In this document: one piece after another, positions 1 through 64,000 of the stretch
How the letters are laid out: every line of letters begins with the position of its first letter
Position numbering within the stretch: position 1 is the first letter of the stretch
Assembly (NCBI RefSeq): GCF_003710805.1
Contig: NZ_RHHB01000013.1
Location: forward strand, 1 to 64,000
Reading direction: 5' to 3'
DNA length: 64,000 bases
From: Agromyces tardus
GTDB lineage: Bacteria > Actinomycetota > Actinomycetes > Actinomycetales > Microbacteriaceae
Made by a program: the position numbers and the translations under genes
The notes under the pieces: model-generated
What the model was told of the DNA's origin: nothing
The model's input: the letters and a program-made list of their open reading frames with translations, nothing else
Database searches by the model: none

Positions 1-61
1 CGGGAGCGTCGGGCGCCCCCCGCGTCGGTGCGGCCGGGGGTGCGCCGGTCTCGGCCGTCAT
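1..61 (-). CDS. Partial N-terminus of next operon gene, probably DUF58 protein
   Basis: Only the first 20 codons are in the window (MTAETGAPPA...). The ATG overlaps the TGA of the moxR-type gene as ATGA, so the two are translationally coupled. Nothing in the 20 residues is diagnostic. The DUF58 call rests on the well-known gene order MoxR ATPase, DUF58 protein, transglutaminase-like protein in bacteria. DUF58 proteins are membrane-linked, vWA-like partners of MoxR ATPases. Confidence 0.55.
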   Translation of the reverse strand, partial: MTAETGAPPAAPTRGAPDAP

Positions 62-1026
62 GCCGCCCGGTACGCCGGCGGCGCGACGTCGACGAGGATC
101 CTCGACACGATGTCCTCGGCGGTCACGCCCGCGAACTCGGACTCGGGGTCGACGATGATGCGGTGCGCGAGCACGGGCACGGCGAGGTCGCGCACGTCGT
201 CGGGCGTGACGTAGGTGCGTCCGCGGGAGATCGCCCACGTCTTCGCCGCCCGGGCGAGCGCGAGTGCGCCGCGCATGCTCACGCCGAGAGCGGAGTCGCC
301 GTGGTCGCGGGTCGCCGAGACGATGTGGTTGAGGTACGACAGCACCGCGGCATCCACGTGCACCTCGGCCGCGAGCCGCGCCATCGTGGTGACCGAGCTC
401 GACGCGATGATGGGCGACACCTTCGAGGCGCGCGCCCGGTTCGCGGAGTCGAGCAGCAGCGTCACCGCGGTGTCGTGGTCGGGGTAGCCGAGCGAGGTCT
501 TGATGAGGAACCGGTCGAGCTGGGCCTCGGGCAGCGAGTACGTGCCGGCCTGCTCGACCGGGTTCTGCGTCGCGATGACCATGAACGGGCTGCCGACCTC
601 GTAGCCCACGCCGTCGACCGTGACGCGGCCCTCCTCCATGACCTCGAGCAGCGCCGACTGGGTCTTCGGGCTCGCGCGGTTGATCTCGTCGGCGAGCACG
701 ACCGAGGCGAAGATCGGGCCGCGGTGGAACTCGAACCGCCCCTTGCCCTGGTCGTAGATGGTCACGCCCGTGACATCCGACGGCAGCAGGTCGGGCGTGA
801 ACTGGATGCGCGAGTGCGTGCCGTCGAGGGTGTTCGCGAGCGCCTTGGCGAGCACGGTCTTGCCGGTGCCGGGGAAGTCCTCGAGCAGCACGTGCCCCTC
901 GGAGAGCATCGCGGCCACGACGAGCTCGATGATGTGGCGCTTGCCGAGGATCGCGCGGTCGACGTTGTCGACGAGCTTGGAGAAGGCGTCCTGGAACCAG
1001 AGGGCCTGGTCTTGGGTCACGGTCAT
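58..1026 (-). CDS. MoxR-family AAA+ ATPase
   Basis: A 322-residue AAA+ ATPase of the MoxR group, chaperone-like enzymes thought to help assemble or activate partner protein complexes at the membrane. Visible motifs are Walker A (DFPGTGKTVLAKAL, about residue 50), Walker B with MoxR signature (VVLADEINRASPKTQSALLEVMEE), the sensor I region ATQNP and the C-terminal lid helix bundle. Length is normal for the family. The ATG is preceded by an AGGAAGAG Shine-Dalgarno about 11 nt upstream. It follows the giant Ig-like protein gene by 47 bp and overlaps the next gene by ATGA, so it is part of the same minus-strand operon. The obvious inferred client is the giant surface protein or the following DUF58/transglutaminase products. 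Confidence 0.93.
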   Translation of the reverse strand: MTVTQDQALWFQDAFSKLVDNVDRAILGKRHIIELVVAAMLSEGHVLLEDFPGTGKTVLAKALANTLDGTHSRIQFTPDLLPSDVTGVTIYDQGKGRFEFHRGPIFASVVLADEINRASPKTQSALLEVMEEGRVTVDGVGYEVGSPFMVIATQNPVEQAGTYSLPEAQLDRFLIKTSLGYPDHDTAVTLLLDSANRARASKVSPIIASSSVTTMARLAAEVHVDAAVLSYLNHIVSATRDHGDSALGVSMRGALALARAAKTWAISRGRTYVTPDDVRDLAVPVLAHRIIVDPESEFAGVTAEDIVSRILVDVAPPAYRAA

Positions 1027-1073
1027 GCTGGGTTCGTCTCTTCCTGTGTGGGCGTCGTGGCGGCGATGCGGCG

Positions 1074-4000
1074 TCACCAGTTGTTGCTCTGGACCCCGTC
1101 GATGATCACGTAGGCGTCCGGGTAGCCGCACCACGAGTCGGGGAACTTTCCGGTGTAACTGCCCGTGCCGCCGCGGACGTCGATGCGGATGTTGGTGTTC
1201 AGCCGGCTGCCGTTGCAGTACGCGTAGCCCGACGCGGTGCCGTCGGGGAAACCGGAGACGGTCACGTCGTAGTGCCAGCAGTCGCCCCCGCAGTAGCCGT
1301 ACGTGCCGCTGTAGTACCCGACGCGGGCCCCCTTGGTGAGCGTGACCACCTTCGGCTGGTTCTGCACGCTGAAGGGGTCGGATGCCGCGGGGCCGGCGCT
1401 GCCGCTGCCGAGGTTCACGGCGCGCACCGCCACCGAGTGCGAGCCCGCCCCGACGCCGGTGAAGCGGTAGCTCCGCGACGTTCCGGCGTTCTGCCAGCCG
1501 CCCCCGTCGAGTCGGACGTCGTAGCGCACGCCGCCCCCGCCCGTGACGGACGGCGCGGCCCACGTGACGTCGACGCTCGTCGGCGCGTAGCCGTTGGGTT
1601 GCGCCTTCACGCCGATCGGGGCGCTCGGGGTGCCGTACGGGGTCGCCGAGGCGGACGGGCTCGACCACTCGCCCCAGCCGATGCCGTTCTGGGCGCGCAC
1701 GCGGAACGTGTAGGCGGTGCCGTTGGCCAGCCCGCCGAACTGCTGGTCCACGCCCGCCGCCGAGGCGCCGAACGACCTGACCTGCCCGTTGAACTGCACC
1801 TCGTATCCCGCGATCGCCGAGTTGTTGTTCGCGGGCGCGGCCCACCGGATCGTCACGGTGCTGTCGCCCGAGCTCACGATCGTGGGCGCGGCGGGCTGGT
1901 CGGGCGCGTCGCGCACCACCACCATGATGCGTCCCTGCGTCTCGCGGGCCGGGTCGCGGGTGCCGTCCTGGATCCGGTAGACGACGCTCAGCGTGCCGGT
2001 GAAGGCCGCGCCCGTGCGCACGGTGACATCCGCGTCGGTGAAGCTCACGGCGGCCTCGGCACCGACGCTCTTCTGGTCGATCTGCGCGTCGATGACCCGC
2101 AACGGCGCATCCGGGGCGAACGGGTTGAAGTCGTTCGCGAGCACGTCGACGGTCTGCGTGCCGCTGCGGAGCATCTCGACGGGCCCGTCGTCGTTCGCCT
2201 TCGGCAGCGCACGGGTCGACGACACCACCTTCACGTCGACGTAGCCCGGCACGGTGAACTCGTTGAACACCACGTCGAACGCGATGCGCGCCTCGGTGCC
2301 GGGCTGCACGCCGAGCGGCGCGGACACGCGCAGCATCGACCCGTCGACGATCTCGGCCTGCACGTCGGCGGTCGCGCCGCTGAGGTTGCGGTAGTCGACG
2401 CGCTGGATGTTGTCGGGGTTCGGTTGGTCGGTCGACGATCGCAGGTCGATCGCGAGCGGCGCCTCGCCGGCCTCGATCGTCTCGCTGCGCGGGGTGAACG
2501 TGGGCGGTGCGTCGTTGAAGTCCGGGTCGCCCACCGTGATGGGCAGCGTCAGGATCGCCGTGCGTCCCACCGGGTCGTCGGCACTCTCGCCGTCGGTGAC
2601 CTCGAAGGTGACGGATGCCGCGCCGCGGTAGTCCGTCGCGGGCACGAACTGCAGCGCCGTGCCGCTCACGAAGGGCGCCTCGCCCGAGTTGGTCGCCGTC
2701 GCGGAGAGGATGAGCGCCGGATTGCCGGAGGGGACGACCACGAGGTCGTCGACGTTCCAGCTGATCTGGCCGTTCATGGGCACGACGATCTCGCCGAGGT
2801 CCTTCAGGTACGGCGCGGGGAACTTCGCCTTCTCCTCGGCCAGCAGCTCCTCGGGCGTCTTCGGGCGCTGGGTCTCCTCGACGGTGTCGTCGCCCGACGG
2901 GACCGGCGGCACGATCACGAACGCCATCGCCGAGAGGTCGTCGAGCTCGTTCGTGAGCCGGTACGCCACCGCGTATCGCTCGCGACCGGGCGTGACCCGG
3001 ATGGTGCCGTCGGTGGCGACCTCGGCACGACCGGCATTCGGACCGTCGACGGCGACCGAGAGGTCCTCGACGAGGCCACCCGGGTTCGTCGCATCGGCGA
3101 GCGGATCGACCGTCACGGCTTCGCCGTCGATCACCTGCTCGGGCTCGATCACCTGGTCCTCCGCTGTCGGCGGATCGATCACGGCGTCATCGGTGACGGC
3201 CACCTGCAGGAAGGCGGTGTCCGCGCCGCCGTGCCCGTTCGAGATCTCGTACCGGATCGTGTAGGCCGCCTCCTGCTCGGGTGCGGTCACGACGATGCGG
3301 CGGCGATCGCGGATCTCCGCCTCGATGCCATCGTCGACCTGCGGGAGGTCGGCGACGTGCAGTCGGTAGCCGCTCGGGTCGGAGTCGTTGAGCAGCACCT
3401 CGACCGATGCGGTTCGGCCGGGCTTCATCTCGATCGCGTCGTCGACGGCCTTCGGCGGCAGCTGCACCGCTGGCCGCGGGACGACTCCGATGCGGATGGT
3501 GCCGGTCGCGGTCGCGCCGAAGGTGTCGCGCACCTCGTACGTGAAGGAATCGGTGCCGGCGGAGCCCGCGAACGCCTCGTAGGTGATCGAGGTGCTCGTG
3601 CGCTCGATCACGCGGCCCAGGTTCGGCGCCGCGGCGATGCCGGTGAGCGCGACCGAGTCGCCGTCGGGGTCGAGCTGGTCGAGCGGCACGTCGATCTTCA
3701 CCGCGGAGCCGGCGAAGGTGCGCGAGGTCAGCGGGGTCGGCAGGGGCGCGCGGTTCTCGCCCGCGTCCTTCGGGACGACGGTGAAGCGCACGGCGGCTCG
3801 GGCGGTCTGCTCGAAGTCGTCGCCGATCGTGTACACGGCGCTGTAGACGCCTGCCGCCTCCGGCGCCTGGAAGCGCACCGAGTCGCCGTCGACGAAGGCG
3901 AGACCCTCTGGCGCGTCGACCTCGACGAGCTCGGGCTGCACGTGGAGCGTCGCGGCATCCGGGTGGTAGTCGTTCTCGAGCACCGGAACGGTGACGATGT

Positions 4001-6380
4001 CGCCCGCGCGCACGATCGCCCCGTCGTCGACCGCGACCGGCGGCTGGTGCTTCACGAGGGGCGGCACGGGCACGACCGTGACGGTCGCCGTCGAGGAGTT
4101 CACTCCGTCGGAGACGGTGTAGGCGACCTGGAGCTGGGTATCGACGGCCTGCGAGGCGGTGATGCGCAGGACCGTGTTGGTGAGGATCTCGACCGAGACG
4201 AGCCCCTCGGCGGCCGAGTCGTCGATCGACTGCACCGCGAGCACCCGGCCCGACGGCGACACGTCGTTCGCGAGCACCGGCACGGTGAGCGGCTCCCCCG
4301 CTCGCAGGTAGGCCGTGTCCTTCACGGCGATCGGCGGCGGCGCCTCCCCCGGCTGCTCGACCACCTGCACGCGGATGAGGCCCTTGCTCACCGCCGCGCC
4401 CGCGCCGAGGCTGTAGAGGAACACGTACTCTCCCGGCGCGCCGGCCGAGAACGCGAGCGTGCCGCGCTCCACGTTGGGCGTGACCGACGCGCCGTCGGGC
4501 ACCTCGTCGACGCCGAGCAGCTCGAGGCCGGCGCCCGACGGCGAGAGGTCGTTCGCGAGCGGCTCGATCAGCTCCGTCTCGCCCGCGAACACCCGGGCGA
4601 AGTCGGGCGTGCCGACGGGGTTCAGCGTGCCCGTGGGCTTCACCTCGACGGTGAGTGTGCCGGCCGCGGTCGTCTGCCCGTCGGAGACGGTGAACTGCAC
4701 CTCCTTCGTGCCGAGCTCGGCCGATCGGTGCTCGAAGGTCACGAATCCGTCGGGGCTCGAGCGCACGGCGTCGCCGCCCGTCGGCGAGGCGTTCACGAGG
4801 TAGAGGTCGTCGCCGTCGGGGTCGTTCCAGTCGGCGAGCACGTTGTACGACAGCTGCTGGCCCTGCTCCACGCTGATCGCACCGCTGCGCATCGACGTCG
4901 GCGCGGTGTTCTCGGTCTCGGGCACGATCCGCACGTTCACGGATGCCTCGGCCACCCCGCCGCGGCCGTCGGCCACGCCGTACCGGAACGAGACGCTTCC
5001 CGCGGCGCCCTCCGCCGGGGAGAACTGCAGTGCGCGACCGCCGTCGATCAGCTCGAGTCGGCCCGCCGCCTCGGACACCTCGGAAGTCGACGCGATCGTG
5101 AGCACGTCTCCGTCGGGGTCGGTGTCGTTCTCGAGCACCTCCAGCACGGTGGTGCGGCCCGGGCGAACGCCGTAGTCGTCGTCGCGCGCGACCGGCGGGC
5201 GGTTCACGTCGGTGCGCTCGGCGAGGGTGTCCTCGAAGGTCTGCTGGGCGGACTTCTCGTCGCCTTCGAGCTCGTCGCTCTCCTCGGGCGGCGTGACCTC
5301 GTCCCAGTTGTCGACGAGTCGCAGGTCGGAGTCGACGAGCCAGGAGTTGCCGTTGGTGAGGTTGTTGAGCACGATCACGTCGCGGTTGACGCGGAACTCC
5401 AGCCGCGAGCCCGCGGTCGGCTGCTCGATCGCCACCGACTGGGGCTCACGCCCGTCGCACGCCGCGACGTAGCGCTGGCCCGCCGCCCAGGCGCCGTGGA
5501 TGCACGAGCCGAGCCGCACGGGAGCGGCCACCTCGCCGGCGTTCGCCGCCGCGACCTCGGCGCCGCTGGGGATCGTGCGGATGTCGCCGCCGCCGAGCGG
5601 CACGTCGAGCAGCCCGGTCGCGGTCGCGAGCACCACGCGGTCGCGCTCGGGCCCCGACTGCTGGATCCGCAGTGCCGGCTCGGGAAGGGGGATCTCCCGG
5701 CCGTCCACCACGACCGCGTCGCCCTCGACGTCGAAGACGACCGGACGCTCGCCCACTGCGGCGAGCTGGTGGTCGCCGAGCCTCGGCATCTCGCGTCGCT
5801 CGGGCTCGGTCGCGTCGCGCCGCAGCGCGAGCAGCTCGCCGTCCGACGGCGCCGTCGCGAAGATCGTGCCGGCGCCGCTGACCGCGACCTCGGCGTCGTC
5901 GCCGAGCTCGGCGATCGGGTCGGTGCCGCGGTAGTCGAACGAGAGCTCGCCCGCGGCCGGAACACGCCACAGCTCACCCTCGGGCGAGAGCACCGCGAGC
6001 ACGTCGCCGCCGTACGCGATCGACGACGCGGGTGGCACGTCGATGCGCTGCACGAGCGTCGTGAACGACGGGTCGATCCGCTCGACCGTCCCGACGCCCG
6101 GGTCGAAGAGGAACGCGTCCTCGCCGTGCTGGAACACGTCGATCTCGTTCGTGGCGGTCGCGACAGCGGCGTCGAGCTCCTCGATCTGGCGGTTCAGCCG
6201 GCCGGCGAGGAGGTCCTGCGCATTGGTCACCCACACCTCGCGGGCGCGCAGGTCGGGATCGGTGACCGGGAACCCCTGGTGCAGCACGGCGATGCCGATC
6301 GGCACGCCCGCGAGCACCGCGAGGGCGACCCCCGACGCCACTCCCCTGCGCGTACGCACCCAGGAGGTGAACGTGCCCAC
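1074..6380 (-). CDS. Giant membrane-anchored Ig-like/fibronectin III surface protein
   Basis: About 1,768 residues. One N-terminal hydrophobic segment (about residues 15-38) follows an Arg-rich start (WVRTRRG), giving a signal anchor with the bulk outside. Residues 40-390 look like a beta-propeller-type sensor region. About eleven Ig-like modules of about 100 residues follow (390-1490), recognisable by recurring PPVAxDDxxxVxxG and VLxNDxDPxG motifs of cadherin-like bacterial repeats. Then come two FnIII domains (about 1490-1677), whose ends are marked by NGTAYTFRVRAQN and SHSVAVRAVN, and a Cys-containing C-terminal domain of about 90 residues. An ATG at 6386 lies directly against GGGGAG; the GTG two codons later has the same Shine-Dalgarno at 6 nt, so 6380 is preferred. 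Its neighbours (kinase, FHA, PP2C, MoxR) suggest its assembly is phospho-regulated. Ligand unknown; adhesin or wall-spanning filament is inference. Confidence 0.88.
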   Translation of the reverse strand: MGTFTSWVRTRRGVASGVALAVLAGVPIGIAVLHQGFPVTDPDLRAREVWVTNAQDLLAGRLNRQIEELDAAVATATNEIDVFQHGEDAFLFDPGVGTVERIDPSFTTLVQRIDVPPASSIAYGGDVLAVLSPEGELWRVPAAGELSFDYRGTDPIAELGDDAEVAVSGAGTIFATAPSDGELLALRRDATEPERREMPRLGDHQLAAVGERPVVFDVEGDAVVVDGREIPLPEPALRIQQSGPERDRVVLATATGLLDVPLGGGDIRTIPSGAEVAAANAGEVAAPVRLGSCIHGAWAAGQRYVAACDGREPQSVAIEQPTAGSRLEFRVNRDVIVLNNLTNGNSWLVDSDLRLVDNWDEVTPPEESDELEGDEKSAQQTFEDTLAERTDVNRPPVARDDDYGVRPGRTTVLEVLENDTDPDGDVLTIASTSEVSEAAGRLELIDGGRALQFSPAEGAAGSVSFRYGVADGRGGVAEASVNVRIVPETENTAPTSMRSGAISVEQGQQLSYNVLADWNDPDGDDLYLVNASPTGGDAVRSSPDGFVTFEHRSAELGTKEVQFTVSDGQTTAAGTLTVEVKPTGTLNPVGTPDFARVFAGETELIEPLANDLSPSGAGLELLGVDEVPDGASVTPNVERGTLAFSAGAPGEYVFLYSLGAGAAVSKGLIRVQVVEQPGEAPPPIAVKDTAYLRAGEPLTVPVLANDVSPSGRVLAVQSIDDSAAEGLVSVEILTNTVLRITASQAVDTQLQVAYTVSDGVNSSTATVTVVPVPPLVKHQPPVAVDDGAIVRAGDIVTVPVLENDYHPDAATLHVQPELVEVDAPEGLAFVDGDSVRFQAPEAAGVYSAVYTIGDDFEQTARAAVRFTVVPKDAGENRAPLPTPLTSRTFAGSAVKIDVPLDQLDPDGDSVALTGIAAAPNLGRVIERTSTSITYEAFAGSAGTDSFTYEVRDTFGATATGTIRIGVVPRPAVQLPPKAVDDAIEMKPGRTASVEVLLNDSDPSGYRLHVADLPQVDDGIEAEIRDRRRIVVTAPEQEAAYTIRYEISNGHGGADTAFLQVAVTDDAVIDPPTAEDQVIEPEQVIDGEAVTVDPLADATNPGGLVEDLSVAVDGPNAGRAEVATDGTIRVTPGRERYAVAYRLTNELDDLSAMAFVIVPPVPSGDDTVEETQRPKTPEELLAEEKAKFPAPYLKDLGEIVVPMNGQISWNVDDLVVVPSGNPALILSATATNSGEAPFVSGTALQFVPATDYRGAASVTFEVTDGESADDPVGRTAILTLPITVGDPDFNDAPPTFTPRSETIEAGEAPLAIDLRSSTDQPNPDNIQRVDYRNLSGATADVQAEIVDGSMLRVSAPLGVQPGTEARIAFDVVFNEFTVPGYVDVKVVSSTRALPKANDDGPVEMLRSGTQTVDVLANDFNPFAPDAPLRVIDAQIDQKSVGAEAAVSFTDADVTVRTGAAFTGTLSVVYRIQDGTRDPARETQGRIMVVVRDAPDQPAAPTIVSSGDSTVTIRWAAPANNNSAIAGYEVQFNGQVRSFGASAAGVDQQFGGLANGTAYTFRVRAQNGIGWGEWSSPSASATPYGTPSAPIGVKAQPNGYAPTSVDVTWAAPSVTGGGGVRYDVRLDGGGWQNAGTSRSYRFTGVGAGSHSVAVRAVNLGSGSAGPAASDPFSVQNQPKVVTLTKGARVGYYSGTYGYCGGDCWHYDVTVSGFPDGTASGYAYCNGSRLNTNIRIDVRGGTGSYTGKFPDSWCGYPDAYVIIDGVQSNNW

Positions 6381-6509
6381 AGTCATCTCCCCGGGTGTTC
6401 CGTCGGTAGGGTGCGTCGGAATCGTCGCGCCGGCTCGCGGCGAACGGGCATCAACGTAGCACGCAGCGGGATGTCCCCCAAATGGGCAGCGGTGCCCATG
6501 CCGCGCGGG

Positions 6510-7226
6510 TCATGCGTCGGGCTTCGCCTCGGCCGCGAGGGCCGCCTGGTCGAGCAGCGCGAGGTCGTCGACGCTCACGAGGCGGGTGGCCACGGCGTAC
6601 TCCACGAGGCGCGCACGACGGTTCGTGGCGAGCTTGCCGCGCCCTCCGCGGAGCCCGTCGACGCCGATCTTGTCGAGCTTCTCGCACACGTTGTCGAGCT
6701 TGCGATTGAACGTCGTCATGTTCCAGCCCAGGCGGGCGGCAGCCTCGGCGGAGCTCGGCACGGCGGCGCGGCCCGCCGTGGGCTGCGCGAGCACATGCTC
6801 GGCGAGCGCGACGACGAGCAGCCGTTGGCTCGAGGTGAGGGTGACGGGGAGGATCGTCGTGCCACCGTCGGCGGGCCGCGCGGTGAGCGAGGTGTTGTAG
6901 AAGTCCTCCTCGGCGTGGATCGTGAAGTCGTACGTCGTCGACCCGGCGCTGAACATCACGTGCACGGTCTGGAATACGAGCGGCAGCTTCGCCCCCGGCG
7001 CCACCCACGCCTGCACGCTGCCCGTGGCATCCGACACGGTCGCCGACAACAGCTGCCCGACGTTCGAGAGCCACCAGAGCCCGAACTCGCTCGAGAGCGT
7101 CAGGAAGGTGCGGTGCAGGTAGGGATTGTCGTCGATCGTGAGGTCCGACTCGCGGCCGATCGTGAAGGGGGTGCCCTCCTCGACCGTGTACCACTCGCCG
7201 CAGTACTCGACGCTGAGCGGCCTCAT
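6510..7226 (-). CDS. FHA-like protein with C-terminal helical DNA-binding-like region
   Basis: A 238-residue protein. The N-terminal 100 residues have FHA features (GTPFTIGRESDLTIDDNPYLHRTFL, here quoted in part: TIGRESDLTIDDNPYLHR), that is a phospho-Thr-binding beta sandwich. The conserved Arg and His-Arg positions can be seen. Residues 135-238 are helical, with a pattern like a winged helix (AAARLGWNMTTFNRKLDNV). It starts inside the stop of the kinase gene (ATGA overlap), which decides the ATG at 7226 over one at 7235. It lies 129 bp before the giant surface protein gene. Likely role: reader of the kinase signal, possibly linking it to gene expression; the DNA-binding part is inference. 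Confidence 0.82.
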   Translation of the reverse strand: MRPLSVEYCGEWYTVEEGTPFTIGRESDLTIDDNPYLHRTFLTLSSEFGLWWLSNVGQLLSATVSDATGSVQAWVAPGAKLPLVFQTVHVMFSAGSTTYDFTIHAEEDFYNTSLTARPADGGTTILPVTLTSSQRLLVVALAEHVLAQPTAGRAAVPSSAEAAARLGWNMTTFNRKLDNVCEKLDKIGVDGLRGGRGKLATNRRARLVEYAVATRLVSVDDLALLDQAALAAEAKPDA

Positions 7227-8953
7227 CCGCTGCATCCCGTCACGGGTTCCGACGTCTTGCTGCCGCGCTGCACCTGCACCTCGATGCAGACCCGCTGGCC
7301 CGCCGCGACGTTCGCGACGACGATCTCCGGGCCGGATGCCACGGCCAGCTCGCCCGATCCGTCGGCGGGGCGCCAGCGGTACCGATCGCCCTCCTGCGCG
7401 GCCTCGTGGCTCACCGTGAAGACGACGCTCGCGCCGTCGGCCGACCGCACCGCGGGGGCGATCTCGGGCGCGGGCACGGTCGCGGCGACGACGGCATCCT
7501 GGTCGCTCGCGGGCGCGCTCGGTTCGGCTGCCGGATCGCCGACGGTGCCGCCGAACGCGAGGGCGAGGCCCACGGCGATCACGACGACGAGCGCGGCCGC
7601 CGCACCGACGACGATGCCCGCGACGCGCCGACGGCCGTGGGGCGCCCGGGTTCCGCTCGTCGCCTGCGTCGCGAGCCCGACGGATGCACCTGACGGCACG
7701 CGCATGACCGTCTGGTCGACGGGCGCGAGCGGCGGTTCGCCTGCCGGCGCGGGCGAGCCGCCGGCATCGCGGCGCGAGGGACCCGCGACCGGGCGGACGA
7801 CGGTCCCCTCGTCGGCGACGCCGGCCCCGGGATCCGCAGGCACCGGTGCCTCCGTCTGCGCCGCGGGCAGTTGCGCCGCGATCTCGCGCACCGACCGGGC
7901 GCGCGTGGCATCCGCCGCGGCCGGCGCCGTGCCGGCCGCGACCTGCGCCTCGATCGTGCGCACGGACCGGGCGCGCGTCGCATCGACGTCGTCGCCCGTG
8001 GCTGCCGCATCCGCCTCGGCGGCGACGAGGTTGGGCACCTCGATGCCGGTCGGCGCGTAGCCGAGTTCGAGCTCGACGCGCTGCAGCGCCCTGCCGAACT
8101 CGACGGCGCTCGGGTAGCGGTCCTCCCGGCGCACGGCCATGCCCTTCGCGAGCACGGCCTCGAGCGTGCGGGGCACGTCGGTCCGGCCGATCGGGGTGAC
8201 CTGTCCGCGCTCGATGCGGCCGATGAGGTCGAGCGAGCCGTTCGGGCGCCCGGGCACCTCGAACGGCGTACGCCCCGCGAGCAGCGTGTGCACGGTCGCC
8301 GCGAGGGCGAAGACGTCGCTGCGGGTGTCGGGGCGCGGCTCGTCGGCGAACATCTCGGGCGGCGACCACGGCACGCTCATGCCCACCGCCGACTGCCCGG
8401 CTCCGCCCGATCCCGTCGCCTGCGCGTCGGGGGCCGCGGTGATCGTGTGCACCGGCAGCTCGCCCTCGAGGTTCGAGGAGATGCCGAAGTCGGTGAGCGC
8501 CGGCCAGCCGTAGTCGTTGGTGAGCACGTTCGCGGGCTTGATGTCACGGTGCAGGATGCCGGCGGCGTGCGCCGTGGCCACCGCACCCGCGAGCCGCACG
8601 CCGGTGCGGAGCGCGTCCTCCACCGCGAAGGGCTGCCGCTTGTAGCGCTCGGAGAGGCTCGGGCCGGAGCAGTACTCCATGACGAAGTAGGGCCGGCCGT
8701 CGGCTGAGACATCCGCGTGGAAGATCGTGACGATGTAGGGGTGCGCCGACAGCTGGGCCATGAGGTTCGCCTCGGCGACGAACTGCGCCCGGGTGCCGGG
8801 ACCGAGCTGCTCGGTGAGCAGCACCTTCACGGCGACCTTGCGTCGCGGGAGCTTCTGCTCGTAGAGGAAGACGTCGGCGAACCCGCCGGAGCCGAGCAGG
8901 CCGAGGGCCGTGTAGCCGGGCAGCTCGGGCGGGGACGAGGGCGCGCGGCGCAT
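7223..8953 (-). CDS. Membrane Ser/Thr protein kinase (Hanks type)
   Basis: A 576-residue kinase. The catalytic domain spans about residues 13-275: glycine loop LLGSGGFADVF, catalytic Lys in VAVKVL, HRDIKPANVL catalytic loop, TDFGISSN metal loop and an APD/PPE-type activation end (WSPPEMFADE). A long Pro/Ala-rich juxtamembrane linker carries a duplicated DATRARSVRxI motif and two Thr-Val-x-Arg motifs (DEGTVVRP, VDQTVMRV) that look like phospho-acceptor sites. One transmembrane helix (VAGIVVGAAAALVVVIAV) leads to an extracytoplasmic domain of about 110 residues with Ig-like character and two Cys; no PASTA repeats. Start and stop overlap both neighbouring FHA genes by ATGA. Likely phosphorylates the FHA proteins; PP2C would reverse it. 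Confidence 0.93.
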   Translation of the reverse strand: MRRAPSSPPELPGYTALGLLGSGGFADVFLYEQKLPRRKVAVKVLLTEQLGPGTRAQFVAEANLMAQLSAHPYIVTIFHADVSADGRPYFVMEYCSGPSLSERYKRQPFAVEDALRTGVRLAGAVATAHAAGILHRDIKPANVLTNDYGWPALTDFGISSNLEGELPVHTITAAPDAQATGSGGAGQSAVGMSVPWSPPEMFADEPRPDTRSDVFALAATVHTLLAGRTPFEVPGRPNGSLDLIGRIERGQVTPIGRTDVPRTLEAVLAKGMAVRREDRYPSAVEFGRALQRVELELGYAPTGIEVPNLVAAEADAAATGDDVDATRARSVRTIEAQVAAGTAPAAADATRARSVREIAAQLPAAQTEAPVPADPGAGVADEGTVVRPVAGPSRRDAGGSPAPAGEPPLAPVDQTVMRVPSGASVGLATQATSGTRAPHGRRRVAGIVVGAAAALVVVIAVGLALAFGGTVGDPAAEPSAPASDQDAVVAATVPAPEIAPAVRSADGASVVFTVSHEAAQEGDRYRWRPADGSGELAVASGPEIVVANVAAGQRVCIEVQVQRGSKTSEPVTGCSG

Positions 8954-10272
8954 CAGCGCGTCACCACCTGGATGGTCCAGCCGCCGCCGAGGTCGATGAC
9001 GGTCTCGGTGAGCACGGGGGTCGGCTCTGCGGGCCGCAGCTTCACGGGCAGCCGGCCCGGGGCCACGACGTGGGTGCCGTTGCGCGAGTCGAGGTCGGTG
9101 ACGACCACCGTGCCCCCCTCGAGCGCGACGCGCAGGTGACTGCGCGAGATGTCGGGGTCGCCCGCGCCGATCACGACGAGGCGCGGCACCCGCCCGCCCG
9201 AGAGCTTGCCGATGGTCGGGGCGCGGCCGAGCACGACCGCGTCGACGACCGGTTCGATCGTGCCGTCGGGCATGCGCAGGCCGACCTGTTCGATCAGGGG
9301 CGGGTCGGATGCCGCTGCCCCCTCCGCCGCGGTGGCGGCAGCCGCGCCGCGCGCCTCGCGGAGGCGCCGGATGTCGTCGCTCGCGATCGTGAGGCCGTCG
9401 TGGTCGCCTTCGGGCGCCGCGGACGAATCGGGGCCCGCGGGACTGCCGGGCGCCGCCGGGCTCGATGGCGGCGGCGTGCCGATGGTGATCGTGGAGGCCG
9501 CGACCGGCTCGGTGTGGGGGGCGGCGGCGGGGGCCTCGATACGCTCCTGCGTCGCTACTCGACCGGCGGGGGGCGTCGCTACTCGACCGGCGGGGGGCGT
9601 CGGTGCCGGACCGGCGGGGGGCGTCGCCGGTCGATCGGCCGAGGGCGCGAAGGGTCGCACGGGCACCGACACGCCCACGATCGTGTCCTCGTCGGGCACG
9701 ATCGTCTGCTCGGCAGCGCCGTCGCGCACGACCGTGCGCTCGTCGACGGACGACGGCGGGGCCGCCGCCGCCGGAGCCGCGCCCACCGACACTGCGGATG
9801 CCCCGACCGCCGCAGCCTCGACCGATCCCGGCGCCGTCGGCTCGACGCCGCCGGAGCGCACCTCGCGCGCGGTCACGATGCCCTCGACGATCGGCAGCGG
9901 GCTCGCATCGACGCCCGAGGCTGTGCGGGCACTCGCCACCGCGACCTCTCCGCCAGGCAGGACCCGCTCGGTCCAGGTCGTCACGCCGTCGCCGTCGACC
10001 TCGACCTCGCCGACCCGCACGTGGATGGGCCCCCGCACGACGACCCGGGTCGACGAGGATTCCGGGTCGCGCACGACGAGCGCGAACGGGGGCGTCGCGG
10101 AGACGCCGCTCGCCGTGACGTGGTCGAGCACCGCCGCGGCGGGGTCGGGGTCGAGCAGCTCGGGCCACAGGGCGAGCACGTCGCCCACGGATGCGGCTCG
10201 CGCGAACAGGATCGTCGTGCCGCGCACGGCCGCGATCCACTCGCCGCCTGCGTCAGGAAGGTACGTCGCCAA
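8953..10272 (-). CDS. FHA-domain protein with long Pro/Ala linker
   Basis: A 439-residue protein. Residues 1-130 form an unrecognised N-terminal domain. Residues 130-330 are a low-complexity Ala/Pro/Thr linker with a tandem 8-residue repeat (ATPPAGRV) and three acidic-Thr-Val-type sites (DERTVVRD, EQTIVP, EDTIVG). The C-terminal 100 residues are a canonical FHA domain (VVLGRAPTIG, DPDISRSHLRVAL, DLDSRNGTHV). It resembles mycobacterial FhaB/GarA in having candidate phospho-Thr sites on the same chain as the FHA. It overlaps the PP2C gene by 20 bp and the kinase gene by ATGA. It is a likely substrate and adaptor of the adjacent kinase. Confidence 0.88.
   Translation of the reverse strand: MATYLPDAGGEWIAAVRGTTILFARAASVGDVLALWPELLDPDPAAAVLDHVTASGVSATPPFALVVRDPESSSTRVVVRGPIHVRVGEVEVDGDGVTTWTERVLPGGEVAVASARTASGVDASPLPIVEGIVTAREVRSGGVEPTAPGSVEAAAVGASAVSVGAAPAAAAPPSSVDERTVVRDGAAEQTIVPDEDTIVGVSVPVRPFAPSADRPATPPAGPAPTPPAGRVATPPAGRVATQERIEAPAAAPHTEPVAASTITIGTPPPSSPAAPGSPAGPDSSAAPEGDHDGLTIASDDIRRLREARGAAAATAAEGAAASDPPLIEQVGLRMPDGTIEPVVDAVVLGRAPTIGKLSGGRVPRLVVIGAGDPDISRSHLRVALEGGTVVVTDLDSRNGTHVVAPGRLPVKLRPAEPTPVLTETVIDLGGGWTIQVVTR
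9551..9622. repeat. Three 24-bp tandem repeats within the FHA gene
   Basis: Units at 9551-9574 and 9575-9598 are identical (starting GTCGCTACTCGACCGG); the third, 9599-9622, differs at a few bases but keeps the second half. The period is a multiple of three, so copy-number change would add or remove eight linker residues (about ATPPAGRV) without a frameshift. Confidence 0.9.
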
Positions 10273-11152
10273 CGGTGGCTCCCCCGTCGCGCGGGCGCGT
10301 CTGCTCGGCCTGGGGCTCGAGCCCCGGGGGCCGGTCGCGCGTCGCGCCGTCGTCGTCGCCGTGCTCCCAATCGTCGAGTTCGGACTCGACGATCACCGCC
10401 GTCACGTTGTCCCGCCCGCCGTGCTCGAGCGCCGCGTCGACGAGCTCGCCGGCGAGCCCCGCCGCGTGCCCGGTGTCGCCCGCGAGGATGCGCGCGATGC
10501 CCTCGCCGTCGACCTCCTTGGAGAGGCCGTCGGAGCAGATCAGGAACACCTGGCGACCGGCCGCGGGGATGAGCCACACGTCGGGCTCGGCGTACTCGTC
10601 GGCGCCGATCGCCCGCGTGATGACGTTGCGGTCGGGATGCCGCTCCGCGTCGTCCGCGCTGATGAGCCCGGCGTCGACGAGCTCCTGCACCGCCGAATGG
10701 TCGACCGAGAGCTGGCGGAGGCTGCGCCCGTCCCACGTGTACACCCGCGAGTCGCCGATGTTGAAGACCATCCAGTGCGCGCCCCGCCCGTCGCCCGCGT
10801 CGACGAGGGCGACGCCGGCCAGCGTGGTGCCCGCGACGGCGGTGCCCTCCTCGCCGTGCTGCGAGAGCGCGCGGACGGCCTCGTTCGAACTGTGGATGGC
10901 GTCGAGCACCTGCTCGGGCGTGGACACCGCCCCCGGCACGAGATGGCGCCGGAAGGTGTCGACCACCGCGCGGCTCGCGGCGTCGCCACGGGCGTGGCCG
11001 CCCATGCCGTCGGCGACGAGGTAGACGGGCGCCTCGGCGAGCAGCGCGTCTTCGTTCACGGATCGCACGCGCCCGACGTCGGTGCGGGCGCTGTGCGAGA
11101 TGCGTGCGCTTCCGCCCTGCATGGCGACGACGCCGCTGCCATCAGCCGCCAC
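10253..11152 (-). CDS. PP2C-family Ser/Thr protein phosphatase
   Basis: A 299-residue metal-dependent phosphatase. Signature motifs are in family order: SVNEDALL near the N-terminus, LVADGMGGHARGD (metal-binding Asp/Gly), NIGDSRVYTW, CSDGL and GGRDNVTAVIV. A GTG at 11152 with GAGGAG 4 nt upstream is the best start; an ATG at 11122 and one at 11188 are alternatives. The acidic tail has no membrane segment, so it acts in the cytoplasm. It is the first gene of the minus-strand kinase/FHA operon and overlaps the FHA gene by 20 bp. Its expected role is to dephosphorylate the kinase and FHA proteins. Confidence 0.93.
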   Translation of the reverse strand: MAADGSGVVAMQGGSARISHSARTDVGRVRSVNEDALLAEAPVYLVADGMGGHARGDAASRAVVDTFRRHLVPGAVSTPEQVLDAIHSSNEAVRALSQHGEEGTAVAGTTLAGVALVDAGDGRGAHWMVFNIGDSRVYTWDGRSLRQLSVDHSAVQELVDAGLISADDAERHPDRNVITRAIGADEYAEPDVWLIPAAGRQVFLICSDGLSKEVDGEGIARILAGDTGHAAGLAGELVDAALEHGGRDNVTAVIVESELDDWEHGDDDGATRDRPPGLEPQAEQTRPRDGGATVGDVPS

Positions 11153-11251
11153 GGTACTCCTCGATGCTCGTCGCGCACGCGCCTCCACCCGGGCGCCGCG
11201 GTGACCTACGCTAGCAAGCCGCCGCGGCCGACGCGGACTCCTGTGGAGATC

Positions 11252-12310
11252 TCAGCGCTCGGTTCCGGCGGCGTCGCGCTCGGCGGGGCGCTCCTCCTCC
11301 GTGAAGTGGGGCACCTCTTCCATGAGCGTGTGGCCGCGGCGCTTCGCGTCCACGTTCGCCTTCACGAGGCTCGCGACGGTGGCGACCGCCATCGACGCCA
11401 CGATGACGGCGAGCGAGGTCCAGGTCGAGATCTCGGGGGCCCACTCGATGGGCTGCCCACCGTTGATGAACGGCAGCTCGTTCACGTGGGCGGCGTGCGC
11501 GACGAGCTTCACGCCGATGAACGCGAGGATGAAGGCGATGCCGTACTTCAGGTACTCGAGGCGCTCCAGCAGGCCGCCGAGCAGGAAGTAGAGCTGGCGC
11601 AGGCCCATGAGCGCGAACACGTTCGCCGTGAACACGATGAAGGGGCTCGACGTGATGCCGAAGATCGCGGGGATCGAGTCGAGCGCGAAGATGAGGTCGG
11701 TCGTGCCGATCGCGACGAACACGATGAGCATCGGCGTGAAGAACCGCTTGCCGCTGATCACCGTGCGGAGCTTGATGCCGTCGTAGTCGTTCGTGATCGG
11801 GAGGCGACGCCGCAGGAGCTTGATGAGCGCGGAGTCCTTGCCCTCGTCCTCGTGGTTGCCGAACGCCTGGTTCGCCGCCGTGTAGAGCAGGAAGGCGCCG
11901 AAGATGTAGAAGATCCAGCTGAAGTTCTCGATGAGCTGGGCGCCGAGCAGGATGAAGATCCCGCGCAGGATCAGCGCGATCACGATGCCCACCATGAGCA
12001 CCTCCTGCTGGTACTTCCTCGGCACCGCGAACCTCGCCATGATGATGACGAACACGAACAGGTTGTCGATCGAGAGGCTGTACTCGGTGAGCCATCCGGC
12101 GAGGAACTGCGCACCGTGCTCCGCGTCGCCGATGAGGAACATGAGTCCCGCGAAGACGAGCGCGAGGGCGACGTAGAACACCACCCAGAGCGCCGACTCC
12201 CGGAACGACGGCACGTGCGGGCGCTTGATGACGAGCAGCAGGTCGCCGACGAGGATCAGGGTGAGCACGACGAGCGATCCCACTTCGAACCAGATGGGGA
12301 GTTCGGTCAC
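11252..12310 (-). CDS. TerC-family integral membrane protein (probable Mn2+ exporter)
   Basis: A 352-residue TerC/Alx-type protein with about nine transmembrane helices. The two conserved acidic motifs of the family are present: SIDNLFVFVIIM in the first half and FALDSIPAIFGIT in the second, plus a cytoplasmic loop (NHEDEGKDSALIKLLRRR). The GTG start (GTGACCGAACTC) has AAAGG 7 nt upstream. It sits behind a yybP-ykoY manganese riboswitch, which supports Mn2+ export or metalation of exported enzymes rather than tellurite resistance as such. Transcribed alone, convergently with nothing, and followed by the PP2C operon 99 bp on. Confidence 0.92.
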   Translation of the reverse strand: MTELPIWFEVGSLVVLTLILVGDLLLVIKRPHVPSFRESALWVVFYVALALVFAGLMFLIGDAEHGAQFLAGWLTEYSLSIDNLFVFVIIMARFAVPRKYQQEVLMVGIVIALILRGIFILLGAQLIENFSWIFYIFGAFLLYTAANQAFGNHEDEGKDSALIKLLRRRLPITNDYDGIKLRTVISGKRFFTPMLIVFVAIGTTDLIFALDSIPAIFGITSSPFIVFTANVFALMGLRQLYFLLGGLLERLEYLKYGIAFILAFIGVKLVAHAAHVNELPFINGGQPIEWAPEISTWTSLAVIVASMAVATVASLVKANVDAKRRGHTLMEEVPHFTEEERPAERDAAGTER

Positions 12311-12344
12311 AGGGTGGCCTTTCGGGGTTGGAGGGTCGGCAGAA

Positions 12345-12462
12345 CCCGAAAGTCTCTCCCGGTCGCGCCGTAGCACGCGCCACGCCCGGAGCGGCACCTT
12401 CGGCGCTCGTATTGACGATCGTGGCCCGGAGCCTTCGCCCCGCGGGATACTCCCCTTCGCTC
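12345..12462 (-). promoter_or_regulatory. yybP-ykoY (Mn2+) riboswitch in the terC leader
   Basis: Read on the minus strand, the leader begins GCGAAGGGGAGTAT and ends GGGAGAGACTTTCGGG. These match the conserved 5' GGGGAGUA and 3' GAGACUUU blocks of the yybP-ykoY element. The closing P1 stem pairs CGAAGG (12454-12459) with CUUUCG (12347-12352), fully paired with one G-U. A middle block GTCAATACGA stands where the Mn2+-site internal loop (consensus CAUAC-like) is expected. The downstream gene is TerC, the classic target. Start codon lies about 35 nt beyond the aptamer. Confidence 0.82.
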
Positions 12463-12467
12463 GCACG

Positions 12468-12473
12468 AGTCTA
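12468..12473 (-). promoter_or_regulatory. -10 element upstream of the terC riboswitch
   Basis: TAGACT on the minus strand, placed so that transcription would begin about 6-8 nt later, just at the 5' edge of the riboswitch. No convincing -35 is seen; a perfect 14-bp palindrome GGCATCCGGATGCC occupies most of the spacer. Confidence 0.5.
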
Positions 12474-12540
12474 CCGGCATCCGGATGCCGCGCAGCGAGC
12501 CGTCGATCGGGCGGGCCCGACGATCGCGTTCCGGGCGGAA

Positions 12541-12579
12541 ACGAAGAACGCCTCCGCAGCATGCGGAGGCGTTCTTCGT
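12541..12579 (-). terminator. Intrinsic terminator of tRNA-Glu
   Basis: A perfect 17-bp inverted repeat (ACGAAGAACGCCTCCGC and its complement) with a 5-nt loop. On the minus strand it is followed by CGTTTCC, a short T tract. It lies 11 bp beyond the tRNA-Glu 3' end and stops read-through toward terC. Confidence 0.85.
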
Positions 12580-12590
12580 GTTGTTCCGAT

Positions 12591-12666
12591 TGGTGACCCC
12601 AGCGGGATTTGAACCCGCGCTGCCGCCGTGAGAGGGCGGTGTCCTAGGCCGCTAAACGATGGGGCC
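12591..12666 (-). tRNA. tRNA-Glu (anticodon CUC)
   Basis: The minus strand folds into a complete cloverleaf: acceptor GGCCCCA pairs with TGGGGTC, the anticodon stem CCGCC/GGCGG encloses CTCTCAC with anticodon CUC, and the T arm has GGTTCGAATCC. CCA is encoded, unlike the other two tRNAs here. 76 nt including CCA. Confidence 0.97.
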
Positions 12667-12743
12667 GTTTTGGCAACTGGAAGAGTATGTCACAGGTTTC
12701 CGGCACATTCCAAATCGGCGCCACGCGGCATCCCCCGCTCGGC

Positions 12744-13646
12744 TCATGCGAAGACGGAGAGCGCGCCCGGCACCACCTCGACCTCGACCGGAAGGGGCCC
12801 GACCCGCTCGCCGTCGGCGTATGCGACGACGTCGGCGCCCTCGATGCGCACCCGCCTGGCCTGCACGAACTCGACGGCGGGGTGGTCCACGTGCTCGCCC
12901 GCGAAGACCCGGGGGAACACCGCGAGCAGGCCGATGCGCGAGAGCGGATGCACGATGAAGACGTCGAGGAGCCCGTCGGAGAGGTCGGCGTGCGGCACGA
13001 TGCGCATGCCGCCGCCGAGCGATGGGCTGTTCGCGACCGAGACGAGCATCGCCTTCTGCTCGCGTCGCACCCCGTCGATGGTGAGCACGTACGGGAGCGG
13101 CTTGAACGTCGCGAGCTCGCGCAGGAGCGCGATGGTGTAGCGGCTCGGACCGCGGGGGCGCGTCATCCGGTTCGCGCGTTCGTTGACGACCGCGTCGAAG
13201 CCCGCCGAGAGCACGCAGGCGAACCAGGTGCGCAGCTCGCCGTGCTGCACGATGGCCGCGTCGATCACCTGCGGCGGCCGGCGCAGCGCCTCCACGAGCG
13301 CTTCGGTGGCCGCGGCGGGGTCGTCGTGGGGAAGCCCGAGGCCGCGCGCCAGGTCGTTGCCCGTGCCCGCCGCGACGATGCCGAGCGGCACGCCGGTCTG
13401 GGCCACGAGGTTCAGCCCGAGGGAGACCATGCCGTCGCCGCCGACGACGATGAGCCCGTCGGTGCCCTGCTCGAACGCGGACTGGGTCTCGCGCCGTAGC
13501 AGCTCGAAGTTCGCCTCGCGGAGCTCCGACACCTCGTAGCCCTCGGCCACGAGACGCTCGGTCACCGCGGGTCCCACCGCGCGGTTCCGCCCGAACGATG
13601 CCGACGGGTTCACCGCGACGAGCAGTCTCCGGGGGGCACGGGTCAT
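12744..13646 (-). CDS. Diacylglycerol/lipid kinase family protein (YegS/DagK-like)
   Basis: A 300-residue soluble lipid kinase. Motifs: VNPSASFGRN at the N-terminus (phosphate-binding), VVGGDGMVSLGLN (GGDGT-type nucleotide loop, Met replacing Thr) and AAGTGNDLARGLGL. The C-terminal beta domain ends in SDGLLDVFIVHPL and EVVPGALSVFA. It likely phosphorylates diacylglycerol or a related lipid at the inner face of the membrane. The ATG has no Shine-Dalgarno, but CACAAT lies 6 nt upstream, suggesting a leaderless mRNA. It diverges from the metallo-beta-lactamase-fold gene. Confidence 0.9.
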   Translation of the reverse strand: MTRAPRRLLVAVNPSASFGRNRAVGPAVTERLVAEGYEVSELREANFELLRRETQSAFEQGTDGLIVVGGDGMVSLGLNLVAQTGVPLGIVAAGTGNDLARGLGLPHDDPAAATEALVEALRRPPQVIDAAIVQHGELRTWFACVLSAGFDAVVNERANRMTRPRGPSRYTIALLRELATFKPLPYVLTIDGVRREQKAMLVSVANSPSLGGGMRIVPHADLSDGLLDVFIVHPLSRIGLLAVFPRVFAGEHVDHPAVEFVQARRVRIEGADVVAYADGERVGPLPVEVEVVPGALSVFA

Positions 13647-13706
13647 GGAGTGATTGTGGCAGTCGCGACGGTTGCACACCGAACGGACACGGTGTTGGCT
13701 CGATGC

Positions 13707-14351
13707 ATGCGCCTCACGAAGCTCGAGCACGCCGCCCTGATCGTCGAGCACTCCGGCGAGCGGCTCATCATCGATCCCGGCAAGTTCACGACCCCGATCA
13801 CGGATGCCGCGGGCACGGTCGCCGTCGTGATCACCCACCTGCACGACGACCACTGGACCCCCGATCAGCTCGCACGCATCGCGGCGGACAGCCCCGACGT
13901 GCGCCGGTTCGGACCTGCCGGCGTGGTGCGCGCCGCCGCCGAGGCGGGCATCGACGTCGAGGAGGTCGCCGCGGGCGACGAGGTCGAGGTGGGGCCGTTC
14001 CGGCTGCGCTTCTTCGGCGGCCGCCACGCGCAGATCCACTCCTCGATCCCCGTGATCGACAACCTCGGCGTGCTCGTGAACGAGTCGCTGTACTACGCCG
14101 GCGACTCGTTCGCCGTGCCGGAGGGCGTGACGGTCGACGTGCTGGCCGCGCCCGCCGGCGCCCCGTGGATGAAGATCGCCGAGGCGATGGACTACGTGAT
14201 GGAGGTCGCTCCCCGCCGGGCGTTCCCGACGCACGAGATGCTGCTCTCGCGGGCCGGCAAGGACCTCTCGAACGCCCGGCTCGGCTGGGCGACCGAACAG
14301 GGGGGCGGCACGTACCTGCCGCTCGAGCCGGGCGACACCGTCGACTTCTGA
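13707..14351 (+). CDS. Metallo-beta-lactamase-fold hydrolase (UlaG-like)
   Basis: A 214-residue protein of the compact MBL group. It begins MRLTKLEHAALIVEHSG; the metal ligands THLHDDHW (HxHxDH) sit near residue 48, with further ligands expected in GGRHAQIH, YYAGDSF and FPTHE. This layout matches UlaG/YtnP-type hydrolases of unknown substrate. An in-frame ATG at 13650 is rejected because family members start at MRLTKxxH. Its 3' end meets the lipoprotein gene on the opposite strand, only 14 bp apart. Confidence 0.88.
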   Translation: MRLTKLEHAALIVEHSGERLIIDPGKFTTPITDAAGTVAVVITHLHDDHWTPDQLARIAADSPDVRRFGPAGVVRAAAEAGIDVEEVAAGDEVEVGPFRLRFFGGRHAQIHSSIPVIDNLGVLVNESLYYAGDSFAVPEGVTVDVLAAPAGAPWMKIAEAMDYVMEVAPRRAFPTHEMLLSRAGKDLSNARLGWATEQGGGTYLPLEPGDTVDF

Positions 14352-14365
14352 GGCATCCGCGCCCG

Positions 14366-15088
14366 CTATCCCGGCGGTGCCGACTCGGTCGACTGCACCG
14401 TCTCGCCGCCCGTGCCGGTGCCGCTGTCGCCGCCGGTGTCGCCGCCCGTGCCGGTGCCGGTGTCGGCGCCGTCGGGATCGACCACCTCGATCGGCACGGG
14501 CAGCTCGGCGCGCCCGCCTCCGGCGTACGTGACGACGAGCGTGGTCGCGTACGACCCGGCGGCCGGCGGGTCGAAGCCCACCGTGACGATGCAGGGAGCC
14601 CCGGCCGTCACCGCGACGCCCGTGCATCCGTCGGAGGCGATGGAGTAGACGCCGTCGCCGCCCGGCTCGACCCCGACCGATTCGACGAGCACGGCCGCGG
14701 TTGCGTCCGTCGCGATCTCGAAGATCGCCTGGTACGGCGTGTCCTCCCCGAGCACGAGGCTCACGCTCGACGCGCCGCCCGTTTCCACCCAGGTGAGGCG
14801 CACCTCGTTCGTCTCCACCGGCTCGGATCCGCCGTCATCGCCTCCGGCGTCGGCGTCGGCGTCGGAGGCTCCGTCGTCGGCCGAGCCCGCCGAGGGATCG
14901 GCGGTCGCCGTCGCGTCTGCCCCCGTACGCGTCTCCGGCGGCGACGACGACGCGTCGGCCACGGTCTCGAGCGGGTCGGGCGTTCCGCACCCGGCGAGCG
15001 CAGCGACCAGCACGAGGGCTCCGGCGAGCGCCGCGGCCACTGCCGCGGCCGATCGGGCCGCCCTCGCGGGCCTGGTCCGGCTGGACAT
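14366..15088 (-). CDS. Secreted lipoprotein, unknown function
   Basis: A 240-residue lipoprotein. The signal peptide is Arg-rich with a long Ala/Leu core and a lipobox LAGC at about residue 33-36. An Asp/Ser/Ala-rich linker of 60 residues follows, then a beta-rich domain of about 110 residues resembling an HYDIN/CARDB-like Ig fold (CIVTVGFDPPAAGSYATTLVVTYAGG), and a Gly/Thr-rich tail. An ATG at 15094 overlaps the preceding stop as TGATG; the ATG at 15088 has GGGAGG at 8 nt and is preferred. It is the last gene of a unit with the membrane protein before it. Confidence 0.75.
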   Translation of the reverse strand: MSSRTRPARAARSAAAVAAALAGALVLVAALAGCGTPDPLETVADASSSPPETRTGADATATADPSAGSADDGASDADADAGGDDGGSEPVETNEVRLTWVETGGASSVSLVLGEDTPYQAIFEIATDATAAVLVESVGVEPGGDGVYSIASDGCTGVAVTAGAPCIVTVGFDPPAAGSYATTLVVTYAGGGRAELPVPIEVVDPDGADTGTGTGGDTGGDSGTGTGGETVQSTESAPPG

Positions 15089-15093
15089 GCCCA

Positions 15094-16146
15094 TCACCTC
15101 CCTGCGGTGAACTCCATGCGGATGTCCGAGGTGTCGTGCAGCACGATCACGGCGCCCGAGCCGTGCCGCCAGCCCTCGGGCAGGAGGAAGTAGGTGTCGG
15201 CCGAACGCAGCAGCAGCCGCAGCCCGTCGTAGCGGTACCGGTACTGCGCGTCGGCGCCCTCGATCACCGTCTCGGTCACCGGGTCGCCGAGGCCGAGCGA
15301 CATCGCACTGAAGACGGTGGTCGCCGGCAGCTGGTCGAGCTGCCGCTCCACGTCCATGCCCCGGCCGCGCCCGAGCGCGTCGGCGTACAGGGTGGCCGCC
15401 CAGAACAGGCTGATCACGACGAGGGTGGCGGAGAGCACCGCCGACGACCGCGCCCACATCCGCGTGTCCTTCGTGGGCGGCCGGGACGAGCTGCGCCGCA
15501 GCACGGCGATGGCGGTCGCGGCGAGCGCGGCGCTCCCGCCGAGCAGGAGCGGCGCGAGCAGGTACCAGGTGCCCGCCGGCATCGGCACGAACATCGCACG
15601 CACCGCGATGACGAGTCCCATCGTCGCGACCACGAGCCCGATCTGCGCCCCGAGGCGCACTCCGGCGATGCGGCGTCCGCTGCGCATCAGGTTGAGCACG
15701 AGGGCGAGCACGCCGAGCCAGGCGATGCCGACGAGGCACACGACGATGATCGGCACGATCACGGCGTCGGCGCTGCGCAGCATGTAGTCCGTGGGCGAGA
15801 ACTCGAACACGCTCGCATCGACGCCGAGGTACCGGCTGCGGGCGTTCGTGAGCGTCCAGCCGAACCAGAAGGCGAGCGCCGTGAGGATCGTCGTGAACGG
15901 CACGAGCACGCCGACCCACTCGAGCACGATCCGCGCCGTGCCGGGCTGGGCGGTGTCGGACTGCGACAGGTCGGCGTACGACGACTCGGGCTCCGCCGGA
16001 CCGGAGCGCGCGGTCTCCGCCGGCGCGTCGGCCGCCGGCGGCGGGACTGCACCGGCGGTCAGCGGCTCATCGGCGTCGGCGAGTGGGCCGGACCCCTCGG
16101 CGGGGAGTTCGGTGGATGGTGCGGATGTGCGGGCGCGGGTGTCCAC
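15094..16146 (-). CDS. Multi-pass membrane protein, unknown
   Basis: A 350-residue protein. The first 75 residues are a cytoplasmic, Pro/Ala/Glu-rich tail. Five hydrophobic segments follow (for example WVGVLVPFTTILTALAFWF, VIVPIIVVCLVGIAWLGVL, AVLSATLVVISLFWAATLY). The last 110 residues, after ADALGRGRGMD, form a soluble domain. Not matched to a known family. GTG start with GGAG 7 nt upstream. Its stop overlaps the lipoprotein start region, and the PBP gene ends 101 bp upstream, so a shared envelope role is plausible but unproven. Confidence 0.7.
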   Translation of the reverse strand: MDTRARTSAPSTELPAEGSGPLADADEPLTAGAVPPPAADAPAETARSGPAEPESSYADLSQSDTAQPGTARIVLEWVGVLVPFTTILTALAFWFGWTLTNARSRYLGVDASVFEFSPTDYMLRSADAVIVPIIVVCLVGIAWLGVLALVLNLMRSGRRIAGVRLGAQIGLVVATMGLVIAVRAMFVPMPAGTWYLLAPLLLGGSAALAATAIAVLRRSSSRPPTKDTRMWARSSAVLSATLVVISLFWAATLYADALGRGRGMDVERQLDQLPATTVFSAMSLGLGDPVTETVIEGADAQYRYRYDGLRLLLRSADTYFLLPEGWRHGSGAVIVLHDTSDIRMEFTAGR

Positions 16147-16247
16147 GGGGTTGCTCCGTGCGGTCCGGCACCGCGGCGCGGCATCCGGATCGTGGCCACA
16201 TTCTCCACCCTGCCGGGCGGCCGTGTCACCAGTGCGGGCACCGATGC

Positions 16248-18632
16248 CTACTGGGGCTTGCCGGGACCGTTCCCGTTCCCGTTCCCGTTGTTGCCGCCGT
16301 TCCCGTTGCCCGTGCCGTTGCCGCCGGTCTGCCCCGAATCGGTCGGCGAGGGGGGCTGAGGAGAGAACGTGCCGCCCCACGGGCCCGGTCCCGACTGCGG
16401 CGCCACCGGCCCGAGCGGACCCTCCGTGAACGCGTCGCCGCCGTACTTCGCCGCGGCCACCGACATGACCGCCGGCCACATGCGATGTCGCGCTGTCGCA
16501 GCCTGCCCGGAAGCGAAGTCGATGCCGCGCTGGTTCGCCTCGCCGTTCACGCTGACGACCGCGGCGACGGTCGCCACCTTCGTGCTGGCGCCGACCATCC
16601 ACGTGTCCTTCGCGCCGTCGGTGGTGCCGGTCTTGCCGATGAGCGGCACATGGGGCGACACCGCCTCGTTCGACGCGATCGCCGTGCCGCGCGTCATCAC
16701 CTGCCCCATCGCGGTGTGCATGGCCGCGGCCACCTCGGGCGACACGGACTTCGTGCACGTCGATTTGGGCGGCGGGATCTCCTGGCCGTCGCGCCCCACG
16801 ATCCGGTCGATCGCGATGGGCGAGCAGGTGACGCCGTTGTTCGCGATGCCGGCGAACGCCACCGCCATGCTGAGGGGTGCGACCTCGTTGATCCCGATGA
16901 CCGCGGAGGGCCCCTCGAAGAGCGGATCGCCGTCGGCGCGATGCACGCCGAACGCCTCGGCGGTCTTGCGGATGCCGCAGAGGTCGAGCCGCTTCGCCAT
17001 GCCGATGTAGCCCGTGTTGATCGACCCGACGGTCGACTCGAGGGCGGTGTAGTTGCCGCCCGATTCGTTCGCGTCGTTCCTGGGGTTCCAGTTGCCCGCG
17101 TCCTGCGGCCCGAGGCACGTGTCCTGGAAGATGCCCCAGTTGCTCTTCGGCCGCGAGTCGACCCGCTCCGACAGGGCGTGGCCCTCGTTCAGCCATTCCG
17201 CGAGCGTGAACACCTTGTACGAGGAGCCGGGCTGGAATCCGCTCGACCCGCCCTGCGAGTAGTCGGTGTTGTAGTTGATGCCCGTGTACTGCGGTCCTTG
17301 GGCGAGCACCTCGGGGTCCTGGCTGTAGGTGCGGTTCTGCGCCATGGCGAGCACGCGGCCGGTGCCCACCTGGACGGTCGAGATGACCGCGCCGACGTCC
17401 CAGCCGGGATAGGTCTGCGGCACGTTGTTGGCGATCGCGGTCTCGGCGGCGTTCTGCAGGTCGAGGTCGAGGGTGGTGTAGATCTGGTAGCCGCCGCGAC
17501 GGAAGTTGAGCATCCGCGACTCCTCGTCGTCGCCGAAGATCGGATCGGTCTGCAGGATGTTCTTCACGTAGTCGCAGAAGTACGCGCTGCCTGCGGCGGT
17601 CTGGCACCCGGTGCTCGGCTCCGTGATGGCCGGCTGCACGGGTGTCGCGATCGCCTCGTCGTACTCCGCCTGCGTGATCTTGCGGTCGTCGCGCATGTTC
17701 TTGAGGATGTAGTTCCGGCGGTCGGTGTTCGCGGCGTAGCCGTTCGCCGTGCCGTTCTCGGGGTCGTCGGGCCGGTCGAGCCGGAACTTCGCCGGGTTGT
17801 TGACGATCGCCATGAGCGAGGCCGCCTGTGCCAGCGTGAGGTTCGCCGCCGTCGTGCTGTAGTAGTAGTTCGCCGCGGCCTCGATGCCGTAGACCGTGCC
17901 GCCGAATCCCGCGATGTTGAGGTAGCCGAGCAGGATCTCGCTCTTGCTGTAGCGCTTCTCGACTCCGATGGCGAGGCGCATCTCCTTCAGCTTGCGGTCG
18001 ATGGTGGTCTCGGTGGCGGTGTCGTAGCAGTCGAGCTTGGCCTGCTCGATGAGGGCCGCGCGCTCGTCGCCGGTGAGCGCGGACTTCTCGTCGTCGGTCA
18101 GCCCCACGAGTGCGGTGGTGCCGGCGTCGCGCTCGCACTCCTGCACGCGCACGTTCTTGACGTACTGCTGCGCGATCGAGGACCCGCCCTGCGTCTCGCG
18201 GCCGGTGGCAGTGGTGACGGCGGCCCGCACGGTGCCCTGCAGGTCGACGCCGCCGTGCTCGTAGAAGCGCGGATCCTCGCCCGCGACCGCGGCGTCCTTC
18301 ACGTACTGGTTGACCTGGTCCCACCCGACCTCGATGCGGTTCTGGTCGTAGAACGACGCGAGCAGCGCGACCGAGCCGTCGGTCCGCGTGGCGTAGATGT
18401 CGCTCTTCTCCGAGAGCTCGCCGATCTGGAGGTATCCCGGGAGGTTCTCGAACATCGAGACCGTGCTGGATGTCGCGAGTCCCACGGTGGCGAGCGCCGG
18501 GGTGACCGCGACCGTGAGGAGCATGGCCGCGCTCGCGCTCGCGGCGATGAGGCCCACGAACCCGCCGATGACGCCGGCCGGGGTTCGGGTCTCCGCGAAG
18601 TCGCGGCTTCGCTTGTTGCGCGGCTGCGCCAT
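16248..18632 (-). CDS. Class A penicillin-binding protein (GT51 + transpeptidase)
   Basis: A 794-residue bifunctional peptidoglycan synthase. One transmembrane anchor (residues 20-50) is followed by the glycosyltransferase 51 domain with AGEDPRFYEHGGVD and the GGSSIAQQYVKN motif. The transpeptidase domain contains the active Ser in PGSSYK (SxxK), the SxN-like GSINTG and GKTGTTDGAKDTW (KTG). The C-terminus is a Gly/Asn-rich tail from hexanucleotide repeats. The ATG has GGGAGG at 6 nt. It would polymerise and cross-link wall glycan outside the membrane. Transcribed with the membrane protein and lipoprotein genes downstream is possible but the 101-bp gap leaves room for another promoter. Confidence 0.95.
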   Translation of the reverse strand: MAQPRNKRSRDFAETRTPAGVIGGFVGLIAASASAAMLLTVAVTPALATVGLATSSTVSMFENLPGYLQIGELSEKSDIYATRTDGSVALLASFYDQNRIEVGWDQVNQYVKDAAVAGEDPRFYEHGGVDLQGTVRAAVTTATGRETQGGSSIAQQYVKNVRVQECERDAGTTALVGLTDDEKSALTGDERAALIEQAKLDCYDTATETTIDRKLKEMRLAIGVEKRYSKSEILLGYLNIAGFGGTVYGIEAAANYYYSTTAANLTLAQAASLMAIVNNPAKFRLDRPDDPENGTANGYAANTDRRNYILKNMRDDRKITQAEYDEAIATPVQPAITEPSTGCQTAAGSAYFCDYVKNILQTDPIFGDDEESRMLNFRRGGYQIYTTLDLDLQNAAETAIANNVPQTYPGWDVGAVISTVQVGTGRVLAMAQNRTYSQDPEVLAQGPQYTGINYNTDYSQGGSSGFQPGSSYKVFTLAEWLNEGHALSERVDSRPKSNWGIFQDTCLGPQDAGNWNPRNDANESGGNYTALESTVGSINTGYIGMAKRLDLCGIRKTAEAFGVHRADGDPLFEGPSAVIGINEVAPLSMAVAFAGIANNGVTCSPIAIDRIVGRDGQEIPPPKSTCTKSVSPEVAAAMHTAMGQVMTRGTAIASNEAVSPHVPLIGKTGTTDGAKDTWMVGASTKVATVAAVVSVNGEANQRGIDFASGQAATARHRMWPAVMSVAAAKYGGDAFTEGPLGPVAPQSGPGPWGGTFSPQPPSPTDSGQTGGNGTGNGNGGNNGNGNGNGPGKPQ
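16266..16340. repeat. Degenerate hexamer repeat encoding the PBP Gly/Asn tail
   Basis: A run built on CCCGTT (plus strand) units, several perfect near 16271-16290 and interrupted versions to 16340. All steps are multiples of three, so slippage would change tail length but not frame. Confidence 0.75.
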
Positions 18633-18830
18633 CGATCACCTCCCGCCTGCGACCGATCCGATGCCGCCGGTACCCGACCGGAGGAGCTCCGCTCGGTGTC
18701 GTCCACCTCAATGCAACCGCAGCGCCGGACGGATGTCCAGCGTCGCGGGCGGCGCGCCCGAGCGGATCGCCGACGAGCGCGTGCGGGCACGGGACGCGGC
18801 AGGAGACGAGCCTGCCCCGGACATGGGAAA

Positions 18831-18848
18831 GGCCCGGAAAACCGGGCC
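18831..18848 (-). terminator. Terminator of tRNA-Gln
   Basis: Stem GGCCCGG/CCGGGCC with an AAAA loop (TTTT on the transcribed strand) followed by TTTCCC on the minus strand. It lies 20 bp past the tRNA-Gln 3' end. Confidence 0.75.
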
Positions 18849-18868
18849 GCTTCTCACTTCATCTACTG

Positions 18869-18940
18869 CTGGGGTACCTGGACTCGAACCAAGAACAACT
18901 GAACCAGAATCAGCCGTGTTGCCAATTACACCATACCCCA
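18869..18940 (-). tRNA. tRNA-Gln (anticodon CUG)
   Basis: The minus strand reads TGGGGTATGGTGTAATTGG at the 5' end. The acceptor stem TGGGGTA/TACCCCA closes, the anticodon loop TTCTGGT gives CUG, and the T loop is TTCGAGT. 72 nt; CCA is not encoded. The U1-A72 weak first pair is typical of tRNA-Gln. It lies 114 bp downstream of gltX. Confidence 0.96.
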
Positions 18941-19054
18941 ATGGCCCCAGACCGAAGTCCCGGGCCGACATGTAACTCTAGCCTACGGGCGCACGCCGTC
19001 CAAACTGAGGCGACCTCGACGCCGTGCGCCCGCAGGCTGTCCTGCGACGGCTGC

Positions 19055-20566
19055 TCAGCGCATCGACGCGAGGCGGTCGATGCGGTCGAGCGACTCGATC
19101 TTGCCGAGGATCTGCATCGACTCGAAGAGCGGGGGCGACACGCGCCGACCCGAGATCGCCGTGCGCACCGGGCCGAAGGCGACGCGCGGCTTGAGCCCCA
19201 GGCCGTCGACGAGGGCGTCGCGCAACGCCTCCTCGATCTCGGCGTGCGTCCACGACTCGGCGGGCAGCCGGTCGAGCGCCTCGCGCGCGGCGGCGAGCAC
19301 CGCCGGCGCGTCGGCGGGCAGGGCGGCGACGGCGGCCTCGTCGTACTCGAGGCCCGCGGCATCCGTGAACAGGAAGCCGAGCATGCCGGGCGCCTCTCCC
19401 AGCAGGCCGATGCGCTCCTGCACGAGGGGGGCCGCCTCGACGAGCACCGCCTCGTGCGCCGGTTCGATCGGCGTCGACACCGCGCCGGCGGCCTGCAGGT
19501 AGGGCACCGTGCGCGCTGTGAAGTCCTCGACGGGCAGGCGACGGATGTGGTCGCCGTTGATCGCCTCGGCCTTCTTGAGGTCGAAGCGCGCGGGGTTGGG
19601 GTTGACGTCCGCGACGTCGAACGCCTCGACGAGCTCCTCCCGCGAGAACACGTCGCGGTCGGCCGAGAAGCCCCAGCCGAGGAGCGCGAGGTAGTTCACG
19701 AGGCCCTCGGGGATGAAGCCGCGGTCGCGGTGGTGGAACAGGTTCGACTCGGGGTCGCGCTTCGAGAGCTTCTTGTTGCCCTCGCCCATGACGTAGGGCA
19801 GGTGGCCGAACCGCGGGATGTACTGCGCCACGCCGATGTCGATGAGCGCGTGGTACAGCGCGATCTGGCGCGGGGTCGACGAGAGCAGGTCCTCGCCGCG
19901 CAGCACGTGCGTGATGCCCATGAGCGCGTCGTCGACCGGGTTCACGAACGTGTAGAGCGGCGCGCCGTTGGGTCGCACGAGCACGAAGTCGGTCGTGTTG
20001 CCGGCCGGGAAGTTGATCTCGCCGCGCACGAGGTCGTCGAAGCCGAAGTCGACGTCGGGCACTCGCAGCCGCAGCGCCGGCTCGCGGCCCTCGGCGCGGT
20101 AGGCGGCACGCTGCTCGTCGGTGAGGTCGCGGTCGAAGTTGTCGTAGCCGAACTGCTTCGGGCGCCCGGCCGCCTCGTTGCGCGCGTCGATCTCCTCGGC
20201 GGTCGAGAAGCTCTCGTAGAGGTGCCCCGCCTCCTTCAGCCGCGCGATGATGTCGGCGTAGATGTCGTACCGCTGCGACTGCCGGTACGGGGCGTGGGGT
20301 CCGCCCACGCCGATGCCCTCGTCCCACTCGAGACCGAGCCAGGTGAGCGCCTCGACGATCTGCTCGTAGCTCTCCTCGGTGTCGCGCGCGGCATCCGTGT
20401 CCTCGATGCGGAAGACGAACGTGCCGCCCGTGTGCCGCGCGTACGCCCAGTTGAAGAGGGCGGTGCGCACGAGGCCCACGTGGGGCGTGCCGGTGGGTGA
20501 AGGGCAGAAGCGCACGCGGATGTCGCTGCCGCTCGCGGTCGTGGTGGGGGGGATCGTGTCAGACAT
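19055..20566 (-). CDS. gltX: Glutamyl-tRNA synthetase
   Basis: A 503-residue class I synthetase, normal length. HIGH-type motif [11 protein letters not shown] lies at about residue 21 and KMSKS-type KLSKRD near 240, with the Glu-specific segment [17 protein letters not shown] between. It attaches Glu to tRNA-Glu. In actinobacteria this enzyme is typically non-discriminating and also charges tRNA-Gln, which GatCAB then amidates; tRNA-Gln lies just downstream. The ATG at 20566 is chosen over a TTG at 20575. The start lies inside the 3' end of the LysR gene (8-bp overlap), suggesting coupled expression. Confidence 0.97.
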
Positions 20567-21599
20567 CGGTTCCAATCGTAGGGCCCGCGGCTGGGGCCCG
20601 CGTGGGAGCGCCGGCCGCGTCGCGATCGCTCGAGATCAGGTCGCGGTCGCGTCCGTGCTCGCGCTGCGCGACGAGGCGGGCGAGCACCTCGGCGGCCACG
20701 GCGACGGCGGGCACGCCCGTGGCGCCGCGTGCGGCGACGAGGTGCACGGTGCGGCGGTCCTCGCCTGCGGTCTCCCGCACGACGACGCCCGCCCGCGCGC
20801 CGGCCGACTGGATCGCGAGCCCGGGCAGCACCGCGACCCCGAGGCCGCTCGCCACCATCTCCTCGACGGCCACGAAGTTGTCGGTCTCGACGGCGATGCG
20901 CGGGGCGAAGCCCGCGGCGTCGCACAGCTCCAGCAGGTGGCCGCGACAGCGGGGGCATCCGGCGATCCAGCGCTCCTCGGCGAGGCCCGCGAGCTCGACC
21001 CGGCCACCGGCGGCGAGCGGATGCCCCTGCGGCAGCACGACGTGCATGCGGTCGCTGCCGAGCGTGCGCACCTCGAGGCCGCGCGCGCTCTCTCCGTGCG
21101 GGTCGCCCCGGTCGCCGGGGTAGCTGAAGGTGAGGGCGAGGTCGGCGCGGTCCTCGCGCACGGCGGCGACGGCCTCGGGCGGCTCGGCCTCGACGAAGCT
21201 CACGACGACCCCCGGATGCCGCGACGCCATCACCGCCATGAACTCCGGCACGATCGTGGGCGACGCCGACGGGAACGCCGTGAGCCGCACCCGACCCGAT
21301 CGGAGTCCTCGGAGCGCCGCGAGCTCGCCACCTGCCGCCTCGATGGCCGTCGCCACTGCAGCGCCGTGCCGTGCGAGCACGCGGCCGGCGGCAGTGAGGC
21401 GGATGCCGCGGCCGGTGCGCTCGACGAGCGCCATGCCCGCGCGCGCCTCGGCGCGGCGGAGCTGTTGGCTCATCGCGGGCTGGCTGTAGCCGAGCGCGGC
21501 CGCCGCCGCCGTGATCGACCCGTGGTCGGCGATGGCCCGCATCGCGCCCAGGCTCGCGGCGTCGAGCTCGTGCTGGAGGGCGGGTTCGTCGACGGTCAT
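20559..21599 (-). CDS. LysR-family transcriptional regulator
   Basis: A 346-residue LTTR. The N-terminal winged helix-turn-helix is visible ([31 protein letters not shown]), quoted here as [20 protein letters not shown]. The periplasmic-binding-like effector domain follows from about residue 100, with a Cys cluster GCPRCRGH near 215. It diverges from the class-V aminotransferase gene across a T-N11-A box only 8 bp from its own start, the usual arrangement for autoregulation plus target control. Its stop overlaps gltX. Effector unknown. Confidence 0.92.
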
Positions 21600-21606
21600 G
21601 CTCGAT

Positions 21607-21623
21607 CATAAGCACCCCTTATG
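21607..21623. promoter_or_regulatory. LysR-type T-N11-A operator
   Basis: Perfect inverted repeat CATAAG-N5-CTTATG; its inner T and A are separated by exactly 11 bases, the LTTR consensus. It lies 7 bp upstream of the LysR start codon and 56 bp before the preferred aminotransferase ATG. Confidence 0.75.
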
Positions 21624-21679
21624 GAATGGATGCGAAAGTGGGCCTCGACGAATCGCTCCGTCGCGAGGACGCTGGAGGC

Positions 21680-22744
21680 ATGCAGACCACGGCGACTCCT
21701 CCGCACACGGGGACCCTGCTCCCCGACCCGCGCTTCCCGGGTGCCCGCGGCTACCTCGCGGCGTGCACCCTCGGCATCCCGTCGCTCGCCACCGTCGACG
21801 CGCTCGAGCGCGACCTCCGAACCTGGCGCGACGGCCGTGCGAGCGCGGCCGAGTACACGGGCATCGTCGAGCGCGCCCGCGGGCACGCGGCCGCCCTCCT
21901 CGGCACCGACGCCGAGCACGTCGCGCTCGGGTCCCAGGTCTCGGTCTTCACGGCGCTCGCTGCGGCATCCGCCCCCGCCGGCGCGGAGGTGGTGTGCGTC
22001 GACGGCGACTTCAGCTCGGTCGTGGCCCCGTTCCTCGCCCGCGGCGACCTGCGCGTCCGGCACGTGCCGCTCGACGAGCTCGCCGTGGCGATCGGCCCGT
22101 CGACCTGGCTCGTGGCGTTCTCGCTCGTGCAGTCCGCGACGGGCGAGGTCGCCGACGCGGCATCCGCCATCGCCGCAGCCCGCACGGCCGGGGCGCTCAC
22201 GCTCGTCGACACGACCCAGGCCACCGGATGGCTCCGCACCGACGACCTCGGGGCCGACCTCGTCGTGTGCCACGCCTACAAGTGGCTCTCCGCCCCGCGC
22301 GGGGCGGCGTTCCTGGCCGCGTCCGACCGCGCCGTCGACGAGCTCACGCCGCTCACGGCCGGCTGGTACTCGGGCGAGGACCCGTGGGCGTCGTGCTACG
22401 GGCCCGAACTGCACCTCGCACGCGGCGCCCGGCGCTTCGAGGTCTCCCCCGCCTGGCCGGCGTGGGTCGGCGCCGAGCCCGCGCTCGCGCTCGCGGCGTC
22501 GCTCGACATCGAGGCGGTGCGACGGCACGACGTCGGGCTCGCGAACGCGTTCCGGGCCCGGCTCGGGCTCGCGGCATCCGACAGCGCCATCGTCACCTGG
22601 CCCGACGCCGACGGGAGCGACCTCGCCGCCCTCACCGCGGCGGGGCTCACCGCGTCGGGGCGGGCCGGACGCGCACGGGTCGCCTTCCACACGTGGAACG
22701 ACGACGAGGACGTGGAGCTCGCCGCCCGCGCGCTGGGGCGCTGA
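21680..22744 (+). CDS. Class V aminotransferase-fold PLP enzyme
   Basis: About 354 residues, cysteine desulfurase/kynureninase-like fold type I. The PLP lysine is in CHAYKWLSAPRG (about residue 205), preceded by LVDTTQATGW, with the Asp that contacts the pyridine N. The N-terminal LPDPRFPGARGYLAACTLG is typical of the actinobacterial group. It would act on an amino acid or amine; substrate unknown. Start is uncertain: the ATG at 21680 has GGAGG only 1 nt away, while an in-frame ATG at 21626 would add 18 poorly conserved-looking residues. Controlled presumably by the divergent LysR. Confidence 0.87.
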   Translation: MQTTATPPHTGTLLPDPRFPGARGYLAACTLGIPSLATVDALERDLRTWRDGRASAAEYTGIVERARGHAAALLGTDAEHVALGSQVSVFTALAAASAPAGAEVVCVDGDFSSVVAPFLARGDLRVRHVPLDELAVAIGPSTWLVAFSLVQSATGEVADAASAIAAARTAGALTLVDTTQATGWLRTDDLGADLVVCHAYKWLSAPRGAAFLAASDRAVDELTPLTAGWYSGEDPWASCYGPELHLARGARRFEVSPAWPAWVGAEPALALAASLDIEAVRRHDVGLANAFRARLGLAASDSAIVTWPDADGSDLAALTAAGLTASGRAGRARVAFHTWNDDEDVELAARALGR

Positions 22745-22751
22745 CAACCGA

Positions 22752-22776
22752 GGTCGCCACCGGCGGGTCGGCGACC
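22752..22776. terminator. Possible terminator between convergent genes
   Basis: A 7-bp stem GGTCGCC/GGCGACC with an 11-nt loop in the 42-bp gap between the aminotransferase and FAH genes. No T tract; weak. Confidence 0.35.
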
Positions 22777-22786
22777 GCGCCCCGCG

Positions 22787-23557
22787 CTAGGCCGAGCGCA
22801 CCGGGTTCGAGAGCGTGCCGAGGCCCGTGACCGTGACCTCGACCGTGTCGCCCGCCACGATGGGCCCCACGCCGGCCGGCGTGCCGGTGAGGATGACGTC
22901 GCCCGGGAGCAGCGTGAAGACCGCCGACGCGTACGCGACGATCGCCGGGATCGAGTGCACCATGTCGGCGAGCCGGCCGTGCTGCAGGCGCTCGCCGTTC
23001 ACGCTCGTGTCGATCGTGCCGTGCTCGAGGTCGAGCTCGGTGTCGATCACGGGTCCGAGCGGGCAGAAGGTGTCGAAGCCCTTCGCGCGCGTCCACTGGC
23101 CGTCGCGGCGCTGCAGGTCGCGGGCCGTCACGTCGTTGGCGATCGTGTAGCCGAAGATGACGGATGCGGCATCCGCCTCGCTCACCCGGCGCGCGATGCG
23201 CCCGATCACGACGGCCAGCTCGCCCTCGAACTCGACCCGCTCGCTCTCGGGCGGGAGCACGATCGCGTCGCCGGGCCCGACGACCGAGGTGTTGGGCTTG
23301 AGGAAGAGCAGCGGCTCGGCCGGCGCCTCGCCGCCCATCTCGGCGGCGTGCTCGTGGTAGTTCTTGCCGACGGCCACGACCTTCGACCGCGGGATCACCG
23401 GAGCGAGGAGCTTCGCATCGGTGAACGGCACGCGCTCGCCCGTGGGGTCGTAGCCCGCGAACAGCGGGTCGGACTTCAGCACGACGAGCTCGTGCTCCTC
23501 TTCGTCGACGATGCCGTAGGCGATGGTCTCGCCGTGCGAGAAGCGCGCGATCTTCAT
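22787..23557 (-). CDS. Fumarylacetoacetate hydrolase family protein
   Basis: A 256-residue FAH-fold enzyme. Motifs: [31 protein letters not shown] (metal-binding Glu residues), [14 protein letters not shown] and [14 protein letters not shown]. Members hydrolyse or decarboxylate beta-diketo or oxo-acids with Mg2+; substrate not deducible. It starts 9 bp after the GNAT stop, so it ends the leuB-ilvE-GNAT-FAH unit. In many actinobacteria FAH directly precedes gltX; here the LysR/aminotransferase pair lies between. Confidence 0.92.
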
Positions 23558-23566
23558 GCAGCCAGC

Positions 23567-23995
23567 CTACGGCGCGGTGTCGGGGATGAGCCGCTTGCCC
23601 AGGCTCACCGCGTCGTCGGGCTCGTAGCCGAGCGTGCGGTACCACTCGATGACGCCGGCATTGGTCGACCGTACCTGCAGGTTGAGCTTCGGGCAGCCGC
23701 GCTCGGCGAGCAGGCGCTCGGCCTCGTGCATGAGCGCGCGCCCGAGACCCGTGCCGCGCCGCGCCTCGTCGACGGCGAGGTAGTTGACCCAGCCGCGGTG
23801 GCCGTCGTAGCCGACCATCGCCGTGCCGACGACGGATGCCTCGTGCTCGGCGACGAGGAAGAGCTCGGGCTGCACGGTGAGCTTGCGCTCGATGTCTCGG
23901 TACGGATCGTTCCAGGGCACGACGAGGCCGGCGTCACGCCAGAGCGCGACGACGGCCTCGGTGTCGTCCCCGTGGAACGGGCGGATGCGCGTCAC
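23567..23995 (-). CDS. GNAT acetyltransferase (YpeA-like)
   Basis: A 142-residue N-acetyltransferase. The acetyl-CoA-binding motif A is RRGTGLGRALMHEAERLL, preceded by VNYLAVDEA and followed by LNLQVRSTNAGVIEWYRTLGY. This matches YpeA-type proteins with a C-terminal TYR-containing strand. The GTG start overlaps the ilvE stop (GTGA), so it is co-translated with it. Substrate unknown. Confidence 0.9.
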   Translation of the reverse strand: MTRIRPFHGDDTEAVVALWRDAGLVVPWNDPYRDIERKLTVQPELFLVAEHEASVVGTAMVGYDGHRGWVNYLAVDEARRGTGLGRALMHEAERLLAERGCPKLNLQVRSTNAGVIEWYRTLGYEPDDAVSLGKRLIPDTAP

Positions 23996-25110
23996 GCGTC
24001 GAGACGCAGCAACCAGCCGTGCCGGTCCTCGACGCGGCCGTACTGGATGCCCGTGAGCTCCTCGCGCAGCGACAGGGCGAGCTCGGATGCCTCGGGGCCC
24101 CCGTGCACGATCTCGAAGTCCTCGGCGAGCAGGCGGCCGATGGGCGTGATCACCGCGGCGGTGCCGCACGCGAACGCGCCGACGATCTCGCCGGATGCCG
24201 CACCCTCGCGCCACTCGTCGATCGTCACCTTGCGGCTCTCGACGGTGTGGCCGCGGTCCTTCGCGAGCTGCAGGACCGAGTCGCGCGTGATCCCCTCGAG
24301 GATCGAGTCCGACTCGGGCGTCACGAGGGTGCCGTCGCGGTAGACGAGCACGAGGTTCATGCCGCCGAGCTCCTCGAGGTACTTCCCCTCGTCGAGGAAC
24401 AGCACCTGCTGGCATCCGTGCTGGGCCGCCTCGGCCTGCGGCAGCAGGCTCGACGCGTAGTTGCCGCCGGTCTTCGCCGCACCCGTGCCGCCCTTGCCGG
24501 CGCGCGCGTACTTCGTGGAGAGCCAGATCGACACGGGCTGCACGCCGCCGTGGAAGTAGGCGCCGGCCGGGCTCGCGATGAGGTAGTAGGCGACCTTCTT
24601 CGCGGGGCGCACCCCGAGGAACGCCTCCTTGGCGAACATGAACGGTCGCAGGTACAGGCTCGTCTCGGGCGCCGAGGGCACCCACGCGCCGTCGACCGCG
24701 ACGAGCTGCCGGATGGAGTCGATGAAGTACTCGCTCGGCAGCTCGGGCAGGGCGAGGCGCGCAGCCGAGCGCTGCATGCGCGCGGCGTTCTCGTAGGGGC
24801 GGAAGGTCCAGACGGAGCCGTCGGCGTGACGGTAGGCCTTGAGCCCCTCGAAGATCTCCTGGGCGTAGTGCAGCACCGCGGCCGACGGCTCGAGCTGGAT
24901 CGGACCGTAGGGCGAGACACGCGGACGGTGCCACCCGCCCTTCTCCGACCAGCAGATGTCGACCATGTGGTCGGTGAAGTGGTTGCCGAAGCCGGGGTCG
25001 GCGAGGATCGCGTCGCGCTCGGCGTCGCTCTTCGCGTTCTCGTTTCGGGTGATCGCCCAGGTGAGGCCGGCCGGCGACGGGGCCTGCAGGGTGAGGTTCG
25101 TGGTGGTCAT
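23992..25110 (-). CDS. ilvE: Branched-chain amino acid aminotransferase
   Basis: A 372-residue fold-type IV PLP enzyme that makes the last step of Leu, Ile and Val synthesis. The PLP lysine is in AAKTGGNYASSLL (about residue 200); EIFEGLKAYR near residue 80 and ITRDSVLQLA/ACGTAAVITPIG in the C-terminal half are family signatures. Length is typical of the actinobacterial type. Start supported by AAGGAGG at 5 nt. It lies 25 bp after leuB. Confidence 0.96.
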   Translation of the reverse strand: MTTTNLTLQAPSPAGLTWAITRNENAKSDAERDAILADPGFGNHFTDHMVDICWSEKGGWHRPRVSPYGPIQLEPSAAVLHYAQEIFEGLKAYRHADGSVWTFRPYENAARMQRSAARLALPELPSEYFIDSIRQLVAVDGAWVPSAPETSLYLRPFMFAKEAFLGVRPAKKVAYYLIASPAGAYFHGGVQPVSIWLSTKYARAGKGGTGAAKTGGNYASSLLPQAEAAQHGCQQVLFLDEGKYLEELGGMNLVLVYRDGTLVTPESDSILEGITRDSVLQLAKDRGHTVESRKVTIDEWREGAASGEIVGAFACGTAAVITPIGRLLAEDFEIVHGGPEASELALSLREELTGIQYGRVEDRHGWLLRLDA

Positions 25111-25135
25111 CGTGTCCTCCTTCGGAACGGAGTGG

Positions 25136-26194
25136 TCAGTGTGCGGCGATGCGGGCGGCGATCGCGTCGCCGACCTCGGCGGTGGAGCGGCGGACCTCGC
25201 CGCGTGCGGCGATGTCGGCGGTGACCGCCGTGCGGACGGCGGTCGCGGCATCCGCGTGGCCGAGGTGGTCGAGCAGCAGCGCGATCGAGAGGATCGCGGC
25301 CGTCGGGTCGGCGATGCCCTTCCCGGCGATGTCGGGCGCGGAACCGTGCACCGGCTCGAACATGCTCGGGAACCGGCCGTCGGGGTTGATGTTGCCCGAG
25401 GCCGCGAGTCCGATGCCGCCGCTGATCGCGCCGGCCAGATCGGTGAGGATGTCGCCGAAGAGGTTGTCCGTGACGATGACGTCGAATCTAGCAGGATCCG
25501 TGACGAGGAAGATGGTCGCGGCGTCGACGTGCAGGTAGTCGACCTCGACGTCGGGGTACTCGGCCGCGACCGCGTCGACCTGCCGCTTCCAGAGCGAGCC
25601 GGCGAACACGAGCACGTTGGTCTTGTGCACGAGCGTCAGCCTCCTGCGACGGCGGGCGTTCGCCAGCGCGAACGCATAGCGCACGACGCGCTCCACTCCG
25701 AAGGCGGTGTTGACCGAGACCTCGTTGGCCACCTCGGCGGGCGTGCCGACGCGGATCGCACCGCCGTTGCCCACGTACGGGCCCTCGGTGCCCTCGCGGA
25801 CGACGACGAAGTCGACCTCGCCCGGGTTCGAGAGCGGGCTCGCCACCCCGGGATAGAGCACCGACGGGCGCAGGTTCACGTAGTGGTCGAGGTCGAAGCG
25901 GAGCCTGAGGAGCAGGCCGCGCTCGATGTTCGCGCCCGCCAGGCGCGGGTCGCCCGGCACGCCGCCGACCGCGCCGAGCAGGATCGCGTCGTGCCGCTTG
26001 ATCGACTCGAGATCGTCGTCGGTGAGCACGTCGCCGGTCTCGAGGAATCGCGCGGCGCCGAGGGAGAATCGCGTCGGCTCGAAGCGGACGTCGCTGCCCG
26101 CCGTGGCCGCGTCGAGCACCTTCAGCGCCTCGTCGACGACCTCGGGGCCGATTCCGTCGCCCGGGATGACCGCGAGCCTGACCGTGCCTACCAT
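25136..26194 (-). CDS. leuB: 3-isopropylmalate dehydrogenase
   Basis: A 352-residue NAD-dependent beta-decarboxylating dehydrogenase of leucine synthesis. [10 protein letters not shown] at the N-terminus, the substrate-binding Arg region [36 protein letters not shown] and the metal/active-site segment [14 protein letters not shown] are present, then [18 protein letters not shown]. The ATG has AAGGAGAG upstream. First gene of the leuB-ilvE-GNAT-FAH run; leuB diverges from the DUF6458 gene. Confidence 0.96.
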
Positions 26195-26329
26195 GAACTC
26201 TCCTTCGTGCGCCAGCCCTCCCAGCGTACTGTCCGCGGCGCGGGCGTCATCACTAGGCTCGGCCTCATGGCGAGGCAGCCGTCTCGCCGACGCGCGGCCC
26301 TCGGCCGCCCGAGAGAAAGAAGGCCCCCA

Positions 26330-26590
26330 ATGAGTCTCGGTCTCGGAATCTTCCTGTTCGCCGTCGGCGCGATCCTCACGTTCGCGCTCGACGTCAGCCT
26401 CGACTGGATCAACCTCGACATCGTGGGCTACATCCTGATGCTCGCAGGCCTCGTCGTCATCATCCTGGGCATCGTCCTCATCGCCCGCCGCCGCAGCGCG
26501 GTGTCGACGACGCAGACGACGATCGACCCCGCGACGGGCAGCCGCGTGACGCGGAACGAGAGCACCACGTCGGGCGACGACGTCGTCTGA
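26330..26590 (+). CDS. DUF6458-family small membrane protein
   Basis: An 86-residue protein with two transmembrane helices ([19 protein letters not shown] and [21 protein letters not shown]) and a Ser/Thr-rich cytoplasmic tail. The [20 protein letters not shown] start is characteristic of this small actinobacterial family of unknown function. AAGG lies 7 nt before the ATG. Confidence 0.85.
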
Positions 26591-26599
26591 TCGCCCGAC

Positions 26600-26639
26600 G
26601 CGCGGCGCCGCCCCCGGTCACCGACGGGCGGCGCCGCGC
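26600..26639. terminator. Bidirectional terminator between DUF6458 and MFS genes
   Basis: A perfect 14-bp GC-only stem (GCGCGGCGCCGCCC and complement) with a 12-nt loop. It overlaps the last codons and stop of the MFS gene and serves both convergent genes. Confidence 0.7.
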
Positions 26640-28189
26640 GGATCGTCGAGGGTCGCGGCCGCGACGATCGCCGCCGCCACCATGAGTCCCACGCCGATGA
26701 GCGACGTGAGCATGACGCCGCCGTCGAAGGCGTGGGCCGCCGCCGCGACGAGCTGGTCGCCCACTGCGGCCGGCAGCTTCTCGGCCACCGTGACCGCGCC
26801 CGCGAGGGTCTCGGTCGCGGCATCCGCCTGCGCCTCGGTGAGCGACGCGGGCACCTCGATCGCATCGCGGTACCAGGCGGCCAGGATGCTGCCGAGCACC
26901 GCCGTGCCGAGCACCGCGCCGAGCTCGTAGGCGGTCTCGGAGACGGCGGAGGCCGCACCGGCCTTCGCGGGCGGCGCGCTCGAGAGGATGAGCTCGTTCG
27001 AGACCGTCTCGGCTGCGCCGATGCCCAGGCCGAGGAGCACGAAGGCGAGGACGACGGGCGCGAGCGCCTGCGACGCCGACGTCAACGCGATCACGAGGTA
27101 GCCCGCGGCCGAGAGCAGGAGCGCCACGGGAACCAGCACGCGCGGATGCACCCGCCGGGCCACCGGGACGACGGCGACGCCCGCGACGATCATCACGACG
27201 AGCCCCGGCAGCAGGGCGAGGCCGGCGTCGACGGGCGAGAGCCCGAGGATGAGCTGCAGGTGCTGCGAGACGAAGTAGAGGAATCCCACGAGCGCGATGA
27301 CGCTCAGGAGGTTGACCACGACGCTGCCGCCGAAGGACCCCTGGCGCAGGAGCCGCACGTCGAGCATCGGCGACGCGCTGCGCAACTGCCGCCGCACGAA
27401 CCACACGCCCGCGAACACGCCGATCACGACGGCCTGCACGCCGAAGCCGTCGACCCCGTCGGTCGCGAGCGACTTGATGCCGTAGACGACGGCGCCCATC
27501 GCCGCGAGCGAGAGCACGATGCTCAGCGGGTCGATGCGGCCCGGGGCGGGGTCGCGGCTCTCGGGGATGAGGATCGGCACGAGCACGACGAGCGGCACGA
27601 GCACGGGCACGGCGAGCAGGAACACCGAGCCCCACCCGAACTGCTCGAGCAGGATGCCGCCCACGAGCGGCCCGAGGGCGGCGCCCGCGGCGAAGCCCGT
27701 GGCCCAGATCGCGATCGCGATGCGCCGCTGCTCGCGGTCGGCGAAGACCGAGCGCAGGAGCGACAGGGTCGACGGCATGAGCATCGCCCCGAAGAAGCCG
27801 AGCGCGGCGCGCGCGGCGATGAGCGCCTCGGCGGTCGGCGCGAACGCGGCGACGACCGAGAGCAGCGCGAAGCCGATCGAGCCGATGAGCAGCATGCGGC
27901 GCCGGCCCCAGCGGTCGCCGGCACTGCCCATGGCGACGAGCAGTGCGGCGAGCACGAGCGGGTAGGCGTCGATGATCCAGAGCTGCTGGGCCGCCGTGGG
28001 CGCGAGATCGCGCGAGATGGCGGGAAGGGCGAAGCTCAGCACGGTGTTGTCGATCGACACGAGGAGCACCGGCAGCATGAGCACCGCGAGTGCGAACCAG
28101 GCGCGGCGCGGCGCGCGGCGGGGGGCGATGGGGACCGGTGCCGGTTCGATGGTCGTGCGGTCGTGGGTGGGGTGCTGCGTCTCGATCAT
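26618..28189 (-). CDS. MFS multidrug exporter, DHA2 (14-TM) family
   Basis: A 523-residue transporter with about 14 helices. The first helix carries SIDNTVLSFALPAIS (a DHA2 D-x-T motif), motif A is GSAGDRWGRRRMLLIG and the motif C area is ALGPLVGGILLEQ. This is the QacA/SmvA-type drug:H+ antiporter layout. Its gene diverges from a TetR gene, with an inverted repeat covering its promoter region, so it is likely repressed by that TetR and induced by its substrate. Confidence 0.93.
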   Translation of the reverse strand: MIETQHPTHDRTTIEPAPVPIAPRRAPRRAWFALAVLMLPVLLVSIDNTVLSFALPAISRDLAPTAAQQLWIIDAYPLVLAALLVAMGSAGDRWGRRRMLLIGSIGFALLSVVAAFAPTAEALIAARAALGFFGAMLMPSTLSLLRSVFADREQRRIAIAIWATGFAAGAALGPLVGGILLEQFGWGSVFLLAVPVLVPLVVLVPILIPESRDPAPGRIDPLSIVLSLAAMGAVVYGIKSLATDGVDGFGVQAVVIGVFAGVWFVRRQLRSASPMLDVRLLRQGSFGGSVVVNLLSVIALVGFLYFVSQHLQLILGLSPVDAGLALLPGLVVMIVAGVAVVPVARRVHPRVLVPVALLLSAAGYLVIALTSASQALAPVVLAFVLLGLGIGAAETVSNELILSSAPPAKAGAASAVSETAYELGAVLGTAVLGSILAAWYRDAIEVPASLTEAQADAATETLAGAVTVAEKLPAAVGDQLVAAAAHAFDGGVMLTSLIGVGLMVAAAIVAAATLDDPRGAARR

Positions 28190-28203
28190 GATCGTGTCCT
28201 ATA

Positions 28204-28227
28204 ACTGTACCGTCTGGTCGGTATAGT
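28204..28227. promoter_or_regulatory. TetR operator between MFS and tetR genes
   Basis: Inverted repeat with half-sites ACTGTACCG and CGGTATAGT separated by 6 bp (one mismatch in nine). It lies 14 bp upstream of the MFS start codon and 40 bp upstream of the TetR start, positioned to block the MFS promoter. Confidence 0.75.
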
Positions 28228-28267
28228 ATCAGAGAAGCGCCGAGCCATCCTCGCTACGATCGACCTC

Positions 28268-28855
28268 ATGAGCCGCCCACCCGCCGCACGCGACGCCGTG
28301 CTCGACGCGTTCGAGCGCCTCCTCATCGAGGGCGGCGAGCGCGCCGCCACGCTCGAGGCCACCGCGCGTGCGGCCGGCGTCTCGAAGGGCGGGCTCCTCT
28401 ACCACTTCGGCTCGCGCGAAGCGCTCGTCGACGCCGTGCTCGCCCGGTTCCTCTCGCTCGTCGAGGCCGACGTGGAGCAGCTCGAGAACGCGCCCGAGGG
28501 CGCGGTCGCCTACTACGTGCGCAGCTCCGTGGCCGTCGGCCACCCGCTCGACCGGGCCGGCGTCGCCGCCACCCGCCTCGCCCAGGCCGGCAGCACCGCC
28601 GCGGTCCGCACGATCCGGGCGGTGCGCCAGCGCTGGCTCGACTCCGTGCGCCGGCACGTCGCCGACCCGACCGTCGCCCTCGCCATCACGCTCATCGGCG
28701 ACGGGCTCTACTACGACTCGTCGCTGCACGGCCATGACCCCGAGCTCGGCGTCGACGCGCCGCGCCCCGCCGAGATGGACGCCCTCGTCGCGCTGCTCGA
28801 GCGGCTCGTGGCGGCGCCGCCCGCGATCGGCGAACAGCCGGCCGCCGCCGAGTGA
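28268..28855 (+). CDS. TetR-family repressor
   Basis: A 195-residue regulator. The N-terminal HTH is clear: AARAAGVSKGGLLYHFGSREALVDAVL type (here ARAAGVSKGGLLYHFGSR). The C-terminal half is a helical ligand-binding domain. The ATG has TACGAT ending 7 nt upstream and no Shine-Dalgarno, so a leaderless mRNA is likely. It presumably represses the divergent MFS exporter through the 28204-28227 operator. Confidence 0.92.
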   Translation: MSRPPAARDAVLDAFERLLIEGGERAATLEATARAAGVSKGGLLYHFGSREALVDAVLARFLSLVEADVEQLENAPEGAVAYYVRSSVAVGHPLDRAGVAATRLAQAGSTAAVRTIRAVRQRWLDSVRRHVADPTVALAITLIGDGLYYDSSLHGHDPELGVDAPRPAEMDALVALLERLVAAPPAIGEQPAAAE

Positions 28856-28864
28856 CGCCCTGAC

Positions 28865-28905
28865 GCCACGAGGCGGGCGACTCCGTGAGCCGCCCGCCTC
28901 GTGGC
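28865..28905. terminator. Bidirectional terminator between tetR and serA
   Basis: A perfect 15-bp stem (GCCACGAGGCGGGCG and complement) with an 11-nt loop in the gap between convergent tetR and serA. Confidence 0.8.
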
Positions 28906-28923
28906 ATCCGTTGGCCGCAGCGA

Positions 28924-30513
28924 CTATTCGGTGATGTCGACCTCGACCATGACGTCGGCGTCGATCGCCTGCCGCACCCGCTCGATGACGTCGGCGGGGA
29001 CCGGCGAGTCGACGGTGAGCACGCTGAGCGCCTGGCCACCGGCCTCGCGGCGGGCGATCTGCATGCCCGCGATGTTGATGCCGGCCTCGCCGAACTCGCT
29101 GCCGTACACGGCGACGATGCCCGGGCGGTCGGTGTAGAGCATGACGATGTGGTGGTCGGCGATCGGCACCTCCACGTCGTAGCCGTTGACGCCCACGAGC
29201 TTCTCGATCTGCTTCGTGCCCGTGAGGGTGCCCGACACCGACAGCTGCGTGCCGTCGGCGAGCGCGCCGCGCAGCGTGATGACGTTGCGGTACTCGGGGC
29301 TCTCGGCGTCGGTGATGAGGCGCACCGCGATGCCGCGCTGCTCGGCGAGGAGCGGCGCGTTGACGTACGAGACGGTCTCGCTCACGACGTTCGTGAAGAC
29401 GCCCTTGAGCGCGGCGAGCTTGAGCACGCTGACGTCGTAGTCGACGAGCTCGCCGTGCACCTCGACGTCGAGGCTCGTGAGCGGGCCGTGCGCGAGGCCC
29501 GCGAACAGCTGGCCCAGCTTCTCGACGAGCGGGATGCCGGGACGCACGTAGGGGTCGATGACGCCGCCGGCGACGTTGACCGCGTCGGGCACGAGCTCGC
29601 CGGCGAGCGCGAGGCGCACCGACTTCGCGACCGAGATGCCCGCCTTCTCCTGCGCCTCGTCGGTCGAGGCACCGAGGTGCGGCGTGACGACGACGTTCGG
29701 CAGGGCGAGCAGCGGCGACTCCTTCGGCGGCTCGGACACGAACACGTCGAGGCCCGCGCCGGCGATCGTTCCGGCGACGAGCGCGTCGTGCAGGTCGGAC
29801 TCGTCGATGAGTCCGCCGCGGGCGACGTTCACGATGTAGGCGGTGGGCTTCATCTTCGCGAGCTGCTCGGCGGCGATCATCCCGGTCGTCTCGGGGGTCT
29901 TCGGCATGTGGATCGTGATGAAGTCGGCGCGCTCGAGGAGCTCGTCGAGGGTCACGGTCTGCACGCCGAGCTGCTGGGCGCGCGTGGCGGTGATGTAGGG
30001 GTCGTACGCGATGACCTGCGTGCCGAACGCCTGCAGGCGCGCGGCGATGAGGGCGCCGATGCGGCCGAGGCCGATGATGCCCACGGTCTTCTCGTAGAGC
30101 TCGGTGCCGGTGTAGGCCGAGCGCTTCCACTCCCCCTTGGCGAGGGCCGCGTGCGCGGCGGGGATGTGACGGGCGAGGCTCAGGATGTGGCCGACCGTGA
30201 GCTCGGCGGCCGAGATGATGTTCGACGTCGGCGCGTTCACGACCATGACGCCGGCCGTGGTCGCGGCCTTGATGTCGACGTTGTCGAGACCCACGCCCGC
30301 GCGGGCGATGACCTTGAGCTGCTTCGCCGCGGCGATCGCCTCGGCGTCGACCCTGGTCGCGGAGCGCACGAGGATCGCGTGCGCGTCGGACAGCGCGGCG
30401 AGCAGCGCCGCACGGTCGGTGCCGTCGACGTTGCGGATCTCGAAGTCGGGCCCGAGGGCGTCGACGGTGGCGGGCGAGAGTTCTTCGGCGATCAGCACGA
30501 CCGGCTTTGACAC
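28924..30513 (-). CDS. serA: D-3-phosphoglycerate dehydrogenase
   Basis: A 529-residue long-type SerA (first step of serine synthesis). NAD fold GIIGLGRIGALIAARL, catalytic Arg in NVARGGLIDE, catalytic His in TPHLGAST. The intervening ASB domain (about 315-450) and C-terminal ACT domain (HHIVMLYTDRPGIVAVYG) suggest serine feedback. The GTG at 30513 has AAGGA at 7 nt and gives the usual family length; a GTG at 30528 is less likely. Stands alone between two terminator/promoter regions. Confidence 0.96.
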   Translation of the reverse strand: MSKPVVLIAEELSPATVDALGPDFEIRNVDGTDRAALLAALSDAHAILVRSATRVDAEAIAAAKQLKVIARAGVGLDNVDIKAATTAGVMVVNAPTSNIISAAELTVGHILSLARHIPAAHAALAKGEWKRSAYTGTELYEKTVGIIGLGRIGALIAARLQAFGTQVIAYDPYITATRAQQLGVQTVTLDELLERADFITIHMPKTPETTGMIAAEQLAKMKPTAYIVNVARGGLIDESDLHDALVAGTIAGAGLDVFVSEPPKESPLLALPNVVVTPHLGASTDEAQEKAGISVAKSVRLALAGELVPDAVNVAGGVIDPYVRPGIPLVEKLGQLFAGLAHGPLTSLDVEVHGELVDYDVSVLKLAALKGVFTNVVSETVSYVNAPLLAEQRGIAVRLITDAESPEYRNVITLRGALADGTQLSVSGTLTGTKQIEKLVGVNGYDVEVPIADHHIVMLYTDRPGIVAVYGSEFGEAGINIAGMQIARREAGGQALSVLTVDSPVPADVIERVRQAIDADVMVEVDITE

Positions 30514-30597
30514 GAACGGGTCCTTCACGGGCTCGGGGAAACCGTGCGAGATGCACGGGAATGCGCCGGCGTCGTCGGAGGCGCGGATGACGCAGCC

Positions 30598-30603
30598 ACT
30601 CTA
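30598..30603 (-). promoter_or_regulatory. Probable -10 element for serA
   Basis: TAGAGT on the minus strand, about 85 bp upstream of the serA start in a 146-bp gap otherwise without genes. No clear -35. Confidence 0.4.
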
Positions 30604-30659
30604 CTTCAGGCGGTCGCCCCGGCCGATTTCTGTGACGCCGTGCGAGATCGGCGACGCGT

Positions 30660-31070
30660 TCAGGCGAAGAGCGCGCCCGGCCCGAGCAGGAGCACGATGT
30701 CGAGGTACAGCAGCGCCGAGACGGCGAGGCCCGCGAGGTAGAAGCCCGCCTGCAGGAGCAGGGATCGGCGTCGGCCGAGCACGAAGGCCGCGGCGAACAG
30801 GCCGATCGGCAGCACGACCGCGGCGATGAGCAGCACCCAGCCGACCGCGGTGATGCTGGTGTCGAGCGCCGCCGCGTACTGCGACAGGCCCACGAGGTTG
30901 CCCACGGCCTCCCACACGTCGTACGCGTAGAAGAGGCCGAAGAGCACCGCGAGCGCGACGCGCAGGGGGAAGAACGCGGGGCGAGCGGATGCCGCCGGCC
31001 CGGCCGCGGTGGCCTGCTCCCCCACGTCGGACCGCTCGCCTGCCTGCTCGGGCTCCACCGCCTCGGTCAT
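30660..31070 (-). CDS. Small membrane protein, unknown
   Basis: A 136-residue protein: 30 acidic/Ala-rich cytoplasmic residues, then three or four transmembrane helices (VALAVLFGLFYAYDVWEAV, AVGWVLLIAAVVLPIGLFAAAFVL, FYLAGLAVSALLYLDIVLLL). No family recognised. ATGA overlap with the preceding membrane-protein gene shows they form a two-gene unit and probably a complex. Confidence 0.75.
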   Translation of the reverse strand: MTEAVEPEQAGERSDVGEQATAAGPAASARPAFFPLRVALAVLFGLFYAYDVWEAVGNLVGLSQYAAALDTSITAVGWVLLIAAVVLPIGLFAAAFVLGRRRSLLLQAGFYLAGLAVSALLYLDIVLLLGPGALFA

Positions 31071-31618
31071 GCCGTCACCCCCATCACGAACGGCAGCGGG
31101 ACCAGCACGATGGCGCCCGCCAACAGCCAGACGAGGCGCACCCGCGGGCGGCCTCGCGTCGCCGCGAACGCGACGGCGTACCAGAGGGCCGGAGCCAGCA
31201 CCGCGAGCCACAGCCCGACCGAGAACATGAACGACGCGACCGGGTCGTCGCCGCCGAGCGCGCCGAACCCGGTGGCGGTGAGGATCCATCCGATCGTGTA
31301 CAGCAGGTACACGCCGCCGAAGACCCCGAGCAGCACGAGCTCGGCGGAGCCGGGCTGCGTCGCGGCATCCGCTTCGGTCTCGGCCTCCGCTTCGACGGGC
31401 TCATCGGCGTCGACCGCCCCCGCGGCCGGCTCGCCGGTGTCGACGGGCCCGGAGGCTGCCGCATCCGTCGTGCCGGCGTCGGCGCGAGTGCCGGCACCGG
31501 CGTCGCGAGCCTCGGCGGGCACGTCGACGGGGCGGCCCACTCGCTTCCATCCGGGTGCGAGGGTGGGGTCGTCGTCGCCCTCCCAGCGCAGGGCTTCGTC
31601 GTCGGGATCGCCGCTCAT
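31067..31618 (-). CDS. Membrane protein with acidic N-terminal tail, unknown
   Basis: A 183-residue protein. Residues 1-90 are acidic, Ala/Asp/Glu-rich and start with DEALRWEGDDDPTLAPGWKRVG, a conserved-looking tryptophan motif. Three transmembrane helices follow (LVLLGVFGGVYLLYTIGWIL, FSVGLWLAVLAPALWYAVAF, LVWLLAGAIVLVPLPFVMG). Upstream partner of the 136-residue membrane protein. Confidence 0.75.
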   Translation of the reverse strand: MSGDPDDEALRWEGDDDPTLAPGWKRVGRPVDVPAEARDAGAGTRADAGTTDAAASGPVDTGEPAAGAVDADEPVEAEAETEADAATQPGSAELVLLGVFGGVYLLYTIGWILTATGFGALGGDDPVASFMFSVGLWLAVLAPALWYAVAFAATRGRPRVRLVWLLAGAIVLVPLPFVMGVTA

Positions 31619-31668
31619 GCCCTCACCCTATCGAGGGCGGGGGCATGCACGGCGTGACCGGGCGGCGG

Positions 31669-31989
31669 CTATCCCGCGGCGCACAGGCTCGGGTCGGCGG
31701 GGACCGGGGCCGGCTCGGGGGTCGAGGGCTCGCAGAAGGCGGTGCGAGCGCGGTCGACGAGCTCGTCGACGTACCGGTCGGCACTCGCCCGGACGATCCG
31801 GAGGTGCATGTCGACGCGGTCGAGGAGCTCCTCGACATAGCGGTCGGCGCTCGCGCGCACGAGCTGGCGGTGCCCCGCGGGGGTCTGGCCCCACTCGGGT
31901 GCGGGGGCCGTCGCGCAGGACGCGAGGCCGGCCGCGGCGATGAGCACGAGGCCTGCGAGGGCGGTGCGGGTGTTCTGTGTGTGTTCCAT
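31669..31989 (-). CDS. Small lipoprotein with duplicated 22-residue motif
   Basis: A 106-residue lipoprotein: signal peptide, then lipobox LASC at about residue 22-25. The mature part contains two copies, exactly 22 residues apart, of VRASADRYVxELxDR, predicted amphipathic helix, then a Pro-rich end with two Cys. Not recognised. GGAGG is 1 nt before the ATG and CATCGT lies 6 nt before it, so leaderless initiation is possible. It diverges from the BTAD/nSTAND regulator and three phased direct repeats lie just upstream of its promoter, so it is the likely target gene, a role like that of the small AfsS in streptomycetes (inference). Confidence 0.75.
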   Translation of the reverse strand: MEHTQNTRTALAGLVLIAAAGLASCATAPAPEWGQTPAGHRQLVRASADRYVEELLDRVDMHLRIVRASADRYVDELVDRARTAFCEPSTPEPAPVPADPSLCAAG

Positions 31990-32007
31990 GCCTCCACGAT
32001 GGCGAGG

Positions 32008-32051
32008 GGCGGTATGAGGGCACGCCGCCGCCGGTATGAGGGCGGTATGAG
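32008..32051. promoter_or_regulatory. SARP-type direct-repeat box
   Basis: GGTATGAG (CTCATACC on the minus strand) occurs at 32011-32018, 32033-32040 and 32044-32051, at steps of 22 and 11 bp. The array is four 11-bp units, one degenerate. SARP regulators bind heptamer direct repeats with 11/22-bp phasing upstream of the -10. The last copy ends 9 bp before a possible -10 (CATCGT, 32001-31996, minus) of the lipoprotein gene. Confidence 0.75.
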
Positions 32052-32067
32052 CGTCGGGATGCCGCCA

Positions 32068-32096
32068 TTGACACCCGTCGCTCCCGCTCGCACACT
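32068..32096 (+). promoter_or_regulatory. Promoter of the BTAD/nSTAND regulator
   Basis: Consensus -35 TTGACA (32068-32073), 17-bp spacer, weak -10 CACACT (32091-32096). Transcription would start close to the ATG at 32103, a leaderless mRNA; no Shine-Dalgarno is present. Confidence 0.5.
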
Positions 32097-32102
32097 GCAG
32101 GC

Positions 32103-35100
32103 ATGGGCATCGACGTGCTCGGAACGCTCTCGACGGATGACGCGGCGCTCAGCCCGCAGGAACGGGCGGTGGTCGCCGCACTGGCGGTGGATCCGGGTCG
32201 TGAGGTGCGCCCGGGCGACCTCGCGGAGGCCTGCTGGGGCGAGGACGTCCCACGCACCTGGCAGAAGCAGGTGCAGGCGCTCGTCTCGCGTGTGCGTCGC
32301 CGACTCGGCCCCGGCGTCATCGTGACGACCGCGCAGGGCTACGCGCTCGGCGTCGACCCCGAGACGCTCGACTCGGTGCGGTTCGAGCACCTCGTGGAGC
32401 GGGCGCGGCGTCATCAGGGCGACGGCGATCCGGAGCGCGCGATCGCGGGGTACGAACGCGCGCTCGAGCTCTGGCGCGGTCCGGCGTTCTCGGATGTCGC
32501 GGCCTGGCCGCCCGCGTCGGTGGAGGCCGCCCGCCTCGACGAGATGCGACGCGGCGCCGAGGAGGAGCTGCTGCAGGCGCACCTCGACTGCGGCGAGCAC
32601 CACAGCGTCATCGCCGAGGCGGAGCGGTTGGTCCGGGCCGAGCCGCTCTCGGAGCGACGCTGGTCGATCCTCGCCATCGCGCTCTACCGCAGCGGTCGCC
32701 AGGCCGACGCGCTCGCGGCCCTGCGGCGGCTGCGCGAGGAGCTCGAGACGCGACTCGGCGTCGACCCGGGTGCGGGGATCGCGGCCCTCGAGACCGACAT
32801 CCTGCGCCAGGACCCGCGACTGGACCCCCCGTCCGCCCCGCGGGCCACCCGGGCCGGGAATCCGTACAAGGGACTGCGTCCCTTCCGCATCGAGGACGCC
32901 GGCGACTTCTTCGGACGCGAACCCGAGATCGCCGCGGTGCTGCAGCGCCTCGAACAGGTGCACCTCGTCGCCGTGGTCGGCCCGTCGGGCAGCGGCAAGT
33001 CCTCGCTCGTGCTCGCCGGCGTGGCGCCGCGGCTGCGCGACCGGGGCCGCGCGCCGGTGATCCTCACACCGCAGGACCGGCTTCGCATCGGCGACGTCGT
33101 GATCATCGACCAGTTCGAGGACGCCTTCCACCCCGGTTGGACCGGGGCCGACTCGGCCGCGTACTGCGACGCCGTCGCGCAGATCGTCGAGGCCGGTCAC
33201 GACGTCATCCTCGACCTGCGCTCCGACGCGCTCGACCGGTGCATCGCCGATCCTCGGCTCGGACCGTTCGTCACGAGGGGCCTCGTCGTGCTCGCTCCCC
33301 CCTCGGCGGACGCGCTGCGCCTCGCGATCGAGGAGCCGGCGAGGTTCGCGGGCCTCCGCGTGGAGCACGGCCTGACCGAGCTCGTCCTCCGCGACGCCGC
33401 CGGGCAGCCGGGCGTGCTGCCGCACCTCTCCCACGCCCTCGCCGAGACCTGGCGGCAGCGCGAGGGCTCGGTGCTCACGGTCGAGGCGTACGAATCGGTC
33501 GGCGGCATCGGCGGCGCGATCGCCCGGTCGGCCGAGGAACTGTACCTCGGGCTCACGACGGAGGAGCGGGCGCAGTGCCAGGCGTTGCTCCGGCGGCTCG
33601 TGTCGCTGACGCCCGACGGACGCACCGTGCAGCACCGGGTCGCGGTCGGCCCGCTCCGGCAGGACGCGCACCGCTCCGCGATCATCGCCCGACTCGTGGA
33701 CGCGCGGCTCGTGAGCGTGGTGGACGACACGATCACGGTCGCGCACGAGTCGCTCGCGACGGCATGGCCGCGGCTGCACGCGTGGCTCGAGCAGGACGCC
33801 GAGGGTGCACGCGTTCTGGCGCAGCTGGCCGCGGCCGCCGAGTCGTGGGACCAAGCCGGCCGCCCGGCCGACGAGCTCTACCGCGGGGCCCGGCTCCGCA
33901 CCGCCCTCGAATGGCGTGGGACCTCCTCCCCGGACCTCACGCGGACGGAGTCCGACTTCCTCGACGCGTCGGCCGAGCGGGAGTTCGCCGACGAGCGACG
34001 AGCGACCGCGCGGGCCCGACGGGAACGACGGCAGAACCGCGTGCTGCGCGGCGCGCTCGCGAGCGCGGTCGTGCTGCTCGTGGCATCCGTCACCGCGACC
34101 GCCTTCGCCGTGCGCGGCGCCGAGGACGCCGCGCGGGAACGTCGGTCGGCGGACATCGGCGCGCTCGTCGGCACGTCGCTCTCCCTGCGGTCGTCGCAGC
34201 GGGCGGTGGCGGCGCTCCTCGCCGTCGAGGCGCACGCCCGTTGGCCCGAGGATCCGCGCACGCGCGCGTCCCTGATGGGCACGTTCACCGCCGCACCCGC
34301 GCTGGTCGGCACGTCGACCGTCGGCGGGACCGAGCGCATCGTCGCAGCACCGCTGCCCGGTGGCGACGAGGCCGTCGTGCTGCGCGAGGACGGCACCGCC
34401 GGGGTGTACGACGTCGCGACCGCGCGACTCGTCCGCGATCTCGAGGTGCCGCCGAGCCCGGCTGCGTTCGCCCGCCCCCCGCTGGTCGCAGTGAGCAGCG
34501 GAGGCGCCACGGCGGTCATCGTGCGCCCCGTCGCCATCGGATCCGACGTGTTCGACTTCACGGCCGCGTCCGAGCTCGTCGCGGTGGACCTCGGCTCCGG
34601 CGAGGCGATCGCACCCCCGGAGACCCTGAGCATCGGCGCCGCCGGCCTGGCCGTGGATGCCGCCGGCTCGCGCGCCGCCGCCGTGGGACTCGACGGCCGC
34701 ATCCGCATCGTCGACCTCGACACCATGTGGAGCGCGTCGGTCGAGGACGTCGAGCCAGCGGGTCGGATCGCGGTCGCCTTCCTCGACGACGGAGGACTCG
34801 TGATCGGCTCCACCGACGCCGTCACGATCCTCGACCCGGCGGAGCGCACCGTCGTCCGTCGATTCGCCGTGCCGCCGGGGTTCGCCGGGGGAACCATCGC
34901 GACCGCCGGATCGACCGTCGTCGCAGCCGGCGATGCAGGCATCACCCTGATCGACATCGCGTCCGGCGGGCCGATGTGGAAGCGCGACGCCGACTCGGCG
35001 GCCGCTGCGTGCACGTCGCTCACGGTCTCCCCGGTGCACGAGGCCGTCTGGTGCACGACCGAGGCGGGCGAGATCGTGCAACACGACCTCACGACCGGAG

Positions 35101-36200
35101 CCTCGACGGCGCGGTTCCCGCAACGCGCGGCCGGGGTGTTCCCACGCGCGGACGGCGGCGAGCTCGTCGCCGTCGGGGTCGCGGAACCGGTGTTCTCCAG
35201 GTGGGGCCTCGACGGCGGCGGCGCGGTCACCCGCGTGATCGCCTCCGGGGCACATGGTGCCGTGGGCTACGACCCCGCGGGGTCCGCGGTGCTCGTCTCC
35301 GACGGTTCCTCGCGGCTGCACGTCTGGGACACGAGCGCCGACGAGAGCAGGCTGGTGCTCCCCGAGACCACCTCACGCGCTCTCTGGGCCGGCGACGACC
35401 TGCTCCTCGCGGGGATCACGCCGGGCGGCGGCCCCGTTCTGCTGGATGCCACGACCGGCGAGCTCCAGCCGAGCGACGGCGTACCGTCGCTCACCGATTC
35501 CGCGTGGACCGGTCCGGCGGGTCGACGCACCGTGGTCGCCGCGGGCGGCAACGACCTGCGCGTGATCGACCCGGCCACGGGCGAACGGCTCGCCGGACCG
35601 TTCGACCTCGGCGCCCGGCCGACCTCGGTGAGTCTGCTCGCGGACGGCTCGCGCCTCCTCGTGACGACGCTGCTGGGCGGTGTCTCGACGAGCCGGGTGC
35701 TCGACGCCGCAGACGGCGAGGCCGTCTCGCCGGAACTCGTCGGACCATCGATCACGACGGCGGCGGGCGACACCCTCGTCGGCGCCTACGGGACGCGCCT
35801 CCTGACCTACGACCCGGCCGGCCTCTCCGTGACCGGGTCGCTGCCGAGCGCCGCTGCCGGCATCACCTCGCTGCAGGCGAGCACCGACGGCAGCACGGTG
35901 CTGGCGACGGGGACCGACGGATCGGCGACCCTCTTCGATCTCGACGGCGGCGTGCAGTTGGGCGACGCGATCCCCTCGGCCGGCGGCGACGGATTCGCGG
36001 CCTCGCTGAGGCCTGACGGCGGTGAGCTCGCGGTGGCACTCACGGACGGACTGCAGCTCTGGGACCTCGATCCCGATGTGCAGGCCGAGGCTGCCTGCCG
36101 GATCGCGGGGCGCGACCTCACGCGAGCGGAATGGGACACCTACCTCGGTGCGATCGCGTCCTACCGCTCGACGTGCGGGTTCGGGTCCACTGACGGGTGA
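32103..36200 (+). CDS. Transmembrane BTAD (SARP-like) regulator with nSTAND NTPase and beta-propeller
   Basis: A 1,365-residue multidomain regulator. Residues 1-95 are an OmpR/SARP winged helix (WQKQVQALVSRVRRRLG, ending VTTAQGYALGV). Residues 97-240 are the BTAD helical domain (ALELWRGPAFSDV, DALAALRRLREELETRLG). Residues 255-560 are an nSTAND1 NTPase: entry motif NPYKGLRPF, Walker A VVGPSGSGKSS (about 291), Walker B VVIIDQFEDAF (about 331). A single transmembrane helix (LASAVVLLVASVTATAFAV) lies at about 648-668. Residues 680-1365 are WD40/PQQ-like propeller repeats, expected outside the cell. This suggests a one-component sensor: ligand outside, ATP switch and DNA binding inside. It likely acts at the phased repeats upstream. 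Confidence 0.9.
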   Translation: MGIDVLGTLSTDDAALSPQERAVVAALAVDPGREVRPGDLAEACWGEDVPRTWQKQVQALVSRVRRRLGPGVIVTTAQGYALGVDPETLDSVRFEHLVERARRHQGDGDPERAIAGYERALELWRGPAFSDVAAWPPASVEAARLDEMRRGAEEELLQAHLDCGEHHSVIAEAERLVRAEPLSERRWSILAIALYRSGRQADALAALRRLREELETRLGVDPGAGIAALETDILRQDPRLDPPSAPRATRAGNPYKGLRPFRIEDAGDFFGREPEIAAVLQRLEQVHLVAVVGPSGSGKSSLVLAGVAPRLRDRGRAPVILTPQDRLRIGDVVIIDQFEDAFHPGWTGADSAAYCDAVAQIVEAGHDVILDLRSDALDRCIADPRLGPFVTRGLVVLAPPSADALRLAIEEPARFAGLRVEHGLTELVLRDAAGQPGVLPHLSHALAETWRQREGSVLTVEAYESVGGIGGAIARSAEELYLGLTTEERAQCQALLRRLVSLTPDGRTVQHRVAVGPLRQDAHRSAIIARLVDARLVSVVDDTITVAHESLATAWPRLHAWLEQDAEGARVLAQLAAAAESWDQAGRPADELYRGARLRTALEWRGTSSPDLTRTESDFLDASAEREFADERRATARARRERRQNRVLRGALASAVVLLVASVTATAFAVRGAEDAARERRSADIGALVGTSLSLRSSQRAVAALLAVEAHARWPEDPRTRASLMGTFTAAPALVGTSTVGGTERIVAAPLPGGDEAVVLREDGTAGVYDVATARLVRDLEVPPSPAAFARPPLVAVSSGGATAVIVRPVAIGSDVFDFTAASELVAVDLGSGEAIAPPETLSIGAAGLAVDAAGSRAAAVGLDGRIRIVDLDTMWSASVEDVEPAGRIAVAFLDDGGLVIGSTDAVTILDPAERTVVRRFAVPPGFAGGTIATAGSTVVAAGDAGITLIDIASGGPMWKRDADSAAAACTSLTVSPVHEAVWCTTEAGEIVQHDLTTGASTARFPQRAAGVFPRADGGELVAVGVAEPVFSRWGLDGGGAVTRVIASGAHGAVGYDPAGSAVLVSDGSSRLHVWDTSADESRLVLPETTSRALWAGDDLLLAGITPGGGPVLLDATTGELQPSDGVPSLTDSAWTGPAGRRTVVAAGGNDLRVIDPATGERLAGPFDLGARPTSVSLLADGSRLLVTTLLGGVSTSRVLDAADGEAVSPELVGPSITTAAGDTLVGAYGTRLLTYDPAGLSVTGSLPSAAAGITSLQASTDGSTVLATGTDGSATLFDLDGGVQLGDAIPSAGGDGFAASLRPDGGELAVALTDGLQLWDLDPDVQAEAACRIAGRDLTRAEWDTYLGAIASYRSTCGFGSTDG

Positions 36201-36243
36201 GGCGGGGACGCCTGCTCGTCGCCGGGGCCCTCGGCATGCCGGC

Positions 36244-36271
36244 GGCGGGGCCGGCCGAAGCCGACCCCGCC
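36244..36271 (-). terminator. UUCG-loop hairpin after the nucleotidase gene
   Basis: On the minus strand: GGCGGGG-U-CGGC, loop UUCG, GCCG-G-CCCCGCC, twelve pairs counting one U-G. On the plus strand that pair would be a C/A mismatch, so the minus transcript is the functional one. No T tract. The same 28-bp element recurs at 38282. Confidence 0.65.
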
Positions 36272-36309
36272 GCGCTGGTGGTGGTGCGTGGTGCGGGTGC
36301 GACCGGAGG

Positions 36310-38169
36310 TCAGAACACGGGCGTGCCGTTCCGCACGAGCCGCCAGTTCTCGACGTGGAAGTCGGCCGGATCGATCGTGCCCGCCGCCGAGGCGTACGAC
36401 ACGATCGCCTCCCGGATGGCCACCTGGGCGTTGTAGACCACCGGGGCGCCCGCGATGTGCGGGAACCCGCCGCCGCCGGACTGGCGGTAGTTGTTGACCG
36501 CGACGAGGAACTGCTGGTCGGATGCGACGGGCGCACCGTTGTAGGCGAGGCCCACGATGCGCGAGCCGACCGGCTGGGAGATGTCGACGCCGTACTCGAC
36601 GCCCGAGAACTGGTCGTAGTTGTAGTCGGGCGTGTTGCCGGCGTTGGTCCACGTCGCCGGCGCCACCGGTGCCGCGGGATCCACCTGCACGAAGTACTTC
36701 GCCGAGTACTCGAGGTAGTCCTTGATCTGGGCTCCCGTGAGGATCGAGGCGAGCAGCGTGTTGTCGTAGATGTAGAGTCCCGCGACGTCCTTGATCGTGA
36801 CCTGGCCGGCCGGGAACGTGGCCGCGCGGTTGAACGGCGCGGCAATCGAGACGACGGGCAGCGCCGCCTCGGGCGTGCCCGCCACCGCCGCGGCGACGGT
36901 CGCCGTCTGCACGGCGTTCACGTAGTCGAGGATCGCCGTGTCCTTCCAGCACGCCTCGGCCGCCGACATGGCCTCGGTCGAGACCGCCACCGGCGTGTTG
37001 ACGTAGGCGACGACCGCCTCGTGCTGGGCCTTGACGACGGCGACGAGCGCGGGGTCGTCGACCACGGTGTTCGTGTTCACGGTCAGCGCCGAGCCCGTGG
37101 TGACGCTCCACTTGCCGCGGGCGAACTCGAGCGTGAGGTCGAACACGCTCACCCGCTGACCCCAGTTCTTCGGCTCGCTGAGCACCACCTGCCGACCGGT
37201 CTGGGCGTTCGTGACCAGGCGCTGCGGCACGTCCTTGTGGGCGTGCCCGAACAGGATCGCGTCGATGCCGGGCACCTGCTCGGCGACCAGCGCGGCGGCG
37301 TTCTCGATGGGAAGGTCGCCGACGTACGAGGAGGTGCCGCTGTCGCCCGCATGCGCGCTCACGACCACGACATCGGCTCCCGCGGCACGGATGACCGGCA
37401 CCCACCGGGCCGCCGCCTCCACGAGGCCCTGCACTTCGAGCTTGCCGCTCACGTTCGCCTTGTCCCAGATCACGACACCGGGGTTGGTGAGGCCGAGCAC
37501 GCCGACACGGATCGGCGGACGCCCCTTCACCTTCATCCGCTTGATCGTGTACGGCGTGAAGGCGGGCACCTTCGTGCCGGCGTGCACGGCGTTCGCGGCG
37601 AGCACGTCGGCGTCCATCTGCGAGATCCAGTAGTCGAGGAAGTCCAGGCCGTAGTTGAACTCGTGGTTGCCGAGCGCGACGGCGTCGTAGCCGATCGCGT
37701 TCATCTGCGCGGCCATCGGATGGATCGCGCCGGATTGGGTGACGGGGTCGACGAGCGCGTAGTAGAACCCGAGCGGCGAGCCCTGGATGGTGTCGCCGGC
37801 GTCGAACAGCAGCGTGTGCTCCCGCCCGCGATCGGCCCGGATCTGGTTCACGACGCTCGACACCCGCGCGAGGCCGACGGCGTTGCCGGCGCTGTCGCTG
37901 AAGGTGGCGTCCTTGTAGTAGTCCCAGTTCACGGCGTTGCTGTGCAGGTCGGAGGTGCCCATGATCGTGATGGTCACGGAGTCGTCGCCGGGCGCGGCCT
38001 GGGCGGAGCCGGGCCATCCGGCCGCCGCGAGCACGCCGGCGGCCGACAGGCCGACCAGTACGTTGCGTCGGCTGACGCCGGGGGTCGTGGGCTCCAGTTC
38101 GTCGTCGGGGACGGCGCAGGAGCACCAGCGTGGAGTGGGTTCGGGGTCACGGTGCGTGTGCAGGGTCAT
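36310..38169 (-). CDS. Tat-exported 5'-nucleotidase / cyclic nucleotide phosphodiesterase family
   Basis: About 619 residues. A twin-arginine signal (SRRNVLVGLSAAGVLAAAG, ending AQA) directs folded export. The metallophosphatase domain has GTSDLHSN (DxH), FDAGDTIQG, ALGNHEFNYG (GNHE), a later AHAG and FGHAHKD (GHxH). The C-terminal nucleotidase substrate domain follows from about residue 395, with YDNTLLASILTGAQIKDYLE, NYDQFSG and NYRQSGGGG. This matches CpdB/UshA enzymes that release phosphate and nucleosides from external nucleotides. ATG 38169 preferred to a GTG at 38187; neither has a strong Shine-Dalgarno. Flanked by two copies of the UUCG hairpin. Confidence 0.92.
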   Translation of the reverse strand: MTLHTHRDPEPTPRWCSCAVPDDELEPTTPGVSRRNVLVGLSAAGVLAAAGWPGSAQAAPGDDSVTITIMGTSDLHSNAVNWDYYKDATFSDSAGNAVGLARVSSVVNQIRADRGREHTLLFDAGDTIQGSPLGFYYALVDPVTQSGAIHPMAAQMNAIGYDAVALGNHEFNYGLDFLDYWISQMDADVLAANAVHAGTKVPAFTPYTIKRMKVKGRPPIRVGVLGLTNPGVVIWDKANVSGKLEVQGLVEAAARWVPVIRAAGADVVVVSAHAGDSGTSSYVGDLPIENAAALVAEQVPGIDAILFGHAHKDVPQRLVTNAQTGRQVVLSEPKNWGQRVSVFDLTLEFARGKWSVTTGSALTVNTNTVVDDPALVAVVKAQHEAVVAYVNTPVAVSTEAMSAAEACWKDTAILDYVNAVQTATVAAAVAGTPEAALPVVSIAAPFNRAATFPAGQVTIKDVAGLYIYDNTLLASILTGAQIKDYLEYSAKYFVQVDPAAPVAPATWTNAGNTPDYNYDQFSGVEYGVDISQPVGSRIVGLAYNGAPVASDQQFLVAVNNYRQSGGGGFPHIAGAPVVYNAQVAIREAIVSYASAAGTIDPADFHVENWRLVRNGTPVF

Positions 38170-38281
38170 GGGACACGATGCGACCACACGCGGGCACCCC
38201 CTGACAAGGGGTTGAGCATGATCGGTTCGTGCTCATTCGCGCACGGGGAGAACGGGCGGTGGACGACGGGTGAACGCCGAC

Positions 38282-38309
38282 GGCGGGGCCGGCCGAAGCC
38301 GACCCCGCC
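38282..38309 (-). terminator. UUCG-loop hairpin after ilvC (second copy)
   Basis: Identical 28-bp sequence to 36244-36271, 35 bp beyond the ilvC stop. Same minus-strand UUCG tetraloop hairpin with a U-G pair; no T tract. Probable end of the ilvDBNC transcript. Confidence 0.65.
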
Positions 38310-38343
38310 GTGCGGGTGCGCAGGAGTGCAGGTGGGTTCGCGG

Positions 38344-39399
<1,056 letters not shown>

Positions 39400-39442
39400 T
39401 CAGGTGACGGATGCCGCGGCGCCGTGCCGCCGCATCCGCGGA

Positions 39443-39952
39443 TCAGTTCTTGAAGACGCGCTCGGTGATCGACTTGCCGCCGCGGCCGATGGCGAGCAGG
39501 CCCGACTGGGCGATCTCCTTGATGCCGTAGGGCTCGAGCACCTTGAGCAGCGCGGTGGTCTTGCCGGAGTCGCCGGTGACCTCGATGACGAGGGCGTCGG
39601 TCGACACGTCGACGACGCGGGCGCGGAAGAGGTTCACGGCCTCGAGCACCTGCGAGCGGGTGGTGTTGTCGACGCGCACCTTGATGAGCAGGTGCTCGCG
39701 CTGCACCGACTGGGCCGGGTCGAGCTCGACGATCTTGATGACGTTGATGAGCTTGTTGAGCTGCTTCGTGACCTGTTCGAGCGGCAGGTCCTCCACGTCG
39801 ACCACGACCGTGATGCGGGAGAGCCCCTCGATCTCGGAGCGGCCCACGGCGAGGCTCTCGATGTTGAAGCCGCGGCGGGCGAACAGCCCCGCGACGCGTG
39901 TCAGCAGACCCGGCTTGTCCTCGACGAGGAGCGAGAGAACGTGCGTCGACAT
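39443..39952 (-). CDS. ilvN: Acetolactate synthase small (regulatory) subunit
   Basis: A 169-residue subunit with an N-terminal ACT domain (HVLSLLVEDKPGLLTRVAGLFARRGFN; shown as LLVEDKPGLLTRVAGLF) and a C-terminal ALS-SS domain ending in SGLLAIGRG. It binds valine and activates/feedback-regulates IlvB. Starts 2 bp after the ilvB stop, so tightly coupled; ilvC begins 70 bp later. Confidence 0.97.
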   Translation of the reverse strand: MSTHVLSLLVEDKPGLLTRVAGLFARRGFNIESLAVGRSEIEGLSRITVVVDVEDLPLEQVTKQLNKLINVIKIVELDPAQSVQREHLLIKVRVDNTTRSQVLEAVNLFRARVVDVSTDALVIEVTGDSGKTTALLKVLEPYGIKEIAQSGLLAIGRGGKSITERVFKN

Positions 39953-39954
39953 GG

Positions 39955-41757
39955 TCAGTCCTCCTCGCTGAATGCCGGCGAGTGATCGCGGGCGTACTGG
40001 ATGTAGCTGTTCGAGACGCCCTGCGGCACCATCGGCCACACCATGGCGTCGGCCGACACGACGAAGTCGATCACGACCGGGCGGTCGTTGGTCTCGAGCG
40101 CGAGCTTGATCGCGGCGTCGACCTCCTCCTCCTTCGTGACGCGGATGCCGAGCGCGCCGTAGGCCTCGGCGAGCGCCACGAAGTCGGGCACGCGCACCGA
40201 GTCGTGCCCGGTGTTCAGGTCGGTGTTCGAGTAGCGGCCGTCGTAGAACAGCGTCTGCCACTGGCGCACCATGCCGAGCGAGGAGTTGTTGATGATCGCG
40301 ACCTTGATGGGGATGTCGTTCAGGGTGCAGGTCGCGAGCTCCTGGTTGGTCATCTGGAAGCATCCGTCGCCGTCGATCGCCCACACGACGCGGTGCGGCT
40401 CGGCGACCTTCGCGCCCATGGCCGCGGGGACGCCGTAGCCCATGGTGCCGGCGCCGCCCGAGTTCAGCCAGGCGTTGGGACGCTCGTACTTGATGAACTG
40501 CGCCGCCCACATCTGGTGCTGGCCGACGCCCGCGGCGTAGACGCCCTCGGGCCCGGTGAGCTCGCCGATGCGCTGGATGACGTACTGCGGCGCGAGGAGG
40601 CCGTCGGACGGCTGCGAGTAGCCGAGCGGGAACTCCGAGCGGAGCCCCTCGAGCGTGGCCCACCACTCGTCGAGGTCGGGCGTGGTCTGCTTGACGGCCT
40701 CGCGGTACGCGGCGAGCAGGTCGACGAGCACCTCCTTGGCGTCGCCCACGATCGGCACGTCGGCCGTGCGGATCTTGCCGATCTCGGCCGGGTCGATGTC
40801 GACGTGCACGACCTTCGCCTCGGGGGCGAAGAGCGCCGCCTTGCCCGTGACGCGGTCGTCGAAGCGGGCGCCGAGCGCGATGAGCAGGTCGGACTCCTGC
40901 AGCGCGAGCACCGCGGGCACGGTGCCGTGCATGCCGGGCATGCCCAGGTTCTGCCGGTGCGAGTCGGGGAACGCGCCGCGGGCCATGAGGGTCGTGACGA
41001 CGGGGATGTTCGTGGCCTCGGCGAGCGCGAGCAGCTCTTCGGAGGCGCGCGAGCGGATGATGCCGCCGCCCACGTAGAGCACGGGGCGCTTCGCCTCCGC
41101 GATGAGCTGGGCCGCCGCGGAGACCTGCTTGCCGTGCGCCTTCATGATCGGCCGGTAGCCGGGCAGGTCGAGCTTCGGCGGCCAGCGGAAGGGGAACGTC
41201 GCCTGCTGCGCGTCCTTCGTGATGTCGACGAGCACGGGACCGGGGCGTCCGGTGGTGGCGATGTGCACGGCGGCGGCGATGGCCGCGGGGATCTCGTCGG
41301 CGCGCTTCACGAGGAACGAGTGCTTCGTGATCGGCATCGTGATGCCGACGATGTCGGCCTCCTGGAAGGCGTCGGTGCCCATGAGGTTCGAGAACACCTG
41401 GCCGGTGATCGCGAGCAGCGGCACGGAGTCCATGTGGGCGTCGGCGATCGCGGTCACGAGGTTCGTGGCGCCCGGGCCCGAGGTCGCGATCGCGACGCCG
41501 AGCTTGCCCGACGACGAGGCGTAGCCCTCGGCGGCGTGGCCGGCGCCCTGCTCGTGGCGCACGAGGATGTGGCGGAGCTTGCGGCTGTCGAGCAGCGGAT
41601 CGTAGACGGGCAGGATCGCGCCGCCGGGGAGCCCGAAGACGTCGGTGATGCCGAGGAGCTCGAGCGAACGGACGACCGCCTGGGCTCCCGTGAGGAGCTC
41701 AGGCGTGCCGTGGGGCAGGTTGGCGGGCGATGGCACGGCAGTTGATTCCGTGGACAT
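39955..41757 (-). CDS. ilvB: Acetolactate synthase large subunit
   Basis: A 600-residue TPP- and FAD-dependent enzyme. [12 protein letters not shown] and [14 protein letters not shown] (catalytic Glu region) in the Pyr domain, [31 protein letters not shown] (in part: [10 protein letters not shown]) in the FAD domain, and the TPP/Mg2+ motif [14 protein letters not shown] (GDG...N) near residue 460. It makes acetolactate from pyruvate. Between ilvD (47-bp gap) and ilvN. No leader-peptide attenuator is seen in the short upstream gap. Confidence 0.97.
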
Positions 41758-41804
41758 TCGGTTCCTGTTCTGGTGGACGGTGTGTGTGCGGATGGACGCA
41801 GCAC

Positions 41805-43499
41805 TCAGCCCGTGGTCGCGCCTTCGGCTGCGGAGCGCACGAGCTTGGAGTACTTCGCGAGGACGCCTCGGGTGTAGCGCGGGGGAAGCGGAGCCCAGCC
41901 TTCACGGCGGGCGGCCAGCTCGGCGTCGTCGACCAGTAGGTCGATCGTGCGAGCTGCGATATCGACCCGTATGAGATCACCATCGCGCACGAAGGCGATC
42001 GGACCTGCGTCCACCGCCTCCGGTGCCAGATGGCCGATGCACAGACCGGTTGTGCCGCCTGAGAATCGACCGTCCGTCAAGAGTAGTACATCTTTTCCGA
42101 GGCCGGCGCCCTTGATGGCGGCGGTGATGGCGAGCATCTCGCGCATTCCGGGGCCGCCCTTGGGGCCCTCGTAGCGGATCACCACGACGTCGCCGTGCTT
42201 GATCTCGCCGGCGGTGAGGGCATCCATCGCGGCGCGCTCGCGCTCGAACACGCGGGCGGGGCCCTCGAAGGTCGCGGCGTCGAATCCGGCGGTCTTCACG
42301 ACCGCGCCCTCGGGCGCGAGCGAGCCGTGCAGGATGGTGAGTCCGCCGGTCTCGTGGATCGGGTTGTCGAGCGTGCGCAGCACCTCGCCGTCGAGCGGCG
42401 GGATGTCCATCTCGGCGAGGTTCTCGGCGAGGGTCTTGCCGGTCACGGTGAGCGCGTCGCCGTGCATGAGCCCCGCGTCGAGCAGGGCCTTCATGAGCAC
42501 GGGCAGGCCGCCGCGGCGGTCGACGTCGTTCATGACGTACTTGCCGAAGGGCTTGAGGTCGCCGATGTGGGGCACCTTGGAGCCGATGCGGTTGAAGTCG
42601 TCGAGGGTGAGCTCCACCTCGGCCTCGCGCGCGATCGCGAGCAGGTGCAGCACGATGTTGGTCGAGCCGCCGAGCGCCATGCCGACGGCGATGGCGTTCT
42701 CGAACGCCTGCTTGGTGAGGATCTGGCGCGCCGTGATGCCGTGCTCGAGCAGGTTGACCACGGCCTCGCCCGAACGGTGGGCGTAGTAATCGCGGCGACG
42801 GTCGGCGGATGCCGGTGACGCCGACCCCGGGAGCGAGAGCCCGAGTGCCTCGGCGACCGATGCCATGGTGTTCGCGGTGTACATGCCGCCGCAGGCGCCC
42901 TCGCCGGGCGCGAACGCGCACTCGATGCGCTTGGCGTCGGCCTCGCTCATGGTGCCGGCGCGCACCGCGCCGACGGCCTCGAACGAGTCGATGATCGTGA
43001 TGTCCTTCTCGGTGCCGTCGGAGAGGCGCACCCACCCGGGCGCGATCGATCCGGCGTAGAGGAACACCGACGCGAGGTCCAGGCGCGCGGCGGCCATGAG
43101 CATGCCCGGGATCGACTTGTCGCAGCCCGCGAGGAGCACCGAGCCGTCGAGTCGCTCGGCCTGCATGACGACCTCGACCGAGTCGGCGATGACCTCGCGC
43201 GACACGAGCGAGAAGTGCATGCCCTCATGGCCCATCGAGATGCCGTCGGAGACCGAGACGGTGCCGAACTGCAGCGGGTACCCGCCGCCGCCGTGCACGC
43301 CCTCCTTCGCCGCCTGCGCGAGGCGGGCCAGCGAGAGGTTGCACGGGGTGATCTCGTTCCACGAACTCGCGATGCCGATCTGGGGCTTGTCCCAGTCCGC
43401 ATCGCCCATGCCGACCGCGCGGAGCATCCCCCGGCTGGTCATGGCCTCGATGCCATCGGTGACGGTGCGACTACGCGGTTTGGGATCGAACTCCGACAT
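41805..43499 (-). CDS. ilvD: Dihydroxy-acid dehydratase
   Basis: A 564-residue Fe-S dehydratase. Cluster Cys motifs [18 protein letters not shown] and [17 protein letters not shown] are intact, and [19 protein letters not shown] near the C-terminus is diagnostic. Converts dihydroxy-acids to the 2-oxo acids of Val and Ile. The ATG has no Shine-Dalgarno but TAGACT ends 6 nt before it, so a leaderless promoter is likely. It begins only 9 bp after the stop of the trehalose gene. Confidence 0.97.
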
Positions 43500-43505
43500 G
43501 CGTCG

Positions 43506-43511
43506 AGTCTA
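43506..43511 (-). promoter_or_regulatory. -10 element of ilvD, overlapping the otsAB stop codon
   Basis: TAGACT on the minus strand, 6 nt before the ilvD ATG. Its first three bases are the TAG stop of the upstream gene. This gives ilvD its own leaderless promoter in addition to any read-through. Confidence 0.55.
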
Positions 43512-45758
43512 TGTCCAGCGGGGGTGCGCTCCGCGCGCGGCCTCCCTCGCCCCCGCGAGGATCTCGAGAAGCTCGCCGACCTCCTCGGGCGAGCGCACGC
43601 GGTGCGCCGCGAGCGACTTGCCCTGGCCCACCTTCACGCCGACGTCGCCCGTCTCGAGGATCGCGAACGCGTCCTCGTCGGTGACGTCGTCGCCGACGTA
43701 CAGCACCGCAGACGCGCCGACGTGCTGGCGCAGCCGGGTGACGGCCTCGCCCTTGTCGCTCGCGCGCACCGAGAACTCGAGCACGCTCTTCCCCGTGCGG
43801 ATGCTGAGTCCGGGCACGACGCTCTCGACGCGGTCGCGCGCCGAGCGCTGCAACGCCGCGCCGGCGACGGAGCCGAGCTTGCGCGTGTGCAGCGCGACGC
43901 CGGCGGGCTTGCGCTCCACCCAGGCGCCCTCGGTGTCGGACACCGCCTGCTCGAGCACCTCGGTGAGCTGCTCCAGGCGGGTGAGCTCCGCGTCGCGCAG
44001 GTCGATCGTGACGCCGTCGCCGTCGAGCTGGAGCTCGACGCCGTGCGACCCGCTGAGCAGGGCGGCGACCGGCGGCGAGGCGACGTGGCGCAGGCTCGCG
44101 AGGGCGCGGCCCGAGACCAGCGCGACGCGCGTGTCGTCGGCGGAGAGGAGCCGGTCGATCGCCGACCGTGCGCGGTCGGTCGAACGCGCGTCCTCCGGGC
44201 GGTCGACGATCGGCGCGAGCGTGCCGTCGAAGTCGAGGGCGACGAGCAGGCGCTCCGACTCCGCGAGCTGCGTGAGTGCGACGCGCAGCCCGTCGGGCAC
44301 GCCCGGGTCGATCTTGCCGACGCCCGTGAGCGTCTCGAGGAACGTCGCCGACCAGTTCGCCACGTCGTTGTCGCGCACGCGCTTGCGCAGGGAGCGCATG
44401 CGACGCGCGCGCTCGCGCTGCGGCATCCGCACGGCCTCGATCATCGAGTCCTTCAGGCCCTCGATGTCGTGGGGGTTCACGAGCACGGCCTGGCGCAGCT
44501 CGTCGGACGCGCCCGTGAACTCGCTGAGCAGCAGTACGCCGTCGTTGTCGAAGCGGCAGGCGACGTACTCCTTGGCGACGAGGTTCATGCCGTCGCGCAG
44601 CGCCGTGACGAGCATGACGTCTGCGGCGAGGTAGAGCGCCACCATCTCCTCGCGCGGGTACCCGTGGTGCAGGTAGGCGATGGCCTGGTGGCCGAGCGTG
44701 GAGTAGTCGCCGTTCAGCCGCCCGACCATGAGCTCGATCTCGTCGCGCAGCTGGCGGTACGTCTCGACACGCTCGCGCGACGGGCTCGCGACCTGCACGA
44801 GGGTCACCTCCTCGACGCCGAGCCGGCCGTCGCGGAGCAGTTCGCCGAACGCCTTCAGTCGGTGGCGGATGCCCTTGGTGTAGTCGAGGCGGTCGACGCC
44901 GAGCATGACGATCTCGGGGTCGCCCAGGCTGTGGCGGATCTCCTTCGCCCGCGCCTGCACGTCGGGGCGCCGGGCCAGCTCCTCGAAGGAGGCGGCGTCG
45001 ATCGAGATCGGGAAGTGCCGGGCCACCACGTGCCGCGTCTCGCCGTCGGCCTCGGGCACGTCGATGACCGACCCCCGGGTGGGGTAGCCGAAGAGGCGGC
45101 GCACCGCACGGCCGAAGTTCCCCGCATCCGCCGCCCGCTGGAAGCCGATGACGTCGGCGCCGAGCAGGCCGTCGATGACCTGGCGGCGCCAGGGAAGCTG
45201 CGAGTAGATGCCGTACGCGGGGAACGGGATGTGGTTGAAGAACCCGATCACGAGGTCGGGGCGGGCCTCGCGCAGCATCCGCGGCACGAGCTGCAGCTGG
45301 TAGTCCTGCACCCAGACGACGGCCCCCTCGGATGCCGCGTCGGCGGCCGCGTCGGCGAAGCGGCGGTTGACGCGCACGTACGACTCCCACCACTCGCGGT
45401 GGAAGCTGGGCGGCGCGATGACGTCGTGGTAGAGCGGCCAGAGGGTGTCGTTGGAGAAGCCCTCGTAGTACTCCTCGAGCTCCTGCTCCGAGAGCGGCAC
45501 GGGGATGATCGAGATGCCGTCGTGCTCGAACGGCGCGAACTCGCGGTCGGCCACGCCGGCCCAGCCGATCCACGCGCCGTCGGCGGCGCGCATGACCGGT
45601 TCGAGCGCGGTGACGAGGCCGCCCGGCGAGCTCTTCCAGCGGGTCGCGCCGCCGGGGCCCGCGACGTAGTCGACGGGGAGCCGGTTGGAGACCACCACCA
45701 TGTCGTACGCTGCGGCGGCCGAGGCGTCGTCGGGCTCGGTCTTTCGGGCGTCCTGCAT
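43509..45758 (-). CDS. Fused trehalose-6-phosphate synthase/phosphatase
   Basis: A 749-residue bifunctional enzyme. Residues 18-475 are the GT20 synthase (OtsA): SNRLPVDYV, IGWAG, VWVQDYQLQLVPRML, GVDRLDYTKGI, REEMVALYLAADVMLVT and the ALRDGMNLVAKEYVACR nucleotide-sugar site. Residues 500-745 are the HAD phosphatase (OtsB): LDFDGTLAPIV (catalytic Asp), VSGR, SHGVELQL, and the metal motif YVGDDVTDEDAF. It makes trehalose from UDP-glucose and glucose-6-phosphate in one chain. Separate genes are the more common bacterial arrangement. Directly upstream of ilvD. Confidence 0.94.
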   Translation of the reverse strand: MQDARKTEPDDASAAAAYDMVVVSNRLPVDYVAGPGGATRWKSSPGGLVTALEPVMRAADGAWIGWAGVADREFAPFEHDGISIIPVPLSEQELEEYYEGFSNDTLWPLYHDVIAPPSFHREWWESYVRVNRRFADAAADAASEGAVVWVQDYQLQLVPRMLREARPDLVIGFFNHIPFPAYGIYSQLPWRRQVIDGLLGADVIGFQRAADAGNFGRAVRRLFGYPTRGSVIDVPEADGETRHVVARHFPISIDAASFEELARRPDVQARAKEIRHSLGDPEIVMLGVDRLDYTKGIRHRLKAFGELLRDGRLGVEEVTLVQVASPSRERVETYRQLRDEIELMVGRLNGDYSTLGHQAIAYLHHGYPREEMVALYLAADVMLVTALRDGMNLVAKEYVACRFDNDGVLLLSEFTGASDELRQAVLVNPHDIEGLKDSMIEAVRMPQRERARRMRSLRKRVRDNDVANWSATFLETLTGVGKIDPGVPDGLRVALTQLAESERLLVALDFDGTLAPIVDRPEDARSTDRARSAIDRLLSADDTRVALVSGRALASLRHVASPPVAALLSGSHGVELQLDGDGVTIDLRDAELTRLEQLTEVLEQAVSDTEGAWVERKPAGVALHTRKLGSVAGAALQRSARDRVESVVPGLSIRTGKSVLEFSVRASDKGEAVTRLRQHVGASAVLYVGDDVTDEDAFAILETGDVGVKVGQGKSLAAHRVRSPEEVGELLEILAGAREAARGAHPRWT

Positions 45759-45802
45759 CGTCGTCGGTCCCCTCCTGGCGATCAGTTCAGGCTAACAGTC
45801 CC

Positions 45803-45824
45803 CCACCCCTCGGTCAGGGGGTGG
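45803..45824 (-). terminator. Possible terminator after the YhgE gene
   Basis: Stem CCACCCC/GGGGTGG with an 8-nt loop, about 60 bp past the YhgE stop and 45 bp before the trehalose gene start. Little T tract on the minus strand. Confidence 0.45.
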
Positions 45825-45883
45825 CGTCGCATCGGCCCGCCCCGGTTCCCCAGGTCGCGTCCGGTCCCGTCAGGGCGCCGGCG

Positions 45884-47962
45884 CTACGCGACCGCGGCCG
45901 ACGCGAATCCGGTCGAGCGGATGCCGCGGCGCCGCCCCACGACGACGGCCGTGCCGAGCACGCCGCCGACGCCGAACAGCGCGATCACCGCGGCCGGACC
46001 GGCGACGGCGGCACCGCCCACGCCGGCGATGATCGCCTGCATCCCCTGCACCGCCCAACTGAGCGGAAGGAACACGCTGATCGCCTGGAACGGCGCGCTC
46101 AGCACCTCGATCGGGATGAGGCCGCCCGTCGCGACGAGCTGCACGACAAGGAGCACGAGCGAGACGATCGTGCCCGCCCGGCCGAGCCACGCGGAGAGGA
46201 ATGCGTGCACCGCGGTGAACGCGAGCGCGAGCAGCGTCGCGTACGCGATCGTCTGCGGCAGGAGCGAGACGTCGACGCCCAGCGCGGTGTGCATGAGCGC
46301 CACGACGCCGACCACCTGGGCGAGGGCGATGATGCCCGCCCGCGTGAGGGAGCGGCCCACGATCCCGCCGGTCGACGCCGTGCTGCCCAGCACGTCGCGC
46401 CGGAAGGGCCGGTAGACGAGGAAGAGTGCCATCGCGCCGAGCCAGAGTCCGATCGGGGCGAAGAGCATCGCGATCACCTCGCCGATCGAGCCGATCTCGT
46501 TGTCGCGGGTCGCCGTGGAGGTGACCGGCTGGGCGACGACCGCTGCCGTCGCGTTGGCGTCGATCTCGCCGAGCGGCGCCGCGGCGTCGGCGCCCTTGGC
46601 GAGGCCGCTCGCGAGCGCGTCGGCTCCCCCGGCCAGCTGCGAGGCGCCGTCGGCGCTGCCCGCCACTCCCGCCGAGAGCTCGTTCGCGCCGTCGGCGGTC
46701 GCGGCGGCACCGCCCGCGAGCTGTTCGAGGCCGGTGGCGAGGTCGCCGATGCCAGAGGCGAGGCCGTAGCCGCCGTCGCGGATCGAGGCCGACCCCGCCG
46801 ACAGTTGCGCGGCGCCGCCCGCGGCGTCGGAGATGCCGCCCTGGATGCCGTCGATGCCCGACCGGGTCGCAGCAGCGAGCGTCTGCCCGCCCGTGGAGAG
46901 CTGGTCGAGCTGTCCCAGGGTCGCGTCGATGGCGCCGGCGGCCTCGACGATCTGCGGGTACTGCGCGATGACGTCGGCGTTGGCGGGGTCGGCGATGAAC
47001 GCGTCGAGCCGGTCGGCGACCGGGCCGACGTTGGTCTCGATCTGGTCGACGCCCGCGGTGATGCCGCCGACGTACTGGTCCCACCCGTCGGAGATGCCGT
47101 CGAGCCCTGCGGCTCCGGCGTTCAGCTGGCCGAGGCCCGACGCGAGCCCCTCGACGCCGGTGGTGTACTGCGCCACGCCGTCGGCGTAGTCCGATGCGCC
47201 GTTCGCCGCCTCCCGCGCGCCCGCTGCGGAGGCACCGACGCCCGACGAGAGCTCTCCCACGCCGGCGGCGTACGAGGCCATGCCGTCGGAGAGCTGCCCG
47301 AGGCCGCCCGCGAGCGAGTCGGCGCCGTCGGCGAGCGATCCCGCGCCGTCGGCCGCGTCGGCGAGCGCGCCGGCCATCTGGGCGATGCCGCCGTAGAGCC
47401 CGGCGAGGTAGGTCTGCGCGATCTCGCGGCCGAACGCCGTCGACATGGCCTGCCCGACCGAGTCGGCGACGGTGCCGGCGAGGTAGCCGTGCGAGTCGTC
47501 GGTGCGGATGTCGAGCTGCGCCACCGTCGGGTCGGCACCCGAGAGCGAGGTGACCGAGGCCGAGAAGTCGGAGGGGATGGTGAGCACGGCGTAGACCTCG
47601 CCGTCGGCGAGCTTCTGCGCGGCCTCCTCGTCGTTCGAGATCGACCAGTCGAAGCCGGTCTCGCCGCCGCCCGTGAGCTCCGTCACGAGCAGGCGCCCCG
47701 CGAGCACGGGCTGCTCGCTGCCGTCGGCGTTCGTGATCGTCACCATCTCGTCGTCGTTCACGACGATGGCGGGGATCGCGTCGAGCCGGTCGTCGGCTCC
47801 GCCGATCGCCCCGGCGACGACGCCGGCCACCGCGAGCGGCACCGCGACCACGGCGAACGCGAGCAGGGCCGCGCGCAGGCGTCGCTGTGCGGGGGTCGAC
47901 CCGAACAGCCGGGCGAGGCCCGAGGTGCGGGCCGGCCGGGGCGGCGTTGCGGGGGTGGTCAT
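45884..47962 (-). CDS. YhgE/Pip-family membrane protein (ABC-2-like)
   Basis: A 692-residue protein. One helix at residues 28-52, then a long extracytoplasmic region rich in repeated DGAxxLAxG-type segments (about 190-470, coiled, as in phage-infection protein Pip), then five or six C-terminal helices (about 505-680). This is the YhgE/Pip layout, an ABC-2 permease-like fold. Role in the envelope; in related loci these proteins accompany MMPL exporters. The start overlaps the MMPL stop by ATGA, so the two are made together. Likely controlled by the upstream TetR. Confidence 0.9.
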   Translation of the reverse strand: MTTPATPPRPARTSGLARLFGSTPAQRRLRAALLAFAVVAVPLAVAGVVAGAIGGADDRLDAIPAIVVNDDEMVTITNADGSEQPVLAGRLLVTELTGGGETGFDWSISNDEEAAQKLADGEVYAVLTIPSDFSASVTSLSGADPTVAQLDIRTDDSHGYLAGTVADSVGQAMSTAFGREIAQTYLAGLYGGIAQMAGALADAADGAGSLADGADSLAGGLGQLSDGMASYAAGVGELSSGVGASAAGAREAANGASDYADGVAQYTTGVEGLASGLGQLNAGAAGLDGISDGWDQYVGGITAGVDQIETNVGPVADRLDAFIADPANADVIAQYPQIVEAAGAIDATLGQLDQLSTGGQTLAAATRSGIDGIQGGISDAAGGAAQLSAGSASIRDGGYGLASGIGDLATGLEQLAGGAAATADGANELSAGVAGSADGASQLAGGADALASGLAKGADAAAPLGEIDANATAAVVAQPVTSTATRDNEIGSIGEVIAMLFAPIGLWLGAMALFLVYRPFRRDVLGSTASTGGIVGRSLTRAGIIALAQVVGVVALMHTALGVDVSLLPQTIAYATLLALAFTAVHAFLSAWLGRAGTIVSLVLLVVQLVATGGLIPIEVLSAPFQAISVFLPLSWAVQGMQAIIAGVGGAAVAGPAAVIALFGVGGVLGTAVVVGRRRGIRSTGFASAAVA

Positions 47963-50895
47963 CGGAGGGCCTCCTCGGGAAGCGGTGCGGGGGCGGCGGT
48001 CGTGGCGAGCCCGGCGAGCGGGGCGACCACGGCGGCCGGCGTGAGGGTGACGTCGAGGGTGCGGATGCCGCGCTCGGCGAGCGCGGAGTCCGGCACGGGA
48101 GGCGCCGCGTCGGGGCCGATCGCGGCGAGCAGGGCGGTGCCGGCGGGAACGAGTCGCGCGAGCGGCGCCCACGCGGTCGCCACGACCTCGGGCTCGTCGC
48201 CCAGGTCGACGACGACGGCGCGCGGTCGCTCGGCGAGGGCCGCCGCCGTGGCGACGAGGACGCGCTCGACGGCGCCGAGCGACGCGACGGGCGTCTCGGG
48301 CGTGATGCTTCCCCGCGCCCCGGTGGCGTCGGCGACGCGGCGCACCCACTCGACGACGTCGGAGCGCTTCGGCGCGAACCGGAACCACGAGCCGGTGGCG
48401 TCGAGCCGCGCGCCGATGAGCTCGCCGACGGTGAGGCCGCCCGCGGCATCCGCCGACGCATCGGCCAGCGCGACCCGGCGCAGGACCGCCGTGGCATCCG
48501 ACGGCAGCGGCGAGCCGAGCACCGCGAGCCGGCCCGACACGGGCGCGAGCCGGCCGGCGAACGTCGAGGTGACGACCTGCCGCTCGACCGCGTCGCCTCG
48601 GACGACGAGCACGCCGCCGTTCGGCAGCTCGACCGAGAGCGGCCCGACCGTGCGCTCGGGGAGCCCGAACACGGTGTCGTCGGCGTTGAGCGCCGCCGGG
48701 CGCGACGCCGCCCACTCCTCCTGGGCGAGGTGGGCGCGCAGCCCCTCGCCCTCGATGTCGACGTCGGGGAGGCGCTTGGCGAGCCACGCGGGCAGCCACC
48801 AGGCCGCCTTGCCCGCGAGCGCCATCGCGGCAGGGACGAACGTCATGCGCACGAGGAATGCGTCGAACGCGACGCCGATCGCGAGGGCGAACGCGATGCC
48901 CTTGATGGCGCCGGAACCCTCGGGCACGAAGGCGAAGAAGACGAAGAACATGATGAGGGCCGCGGCCGTGACGACCCGCGACGCGTGCTGGAAGCCGTGC
49001 ACGATCGAGGTGCGCGGCTCGCGCGTCTTCACGAACTCCTCGCGCATGCCCGACACGAGGAACACCTCGTAGTCCATGGCGAGGCCGAACAGCACCGCCA
49101 TGAGCAGGATCGGCAGGAAGCTCAGGATCGGCCCCGGCTCGACGTTCAGGAAGTCGGAGAACCACCCCCACTGGAAGATCGCGACCGTCACGCCGAGCGC
49201 CCCGAACGCCGAGAGGAGGAAGCCCAGGGCCGCCTTGAACGGCACGAATACCGAGCGGAACACGATGAGGAGCAGCACGATCGAGAGCCCCACGACGATG
49301 AGCGCGAACGGCACGAGCGCGTTCGTCAGCCGGTTCGAGATGTCGATCGCCACGGCCGTGTAGCCGGTGACCGCGATCGGCGTGCCGTAGTCGGCCTCGA
49401 TGCCGGGCGCGAGCTCGCGGATCTTCTCGACGAGCGCCTTCGTCTCGGGCGTGTTCGGCGCGCTGCTCGGCACGACCTGGATGATGGCCGTGTCGGCCGT
49501 GGGGTTCGGCACGCCGTCACCGACGTAGGCGACGTCGTCGAGCTCGCCGAGGCGGGCGCCGATCGCGTCGAGGTCGTCGAAGATGTCGGTCGTCTGCGTG
49601 ATGTCGACCGTGACGATGAGCGGGCCGTTGTAGCCGGGCCCGAAGCCGTTCGCGATGAGGTCGTTCGCGTTCGCGTCGCTCGCCGCCGAGGTGTCGGCGC
49701 CGCCGCTCGGCAGGTTGAGGTCGAGGCTCGCCGCGGGGATCGCCGCGGCGCCGAGCAGACCGACGACGAGCACGACGAACACGACGGGCGCCTTGAGCAC
49801 GAGGTCGACCCAGCGGCGGCCCATCGTGTGCCGGCCGGTGTCGTCGTCGGCGTTCGCGCGACGGTGCGCGCGGCTCGTGGGCTTGGGCACGAGGCGCCGG
49901 CCGAACACGCCGAGGAGCGCCGGCAGGAGCGTGACCGCACCGACCACCGCGATGAACACGGCGAACGCCGCCGCGACGCCCATGACGCTGAGGAAGGGGA
50001 TGCCCACGACGAGCAGGCCGAGCAGGGCGATGATCACGGTGAGGCCGGCGAAGACGACCGCGCCGCCCGCGGTGGCCACGGCCTCGGCTGCGCTCTCCTC
50101 GGGATCCTGTCCGCGCGCGAGCTGGGTGCGGTGCCGCGACAGGATGAACAGCGCGTAGTCGATGCCGACGGCGAGGCCGATCATCACGGCGAGCATGGGC
50201 GCGGTGCTCGAGACCGGTGCGATGGCCGCCACGATCGAGATGCCGCCGAACGCGGCCGCGACGCCGATGAGCGCGGTGATGAGCGGCATCCCCGCCGCGA
50301 GGAGCGACCCGAAGGTGATGAAGAGCACCACGGCGGCGAACAGCACGCCGAGCAGCTCGGTGATCGTGAGCCCGAACTCGGTGTCCTGGAACACCTCGCC
50401 GCCGAAGGCGACCTTCAGGCCCGCGTCGCGTGCGATCTCGCCCGTCGCGGTGACGGCCTCGATCGAGGCGTCGCTCACCCCCGTCGTCGGGGTGTCGAAC
50501 TGCACCTGGATGTAGGCCGTGCGGGAGTCGCTCGACACCTGGTCGCCGGCGTACTCGTCGAACGGGCCGAGCACGCTCGCGACGCCGTCGACGCCCTCGA
50601 GCTCGGTCTCCATCGAGGTGATCGCGGTGCGGTAGGGCTCGTCCTCGACGGACGAGCCGTCTGGCGCCTCGACGACGGCCTTCACCGATGCGCCGGCCGT
50701 CTGCGGGAACACCGCGGCGAGCTGGTCGATCGCGTCCTGCGACTCGGTGCCGGGGATCGCGTAGGACTCCTGGAGCTGGCCGCCGAGGCCGATGCCCGCG
50801 CCGAGGAGGGCAGCGAGGGCGACGGCCCACGCGGCGATGACGAGCCACGCCCGCCGGAAGGCGAAGCGTCCGATGCGGTGGAGCAGGAGGGCCAT
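47959..50895 (-). CDS. MMPL-family RND exporter with C-terminal ABC-like domain
   Basis: A 978-residue protein. Residues 1-730 are a normal MMPL/RND transporter: 12 helices in two halves, each with an extracytoplasmic domain, and charged motifs GIDYALFILSRHR in half one and AMDYEVFLVSGMREE in half two (proton-relay Asp/Tyr). Residues 735-978 are extra and read like a degenerate ABC ATPase: a GPLSVELPNGG strand, VVRGDAVERQVV where Walker A should be, SGRLAVLGSPLP, VERVLVATAAALAERP (signature/Q region) and RAVVVDLGDE at Walker B. The Walker A lysine is missing. TGATG overlap with the TetR stop and ATGA with the YhgE start. Probably exports a lipid or drug. Confidence 0.9.
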   Translation of the reverse strand: MALLLHRIGRFAFRRAWLVIAAWAVALAALLGAGIGLGGQLQESYAIPGTESQDAIDQLAAVFPQTAGASVKAVVEAPDGSSVEDEPYRTAITSMETELEGVDGVASVLGPFDEYAGDQVSSDSRTAYIQVQFDTPTTGVSDASIEAVTATGEIARDAGLKVAFGGEVFQDTEFGLTITELLGVLFAAVVLFITFGSLLAAGMPLITALIGVAAAFGGISIVAAIAPVSSTAPMLAVMIGLAVGIDYALFILSRHRTQLARGQDPEESAAEAVATAGGAVVFAGLTVIIALLGLLVVGIPFLSVMGVAAAFAVFIAVVGAVTLLPALLGVFGRRLVPKPTSRAHRRANADDDTGRHTMGRRWVDLVLKAPVVFVVLVVGLLGAAAIPAASLDLNLPSGGADTSAASDANANDLIANGFGPGYNGPLIVTVDITQTTDIFDDLDAIGARLGELDDVAYVGDGVPNPTADTAIIQVVPSSAPNTPETKALVEKIRELAPGIEADYGTPIAVTGYTAVAIDISNRLTNALVPFALIVVGLSIVLLLIVFRSVFVPFKAALGFLLSAFGALGVTVAIFQWGWFSDFLNVEPGPILSFLPILLMAVLFGLAMDYEVFLVSGMREEFVKTREPRTSIVHGFQHASRVVTAAALIMFFVFFAFVPEGSGAIKGIAFALAIGVAFDAFLVRMTFVPAAMALAGKAAWWLPAWLAKRLPDVDIEGEGLRAHLAQEEWAASRPAALNADDTVFGLPERTVGPLSVELPNGGVLVVRGDAVERQVVTSTFAGRLAPVSGRLAVLGSPLPSDATAVLRRVALADASADAAGGLTVGELIGARLDATGSWFRFAPKRSDVVEWVRRVADATGARGSITPETPVASLGAVERVLVATAAALAERPRAVVVDLGDEPEVVATAWAPLARLVPAGTALLAAIGPDAAPPVPDSALAERGIRTLDVTLTPAAVVAPLAGLATTAAPAPLPEEALR

Positions 50896-51503
50896 CAGTA
50901 CGCCCGATCGGGTCGGCCGGCCGGCACCGGGAGGAGGAGTTCGGAGAGCACGGCGACGAGGGCGGTGCGCACCTCGTCCTCGGGCAGTTCGGGGGCGTCG
51001 CCGCGATACAGGTTGCCCGTGGCGAGGATGAAGGCGGCGCCGCCGAGCGCGACGCCGAACCGCACCTGCTCCGCCGCGGTCGCCTCGTCGGCGCAGACGG
51101 CCTCCGCGAGGCGGTTGATGGCGACGTTGGCCCGTTCGATCACGGGGATGCCGCGGAGCGACTGCCCCTGGTTCACGAAGGTGTGCACGGCGAGCCGGTT
51201 GGCGAGCAGGAAGTCGACGAACCGGTCGATGAACGCGCCGCGTTCGCCGGGCGAGCGCCGGAACTCGATGAGGTCCCCGAGGAGGTCCTCGAGCGCGTCG
51301 ATCGACGGCCCGATCGCGGCCTCGAGCAGGGCCTCCTTCGAGGCGAAGTGGTAGAGCACGCTCGACTTCGAGTAGCCGGCGTGGTCGGCGATCTGCTGCA
51401 GGGAGCTCGCCCCGAATCCGACGGTGGCGAAGTGCTCGAGCGCGACCTCGCGCAGCTCGTCGCTCGCACGCGCACGGGCGGAGGCGGTGGTGTCGGTGGG
51501 CAT
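50895..51503 (-). CDS. TetR-family repressor of the MMPL/YhgE operon
   Basis: A 202-residue regulator: N-terminal HTH (SLQQIADHAGYSKSSVLYHF) and helical C-terminal domain with a Glu/Asp-rich end. It is the first gene of the TetR-MMPL-YhgE operon, overlapping the MMPL start. Two operator-like palindromes sit 17-49 bp upstream of its start, so it probably represses its own operon and may act on the divergent small-protein gene. Confidence 0.93.
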   Translation of the reverse strand: MPTDTTASARARASDELREVALEHFATVGFGASSLQQIADHAGYSKSSVLYHFASKEALLEAAIGPSIDALEDLLGDLIEFRRSPGERGAFIDRFVDFLLANRLAVHTFVNQGQSLRGIPVIERANVAINRLAEAVCADEATAAEQVRFGVALGGAAFILATGNLYRGDAPELPEDEVRTALVAVLSELLLPVPAGRPDRAY

Positions 51504-51519
51504 GGAATCGACGGTAGCT

Positions 51520-51552
51520 TGACCGATCGGTCAGGGACTGCACGATCGGTCA
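51520..51552. promoter_or_regulatory. Tandem TetR operators
   Basis: A perfect 14-bp palindrome TGACCGATCGGTCA (51520-51533) and a second copy, TGCACGATCGGTCA (51539-51552), 12 of 14 bases alike, centres 19 bp apart. Located in the divergent space upstream of the TetR-MMPL-YhgE operon. Confidence 0.82.
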
Positions 51553-51601
51553 GATTCACGGATGACTCCCAGACCCGCAGACCACCCGGTAGCGTTGCGG
51601 C

Positions 51602-51790
51602 ATGCGCAAGTACCTCTTCAGCGGAGCAGTGCTCGGATCGATCCTCGGCGCCATCGGGGTCGTCAAGGCCACCATCTCGGGCCCGCGGGACTGGCGTCTC
51701 CTGCTCATGTGGGTGTCGTGGGCGTGCAGCCTCGCGATCGCGATCGGCACCGTCGCCGACGACGAGAAGCGCCGCGAGCTCACCGAGTAG
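51602..51790 (+). CDS. Small membrane protein, 62 residues
   Basis: A short protein with two transmembrane helices (YLFSGAVLGSILGAIGVVKA and LLLMWVSWACSLAIAIGTV) joined by a loop SGPRDWR, and a charged C-terminus. No family recognised. TAGCGT ends 6 nt before the ATG and there is no Shine-Dalgarno: leaderless start. Divergent from the TetR gene; the tandem operators lie 50 bp upstream. Confidence 0.7.
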   Translation: MRKYLFSGAVLGSILGAIGVVKATISGPRDWRLLLMWVSWACSLAIAIGTVADDEKRRELTE

Positions 51791-51934
51791 CGCTCACCCT
51801 CCGTCGGGCACTTCCGCTGCCGAGCCGGGCGCGGCGGCGTGTCAGTTTCCCGTTCCGCGCGGGCGTGATCGACACTGGAAGCCACACCACCCTGCAGCCA
51901 CGCCTGAGACCCGAACCCGATGAGAGGGGAACCG

Positions 51935-52396
51935 ATGTTCCGCCGCTGGCGCCGCGCACGGCTCGCCGCCCAAGCCGCCGCCCACACCGCTGCACCCGCG
52001 CCGCGCCCTACCGCGGCCGACCTCCGTGGTGAGCACATCTTCGAGCTCGTGAACGCGAAGCTCTCCCAGTTCATCGGCCCCGCCGGGCAGTGGTCGCTCG
52101 TGCGACGCAAGCCCGACGACACCGACGCCATCTTCCACGCGATGCTGACGCACCAGATCGCCGCCGAGGTCACCCGCACGCTCCTCGAGGAGCGCGAGAC
52201 CGTCGCCGTCATCGTGCCCGCCGACGAGCAGACGCTCGCCCTCAGCTGGACACCGGCGCCGCTCGTGGTGTGGGCCGACCCGGTCGAGCTCGACGTCGCC
52301 GCATCCGACGACCTGAATGAGGCGGATGCCGCGGCCGACGCCGCCGACATCGCACCCGTGGCCACGCTGCACGCCGTTCCCCGCGCCGCCGCCTGA
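51935..52396 (+). CDS. Conserved-looking soluble protein, unknown
   Basis: A 153-residue protein. A basic N-terminus (MFRRWRRARL) and Ala/Pro stretch precede an alpha/beta domain from about residue 30 to 120 (HIFELVNAKLSQFIGPAGQW, VAVIVPADEQTLALSW), then an acidic Ala/Asp tail. No family recognised. AGGGGA lies 4 nt before this ATG; an in-frame ATG at 51920 is less likely. Confidence 0.65.
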   Translation: MFRRWRRARLAAQAAAHTAAPAPRPTAADLRGEHIFELVNAKLSQFIGPAGQWSLVRRKPDDTDAIFHAMLTHQIAAEVTRTLLEERETVAVIVPADEQTLALSWTPAPLVVWADPVELDVAASDDLNEADAAADAADIAPVATLHAVPRAAA

Positions 52397-52473
52397 CCCC
52401 GCGCCGCCGCGCGTTCAAAATCGGACCCCGAATCTTGTACGGCCACCTCGCGCGGCCGCTCCCCCGCCGTTCG

Positions 52474-52479
52474 TAGCGT
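52474..52479 (+). promoter_or_regulatory. -10 element of the biotin-transport operon
   Basis: TAGCGT about 45 bp upstream of the bioY ATG in the 127-bp intergenic gap. GCGTTCA and TGAACGC occur in the gap far apart; I see no convincing BirA- or BioQ-type palindrome. Confidence 0.4.
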
Positions 52480-52523
52480 GAACGCAGGGCACTTCGCCCG
52501 CACCGCCGACCGAGGGGACCACG

Positions 52524-53165
52524 ATGACCGTGACCGAGACGCCCGCCACCGCGCCCGCCCGCAGCGCCGCCAGGAGCTCCGCCCGCGACCTCGCCCAGAT
52601 CGCCGTGTTCGCGGCGCTCATCGCCGCGCTCGGCCTGCCCGGCGCGCTCTACCTCGGCGGCACGGCGGTGCCCATCACGTTCCAGACGCTCGGGGTCATG
52701 CTCGCCGGGGCGATCCTCGGCGCACGCAAGGGGTTCCTGTCGGTGCTGCTGTTCCTCGCGCTCGTCGCGGCGGGGCTGCCCCTGCTCTCGGGCGGTCGCG
52801 GCGGCATCGCGGTGTTCGTCGGCCCGTCGGTGGGCTACCTCATCGGGTGGCTCGTCGGCGCCGCCGTGATCGGCTGGTTCACGGCCCGGCTCCTGCCGCG
52901 CTACCGGGTCCTTCCCGCGCTGCTCGCGACCGCCCTCGGCGGCATCGTGGTCGTGTACGCGGTCGGCGTGCCGCTGCTCGCGTGGATCACGGGCACCCCG
53001 TTCGGGGTCGCGCTCGCCGGCTCGGCACTGTTCCTGCCGGGCGACCTCGTCAAGGTCGTCGTGACCGTGCTCGTCGCGAAGGGCGTGCACCGCGCCTGGC
53101 CCGGGCTCATCGAGCCGAAGCCGTGGCCGGGGCGCCGCGCCGTGGAGGCCGCCGACGCGGCATGA
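52524..53165 (+). CDS. bioY: Biotin transporter BioY (ECF S-component)
   Basis: A 213-residue membrane protein with about six helices. The BioY signature is present: GGTAVPITFQTLGVMLAGAILG (in part: VPITFQTLGVMLAGAILG), ARKGFLSVLLFLALVAAGLP, and SGGRGGIAVFVGPSVGYLIG. The final helix has PGDLVKVVVTVLVAKGVHR. It binds biotin outside and works with the ECF ATPase and T-component encoded three genes on. AGGGGA Shine-Dalgarno. First gene of a five-gene operon, ATGA overlap with the ligase gene. Confidence 0.95.
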   Translation: MTVTETPATAPARSAARSSARDLAQIAVFAALIAALGLPGALYLGGTAVPITFQTLGVMLAGAILGARKGFLSVLLFLALVAAGLPLLSGGRGGIAVFVGPSVGYLIGWLVGAAVIGWFTARLLPRYRVLPALLATALGGIVVVYAVGVPLLAWITGTPFGVALAGSALFLPGDLVKVVVTVLVAKGVHRAWPGLIEPKPWPGRRAVEAADAA

Positions 53166-54391
53166 GCGACTGGCTGCACGACTCGAGCAAGCGGGTCGCC
53201 CTCGCGTTCGGCGGCGACGTCGTGAGCTACGGCGAGCTCGCGCGATCGGTCGACGCCGTGCGCCTCCCCGCAGGCGACGGGCTCGTCGGATGCGACGTGG
53301 GCCTCGATCCCGTCGCGCTCCTCACGACCGTGCTCGCCTGCCTCGACCGCGGCCGCCCGGTGCTCGTGGGGGGAACCGCCGAGCAGGCGGAGCGGACCGC
53401 GACGGTGCTCCCGCGGGGCACCGGGCTCGCGCTGCGCACCTCCGGGTCGTCGAGCGCCGACGGGAGCCCGCGCGTGGTCGCCCGCACGAGCGCGTCGTGG
53501 CTCGCCTCGGCCGCCCCGCTCGCCGAGCTCGCCGCGCTCACGCCCGCCGACCGCATCGCGGTGACCGGGCCGCTCCACGTCTCGATGCACCTCTACGCGG
53601 CGCTGCACGCACTGTGGCTCGGCGCGTCCGTGGGCGACTCGCTGACGGGCGCGACCGCGATGCACGCGACGCCGACGCGGCTCGCCCGGGCGCTCCGCGA
53701 TGCCGCGTGCCCGCCGAAGGCCGTCGTGGCGGGGGCGGCGATGAGCGATGGGGTGCGATCCGCGGCGGCGGCCCGCGGCATCCGACTGACCGAGTACTAC
53801 GGGGCCGCCGAGCTCTCGTTCGTGCTCGCCGGGCACGCCGATGGCCTGCGCCCGTTCCCCGGCGTCGAGGTCGAGCTGCGCCCGGTGGCATCCGGCACAG
53901 AGCTCTGGGCCGGGTCGCCGTACCTCGCCCTCGGCGTGCTCGGCGGTGGGATGCTGCGCCGCGACGCCGCCGGCTTCGCGACCGTGGGTGACCTGGCCGA
54001 GCGCCTGCCGTCCGGCGCGTACCGCGTGCTCGGCCGCGGCGACGCCGCGATCACGACCGCGGGAGCCACCGTGCTCGCCGAGGACGTGGAGGCGCGCATC
54101 GCCGCGCTGCCCGGCGTGGCCGCGGCCGCCGTGCTCGGCGAGCCGCACGAGCTGCTCGGCGAGCGCGTGGTCGCCGTCGTCGAGCTCGCGTCCGGCGCCG
54201 CGCTCGACGGGGTCGTGACCGCGGCGCACGAGTCGCTCTCGCCCGTCGAGCTGCCGCGGCGCTGGTTCGTCGCCGACGCGCTGCCGCGCACCGGGTCGGG
54301 CAAGGTCGCCCGCGGCGTGCTGCGGGACGGGCTCGCGGCGGGCACCCTCGGCCCCGCCTTCCCCATCGCGTTCGAGCGGACCGGCGCATGA
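53162..54391 (+). CDS. AMP-forming acyl-CoA ligase family protein
   Basis: A 409-residue, compact ANL-family adenylate-forming enzyme, shorter than the usual 450-550. The P-loop ALRTSGSSSADGSPRVV, the YYGAAELSF motif (A5-like YGxxE), GDLAERLPSGAYRVLGRGD and the C-terminal lysine motif PRTGSGKVARGVL are all present. It should activate a carboxylic acid to its CoA thioester. Sits between bioY and a thiolase, with ATGA overlaps on both sides, the same trio as yhfU-yhfT-yhfS of Bacillus subtilis. Substrate unproven; a link to pimelate or fatty-acid scavenging is inference. Confidence 0.88.
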   Translation: MSDWLHDSSKRVALAFGGDVVSYGELARSVDAVRLPAGDGLVGCDVGLDPVALLTTVLACLDRGRPVLVGGTAEQAERTATVLPRGTGLALRTSGSSSADGSPRVVARTSASWLASAAPLAELAALTPADRIAVTGPLHVSMHLYAALHALWLGASVGDSLTGATAMHATPTRLARALRDAACPPKAVVAGAAMSDGVRSAAAARGIRLTEYYGAAELSFVLAGHADGLRPFPGVEVELRPVASGTELWAGSPYLALGVLGGGMLRRDAAGFATVGDLAERLPSGAYRVLGRGDAAITTAGATVLAEDVEARIAALPGVAAAAVLGEPHELLGERVVAVVELASGAALDGVVTAAHESLSPVELPRRWFVADALPRTGSGKVARGVLRDGLAAGTLGPAFPIAFERTGA

Positions 54392-55551
54392 CCGCGGCAC
54401 CCGTCATCGTCGCCGCGCGGCGCACCGCGATCGGCACCGCCGGCCGCGGCTTCGCCCGGCACACGGTCGACGCGCTCGCCGCGCCCGTGCTCGCCGCCGT
54501 GGCGCGGGCGGTCGCTCCGTCGGGGCTCGCCATCGACGACGTCGTGCTCGGGAACTGCATGGGACCGGGCGGCGACGTGGCCCGGGTCGCCGCGCTCCGC
54601 GCCGGGCTCGGCGAGGCGGTGCCGGGCGTCACCGTCGACCGCCAGTGCGGGTCCGGGCTCGACGCGGTCATGCAGGCAGCCTCGCGGGTGCGCGCGGGCG
54701 ATGCGGCGCTCGTGCTCGCGGGCGGCGCCGAGTCGGCCTCCACGGCGCCGCACCGCCATTGGCCCGACTCGGGCGAGCGGTACACGCGTGCGCCGTTCGC
54801 GCCCGGCGGGTTCCCCGACCCCGACATGGGGCCGGCTGCCGACCGGCTCGCGGCCGTGCGCGGCATCTCGCGCGCCCGCCAGGACGCGTGGGCGGCGCGA
54901 TCGCACGCGCGCGCCGCCGCGGCGCAGGCATCCGGCGTCTTCGAAGCCGAGATCGTGCCGGTCGACGGCGTCGCACGCGACGACCGCCCCCGTGCGTCGA
55001 TGGACCTCGCGCGGCTCGCCCGCTTCGCACCCGCGTTCACGCCGGCGTCGGCGTCGAACGCACGCGACGGCGCCCGGCGCGGTGGCACGGTCACGGCCGG
55101 CAACTCGTGCGGCTTCTCCGACGGCGCCGCCGCCATGGCGGTGACGGCCGAGTCGGTGGCGCTCGAGCTCGGCCTCCCCGCCCTGCGGATCCGGGCGGCG
55201 GCGGTCGCCGGCGGCGATCCCGCCCTGCCGGGGCTCGGTGCGGCGCCCGCGGCCCGCGCCGCCCTCGCCCGGGCGGGCATGACCGCGGCCGACCTCGGCT
55301 TCGTCGAGATCACCGAGGCGTTCGCGGCGCAGGTGCTCGCCGTGAGCGACGAGCTCGGCCTCGATGAGGAGCTCATCTCCGCCGACGGCGGGGCCATCGC
55401 GCTCGGTCACCCGTGGGGGGCATCGGGCGCCGTGCTGCTCGTGCGCCTCGCGGCGCGCATGCTCGCGTCCGACGACGCCCGCGCCGGGCTCGCCGCGTGC
55501 TCGATCGGCGGCGGCCAGGGCGTCGCGATGATCGTGGAGCGTGCCGCATGA
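54388..55551 (+). CDS. Thiolase (acetyl-CoA C-acetyltransferase family)
   Basis: A 387-residue thiolase. Catalytic Cys in DRQCGSGLDAVMQAAS (about residue 88), NSCGFSDGAAAM, EITEAFAAQVLA, catalytic His in GHPWGASGAVLLV and second Cys in CSIGGGQGVAM. It could cleave or join acyl-CoAs. Overlaps the ligase stop and the ATPase start (ATGA both). With the ligase it probably makes up a small acyl-CoA route tied to biotin supply. Confidence 0.93.
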   Translation: MTAAPVIVAARRTAIGTAGRGFARHTVDALAAPVLAAVARAVAPSGLAIDDVVLGNCMGPGGDVARVAALRAGLGEAVPGVTVDRQCGSGLDAVMQAASRVRAGDAALVLAGGAESASTAPHRHWPDSGERYTRAPFAPGGFPDPDMGPAADRLAAVRGISRARQDAWAARSHARAAAAQASGVFEAEIVPVDGVARDDRPRASMDLARLARFAPAFTPASASNARDGARRGGTVTAGNSCGFSDGAAAMAVTAESVALELGLPALRIRAAAVAGGDPALPGLGAAPAARAALARAGMTAADLGFVEITEAFAAQVLAVSDELGLDEELISADGGAIALGHPWGASGAVLLVRLAARMLASDDARAGLAACSIGGGQGVAMIVERAA

Positions 55552-56228
55552 GCCAGATCGCCTTCGACCACGTGAGCCACCGCTTCGACGCCGAGACGGT
55601 CGTCGACGACGTCTCCCTCGTGCTGCGCGAGCACCGCATCGGCATCGTCGGCGCGAACGGCTCGGGCAAGTCCACGCTCGCCCGCATGGTCAACGGCCTC
55701 GTGCTGCCCACGGCGGGCCGGGTCACTGTCGACGGCCTCGACCTCGCGCGGCACGCCCGCGAGGTGCGCCGCCGGGTCGGCTTCGTCTTCACGAACGCCG
55801 ACAACCAGATCGTCATGCCCACGGTGCGCGAGGACGTCGCGTTCACGCTGCGCCGCCACAAGCTGCCTGCGACGGATGCCGCGGCCCGCGTCGACGCGGT
55901 CCTCGACCGCTTCGGGCTCACCGAGCTCGCCGACCGCCCGGCGCACCGCCTCTCGGGCGGGCAGAAGCAGCTGCTCGCGATCGCGTCGGTCCTCGTCGCG
56001 GAGCCGGACATCGTCGTCGCCGACGAGCCGACGACCCTGCTCGACGCGCGCAACGCCCGCCGCATCGCCGAGCACTTCGCGTCGCTCGAGCAGCAGCTCA
56101 TCGTCGTGAGCCACCACCTCGAGCTGCTCGAGGGGTTCGACCGCGTCATCGTCATGGAGGCGGGCCGCGTCGTCGCCGACGACGCCCCGCGACCGGCGCT
56201 CGACGCCTACCGTGCGCTGATCGCATGA
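55548..56228 (+). CDS. bioM: ECF transporter ATPase (BioM-like)
   Basis: A 226-residue ABC ATPase of the energy-coupling-factor type: Walker A GANGSGKST, Q-loop FTNADNQIV, signature LSGGQKQLLAIASVLV, Walker B IVVADEPTT and switch His in VVSHHLELL. It powers biotin uptake with BioN and BioY. ATG overlaps the thiolase stop; 16 bp before the T-component gene. Confidence 0.93.
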   Translation: MSQIAFDHVSHRFDAETVVDDVSLVLREHRIGIVGANGSGKSTLARMVNGLVLPTAGRVTVDGLDLARHAREVRRRVGFVFTNADNQIVMPTVREDVAFTLRRHKLPATDAAARVDAVLDRFGLTELADRPAHRLSGGQKQLLAIASVLVAEPDIVVADEPTTLLDARNARRIAEHFASLEQQLIVVSHHLELLEGFDRVIVMEAGRVVADDAPRPALDAYRALIA

Positions 56229-56244
56229 GGAGGCGGATGCACCC

Positions 56245-56838
56245 ATGATCGGCGTCTTCCATCCCGGCACCTCGCTCGTGCACCGCGCTCCCGCGCTCCT
56301 CAAGCTCGGGCTCCTCACCCTGATCGTCACCGTGGTCGCGATGGCGCCGTCGCCGATCGTGCTCGGCGCGGCATCCGTGCTCGTGATCGTGCTCGTCGCC
56401 GTCGCCCGCATCCCGCTGCGGCTGGCCTGGTCGCAGGTCGTGCCGATCCTCTGGGTGCTCGCCGTCGCGGTGCCCGTGCAGGTGCTCTTCGGCGGCTGGG
56501 AGGCCGCAGCGGTCATGGCCGTGCGGCTCGTGCTCGCGGTCGCCCTCGCCGCGGTGTACACCCTCACGACGCCCGTGACCGCGACGCTCGACGCCATGCA
56601 GGCGCTGCTGCGCCCGTTCCGCCGCTGGGTCGACGCCGACCGGGTGGGCCTCGCGCTCGCCCTCACGATCCGCTGCGTGCCGCTGCTCGCCGACCTCGTG
56701 CGCGAGGTGCTCGAGGCACGCAGGGCCCGCGGCGCCGAGGGGTCGCTCACGGCCCTCGCGGTGCCCGTGATCGTGCGGGCCCTGCGCACCGCCGACCACC
56801 TCGGCGAGGCGCTCACCGCGCGCGGCTTCGACGACTGA
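56245..56838 (+). CDS. bioN: ECF transporter T-component (BioN-like)
   Basis: A 197-residue membrane coupling protein with about five helices and the two Ala-Arg-Gly coupling motifs (ARRARGAEGS and ALTARGFDD) that contact the ATPases. Start PGTSLVHRAPALLKLG is typical. Shorter than general EcfT, as expected for BioN. End of the operon. Confidence 0.93.
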   Translation: MIGVFHPGTSLVHRAPALLKLGLLTLIVTVVAMAPSPIVLGAASVLVIVLVAVARIPLRLAWSQVVPILWVLAVAVPVQVLFGGWEAAAVMAVRLVLAVALAAVYTLTTPVTATLDAMQALLRPFRRWVDADRVGLALALTIRCVPLLADLVREVLEARRARGAEGSLTALAVPVIVRALRTADHLGEALTARGFDD

Positions 56839-56929
56839 GCATCCCGCGGATGCCGCGGCGCGGCCGTCGGGCGATGTCGCCGGCGACCGGCAGACTGGGT
56901 GCTCGGCCGAGCGAGGAGACCAGCACCGG

Positions 56930-57715
56930 ATGATGGGAATGACCCACGCCACGAGTGGCGCCGCAGCGTGGATCGCCATCACCGGCACGCTGCCGTACCT
57001 GACCATCGGGGCGTATCCCCTCGATCCCGTCGGCGTGCTCGCGGGCGCCGCGGTGTGCGCCGGTGCCGCCCTCCTGCCCGACGCCGACCACCACAGCGCG
57101 ACCATCGCGCAGTCGGTCCCGCTGCTCGGTCGCGCGAGCGCCGAGGTGGTCGAGACGCTCTCGGGCGGGCATCGCCACGGCGCGCATTCGCTGGTCGGCG
57201 CGGCGCTCGTGGCACTCGGCGCGTGGGCGCTCACGCTGCTCACCCTCACGACCGCGCAGTTCGGCACGCTCGCGGTCGGCGCGGGCATCGGCACCGCGGC
57301 GCTCACGTGCTTCGGCCTGAAGGCGCGCGGGTTCGTGCGCACGTGGTGGCTCGCCTGGATGCTCGGCGCGCTGCTCGGGGCGTTCATCGTGGTGTTCGCG
57401 CCCGAGCAGCTCGCCTGGTTCCCGCTCGCGGTCACGCTCGGGTTCGCGGCGCACCTCGCCGGCGACTTCCTCACGACCGGCGGGCTGCCCGGCCTGCTCT
57501 GGCCATGGGTGCCCCGGCCTCCCGAGGCGCTGCGCCCCGTGCCCGTGCTCAACCGGATGTGGCTGCCGAACGGCTACGTCGCGCTCCCGCTGCTCGGCGA
57601 CACCGGATCGCTCCGCGAGACGCTCTTCGGCGCCGCGCTGGGACTGTACTGCTACGCAGGTTTCGCGAACGAGGGACTGCGGCTCATCGGCATCCAGCTG
57701 TTCGCGCTCGGGTGA
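56930..57715 (+). CDS. Membrane-bound metal-dependent hydrolase (YdjM/DUF457 family)
   Basis: A 261-residue protein with about six helices. The family motifs are LLPDADHHSATIAQ (Asp/His metal ligands), SGGHRHGAHSLVG and HLAGDFLTTGGLPGLLWP. Such proteins are predicted phospholipid-related or LexA-regulated hydrolases; activity unproven. AGGAG lies 11 nt before the first of several ATGs (56930, 56933, 56939), so the exact start is uncertain. Confidence 0.88.
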   Translation: MMGMTHATSGAAAWIAITGTLPYLTIGAYPLDPVGVLAGAAVCAGAALLPDADHHSATIAQSVPLLGRASAEVVETLSGGHRHGAHSLVGAALVALGAWALTLLTLTTAQFGTLAVGAGIGTAALTCFGLKARGFVRTWWLAWMLGALLGAFIVVFAPEQLAWFPLAVTLGFAAHLAGDFLTTGGLPGLLWPWVPRPPEALRPVPVLNRMWLPNGYVALPLLGDTGSLRETLFGAALGLYCYAGFANEGLRLIGIQLFALG

Positions 57716-57768
57716 GCGACGCTCGTGCGGCGCGAGGGCGGCCCGCGTCGGGAGGTACGCTGCGATGC

Positions 57769-58341
57769 GTGACCGCATCACCTCCGACCGCCCTCAGCGT
57801 GGGCGTCGAGCCGGCCGCGTCGGCCGATGACGCAGCGCTCGTGAGTGCCGTCGTCCAGCTCGTCAACGAGGTCTACGAGGTCGCGGAGGCGGGGCTCTGG
57901 GTCACGGGCGCGCGCCGCACGAGCCGGAACGAGCTCGCCGAACTGATCCGCGAGGGCCAGATCGTGACCGCACGGTCGGACGATCGGATCGTGGGAGCCG
58001 TGCGCGTGCAGCACCTCGACGGCGAGACGGCGGAGTTCGGCATGCTCGCCGCCGATCCGGCCAGGCGGGGGCTCGGCATCGGCCGCGCCCTGGTGGCGTT
58101 CGCCGAGGCGTGGGCGATCGAGCGCGGATTCGTCGAGATGCAGCTCGAGGTGCTCGTGCCGGTCGCGTGGCGGCATCCGTCGAAGGAGTTCCTCCGCGCC
58201 TGGTACACCCGCATCGGCTACCGCGAGGCGCGCACCGGGCACCTCGCCGAGCTCTATCCCGAGCTCGCGCCGATGCTCGCCACCGAGTGCGACCTCGTCG
58301 TCTACCGCAAGGCGCTCACCCCGCAGCATCCCGAGAGCTGA
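57769..58341 (+). CDS. GNAT acetyltransferase
   Basis: A 190-residue N-acetyltransferase: acetyl-CoA site DPARRGLGIGRALVAFAEAWA and end LRAWYTRIGYREARTGHLAELYPELAP. Substrate unknown. The GTG has TACGCT ending 7 nt upstream (leaderless type); GGAGG at 13 nt is too far to be convincing. Confidence 0.88.
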   Translation: MTASPPTALSVGVEPAASADDAALVSAVVQLVNEVYEVAEAGLWVTGARRTSRNELAELIREGQIVTARSDDRIVGAVRVQHLDGETAEFGMLAADPARRGLGIGRALVAFAEAWAIERGFVEMQLEVLVPVAWRHPSKEFLRAWYTRIGYREARTGHLAELYPELAPMLATECDLVVYRKALTPQHPES

Positions 58342-58388
58342 GCGGATGCCGCGGCCTGCCCGCTCCCGAACGGCTGCGCGGCCCGCCA

Positions 58389-58394
58389 TATACT
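58389..58394 (+). promoter_or_regulatory. -10 element of the M64 peptidase operon
   Basis: TATACT, the best -10 match in the window, 107 bp upstream of the peptidase ATG. -35 not obvious (CCGAAC at 17 bp). Transcription would begin next to the 13-bp iterons. Confidence 0.6.
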
Positions 58395-58406
58395 CCCCCG
58401 CGGCCG

Positions 58407-58445
58407 CAGTGCAGACCTGCAGTGCCGGCCCTCAGTGCCAACCCG
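58407..58445. repeat. Three 13-bp iterons (CAGTGC) in the leader
   Basis: CAGTGC at 58407, 58420 and 58433, exactly 13 bp apart; each is followed by a C-rich variable part. They lie just after the TATACT promoter and before the peptidase gene, so they would be transcribed into the leader. Confidence 0.8.
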
Positions 58446-58500
58446 GATCCGGCGAGCCCACGTCGAGAGGATGCTGGGCGCATCGACGGAAGGCGACGTC

Positions 58501-60723
58501 ATGGCTGACAGCGCGACCATCCTGCAGGACGTGGGAATCGATGATCCGAAACGGAAGACCCTGGCCATCCTCGGCGACGGGTTCGATGCGGCCGGCCAGG
58601 CGGCCTTCAACAAGTTCGTGCAGGACAAGGTGATCGACGCCGTCTTCGGCTCCGGCTACTACAACGAGGATTCGGCGGCGTGGAACATCATCCGCGTCAA
58701 CCTCGAGTCGAAGGATCCGGCCGCCAGCACGCGGACGTGGAACCTGATGGGAACGCCCACCAAGAAGTCGGACGACACGAAGACCGAATCGCTGAAGGAC
58801 ACCGCGCTCGGCATCATCTCCAATGGGGAGTGGTGGTACGACTGGTTCGAGGACTCCGCGAAGACCCAGAAGGCCATCCAGGATGCCGTGAAGAAGTGGG
58901 CCCCGGGCGCCGACTTCACCCTCATCGTCGTCAATTCGACGCTCCCCGGCGGGCTGCGCAGCGGCACCGTGCTCAAGGTCACGATGGCGGAGAACTGGGA
59001 CACGATCGCCCACGAGTTCGGCCACGGGTTCGGCGACCTCGCGGACGAGTACGGCAAGTCCGCGAAGGGCGCCTACGACGGAAAGAAGGAGGGCGAGCCG
59101 AAGAAGGTCAACGTGACGATCACGAAGACCCTCAACGGCCTCAAGTGGGCGCAGTTCGTCGACCCCGCGACGCCCGTTCCCACCGGCATCGGCGCCGACG
59201 CGGGGTACACGGCAGGCGCGAAGCCGGCCGGCTGGGACGACTCGCTCGACGCAGGTCTCTTCGAGGGCGGACACACGTACGCCACCGGCATCTACCGGCC
59301 CGCCATCGCCTGCCGCATGAAGACGAACCCGAACGAGTTCTGCCCCGTCTGCTACACCGAGCTCAAACGCGTGCACCACGAGACCACCGGCCGCAGCTTC
59401 CGTCGCCTCGCCGCCGGCCACTTCACCCCGGATCGCGCGCCGGAGTTCCTCGAGTACGGGGATCGCTCGATCACCCTCTACCGCCAGGCCGGCGACAGTT
59501 GGCAGCACGTCCACACGACCGCCGACGCCATGTCCGGCTGGGACGTGAAGCCCGGCGACCAGTTCTTCACCGGCGACTTCGACGGCGACGGCAGGGACGA
59601 GGTCGTCGTCTACAACTCGGTCGACTTCCCGATCCCCTACCTCGGGCTCTTCGAGGTGCGACTCGACGGCACCCTCCACCTGCTCGCCCGCTACGACGGC
59701 GACATCCCGGGCTGGGGCGGCTTCGCCCGCAACGATCGGTTCCTCGTCGGCGATTTCGACGGCGACGGCAAGCAGGACCTCCTCATCTACAACCTCGCCG
59801 ACTGGTCGAGCCGGTACGTCGCCCTCCTCACGTCGACGGGACGGGGATTCCGGCTGACCCGCTTCTACGAGAACGAGCTGCCGGGCTGGGGCGCGCTCGC
59901 ACCGTGGGACATGTTCTCGGCGGGTGACTTCTCGGGCACCGGCCGCGACGACGTGCTCATCTGGAACGGCCGGGACTGGAGCGAGAAGTTCCTCGGCATC
60001 CTCCGCCTCCAGCGGAGCGGCTTCCGCACCATCCGCCTCTACGTCGACGACCTTCCCGGCTGGGGCGGGTTCGCCACGAACGACCGGATCTACATCGGCG
60101 ACTTCGACGGCGACGGCAAGGACGACCTCTACCTGTTCAACGGGCTGGACTGGTCGAGCCGCTACCTCGGCATGTTCCGCTCCACCGGCAGCGGGTTCAC
60201 GCGCGTGCGCCTCTACGAGGACGACGTTCCCGGGTGGGGCGGGCTCCGCGCCGGCGACCAGTTCGAGCCCGCGGACCTGACCGGCAGCGGCAAGGTCGGG
60301 CTGTTCGCCTGGAACACGCACGACTGGAGCGTCGGCTACGCGGGTCGCATGCTCTCGGACGGCACGCACCTGCGCGCCGACTGGGAGGAGGACTGGGTCG
60401 GCGAGTGGCACCTGAGCCGCCAGGACCAGTTCACCGTCGTGCCGCCCACCCGGCCCCGGCTCGGAGCGGGAACCGTCGCCGAGGCCGCCCACTCGGCGCA
60501 TGCAGTCGCGTCGCCCGAGCACTCCGGCATCGCCGTGGCCTCCCACGGAACGGCCATCGAGCAGGCCCACGGCCCGGTCCACCGTGTCGTCCCGACCGGA
60601 CCGGTCGGCATCCTGGCGCACAACCGCGACTGGCTGGGATCGATGGACACGACCGCATCCGTTCGCCTCGAGCGCATCTACAAGCAGTGGCTGCACGACT
60701 ACCGCCACGGGCGCAACTGGTGA
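58501..60723 (+). CDS. M64-type metallopeptidase with FG-GAP repeats, no signal peptide
   Basis: A 740-residue protein. Residues 20-310 are an M64 (IgA-peptidase-like) domain: zinc motif HEFGHGFGDLADEY at 171, then GLFEGGHTY, GIYRPAIACRM and FCPVCYTEL, all M64 features. Residues 340-640 hold five FG-GAP/VCBS blades, four with calcium-type loops (GDFDGDGRDE, GDFDGDGKQD, GDFSGTGRDD, GDFDGDGKDD) and the linking motif PGWGG. The last 90 residues are unassigned. GGAAGG is 7 nt before the ATG; an ATG at 58435 adds no hydrophobic segment, so no Sec, Tat or lipoprotein signal exists. First of a three-gene unit. Confidence 0.85.
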   Translation: MADSATILQDVGIDDPKRKTLAILGDGFDAAGQAAFNKFVQDKVIDAVFGSGYYNEDSAAWNIIRVNLESKDPAASTRTWNLMGTPTKKSDDTKTESLKDTALGIISNGEWWYDWFEDSAKTQKAIQDAVKKWAPGADFTLIVVNSTLPGGLRSGTVLKVTMAENWDTIAHEFGHGFGDLADEYGKSAKGAYDGKKEGEPKKVNVTITKTLNGLKWAQFVDPATPVPTGIGADAGYTAGAKPAGWDDSLDAGLFEGGHTYATGIYRPAIACRMKTNPNEFCPVCYTELKRVHHETTGRSFRRLAAGHFTPDRAPEFLEYGDRSITLYRQAGDSWQHVHTTADAMSGWDVKPGDQFFTGDFDGDGRDEVVVYNSVDFPIPYLGLFEVRLDGTLHLLARYDGDIPGWGGFARNDRFLVGDFDGDGKQDLLIYNLADWSSRYVALLTSTGRGFRLTRFYENELPGWGALAPWDMFSAGDFSGTGRDDVLIWNGRDWSEKFLGILRLQRSGFRTIRLYVDDLPGWGGFATNDRIYIGDFDGDGKDDLYLFNGLDWSSRYLGMFRSTGSGFTRVRLYEDDVPGWGGLRAGDQFEPADLTGSGKVGLFAWNTHDWSVGYAGRMLSDGTHLRADWEEDWVGEWHLSRQDQFTVVPPTRPRLGAGTVAEAAHSAHAVASPEHSGIAVASHGTAIEQAHGPVHRVVPTGPVGILAHNRDWLGSMDTTASVRLERIYKQWLHDYRHGRNW

Positions 60724-60736
60724 CGAGGAGCAGATC

Positions 60737-61501
60737 ATGATCGACGACACCGAGAACACCGAGGGCGAGCGGATGCCGCGCAAGCAGGTCGACCTCGAGG
60801 CGAAGCGGCCGCGCTCGCTCGGCCGAACGCTCACGTCCCTGCCGAGGAGCGGGACCAAGCGTCCGCTCGACGGCGTCGAAGCCCAAGAGCAGACTGGGCT
60901 GCGCAAGCAGACGCCGTCGCGCCGACGCGCGGCAGCCGACGAGGACCGGCAGGAGTGGCCCATGCGCAAGCCGAACGAGCCCGTCGGCGGAGCAGGACGC
61001 GACGACGCCACACGGAGCGTACGGCTCGTGCTGCGCGTCGAGGGCGAGCGGATCTCGGTGATCGACAGCGCCGTGGTCGACGCTCCGCCGCTCGTGCAGT
61101 CCACCGTGCGCGGCGCGAACTTCCTCGAGGTGCGCGGACCGGACGGCCCCCTCGCAGTGCTGGCGCTCGTCGACCCCGGCCTCGACATCGCGATCCCCGA
61201 CCATTCGTCCGACGGCGTCGAGAACGACCATCGCGTGAGCCGGCGGAGTTCGTACGACGTGGTGGTGCGGCTGCCGCTCGCCGCCGTCGCCGCACTCGAC
61301 CCGGCGAGCATCGTGATCGCCGTGCACGAGGCGACGCAGCACCTGGTCCTCGACGCTGCGGCCCGGGAGCCGATCGCCGAACGCGTCGAGCGCGGAGCAC
61401 TGCGCACGGTCGCGGTCGCCGACGGGCTCCGCCCGGAGGACCTGCCGCGCGAGATCAGCCCGCGCGGGGATCGGAAGCGGCGCGAGACCGCGGCCGACTG
61501 A
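60737..61501 (+). CDS. Unrecognised protein, basic N-terminal half
   Basis: A 254-residue protein. Residues 1-95 are charged, Arg/Lys/Gln-rich and probably disordered (RKQVDLEAKRPRSLGRTL). Residues 98-240 form a beta-rich domain (SVRLVLRVEGERISVIDSA, GPLAVLALVDPGLDIAIPD, SYDVVVRLPLAAVAALDP). No family recognised. GAGGAG lies 6 nt before the ATG, 13 bp past the peptidase stop, so the two are co-translated. A binding partner or substrate of the peptidase is a possibility only. Confidence 0.7.
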   Translation: MIDDTENTEGERMPRKQVDLEAKRPRSLGRTLTSLPRSGTKRPLDGVEAQEQTGLRKQTPSRRRAAADEDRQEWPMRKPNEPVGGAGRDDATRSVRLVLRVEGERISVIDSAVVDAPPLVQSTVRGANFLEVRGPDGPLAVLALVDPGLDIAIPDHSSDGVENDHRVSRRSSYDVVVRLPLAAVAALDPASIVIAVHEATQHLVLDAAAREPIAERVERGALRTVAVADGLRPEDLPREISPRGDRKRRETAAD

Positions 61502-61566
61502 ACCTCCGGGTCGCGTGCACCCGGGACACATTCGACTCAGTGCAGGAACGAGGCAGGGAGGCCACG

Positions 61567-62349
61567 ATGATCACTGATCCGTTCGATACCGGACCCACGG
61601 GCGCGTTCCGGACGCTGTGCCGGAACTATCCCGACGACACCGTCTTCCGCGGCGCCGACGGCTTCCGCTCGCTCTGGGGGCCCATCTTCTACCGCGGACG
61701 TGCGAACGGCTCCGCGCGCCTGCTCGTCATCGGCCAGGACCCGGCCCAGACCGAGGCGGTCACGCGCCGGATCCTCTCCGGCCAGGCCGGCCGCCGCGTG
61801 CAGGGCTTCGTCGAGAAGCTGGGGTACTCGAAGAGCTACCTGATGATCAACGCCTTCCTGTACGGGATCTTCAACCAGAACATGGCCCTGCCGCATCTGA
61901 ACGATCCCGACATCCAGGCGTATCGCGACCAGTGGCTGGAGGCGGCGCTCGCACCGGGCAGGATCGAGGCGGTCGTCACGTTCGGCACGCCCGCGTTCAA
62001 CGCGTGGACGGCGTTCCGCGCGACGCCGGCCGGGCAGGGCGTGACGGCCTTCCACCATCGGGCGCTGCACCCCACGGCCGACAAGCCGGGCGGGCCGATC
62101 TCCCGGAAGGACCTCCTCGACAACTGGAACGTCGCCCTGCAGGCCCTGCACGCCAAGATCCAGCACCCCGACGTGACGAAGCCGCTCGTGCCCTACGGAA
62201 ACGACTTCACGGCGGCGGAGCTCCCGGAGATCCCGAGCCGCGACCTTCCCATGGGCCTGCAGCCGTGGATGCGCAGCACGGACTTTTGGGCGAGCATGTC
62301 CCCCACCCCGGGCACCGAACGGGCCAACATCTCCATCGAGGTCCCCTGA
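61567..62349 (+). CDS. Uracil-DNA glycosylase superfamily protein
   Basis: A 260-residue protein with the UDG-like fold: motif 1 LLVIGQDPAQTEA (GxDP type, without a catalytic-looking Tyr/Asp pair like Ung), central VVTFGTPAFNAW, and FHHRALHP in place of the HPS motif. It could be a base-excision enzyme of a diverged family. GGGAGG is 5 nt before the ATG; 65 bp after the unknown gene. The last 15 bp of coding DNA are duplicated just after the stop. Confidence 0.82.
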   Translation: MITDPFDTGPTGAFRTLCRNYPDDTVFRGADGFRSLWGPIFYRGRANGSARLLVIGQDPAQTEAVTRRILSGQAGRRVQGFVEKLGYSKSYLMINAFLYGIFNQNMALPHLNDPDIQAYRDQWLEAALAPGRIEAVVTFGTPAFNAWTAFRATPAGQGVTAFHHRALHPTADKPGGPISRKDLLDNWNVALQALHAKIQHPDVTKPLVPYGNDFTAAELPEIPSRDLPMGLQPWMRSTDFWASMSPTPGTERANISIEVP

Positions 62350-62387
62350 GGATCTCCATCGACGTCACCGGAGGCGCACATGAGAAA

Positions 62388-62415
62388 AGCCCCGACCTGG
62401 CGAGAGGTCGGGGCT
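62388..62415 (-). terminator. Terminator of tRNA-Lys
   Basis: An 11-bp stem AGCCCCGACCT/AGGTCGGGGCT with a 6-nt loop, followed on the minus strand by CTTTTCTC. It lies 6 bp past the tRNA and may also end the opposing peptidase operon. Confidence 0.85.
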
Positions 62416-62421
62416 GATCCG

Positions 62422-62494
62422 TGCACCCCCAGGGACTTGAACCCTGAACCCACTGATTAAGAGTCAGTTGCTCTGCCGATTGAGCTAGAGGTGC
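62422..62494 (-). tRNA. tRNA-Lys (anticodon CUU)
   Basis: Minus strand begins GCACCTCTAGCTCAATCGG; acceptor GCACCTC pairs with GGGGTGC allowing a U-G, anticodon loop CTCTTAA gives CUU, T loop TTCAAGT. 73 nt; CCA not encoded. Confidence 0.97.
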
Positions 62495-62608
62495 GTTTCG
62501 GGCCGGATTTCAGCAACCCGAACCGAGGGACCACGTTATCAGGTACGGGGGCCCGATGTGAAATCGAGCGGGCGGGCGAGTCGGATGCCGCGGCGATAGC
62601 CTGAACGG

Positions 62609-63457
62609 GTGACCGACCACGCCCTCGCCGACGACCTCGCCCTCGCCCTCGAACTCGCCGACCTCGCCGATGCGGCCGCACTGGCGCATTTCCGCGACGT
62701 CGACCTGCGCATCGACACGAAGCCCGATCGCACCTTCGTGACCGAGGCCGACCTCGCCGTCGAGCGCGGCGTGCGCGAGCTCCTCGCCGAGCGGCGCCCC
62801 GACGACGGCGTGCTCGGCGAGGAGTACGGCACCGCGGGCTCCGGCTCGCGGCAGTGGATCGTCGACCCGATCGACGGCACCTCGAACTTCCTGCGCGGCG
62901 TCCCCGTCTGGGGCGCGCTCATCGCGCTCACGGTCGACGGGGTGCCCGTCGTGGGCGTCGCGTCCATGCCCGCGCTCGGCCGGCGCTGGTGGGCGGCCCG
63001 AGGCCTCGGCGCGTTCACGATCGACGCGCCCGGGGGCGAGCCCCGCGGCATCCGCGTGTCGCAGGTCGCCGACCTCGCCGACGCGTCGCTGAGCTTCCAG
63101 AGCATCGCGCAGTGGCGCGACGCCGGCTACCTCGAGCAGCTGCTCGCACTCGGCGAGCAGGTGTGGCGCGACCGCGCCTACGGCGACCTGTGGGCGTACA
63201 CGCTGCTGGCCGAGGGGCTCGTCGACATCGTCGCGGAGTTCGACGTGAAGCAGTGGGACCTCGCGGCGCTCATCCCCATCGTCGAGGAGGCGGGCGGGCG
63301 CTTCACGTCGGTCACGGGCGCACCCGGGGCCGCACACGGCAGCGCCCTCGCGACCAACGGGGTGCTGCACGACGCGGTGATCGCCGTGCTCGCGAGCCAC
63401 GCGGCATCCGGCCCCGTCGACGACCCTGCGGCCACCGAGGCGGAGCTCGGCGCCTGA
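62609..63457 (+). CDS. hisN: Inositol-monophosphatase-fold histidinol-phosphatase
   Basis: A 282-residue Mg2+-dependent phosphatase. TEADLAVE, GEEYG (metal Glu), WIVDPIDGTSNFLRGVP (DPIDGT) and KQWDLAALIPIVEEAGG (WD) are all present. The actinobacterial HisN group, which removes phosphate from histidinol-phosphate, has this length and IDTKPDRTFVTEAD start; a general IMPase role cannot be excluded. GTG start with TAGCCT 7 nt upstream, no Shine-Dalgarno: leaderless. Confidence 0.88.
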   Translation: MTDHALADDLALALELADLADAAALAHFRDVDLRIDTKPDRTFVTEADLAVERGVRELLAERRPDDGVLGEEYGTAGSGSRQWIVDPIDGTSNFLRGVPVWGALIALTVDGVPVVGVASMPALGRRWWAARGLGAFTIDAPGGEPRGIRVSQVADLADASLSFQSIAQWRDAGYLEQLLALGEQVWRDRAYGDLWAYTLLAEGLVDIVAEFDVKQWDLAALIPIVEEAGGRFTSVTGAPGAAHGSALATNGVLHDAVIAVLASHAASGPVDDPAATEAELGA

Positions 63458-63459
63458 CC

Positions 63460-64000
63460 ATGCAGCTCTGCATCTTCACCGAGCCGCAGCAGGGCGCGAG
63501 CTACGAGCACCAGCTCGCGCAGGCGCAGGGCGCCGAGCGCCTCGGGTTCGACGGCTGGTTCCGCAGCGACCACTTCCTGCGCATGGGGCCCGGCGACCCG
63601 CTGCCCGGCCCGACGGATGCCTGGACGACGCTGGCGGGGCTCGCCCGCGAGACGAGCCGCATCCGGCTCGGCACCCTCGTGTCGTCGGCGACCTTCCGGC
63701 ACCCCAGCGTGCTCGCGATCCAGGTGGCGCAGGTCGACGCGATGTCGGGCGGCCGCGCCGAGCTCGGCCTCGGCACCGGCTGGTTCGGCGCCGAGCACGC
63801 CGCCTACGGCATCCCGTTCCCCGAGCGGCGATTCGGCCTGCTCGAGGAGCAGCTCGAGATCATCACCGGCCTCTGGACGACCCCGGTCGGCGAGGAGTTC
63901 GACTTCGCGGGCAGCCACTACACGCTCGAGCGCTCCCCCGCCCTGCCCAAGCCGGTGCAGCAGCGGATGCCGCTCATCATCGGCGGCGGCGGCCCGAAGC
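63460..64000 (+). CDS. LLM-class F420-dependent oxidoreductase (partial)
   Basis: N-terminal 180 residues of a luciferase-like (TIM-barrel) oxidoreductase: MQLCIFTEPQQGASY start, GFDGWFRSDHFLRMG, RIRLGTLVSSATFRHP, AELGLGTGWFGAEHAAYGIPFP, and RMPLIIGGGGPK at the cut. Matches the F420-dependent group. Runs off the window. ATG 2 bp after the hisN stop, so it is probably co-transcribed with hisN. Confidence 0.88.
   Translation, partial: MQLCIFTEPQQGASYEHQLAQAQGAERLGFDGWFRSDHFLRMGPGDPLPGPTDAWTTLAGLARETSRIRLGTLVSSATFRHPSVLAIQVAQVDAMSGGRAELGLGTGWFGAEHAAYGIPFPERRFGLLEEQLEIITGLWTTPVGEEFDFAGSHYTLERSPALPKPVQQRMPLIIGGGGPK

Follow-up and report, generated by a model that had tools for sequence, protein, structure and literature searches.

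SARP boxes are known mostly from single pathways. In the AfsR-afsS pair of Streptomyces coelicolor, as far as the account in PMC10936776 goes, a wHTH-BTAD-NTPase regulator activates the adjacent small gene, and 11-bp direct repeats lie shortly before a suboptimal -10 that is accompanied by a poor -35. The AfsR box spans -40 to -19, and the first 8 bp of each 11 are reported there to be contacted (PMC10936776); the AfsR site is given in PMC10972967 as CGTT(T/C)ATCGNN. In the PimR-pimM pair of Streptomyces natalensis, which belongs to the SARP-LAL type, three heptamers are described in the gap between regulator and target in related clusters, with one monomer of PimR per heptamer (PMC5930380). 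A gene pair that resembles both is found in Agromyces tardus, where three phased units lie between a small lipoprotein gene and a divergent regulator gene, and the AfsR site shares the letters CGTTCAT with the unit found in two close relatives (G003 and G049). Differences from the described systems are also evident. According to its description in PMC10936776, which mentions no outer propeller, AfsR carries NOD and TPR domains, and its box has two units at 11 bp, whereas the Agromyces box has three at 22 and 11 bp. PimR, as presented in PMC5930380, is an ATP-binding SARP-LAL protein of an antifungal cluster with 11+11 spacing, and the same heptamer is given for PimR, SanG and PolR, while the words of the Agromyces paralogues differ. 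The PimR operator does not overlap the -35 (PMC5930380), as is the case on the regulator side of the Agromyces box.

The window, that is, the whole stretch of 64 kb that was analysed, contains the word GGTATGAG exactly three times, always on the plus strand. An earlier note on this DNA had described three copies at steps of 22 and 11 bp in a 113-bp gap between a small lipoprotein gene and a BTAD-domain regulator. Indeed, exact matches start at 32011, 32033 and 32044, and the gap measures 113 bp between the lipoprotein ATG (31987-31989, minus strand) and the regulator ATG (32103, plus strand). Unit R1 (32011..32018) is the nearest to the lipoprotein gene and corresponds to CTCATACC when read toward it; R2 (32033..32040) follows 22 bp after R1, and R3 (32044..32051) 11 bp after R2, all on the plus strand, R3 preceding a TTGACA hexamer by 24 bp from start to start. 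The box thus has the direct repeats at 11 or 22 bp that characterize SARP operators. Shuffles of the window contain on average 0.37 matches to GGTATGAG, with three or more in 1 of 100 dinucleotide shuffles; when the gap (31990-32102) was shuffled 20,000 times with dinucleotides preserved, any 8-mer was found three times in 16 shuffles and an 11-bp-phased triple in none. The three-unit phase of the Agromyces box is beyond chance. In the assembly of this organism (4.06 Mb, 91 contigs), the exact pattern GGTATGAN{4,15}GGTATGA has no match outside the box, and a global regulon for the word GGTATGA is unsupported by this single exact box, unlike AfsR, which is called a global regulator. When up to three mismatches are allowed, GGTATGAGNNNGGTATGAG retrieves from the same genome the box site and three 3-mismatch sites against 2 matches of a reversed control pattern, so that degenerate sites may occur elsewhere in the genome.

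The box sits between two predicted divergent promoters, which refines the earlier reading. The promoter of the regulator itself, absent from the description in the earlier note, would consist of the -35 TTGACA (32068..32073, plus strand) and a likely -10, CACACT (32091..32096, plus strand), at a 17-bp spacer and 6 bp before the start codon. On the other side, the copy nearest the lipoprotein gene had been placed 9 bp from a possible -10, and on the minus strand R1 is in fact followed, after 9 bp, by CATCGT (31996..32001), the likely -10 of the lipoprotein gene. Among the 43 loci with a readable first unit, the hallmark of this -10 recurs past R1 on the lipoprotein strand, with A at position 11 in 39 and T at position 15 in 41, the two T misses being G049, in which the inner copy of a duplicated box was read, and G012c1_22154, which has no lipoprotein ORF by the filter applied. 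No -35 was seen on the lipoprotein side, where the best candidates match 1-3 of 6 positions in 43/43 loci, whereas the TTGAC -35 on the regulator side matches 5-6 of 6 in 41/43. In a clade with the word GATATC, the lipoprotein ATG lies about 34 bp farther off and the position of the -10 is unchanged. The last repeat of a SARP operator is placed about 8 bp from the -10 of its target, and the distance of 9 bp to the putative -10, by the word limits used here, is in line with it; likewise, the box lies over a poor -35 on the lipoprotein side, unlike the regulator side, which does not look SARP-dependent because its predicted -35 is intact. If the lipoprotein mRNA starts at its own ATG, R1 would occupy -29 to -22, the slot of the downstream repeat of AfsR; the upstream slot (-40 to -33) is empty here, the remaining two units, R2 and R3, forming an 11-bp pair still farther upstream. 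In most loci, 6-7 bp separate the -10 of the regulator from the start codon, and the same distance is found on the lipoprotein side where the gap is 112-115 bp; leaderless mRNAs are thus expected on both strands.

Membrane-tethered one-component regulators of the ToxR/CadC type have a winged helix inside, one transmembrane helix and a sensor outside, and Apaf-1 is a STAND NTPase with two WD40 propellers. The product of the regulator gene (32103..36200, plus strand, 1365 aa) appears to combine features of both with those of a SARP. Profile matches place a wHTH at residues 14-80, a BTAD domain at 89-234 and the best stretch of nSTAND1 at 332-589; hydropathy predicts a transmembrane helix at about residues 652-670, a hydrophobic stretch at about 650-666 being present in nearly all full-length relatives, and strands of WD40-type propellers span about residues 734-1321 in a structure model. 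The BTAD domain claimed by the earlier note is clear (PF03704, 131.5 bits, cut-off 22.1), and, together with the OmpR-type winged helix (PF00486, 26.5 bits, cut-off 26.2), it gives the domain pair expected of SARPs, while nSTAND1 (312.9 bits, cut-off 27.1) identifies a STAND NTPase. The regulator aligns with the AfsR structure 8hvr at an E-value of 2.5e-34, with residues 15-246 aligning with AfsR structures. Identity with AfsR itself was rejected, as the NCBIfam equivalog NF053617 reached 149.9 bits against a cut-off of 1430. The protein is also not a large SARP with NB-ARC and a C-terminal TPR array, having nSTAND1, the predicted transmembrane helix and WD40 propellers instead, and a profile search for TPR in the regulator returned just one sub-threshold TPR_2 match, inside BTAD. 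A role in phage defence found no support in PADLOC-DB, whose models gave no more than two partial and weak matches (E 0.0011 and 0.0046). The transmembrane helix is predicted in 46 of 47 relatives of at least 1000 aa; in all of these 46, the side before it is the more positive, and 45 of them have an even number of Cys residues after it. A structure model built with 29 sequences for residues 641-1365 has a mean pLDDT of 87.4 and a pTM of 0.68 and shows propeller folds, and a profile search against the PDB gave 468 sequences at E <=0.01, mostly WD40 proteins among the 60 matches listed. Two-propeller proteins, Apaf-1 included, are among the Foldseek matches with low TM-scores (0.2-0.4), so that the arrangement of the propellers stays tentative; for Apaf-1, 5juy and 3sfz occupy ranks 10, 11 and 33 among the best 50 rows, at TM-scores of only 0.33-0.39 by query. 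The regulator would share with Apaf-1 an NTPase followed by tandem propellers, and differs from it in that a predicted transmembrane helix parts the two and the N-terminus is a DNA-binding domain; with ToxR/CadC-type regulators it would share a winged helix inside, one transmembrane helix and a sensor outside, whereas a BTAD domain or STAND NTPase is not known in that type. Taken together, it looks like a membrane-tethered SARP with the predicted order wHTH-BTAD-nSTAND1-TM-WD40 propellers. Truncated or frameshifted regulators are found at L012 (G003, 776 aa), L074 (G013), L070 (G018), L146 (G742), L102 (G030) and L165 (G465), and several of these loci keep intact boxes, resembling a fast-turnover gene family.

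The likely target is the small lipoprotein gene (31669..31989, minus strand), which encodes 106 aa with a LASC lipobox and two near-identical copies of VRASADRYV[ED]EL. A divergent lipoprotein ORF is present by the filter in 48 of 81 loci and absent in the other 33. In 26 of the 48, a peptide is repeated within the lipoprotein, with a score that no more than 2 of 200 shuffles reached; the repeat varies by clade, being ADRYVDEL here and DLAERR, DLAESRAQM, DPRGHH, GGLPDYA or NRMDFGD elsewhere; six loci (G007, G037c3, G353, G443, G784b and G583) have larger lipoproteins of 241-284 aa that lack such a repeat. Co-transcription of the lipoprotein gene with the next gene, a small membrane gene at 31067-31618, is unlikely as a rule because that gene lies about 1 kb away in G049 and about 7 kb away in G003. 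The region 28924-38187 of the window appears as a variable chromosomal site, flanked at one end by serA and the small membrane gene and at the other by a nucleotidase gene (36310-38187). The cassette of lipoprotein and regulator lies between or beside these three genes in 20 of 32 stretches, either alone or in runs of as many as four. The membrane and nucleotidase genes are less than 20 kb apart in 18 of 60 genus genomes: a cassette is located between them in five (G000, G012, G018, G021 and G031), they are separated by only 59 and 90 bp in two (G048 and G007), and 0.9 to 15.6 kb intervene in the other 11. Across genomes of the genus, the site is occupied by one to four cassettes, by other sequence, or by nothing.

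Relatives were searched with the N-terminal part of the regulator, whose nearest named match is in Agromyces sp. ISL-38 (81%). Among 60 Agromyces-genus genomes, 29 had a match at 1e-20 and 23 at 1e-35, and in the family sample 11 of 398 genomes had one. Of the 53 genus places obtained, 50 entered a word-blind scan and 44 a set of 52 loci completed by 8 family loci; excluded from this set were 8 more distant BTAD proteins as well as the second G030 piece. Order and class searches gave matches in 28/396 and 45/394 genomes, only the top few of the class search being close relatives; subtraction of five general BTAD proteins from 36 order and class loci left 31, with lower-scoring general BTAD class matches left out. 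In the word-blind scan of 50 upstream regions, the pair (22,11) ranked first of 676 spacing pairs, with a score of 882 versus a mean of 611 (sd 32), and for 20 of the 50 loci no other pair beat it; among the scanned genes, six distant BTAD genes (L034-L038 and L059) gave 11-14 of 24. A second scan of 30 of the 31 later loci, which belong to other families (G476 was left out), again placed (22,11) first of 676 (530 versus 374, sd 20), with 11 as the top pair spacing. An alignment of the gap in relatives, as proposed in the earlier note, showed that G049 and G003, the two closest orthologues (81 and 79% identity in the N-terminal part), keep the units and their phase; a loss of repeats or phasing in close relatives with both genes, which that note had named as a refutation, was not seen. 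With TTGAC as the anchor of the alignment, three units spaced by 21-22 and 11 bp were recognized in 41 of the 52 related loci and not in the other 11, a count that relied on a word pattern for unit recognition, unlike the word-blind scan. In the 31 later loci, words occur two or more times on an 11-bp lattice before TTGAC in 28, in some of them one helix turn nearer to TTGAC. By reading the alignment, the first step is 21 bp instead of 22 in some clades, and in several a fourth unit follows after another 9 bp. In G049 (L005, 2876-2949), the box is enlarged by a 33-bp, three-turn unit to five units in phase, and in G056 the first unit is lost together with about 21 bp, the lipoprotein start being closer by the same amount (gap 93). 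The reading of the repeats as a SARP box next to a SARP-like regulator, put forward in the earlier note, is supported by this comparison of related loci, with the regulator as the putative binder. At L082 (G047), a different divergent ORF of 146 aa, with no lipobox by the filter, is found at 113 bp, and box and spacing are kept; this box may have the 146-aa ORF as a new target.

The word itself differs by clade, and the copies within a locus tend to change together. All three 7-mers are identical in 23 of the 41 three-unit loci, and copies within a locus agree in 816 of 861 comparisons, against 645 +/- 9.6 (maximum 680) in 2000 among-locus shuffles that ignore relatedness. About a dozen natural box words occur in the regulator family. 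Normalised mutual information with the word, computed over residues 1-250, is highest for residues 59 (0.90), 19 (0.88) and 58 (0.87); the codons of Q58, A59 and L60 (32274..32282, plus strand) correspond, by alignment to AfsR, to R87, T88 and Y89. In a co-change test on a tree of 72 rows built without the helix (G465 was left out of the trees), residue 58 changes at each of the three changes of base 2 (rank 1 among 216 columns, p 8.6e-6 uncorrected), and 6 of the 11 changes of residue 59 coincide with changes at bases 4-6 (rank 1 of 216, p 3.9e-4 uncorrected). In 25 resampled trees, the pair of residue 58 and base 2 ranked first in 25/25, and residue 59 with bases 4-6 had a median rank of 6 of 217, being in the top ten in 18/25 with a worst rank of 97. 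For the whole word on the tree, residue 59 comes second to residue 77. When bases are tested one by one, residue 59 ranks 1, 2 and 3 for bases 5, 6 and 4, with residue 13 ahead of it for base 6, and residue 58 is second to residue 170 for base 2. Since the word pattern nearly fixes bases 1 and 3, their invariance is no evidence. Two further rules were dropped: that of residue 60 for base 7 (L-A, F-G, S-C), clear by eye, is not robust on resampled trees, and a reading of base 4 (GGTGTCA/GGTATCA) by residues 62 and 52 is suggestive in f18 only, with G742_25456 and G657c34_18717 as exceptions.

T59 accompanies the word GGTACTC wherever this word occurs (7 loci), in the helix backgrounds KQVQT and QQVKT, and the helix rule has three misfits in the first set (G018_796754, G018_805927 and G022). 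Fixed beforehand and applied to new loci with A, T, I or N at residue 59 and a box, the rule predicted the word class in 8 of 10, nine of these ten coming from one genus and so amounting to about two lineages; G684 and G807 agreed by two of three units, G643 and G694 were misses, and G476 has no box. By alignment, residue 58 corresponds to R87 and residue 59 to T88 of AfsR, which are described in PMC10936776 as a phosphate contact and as a base contact at position 5 of the AfsR repeat, respectively; position 5 equals base 6 of the Agromyces word if the shared CGTTCAT is aligned (site from PMC10972967). The box word thus appears to track recognition-helix residues 58-59 as an association, less stably for 59 than for 58. 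Words differ in 33 of 36 within-genome cassette pairs; avoidance of equal words within a genome was rejected, 3 equal pairs being seen versus 3.9 in shuffles.

These observations bear on who reads the box and for which gene. Tandem duplication might leave neutral repeats that are in phase by chance, and the box of G049 did grow by a 33-bp duplication; however, the phase persists as the copies of a locus change their word jointly, and this explanation is scarcely credible. A different OmpR-type protein could bind the repeats, for instance a PhoP-like response regulator that shares the Streptomyces site of AfsR, and PhoP is indeed described as a competitor of AfsR at the afsS site (PMC10972967). 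If one outside factor served all these boxes, a single word would be expected, whereas the words differ in nearly all of the within-genome pairs and follow the clade and the helix of the adjacent regulator, which makes such a reader very improbable.

The regulator side raises a more serious objection, namely that the box is mainly autoregulatory and the lipoprotein gene a passive neighbour. When loci are aligned on TTGAC, there is very little variation in the regulator promoter (TTGAC, 17 bp, -10 and start) or in the distance between R3 and TTGAC, and in other bacterial families the 22+11 phase is kept and the spacing of the lipoprotein-side -10 is not, being present in just 3 of 30 loci. In Microbacteriaceae, by contrast, the lipoprotein side has a -10 at 9 bp and no -35, as in an activator-dependent promoter; in G012c1_22154, where no lipoprotein ORF was found, that -10 is not seen either; and a promoter whose -35 is intact has the least need of an activator. 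We regard a mainly autoregulatory box as unlikely. The box is instead probably a dedicated SARP-type operator between the divergent genes of a pair, read by a membrane-tethered SARP that activates the lipoprotein gene.

The operator reading builds on features taken directly from the sequences: the units, their phase, the promoter-like geometry in relatives, the joint change of the copies and the association with residues 58-59. The winged helix, BTAD domain and nSTAND1 NTPase would lie inside the cell, connected by one transmembrane helix to WD40 propellers outside. Once active, the regulator may place a protomer on each unit, all on the same face of the helix, and the protomer on the unit 9 bp upstream of the lipoprotein -10 would fill the slot of the downstream repeat of AfsR. 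The bound regulator could then replace the -35 contact by sigma adaptation, as described for AfsR, and switch on the lipoprotein gene, while the same complex, being upstream of the TTGAC promoter of the regulator, would probably tune the expression of the regulator. Residues 58 and 59 of the recognition helix would help to set the word that is read, so that paralogues differ in their boxes, and the propellers might act as outward sensors with the lipoprotein as their partner. A bolder and rather doubtful extension is that the pairs are mutually insulated, swappable cassettes, in which the lipoprotein repeat (ADRYVDEL, DLAERR, DPRGHH or GGLPDYA) is, or releases, the ligand of the propellers of its own regulator, whose own helix reads its own DNA word; swapped at one chromosomal site, they would form a kin- or self-recognition code written in peptide and DNA box.

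As an operator, the Agromyces box would be a further member of the known SARP-box type, a placement well supported by comparison. A literature search restricted to open-licence papers found no membrane-anchored SARP with STAND and outer propellers, and the whole would be a variant on that type, combining a predicted membrane-tethered STAND-SARP, a repeat lipoprotein and a box word that appears to follow the helix. That the gene pairs keep their spacing while word and helix change together points to matched sets of switch and box. Collectively, about a dozen words in one recurring geometry, together with differing recognition helices, make a SARP recognition code testable, and the lipoprotein partners hint at a signalling route of actinobacteria yet to be characterised.
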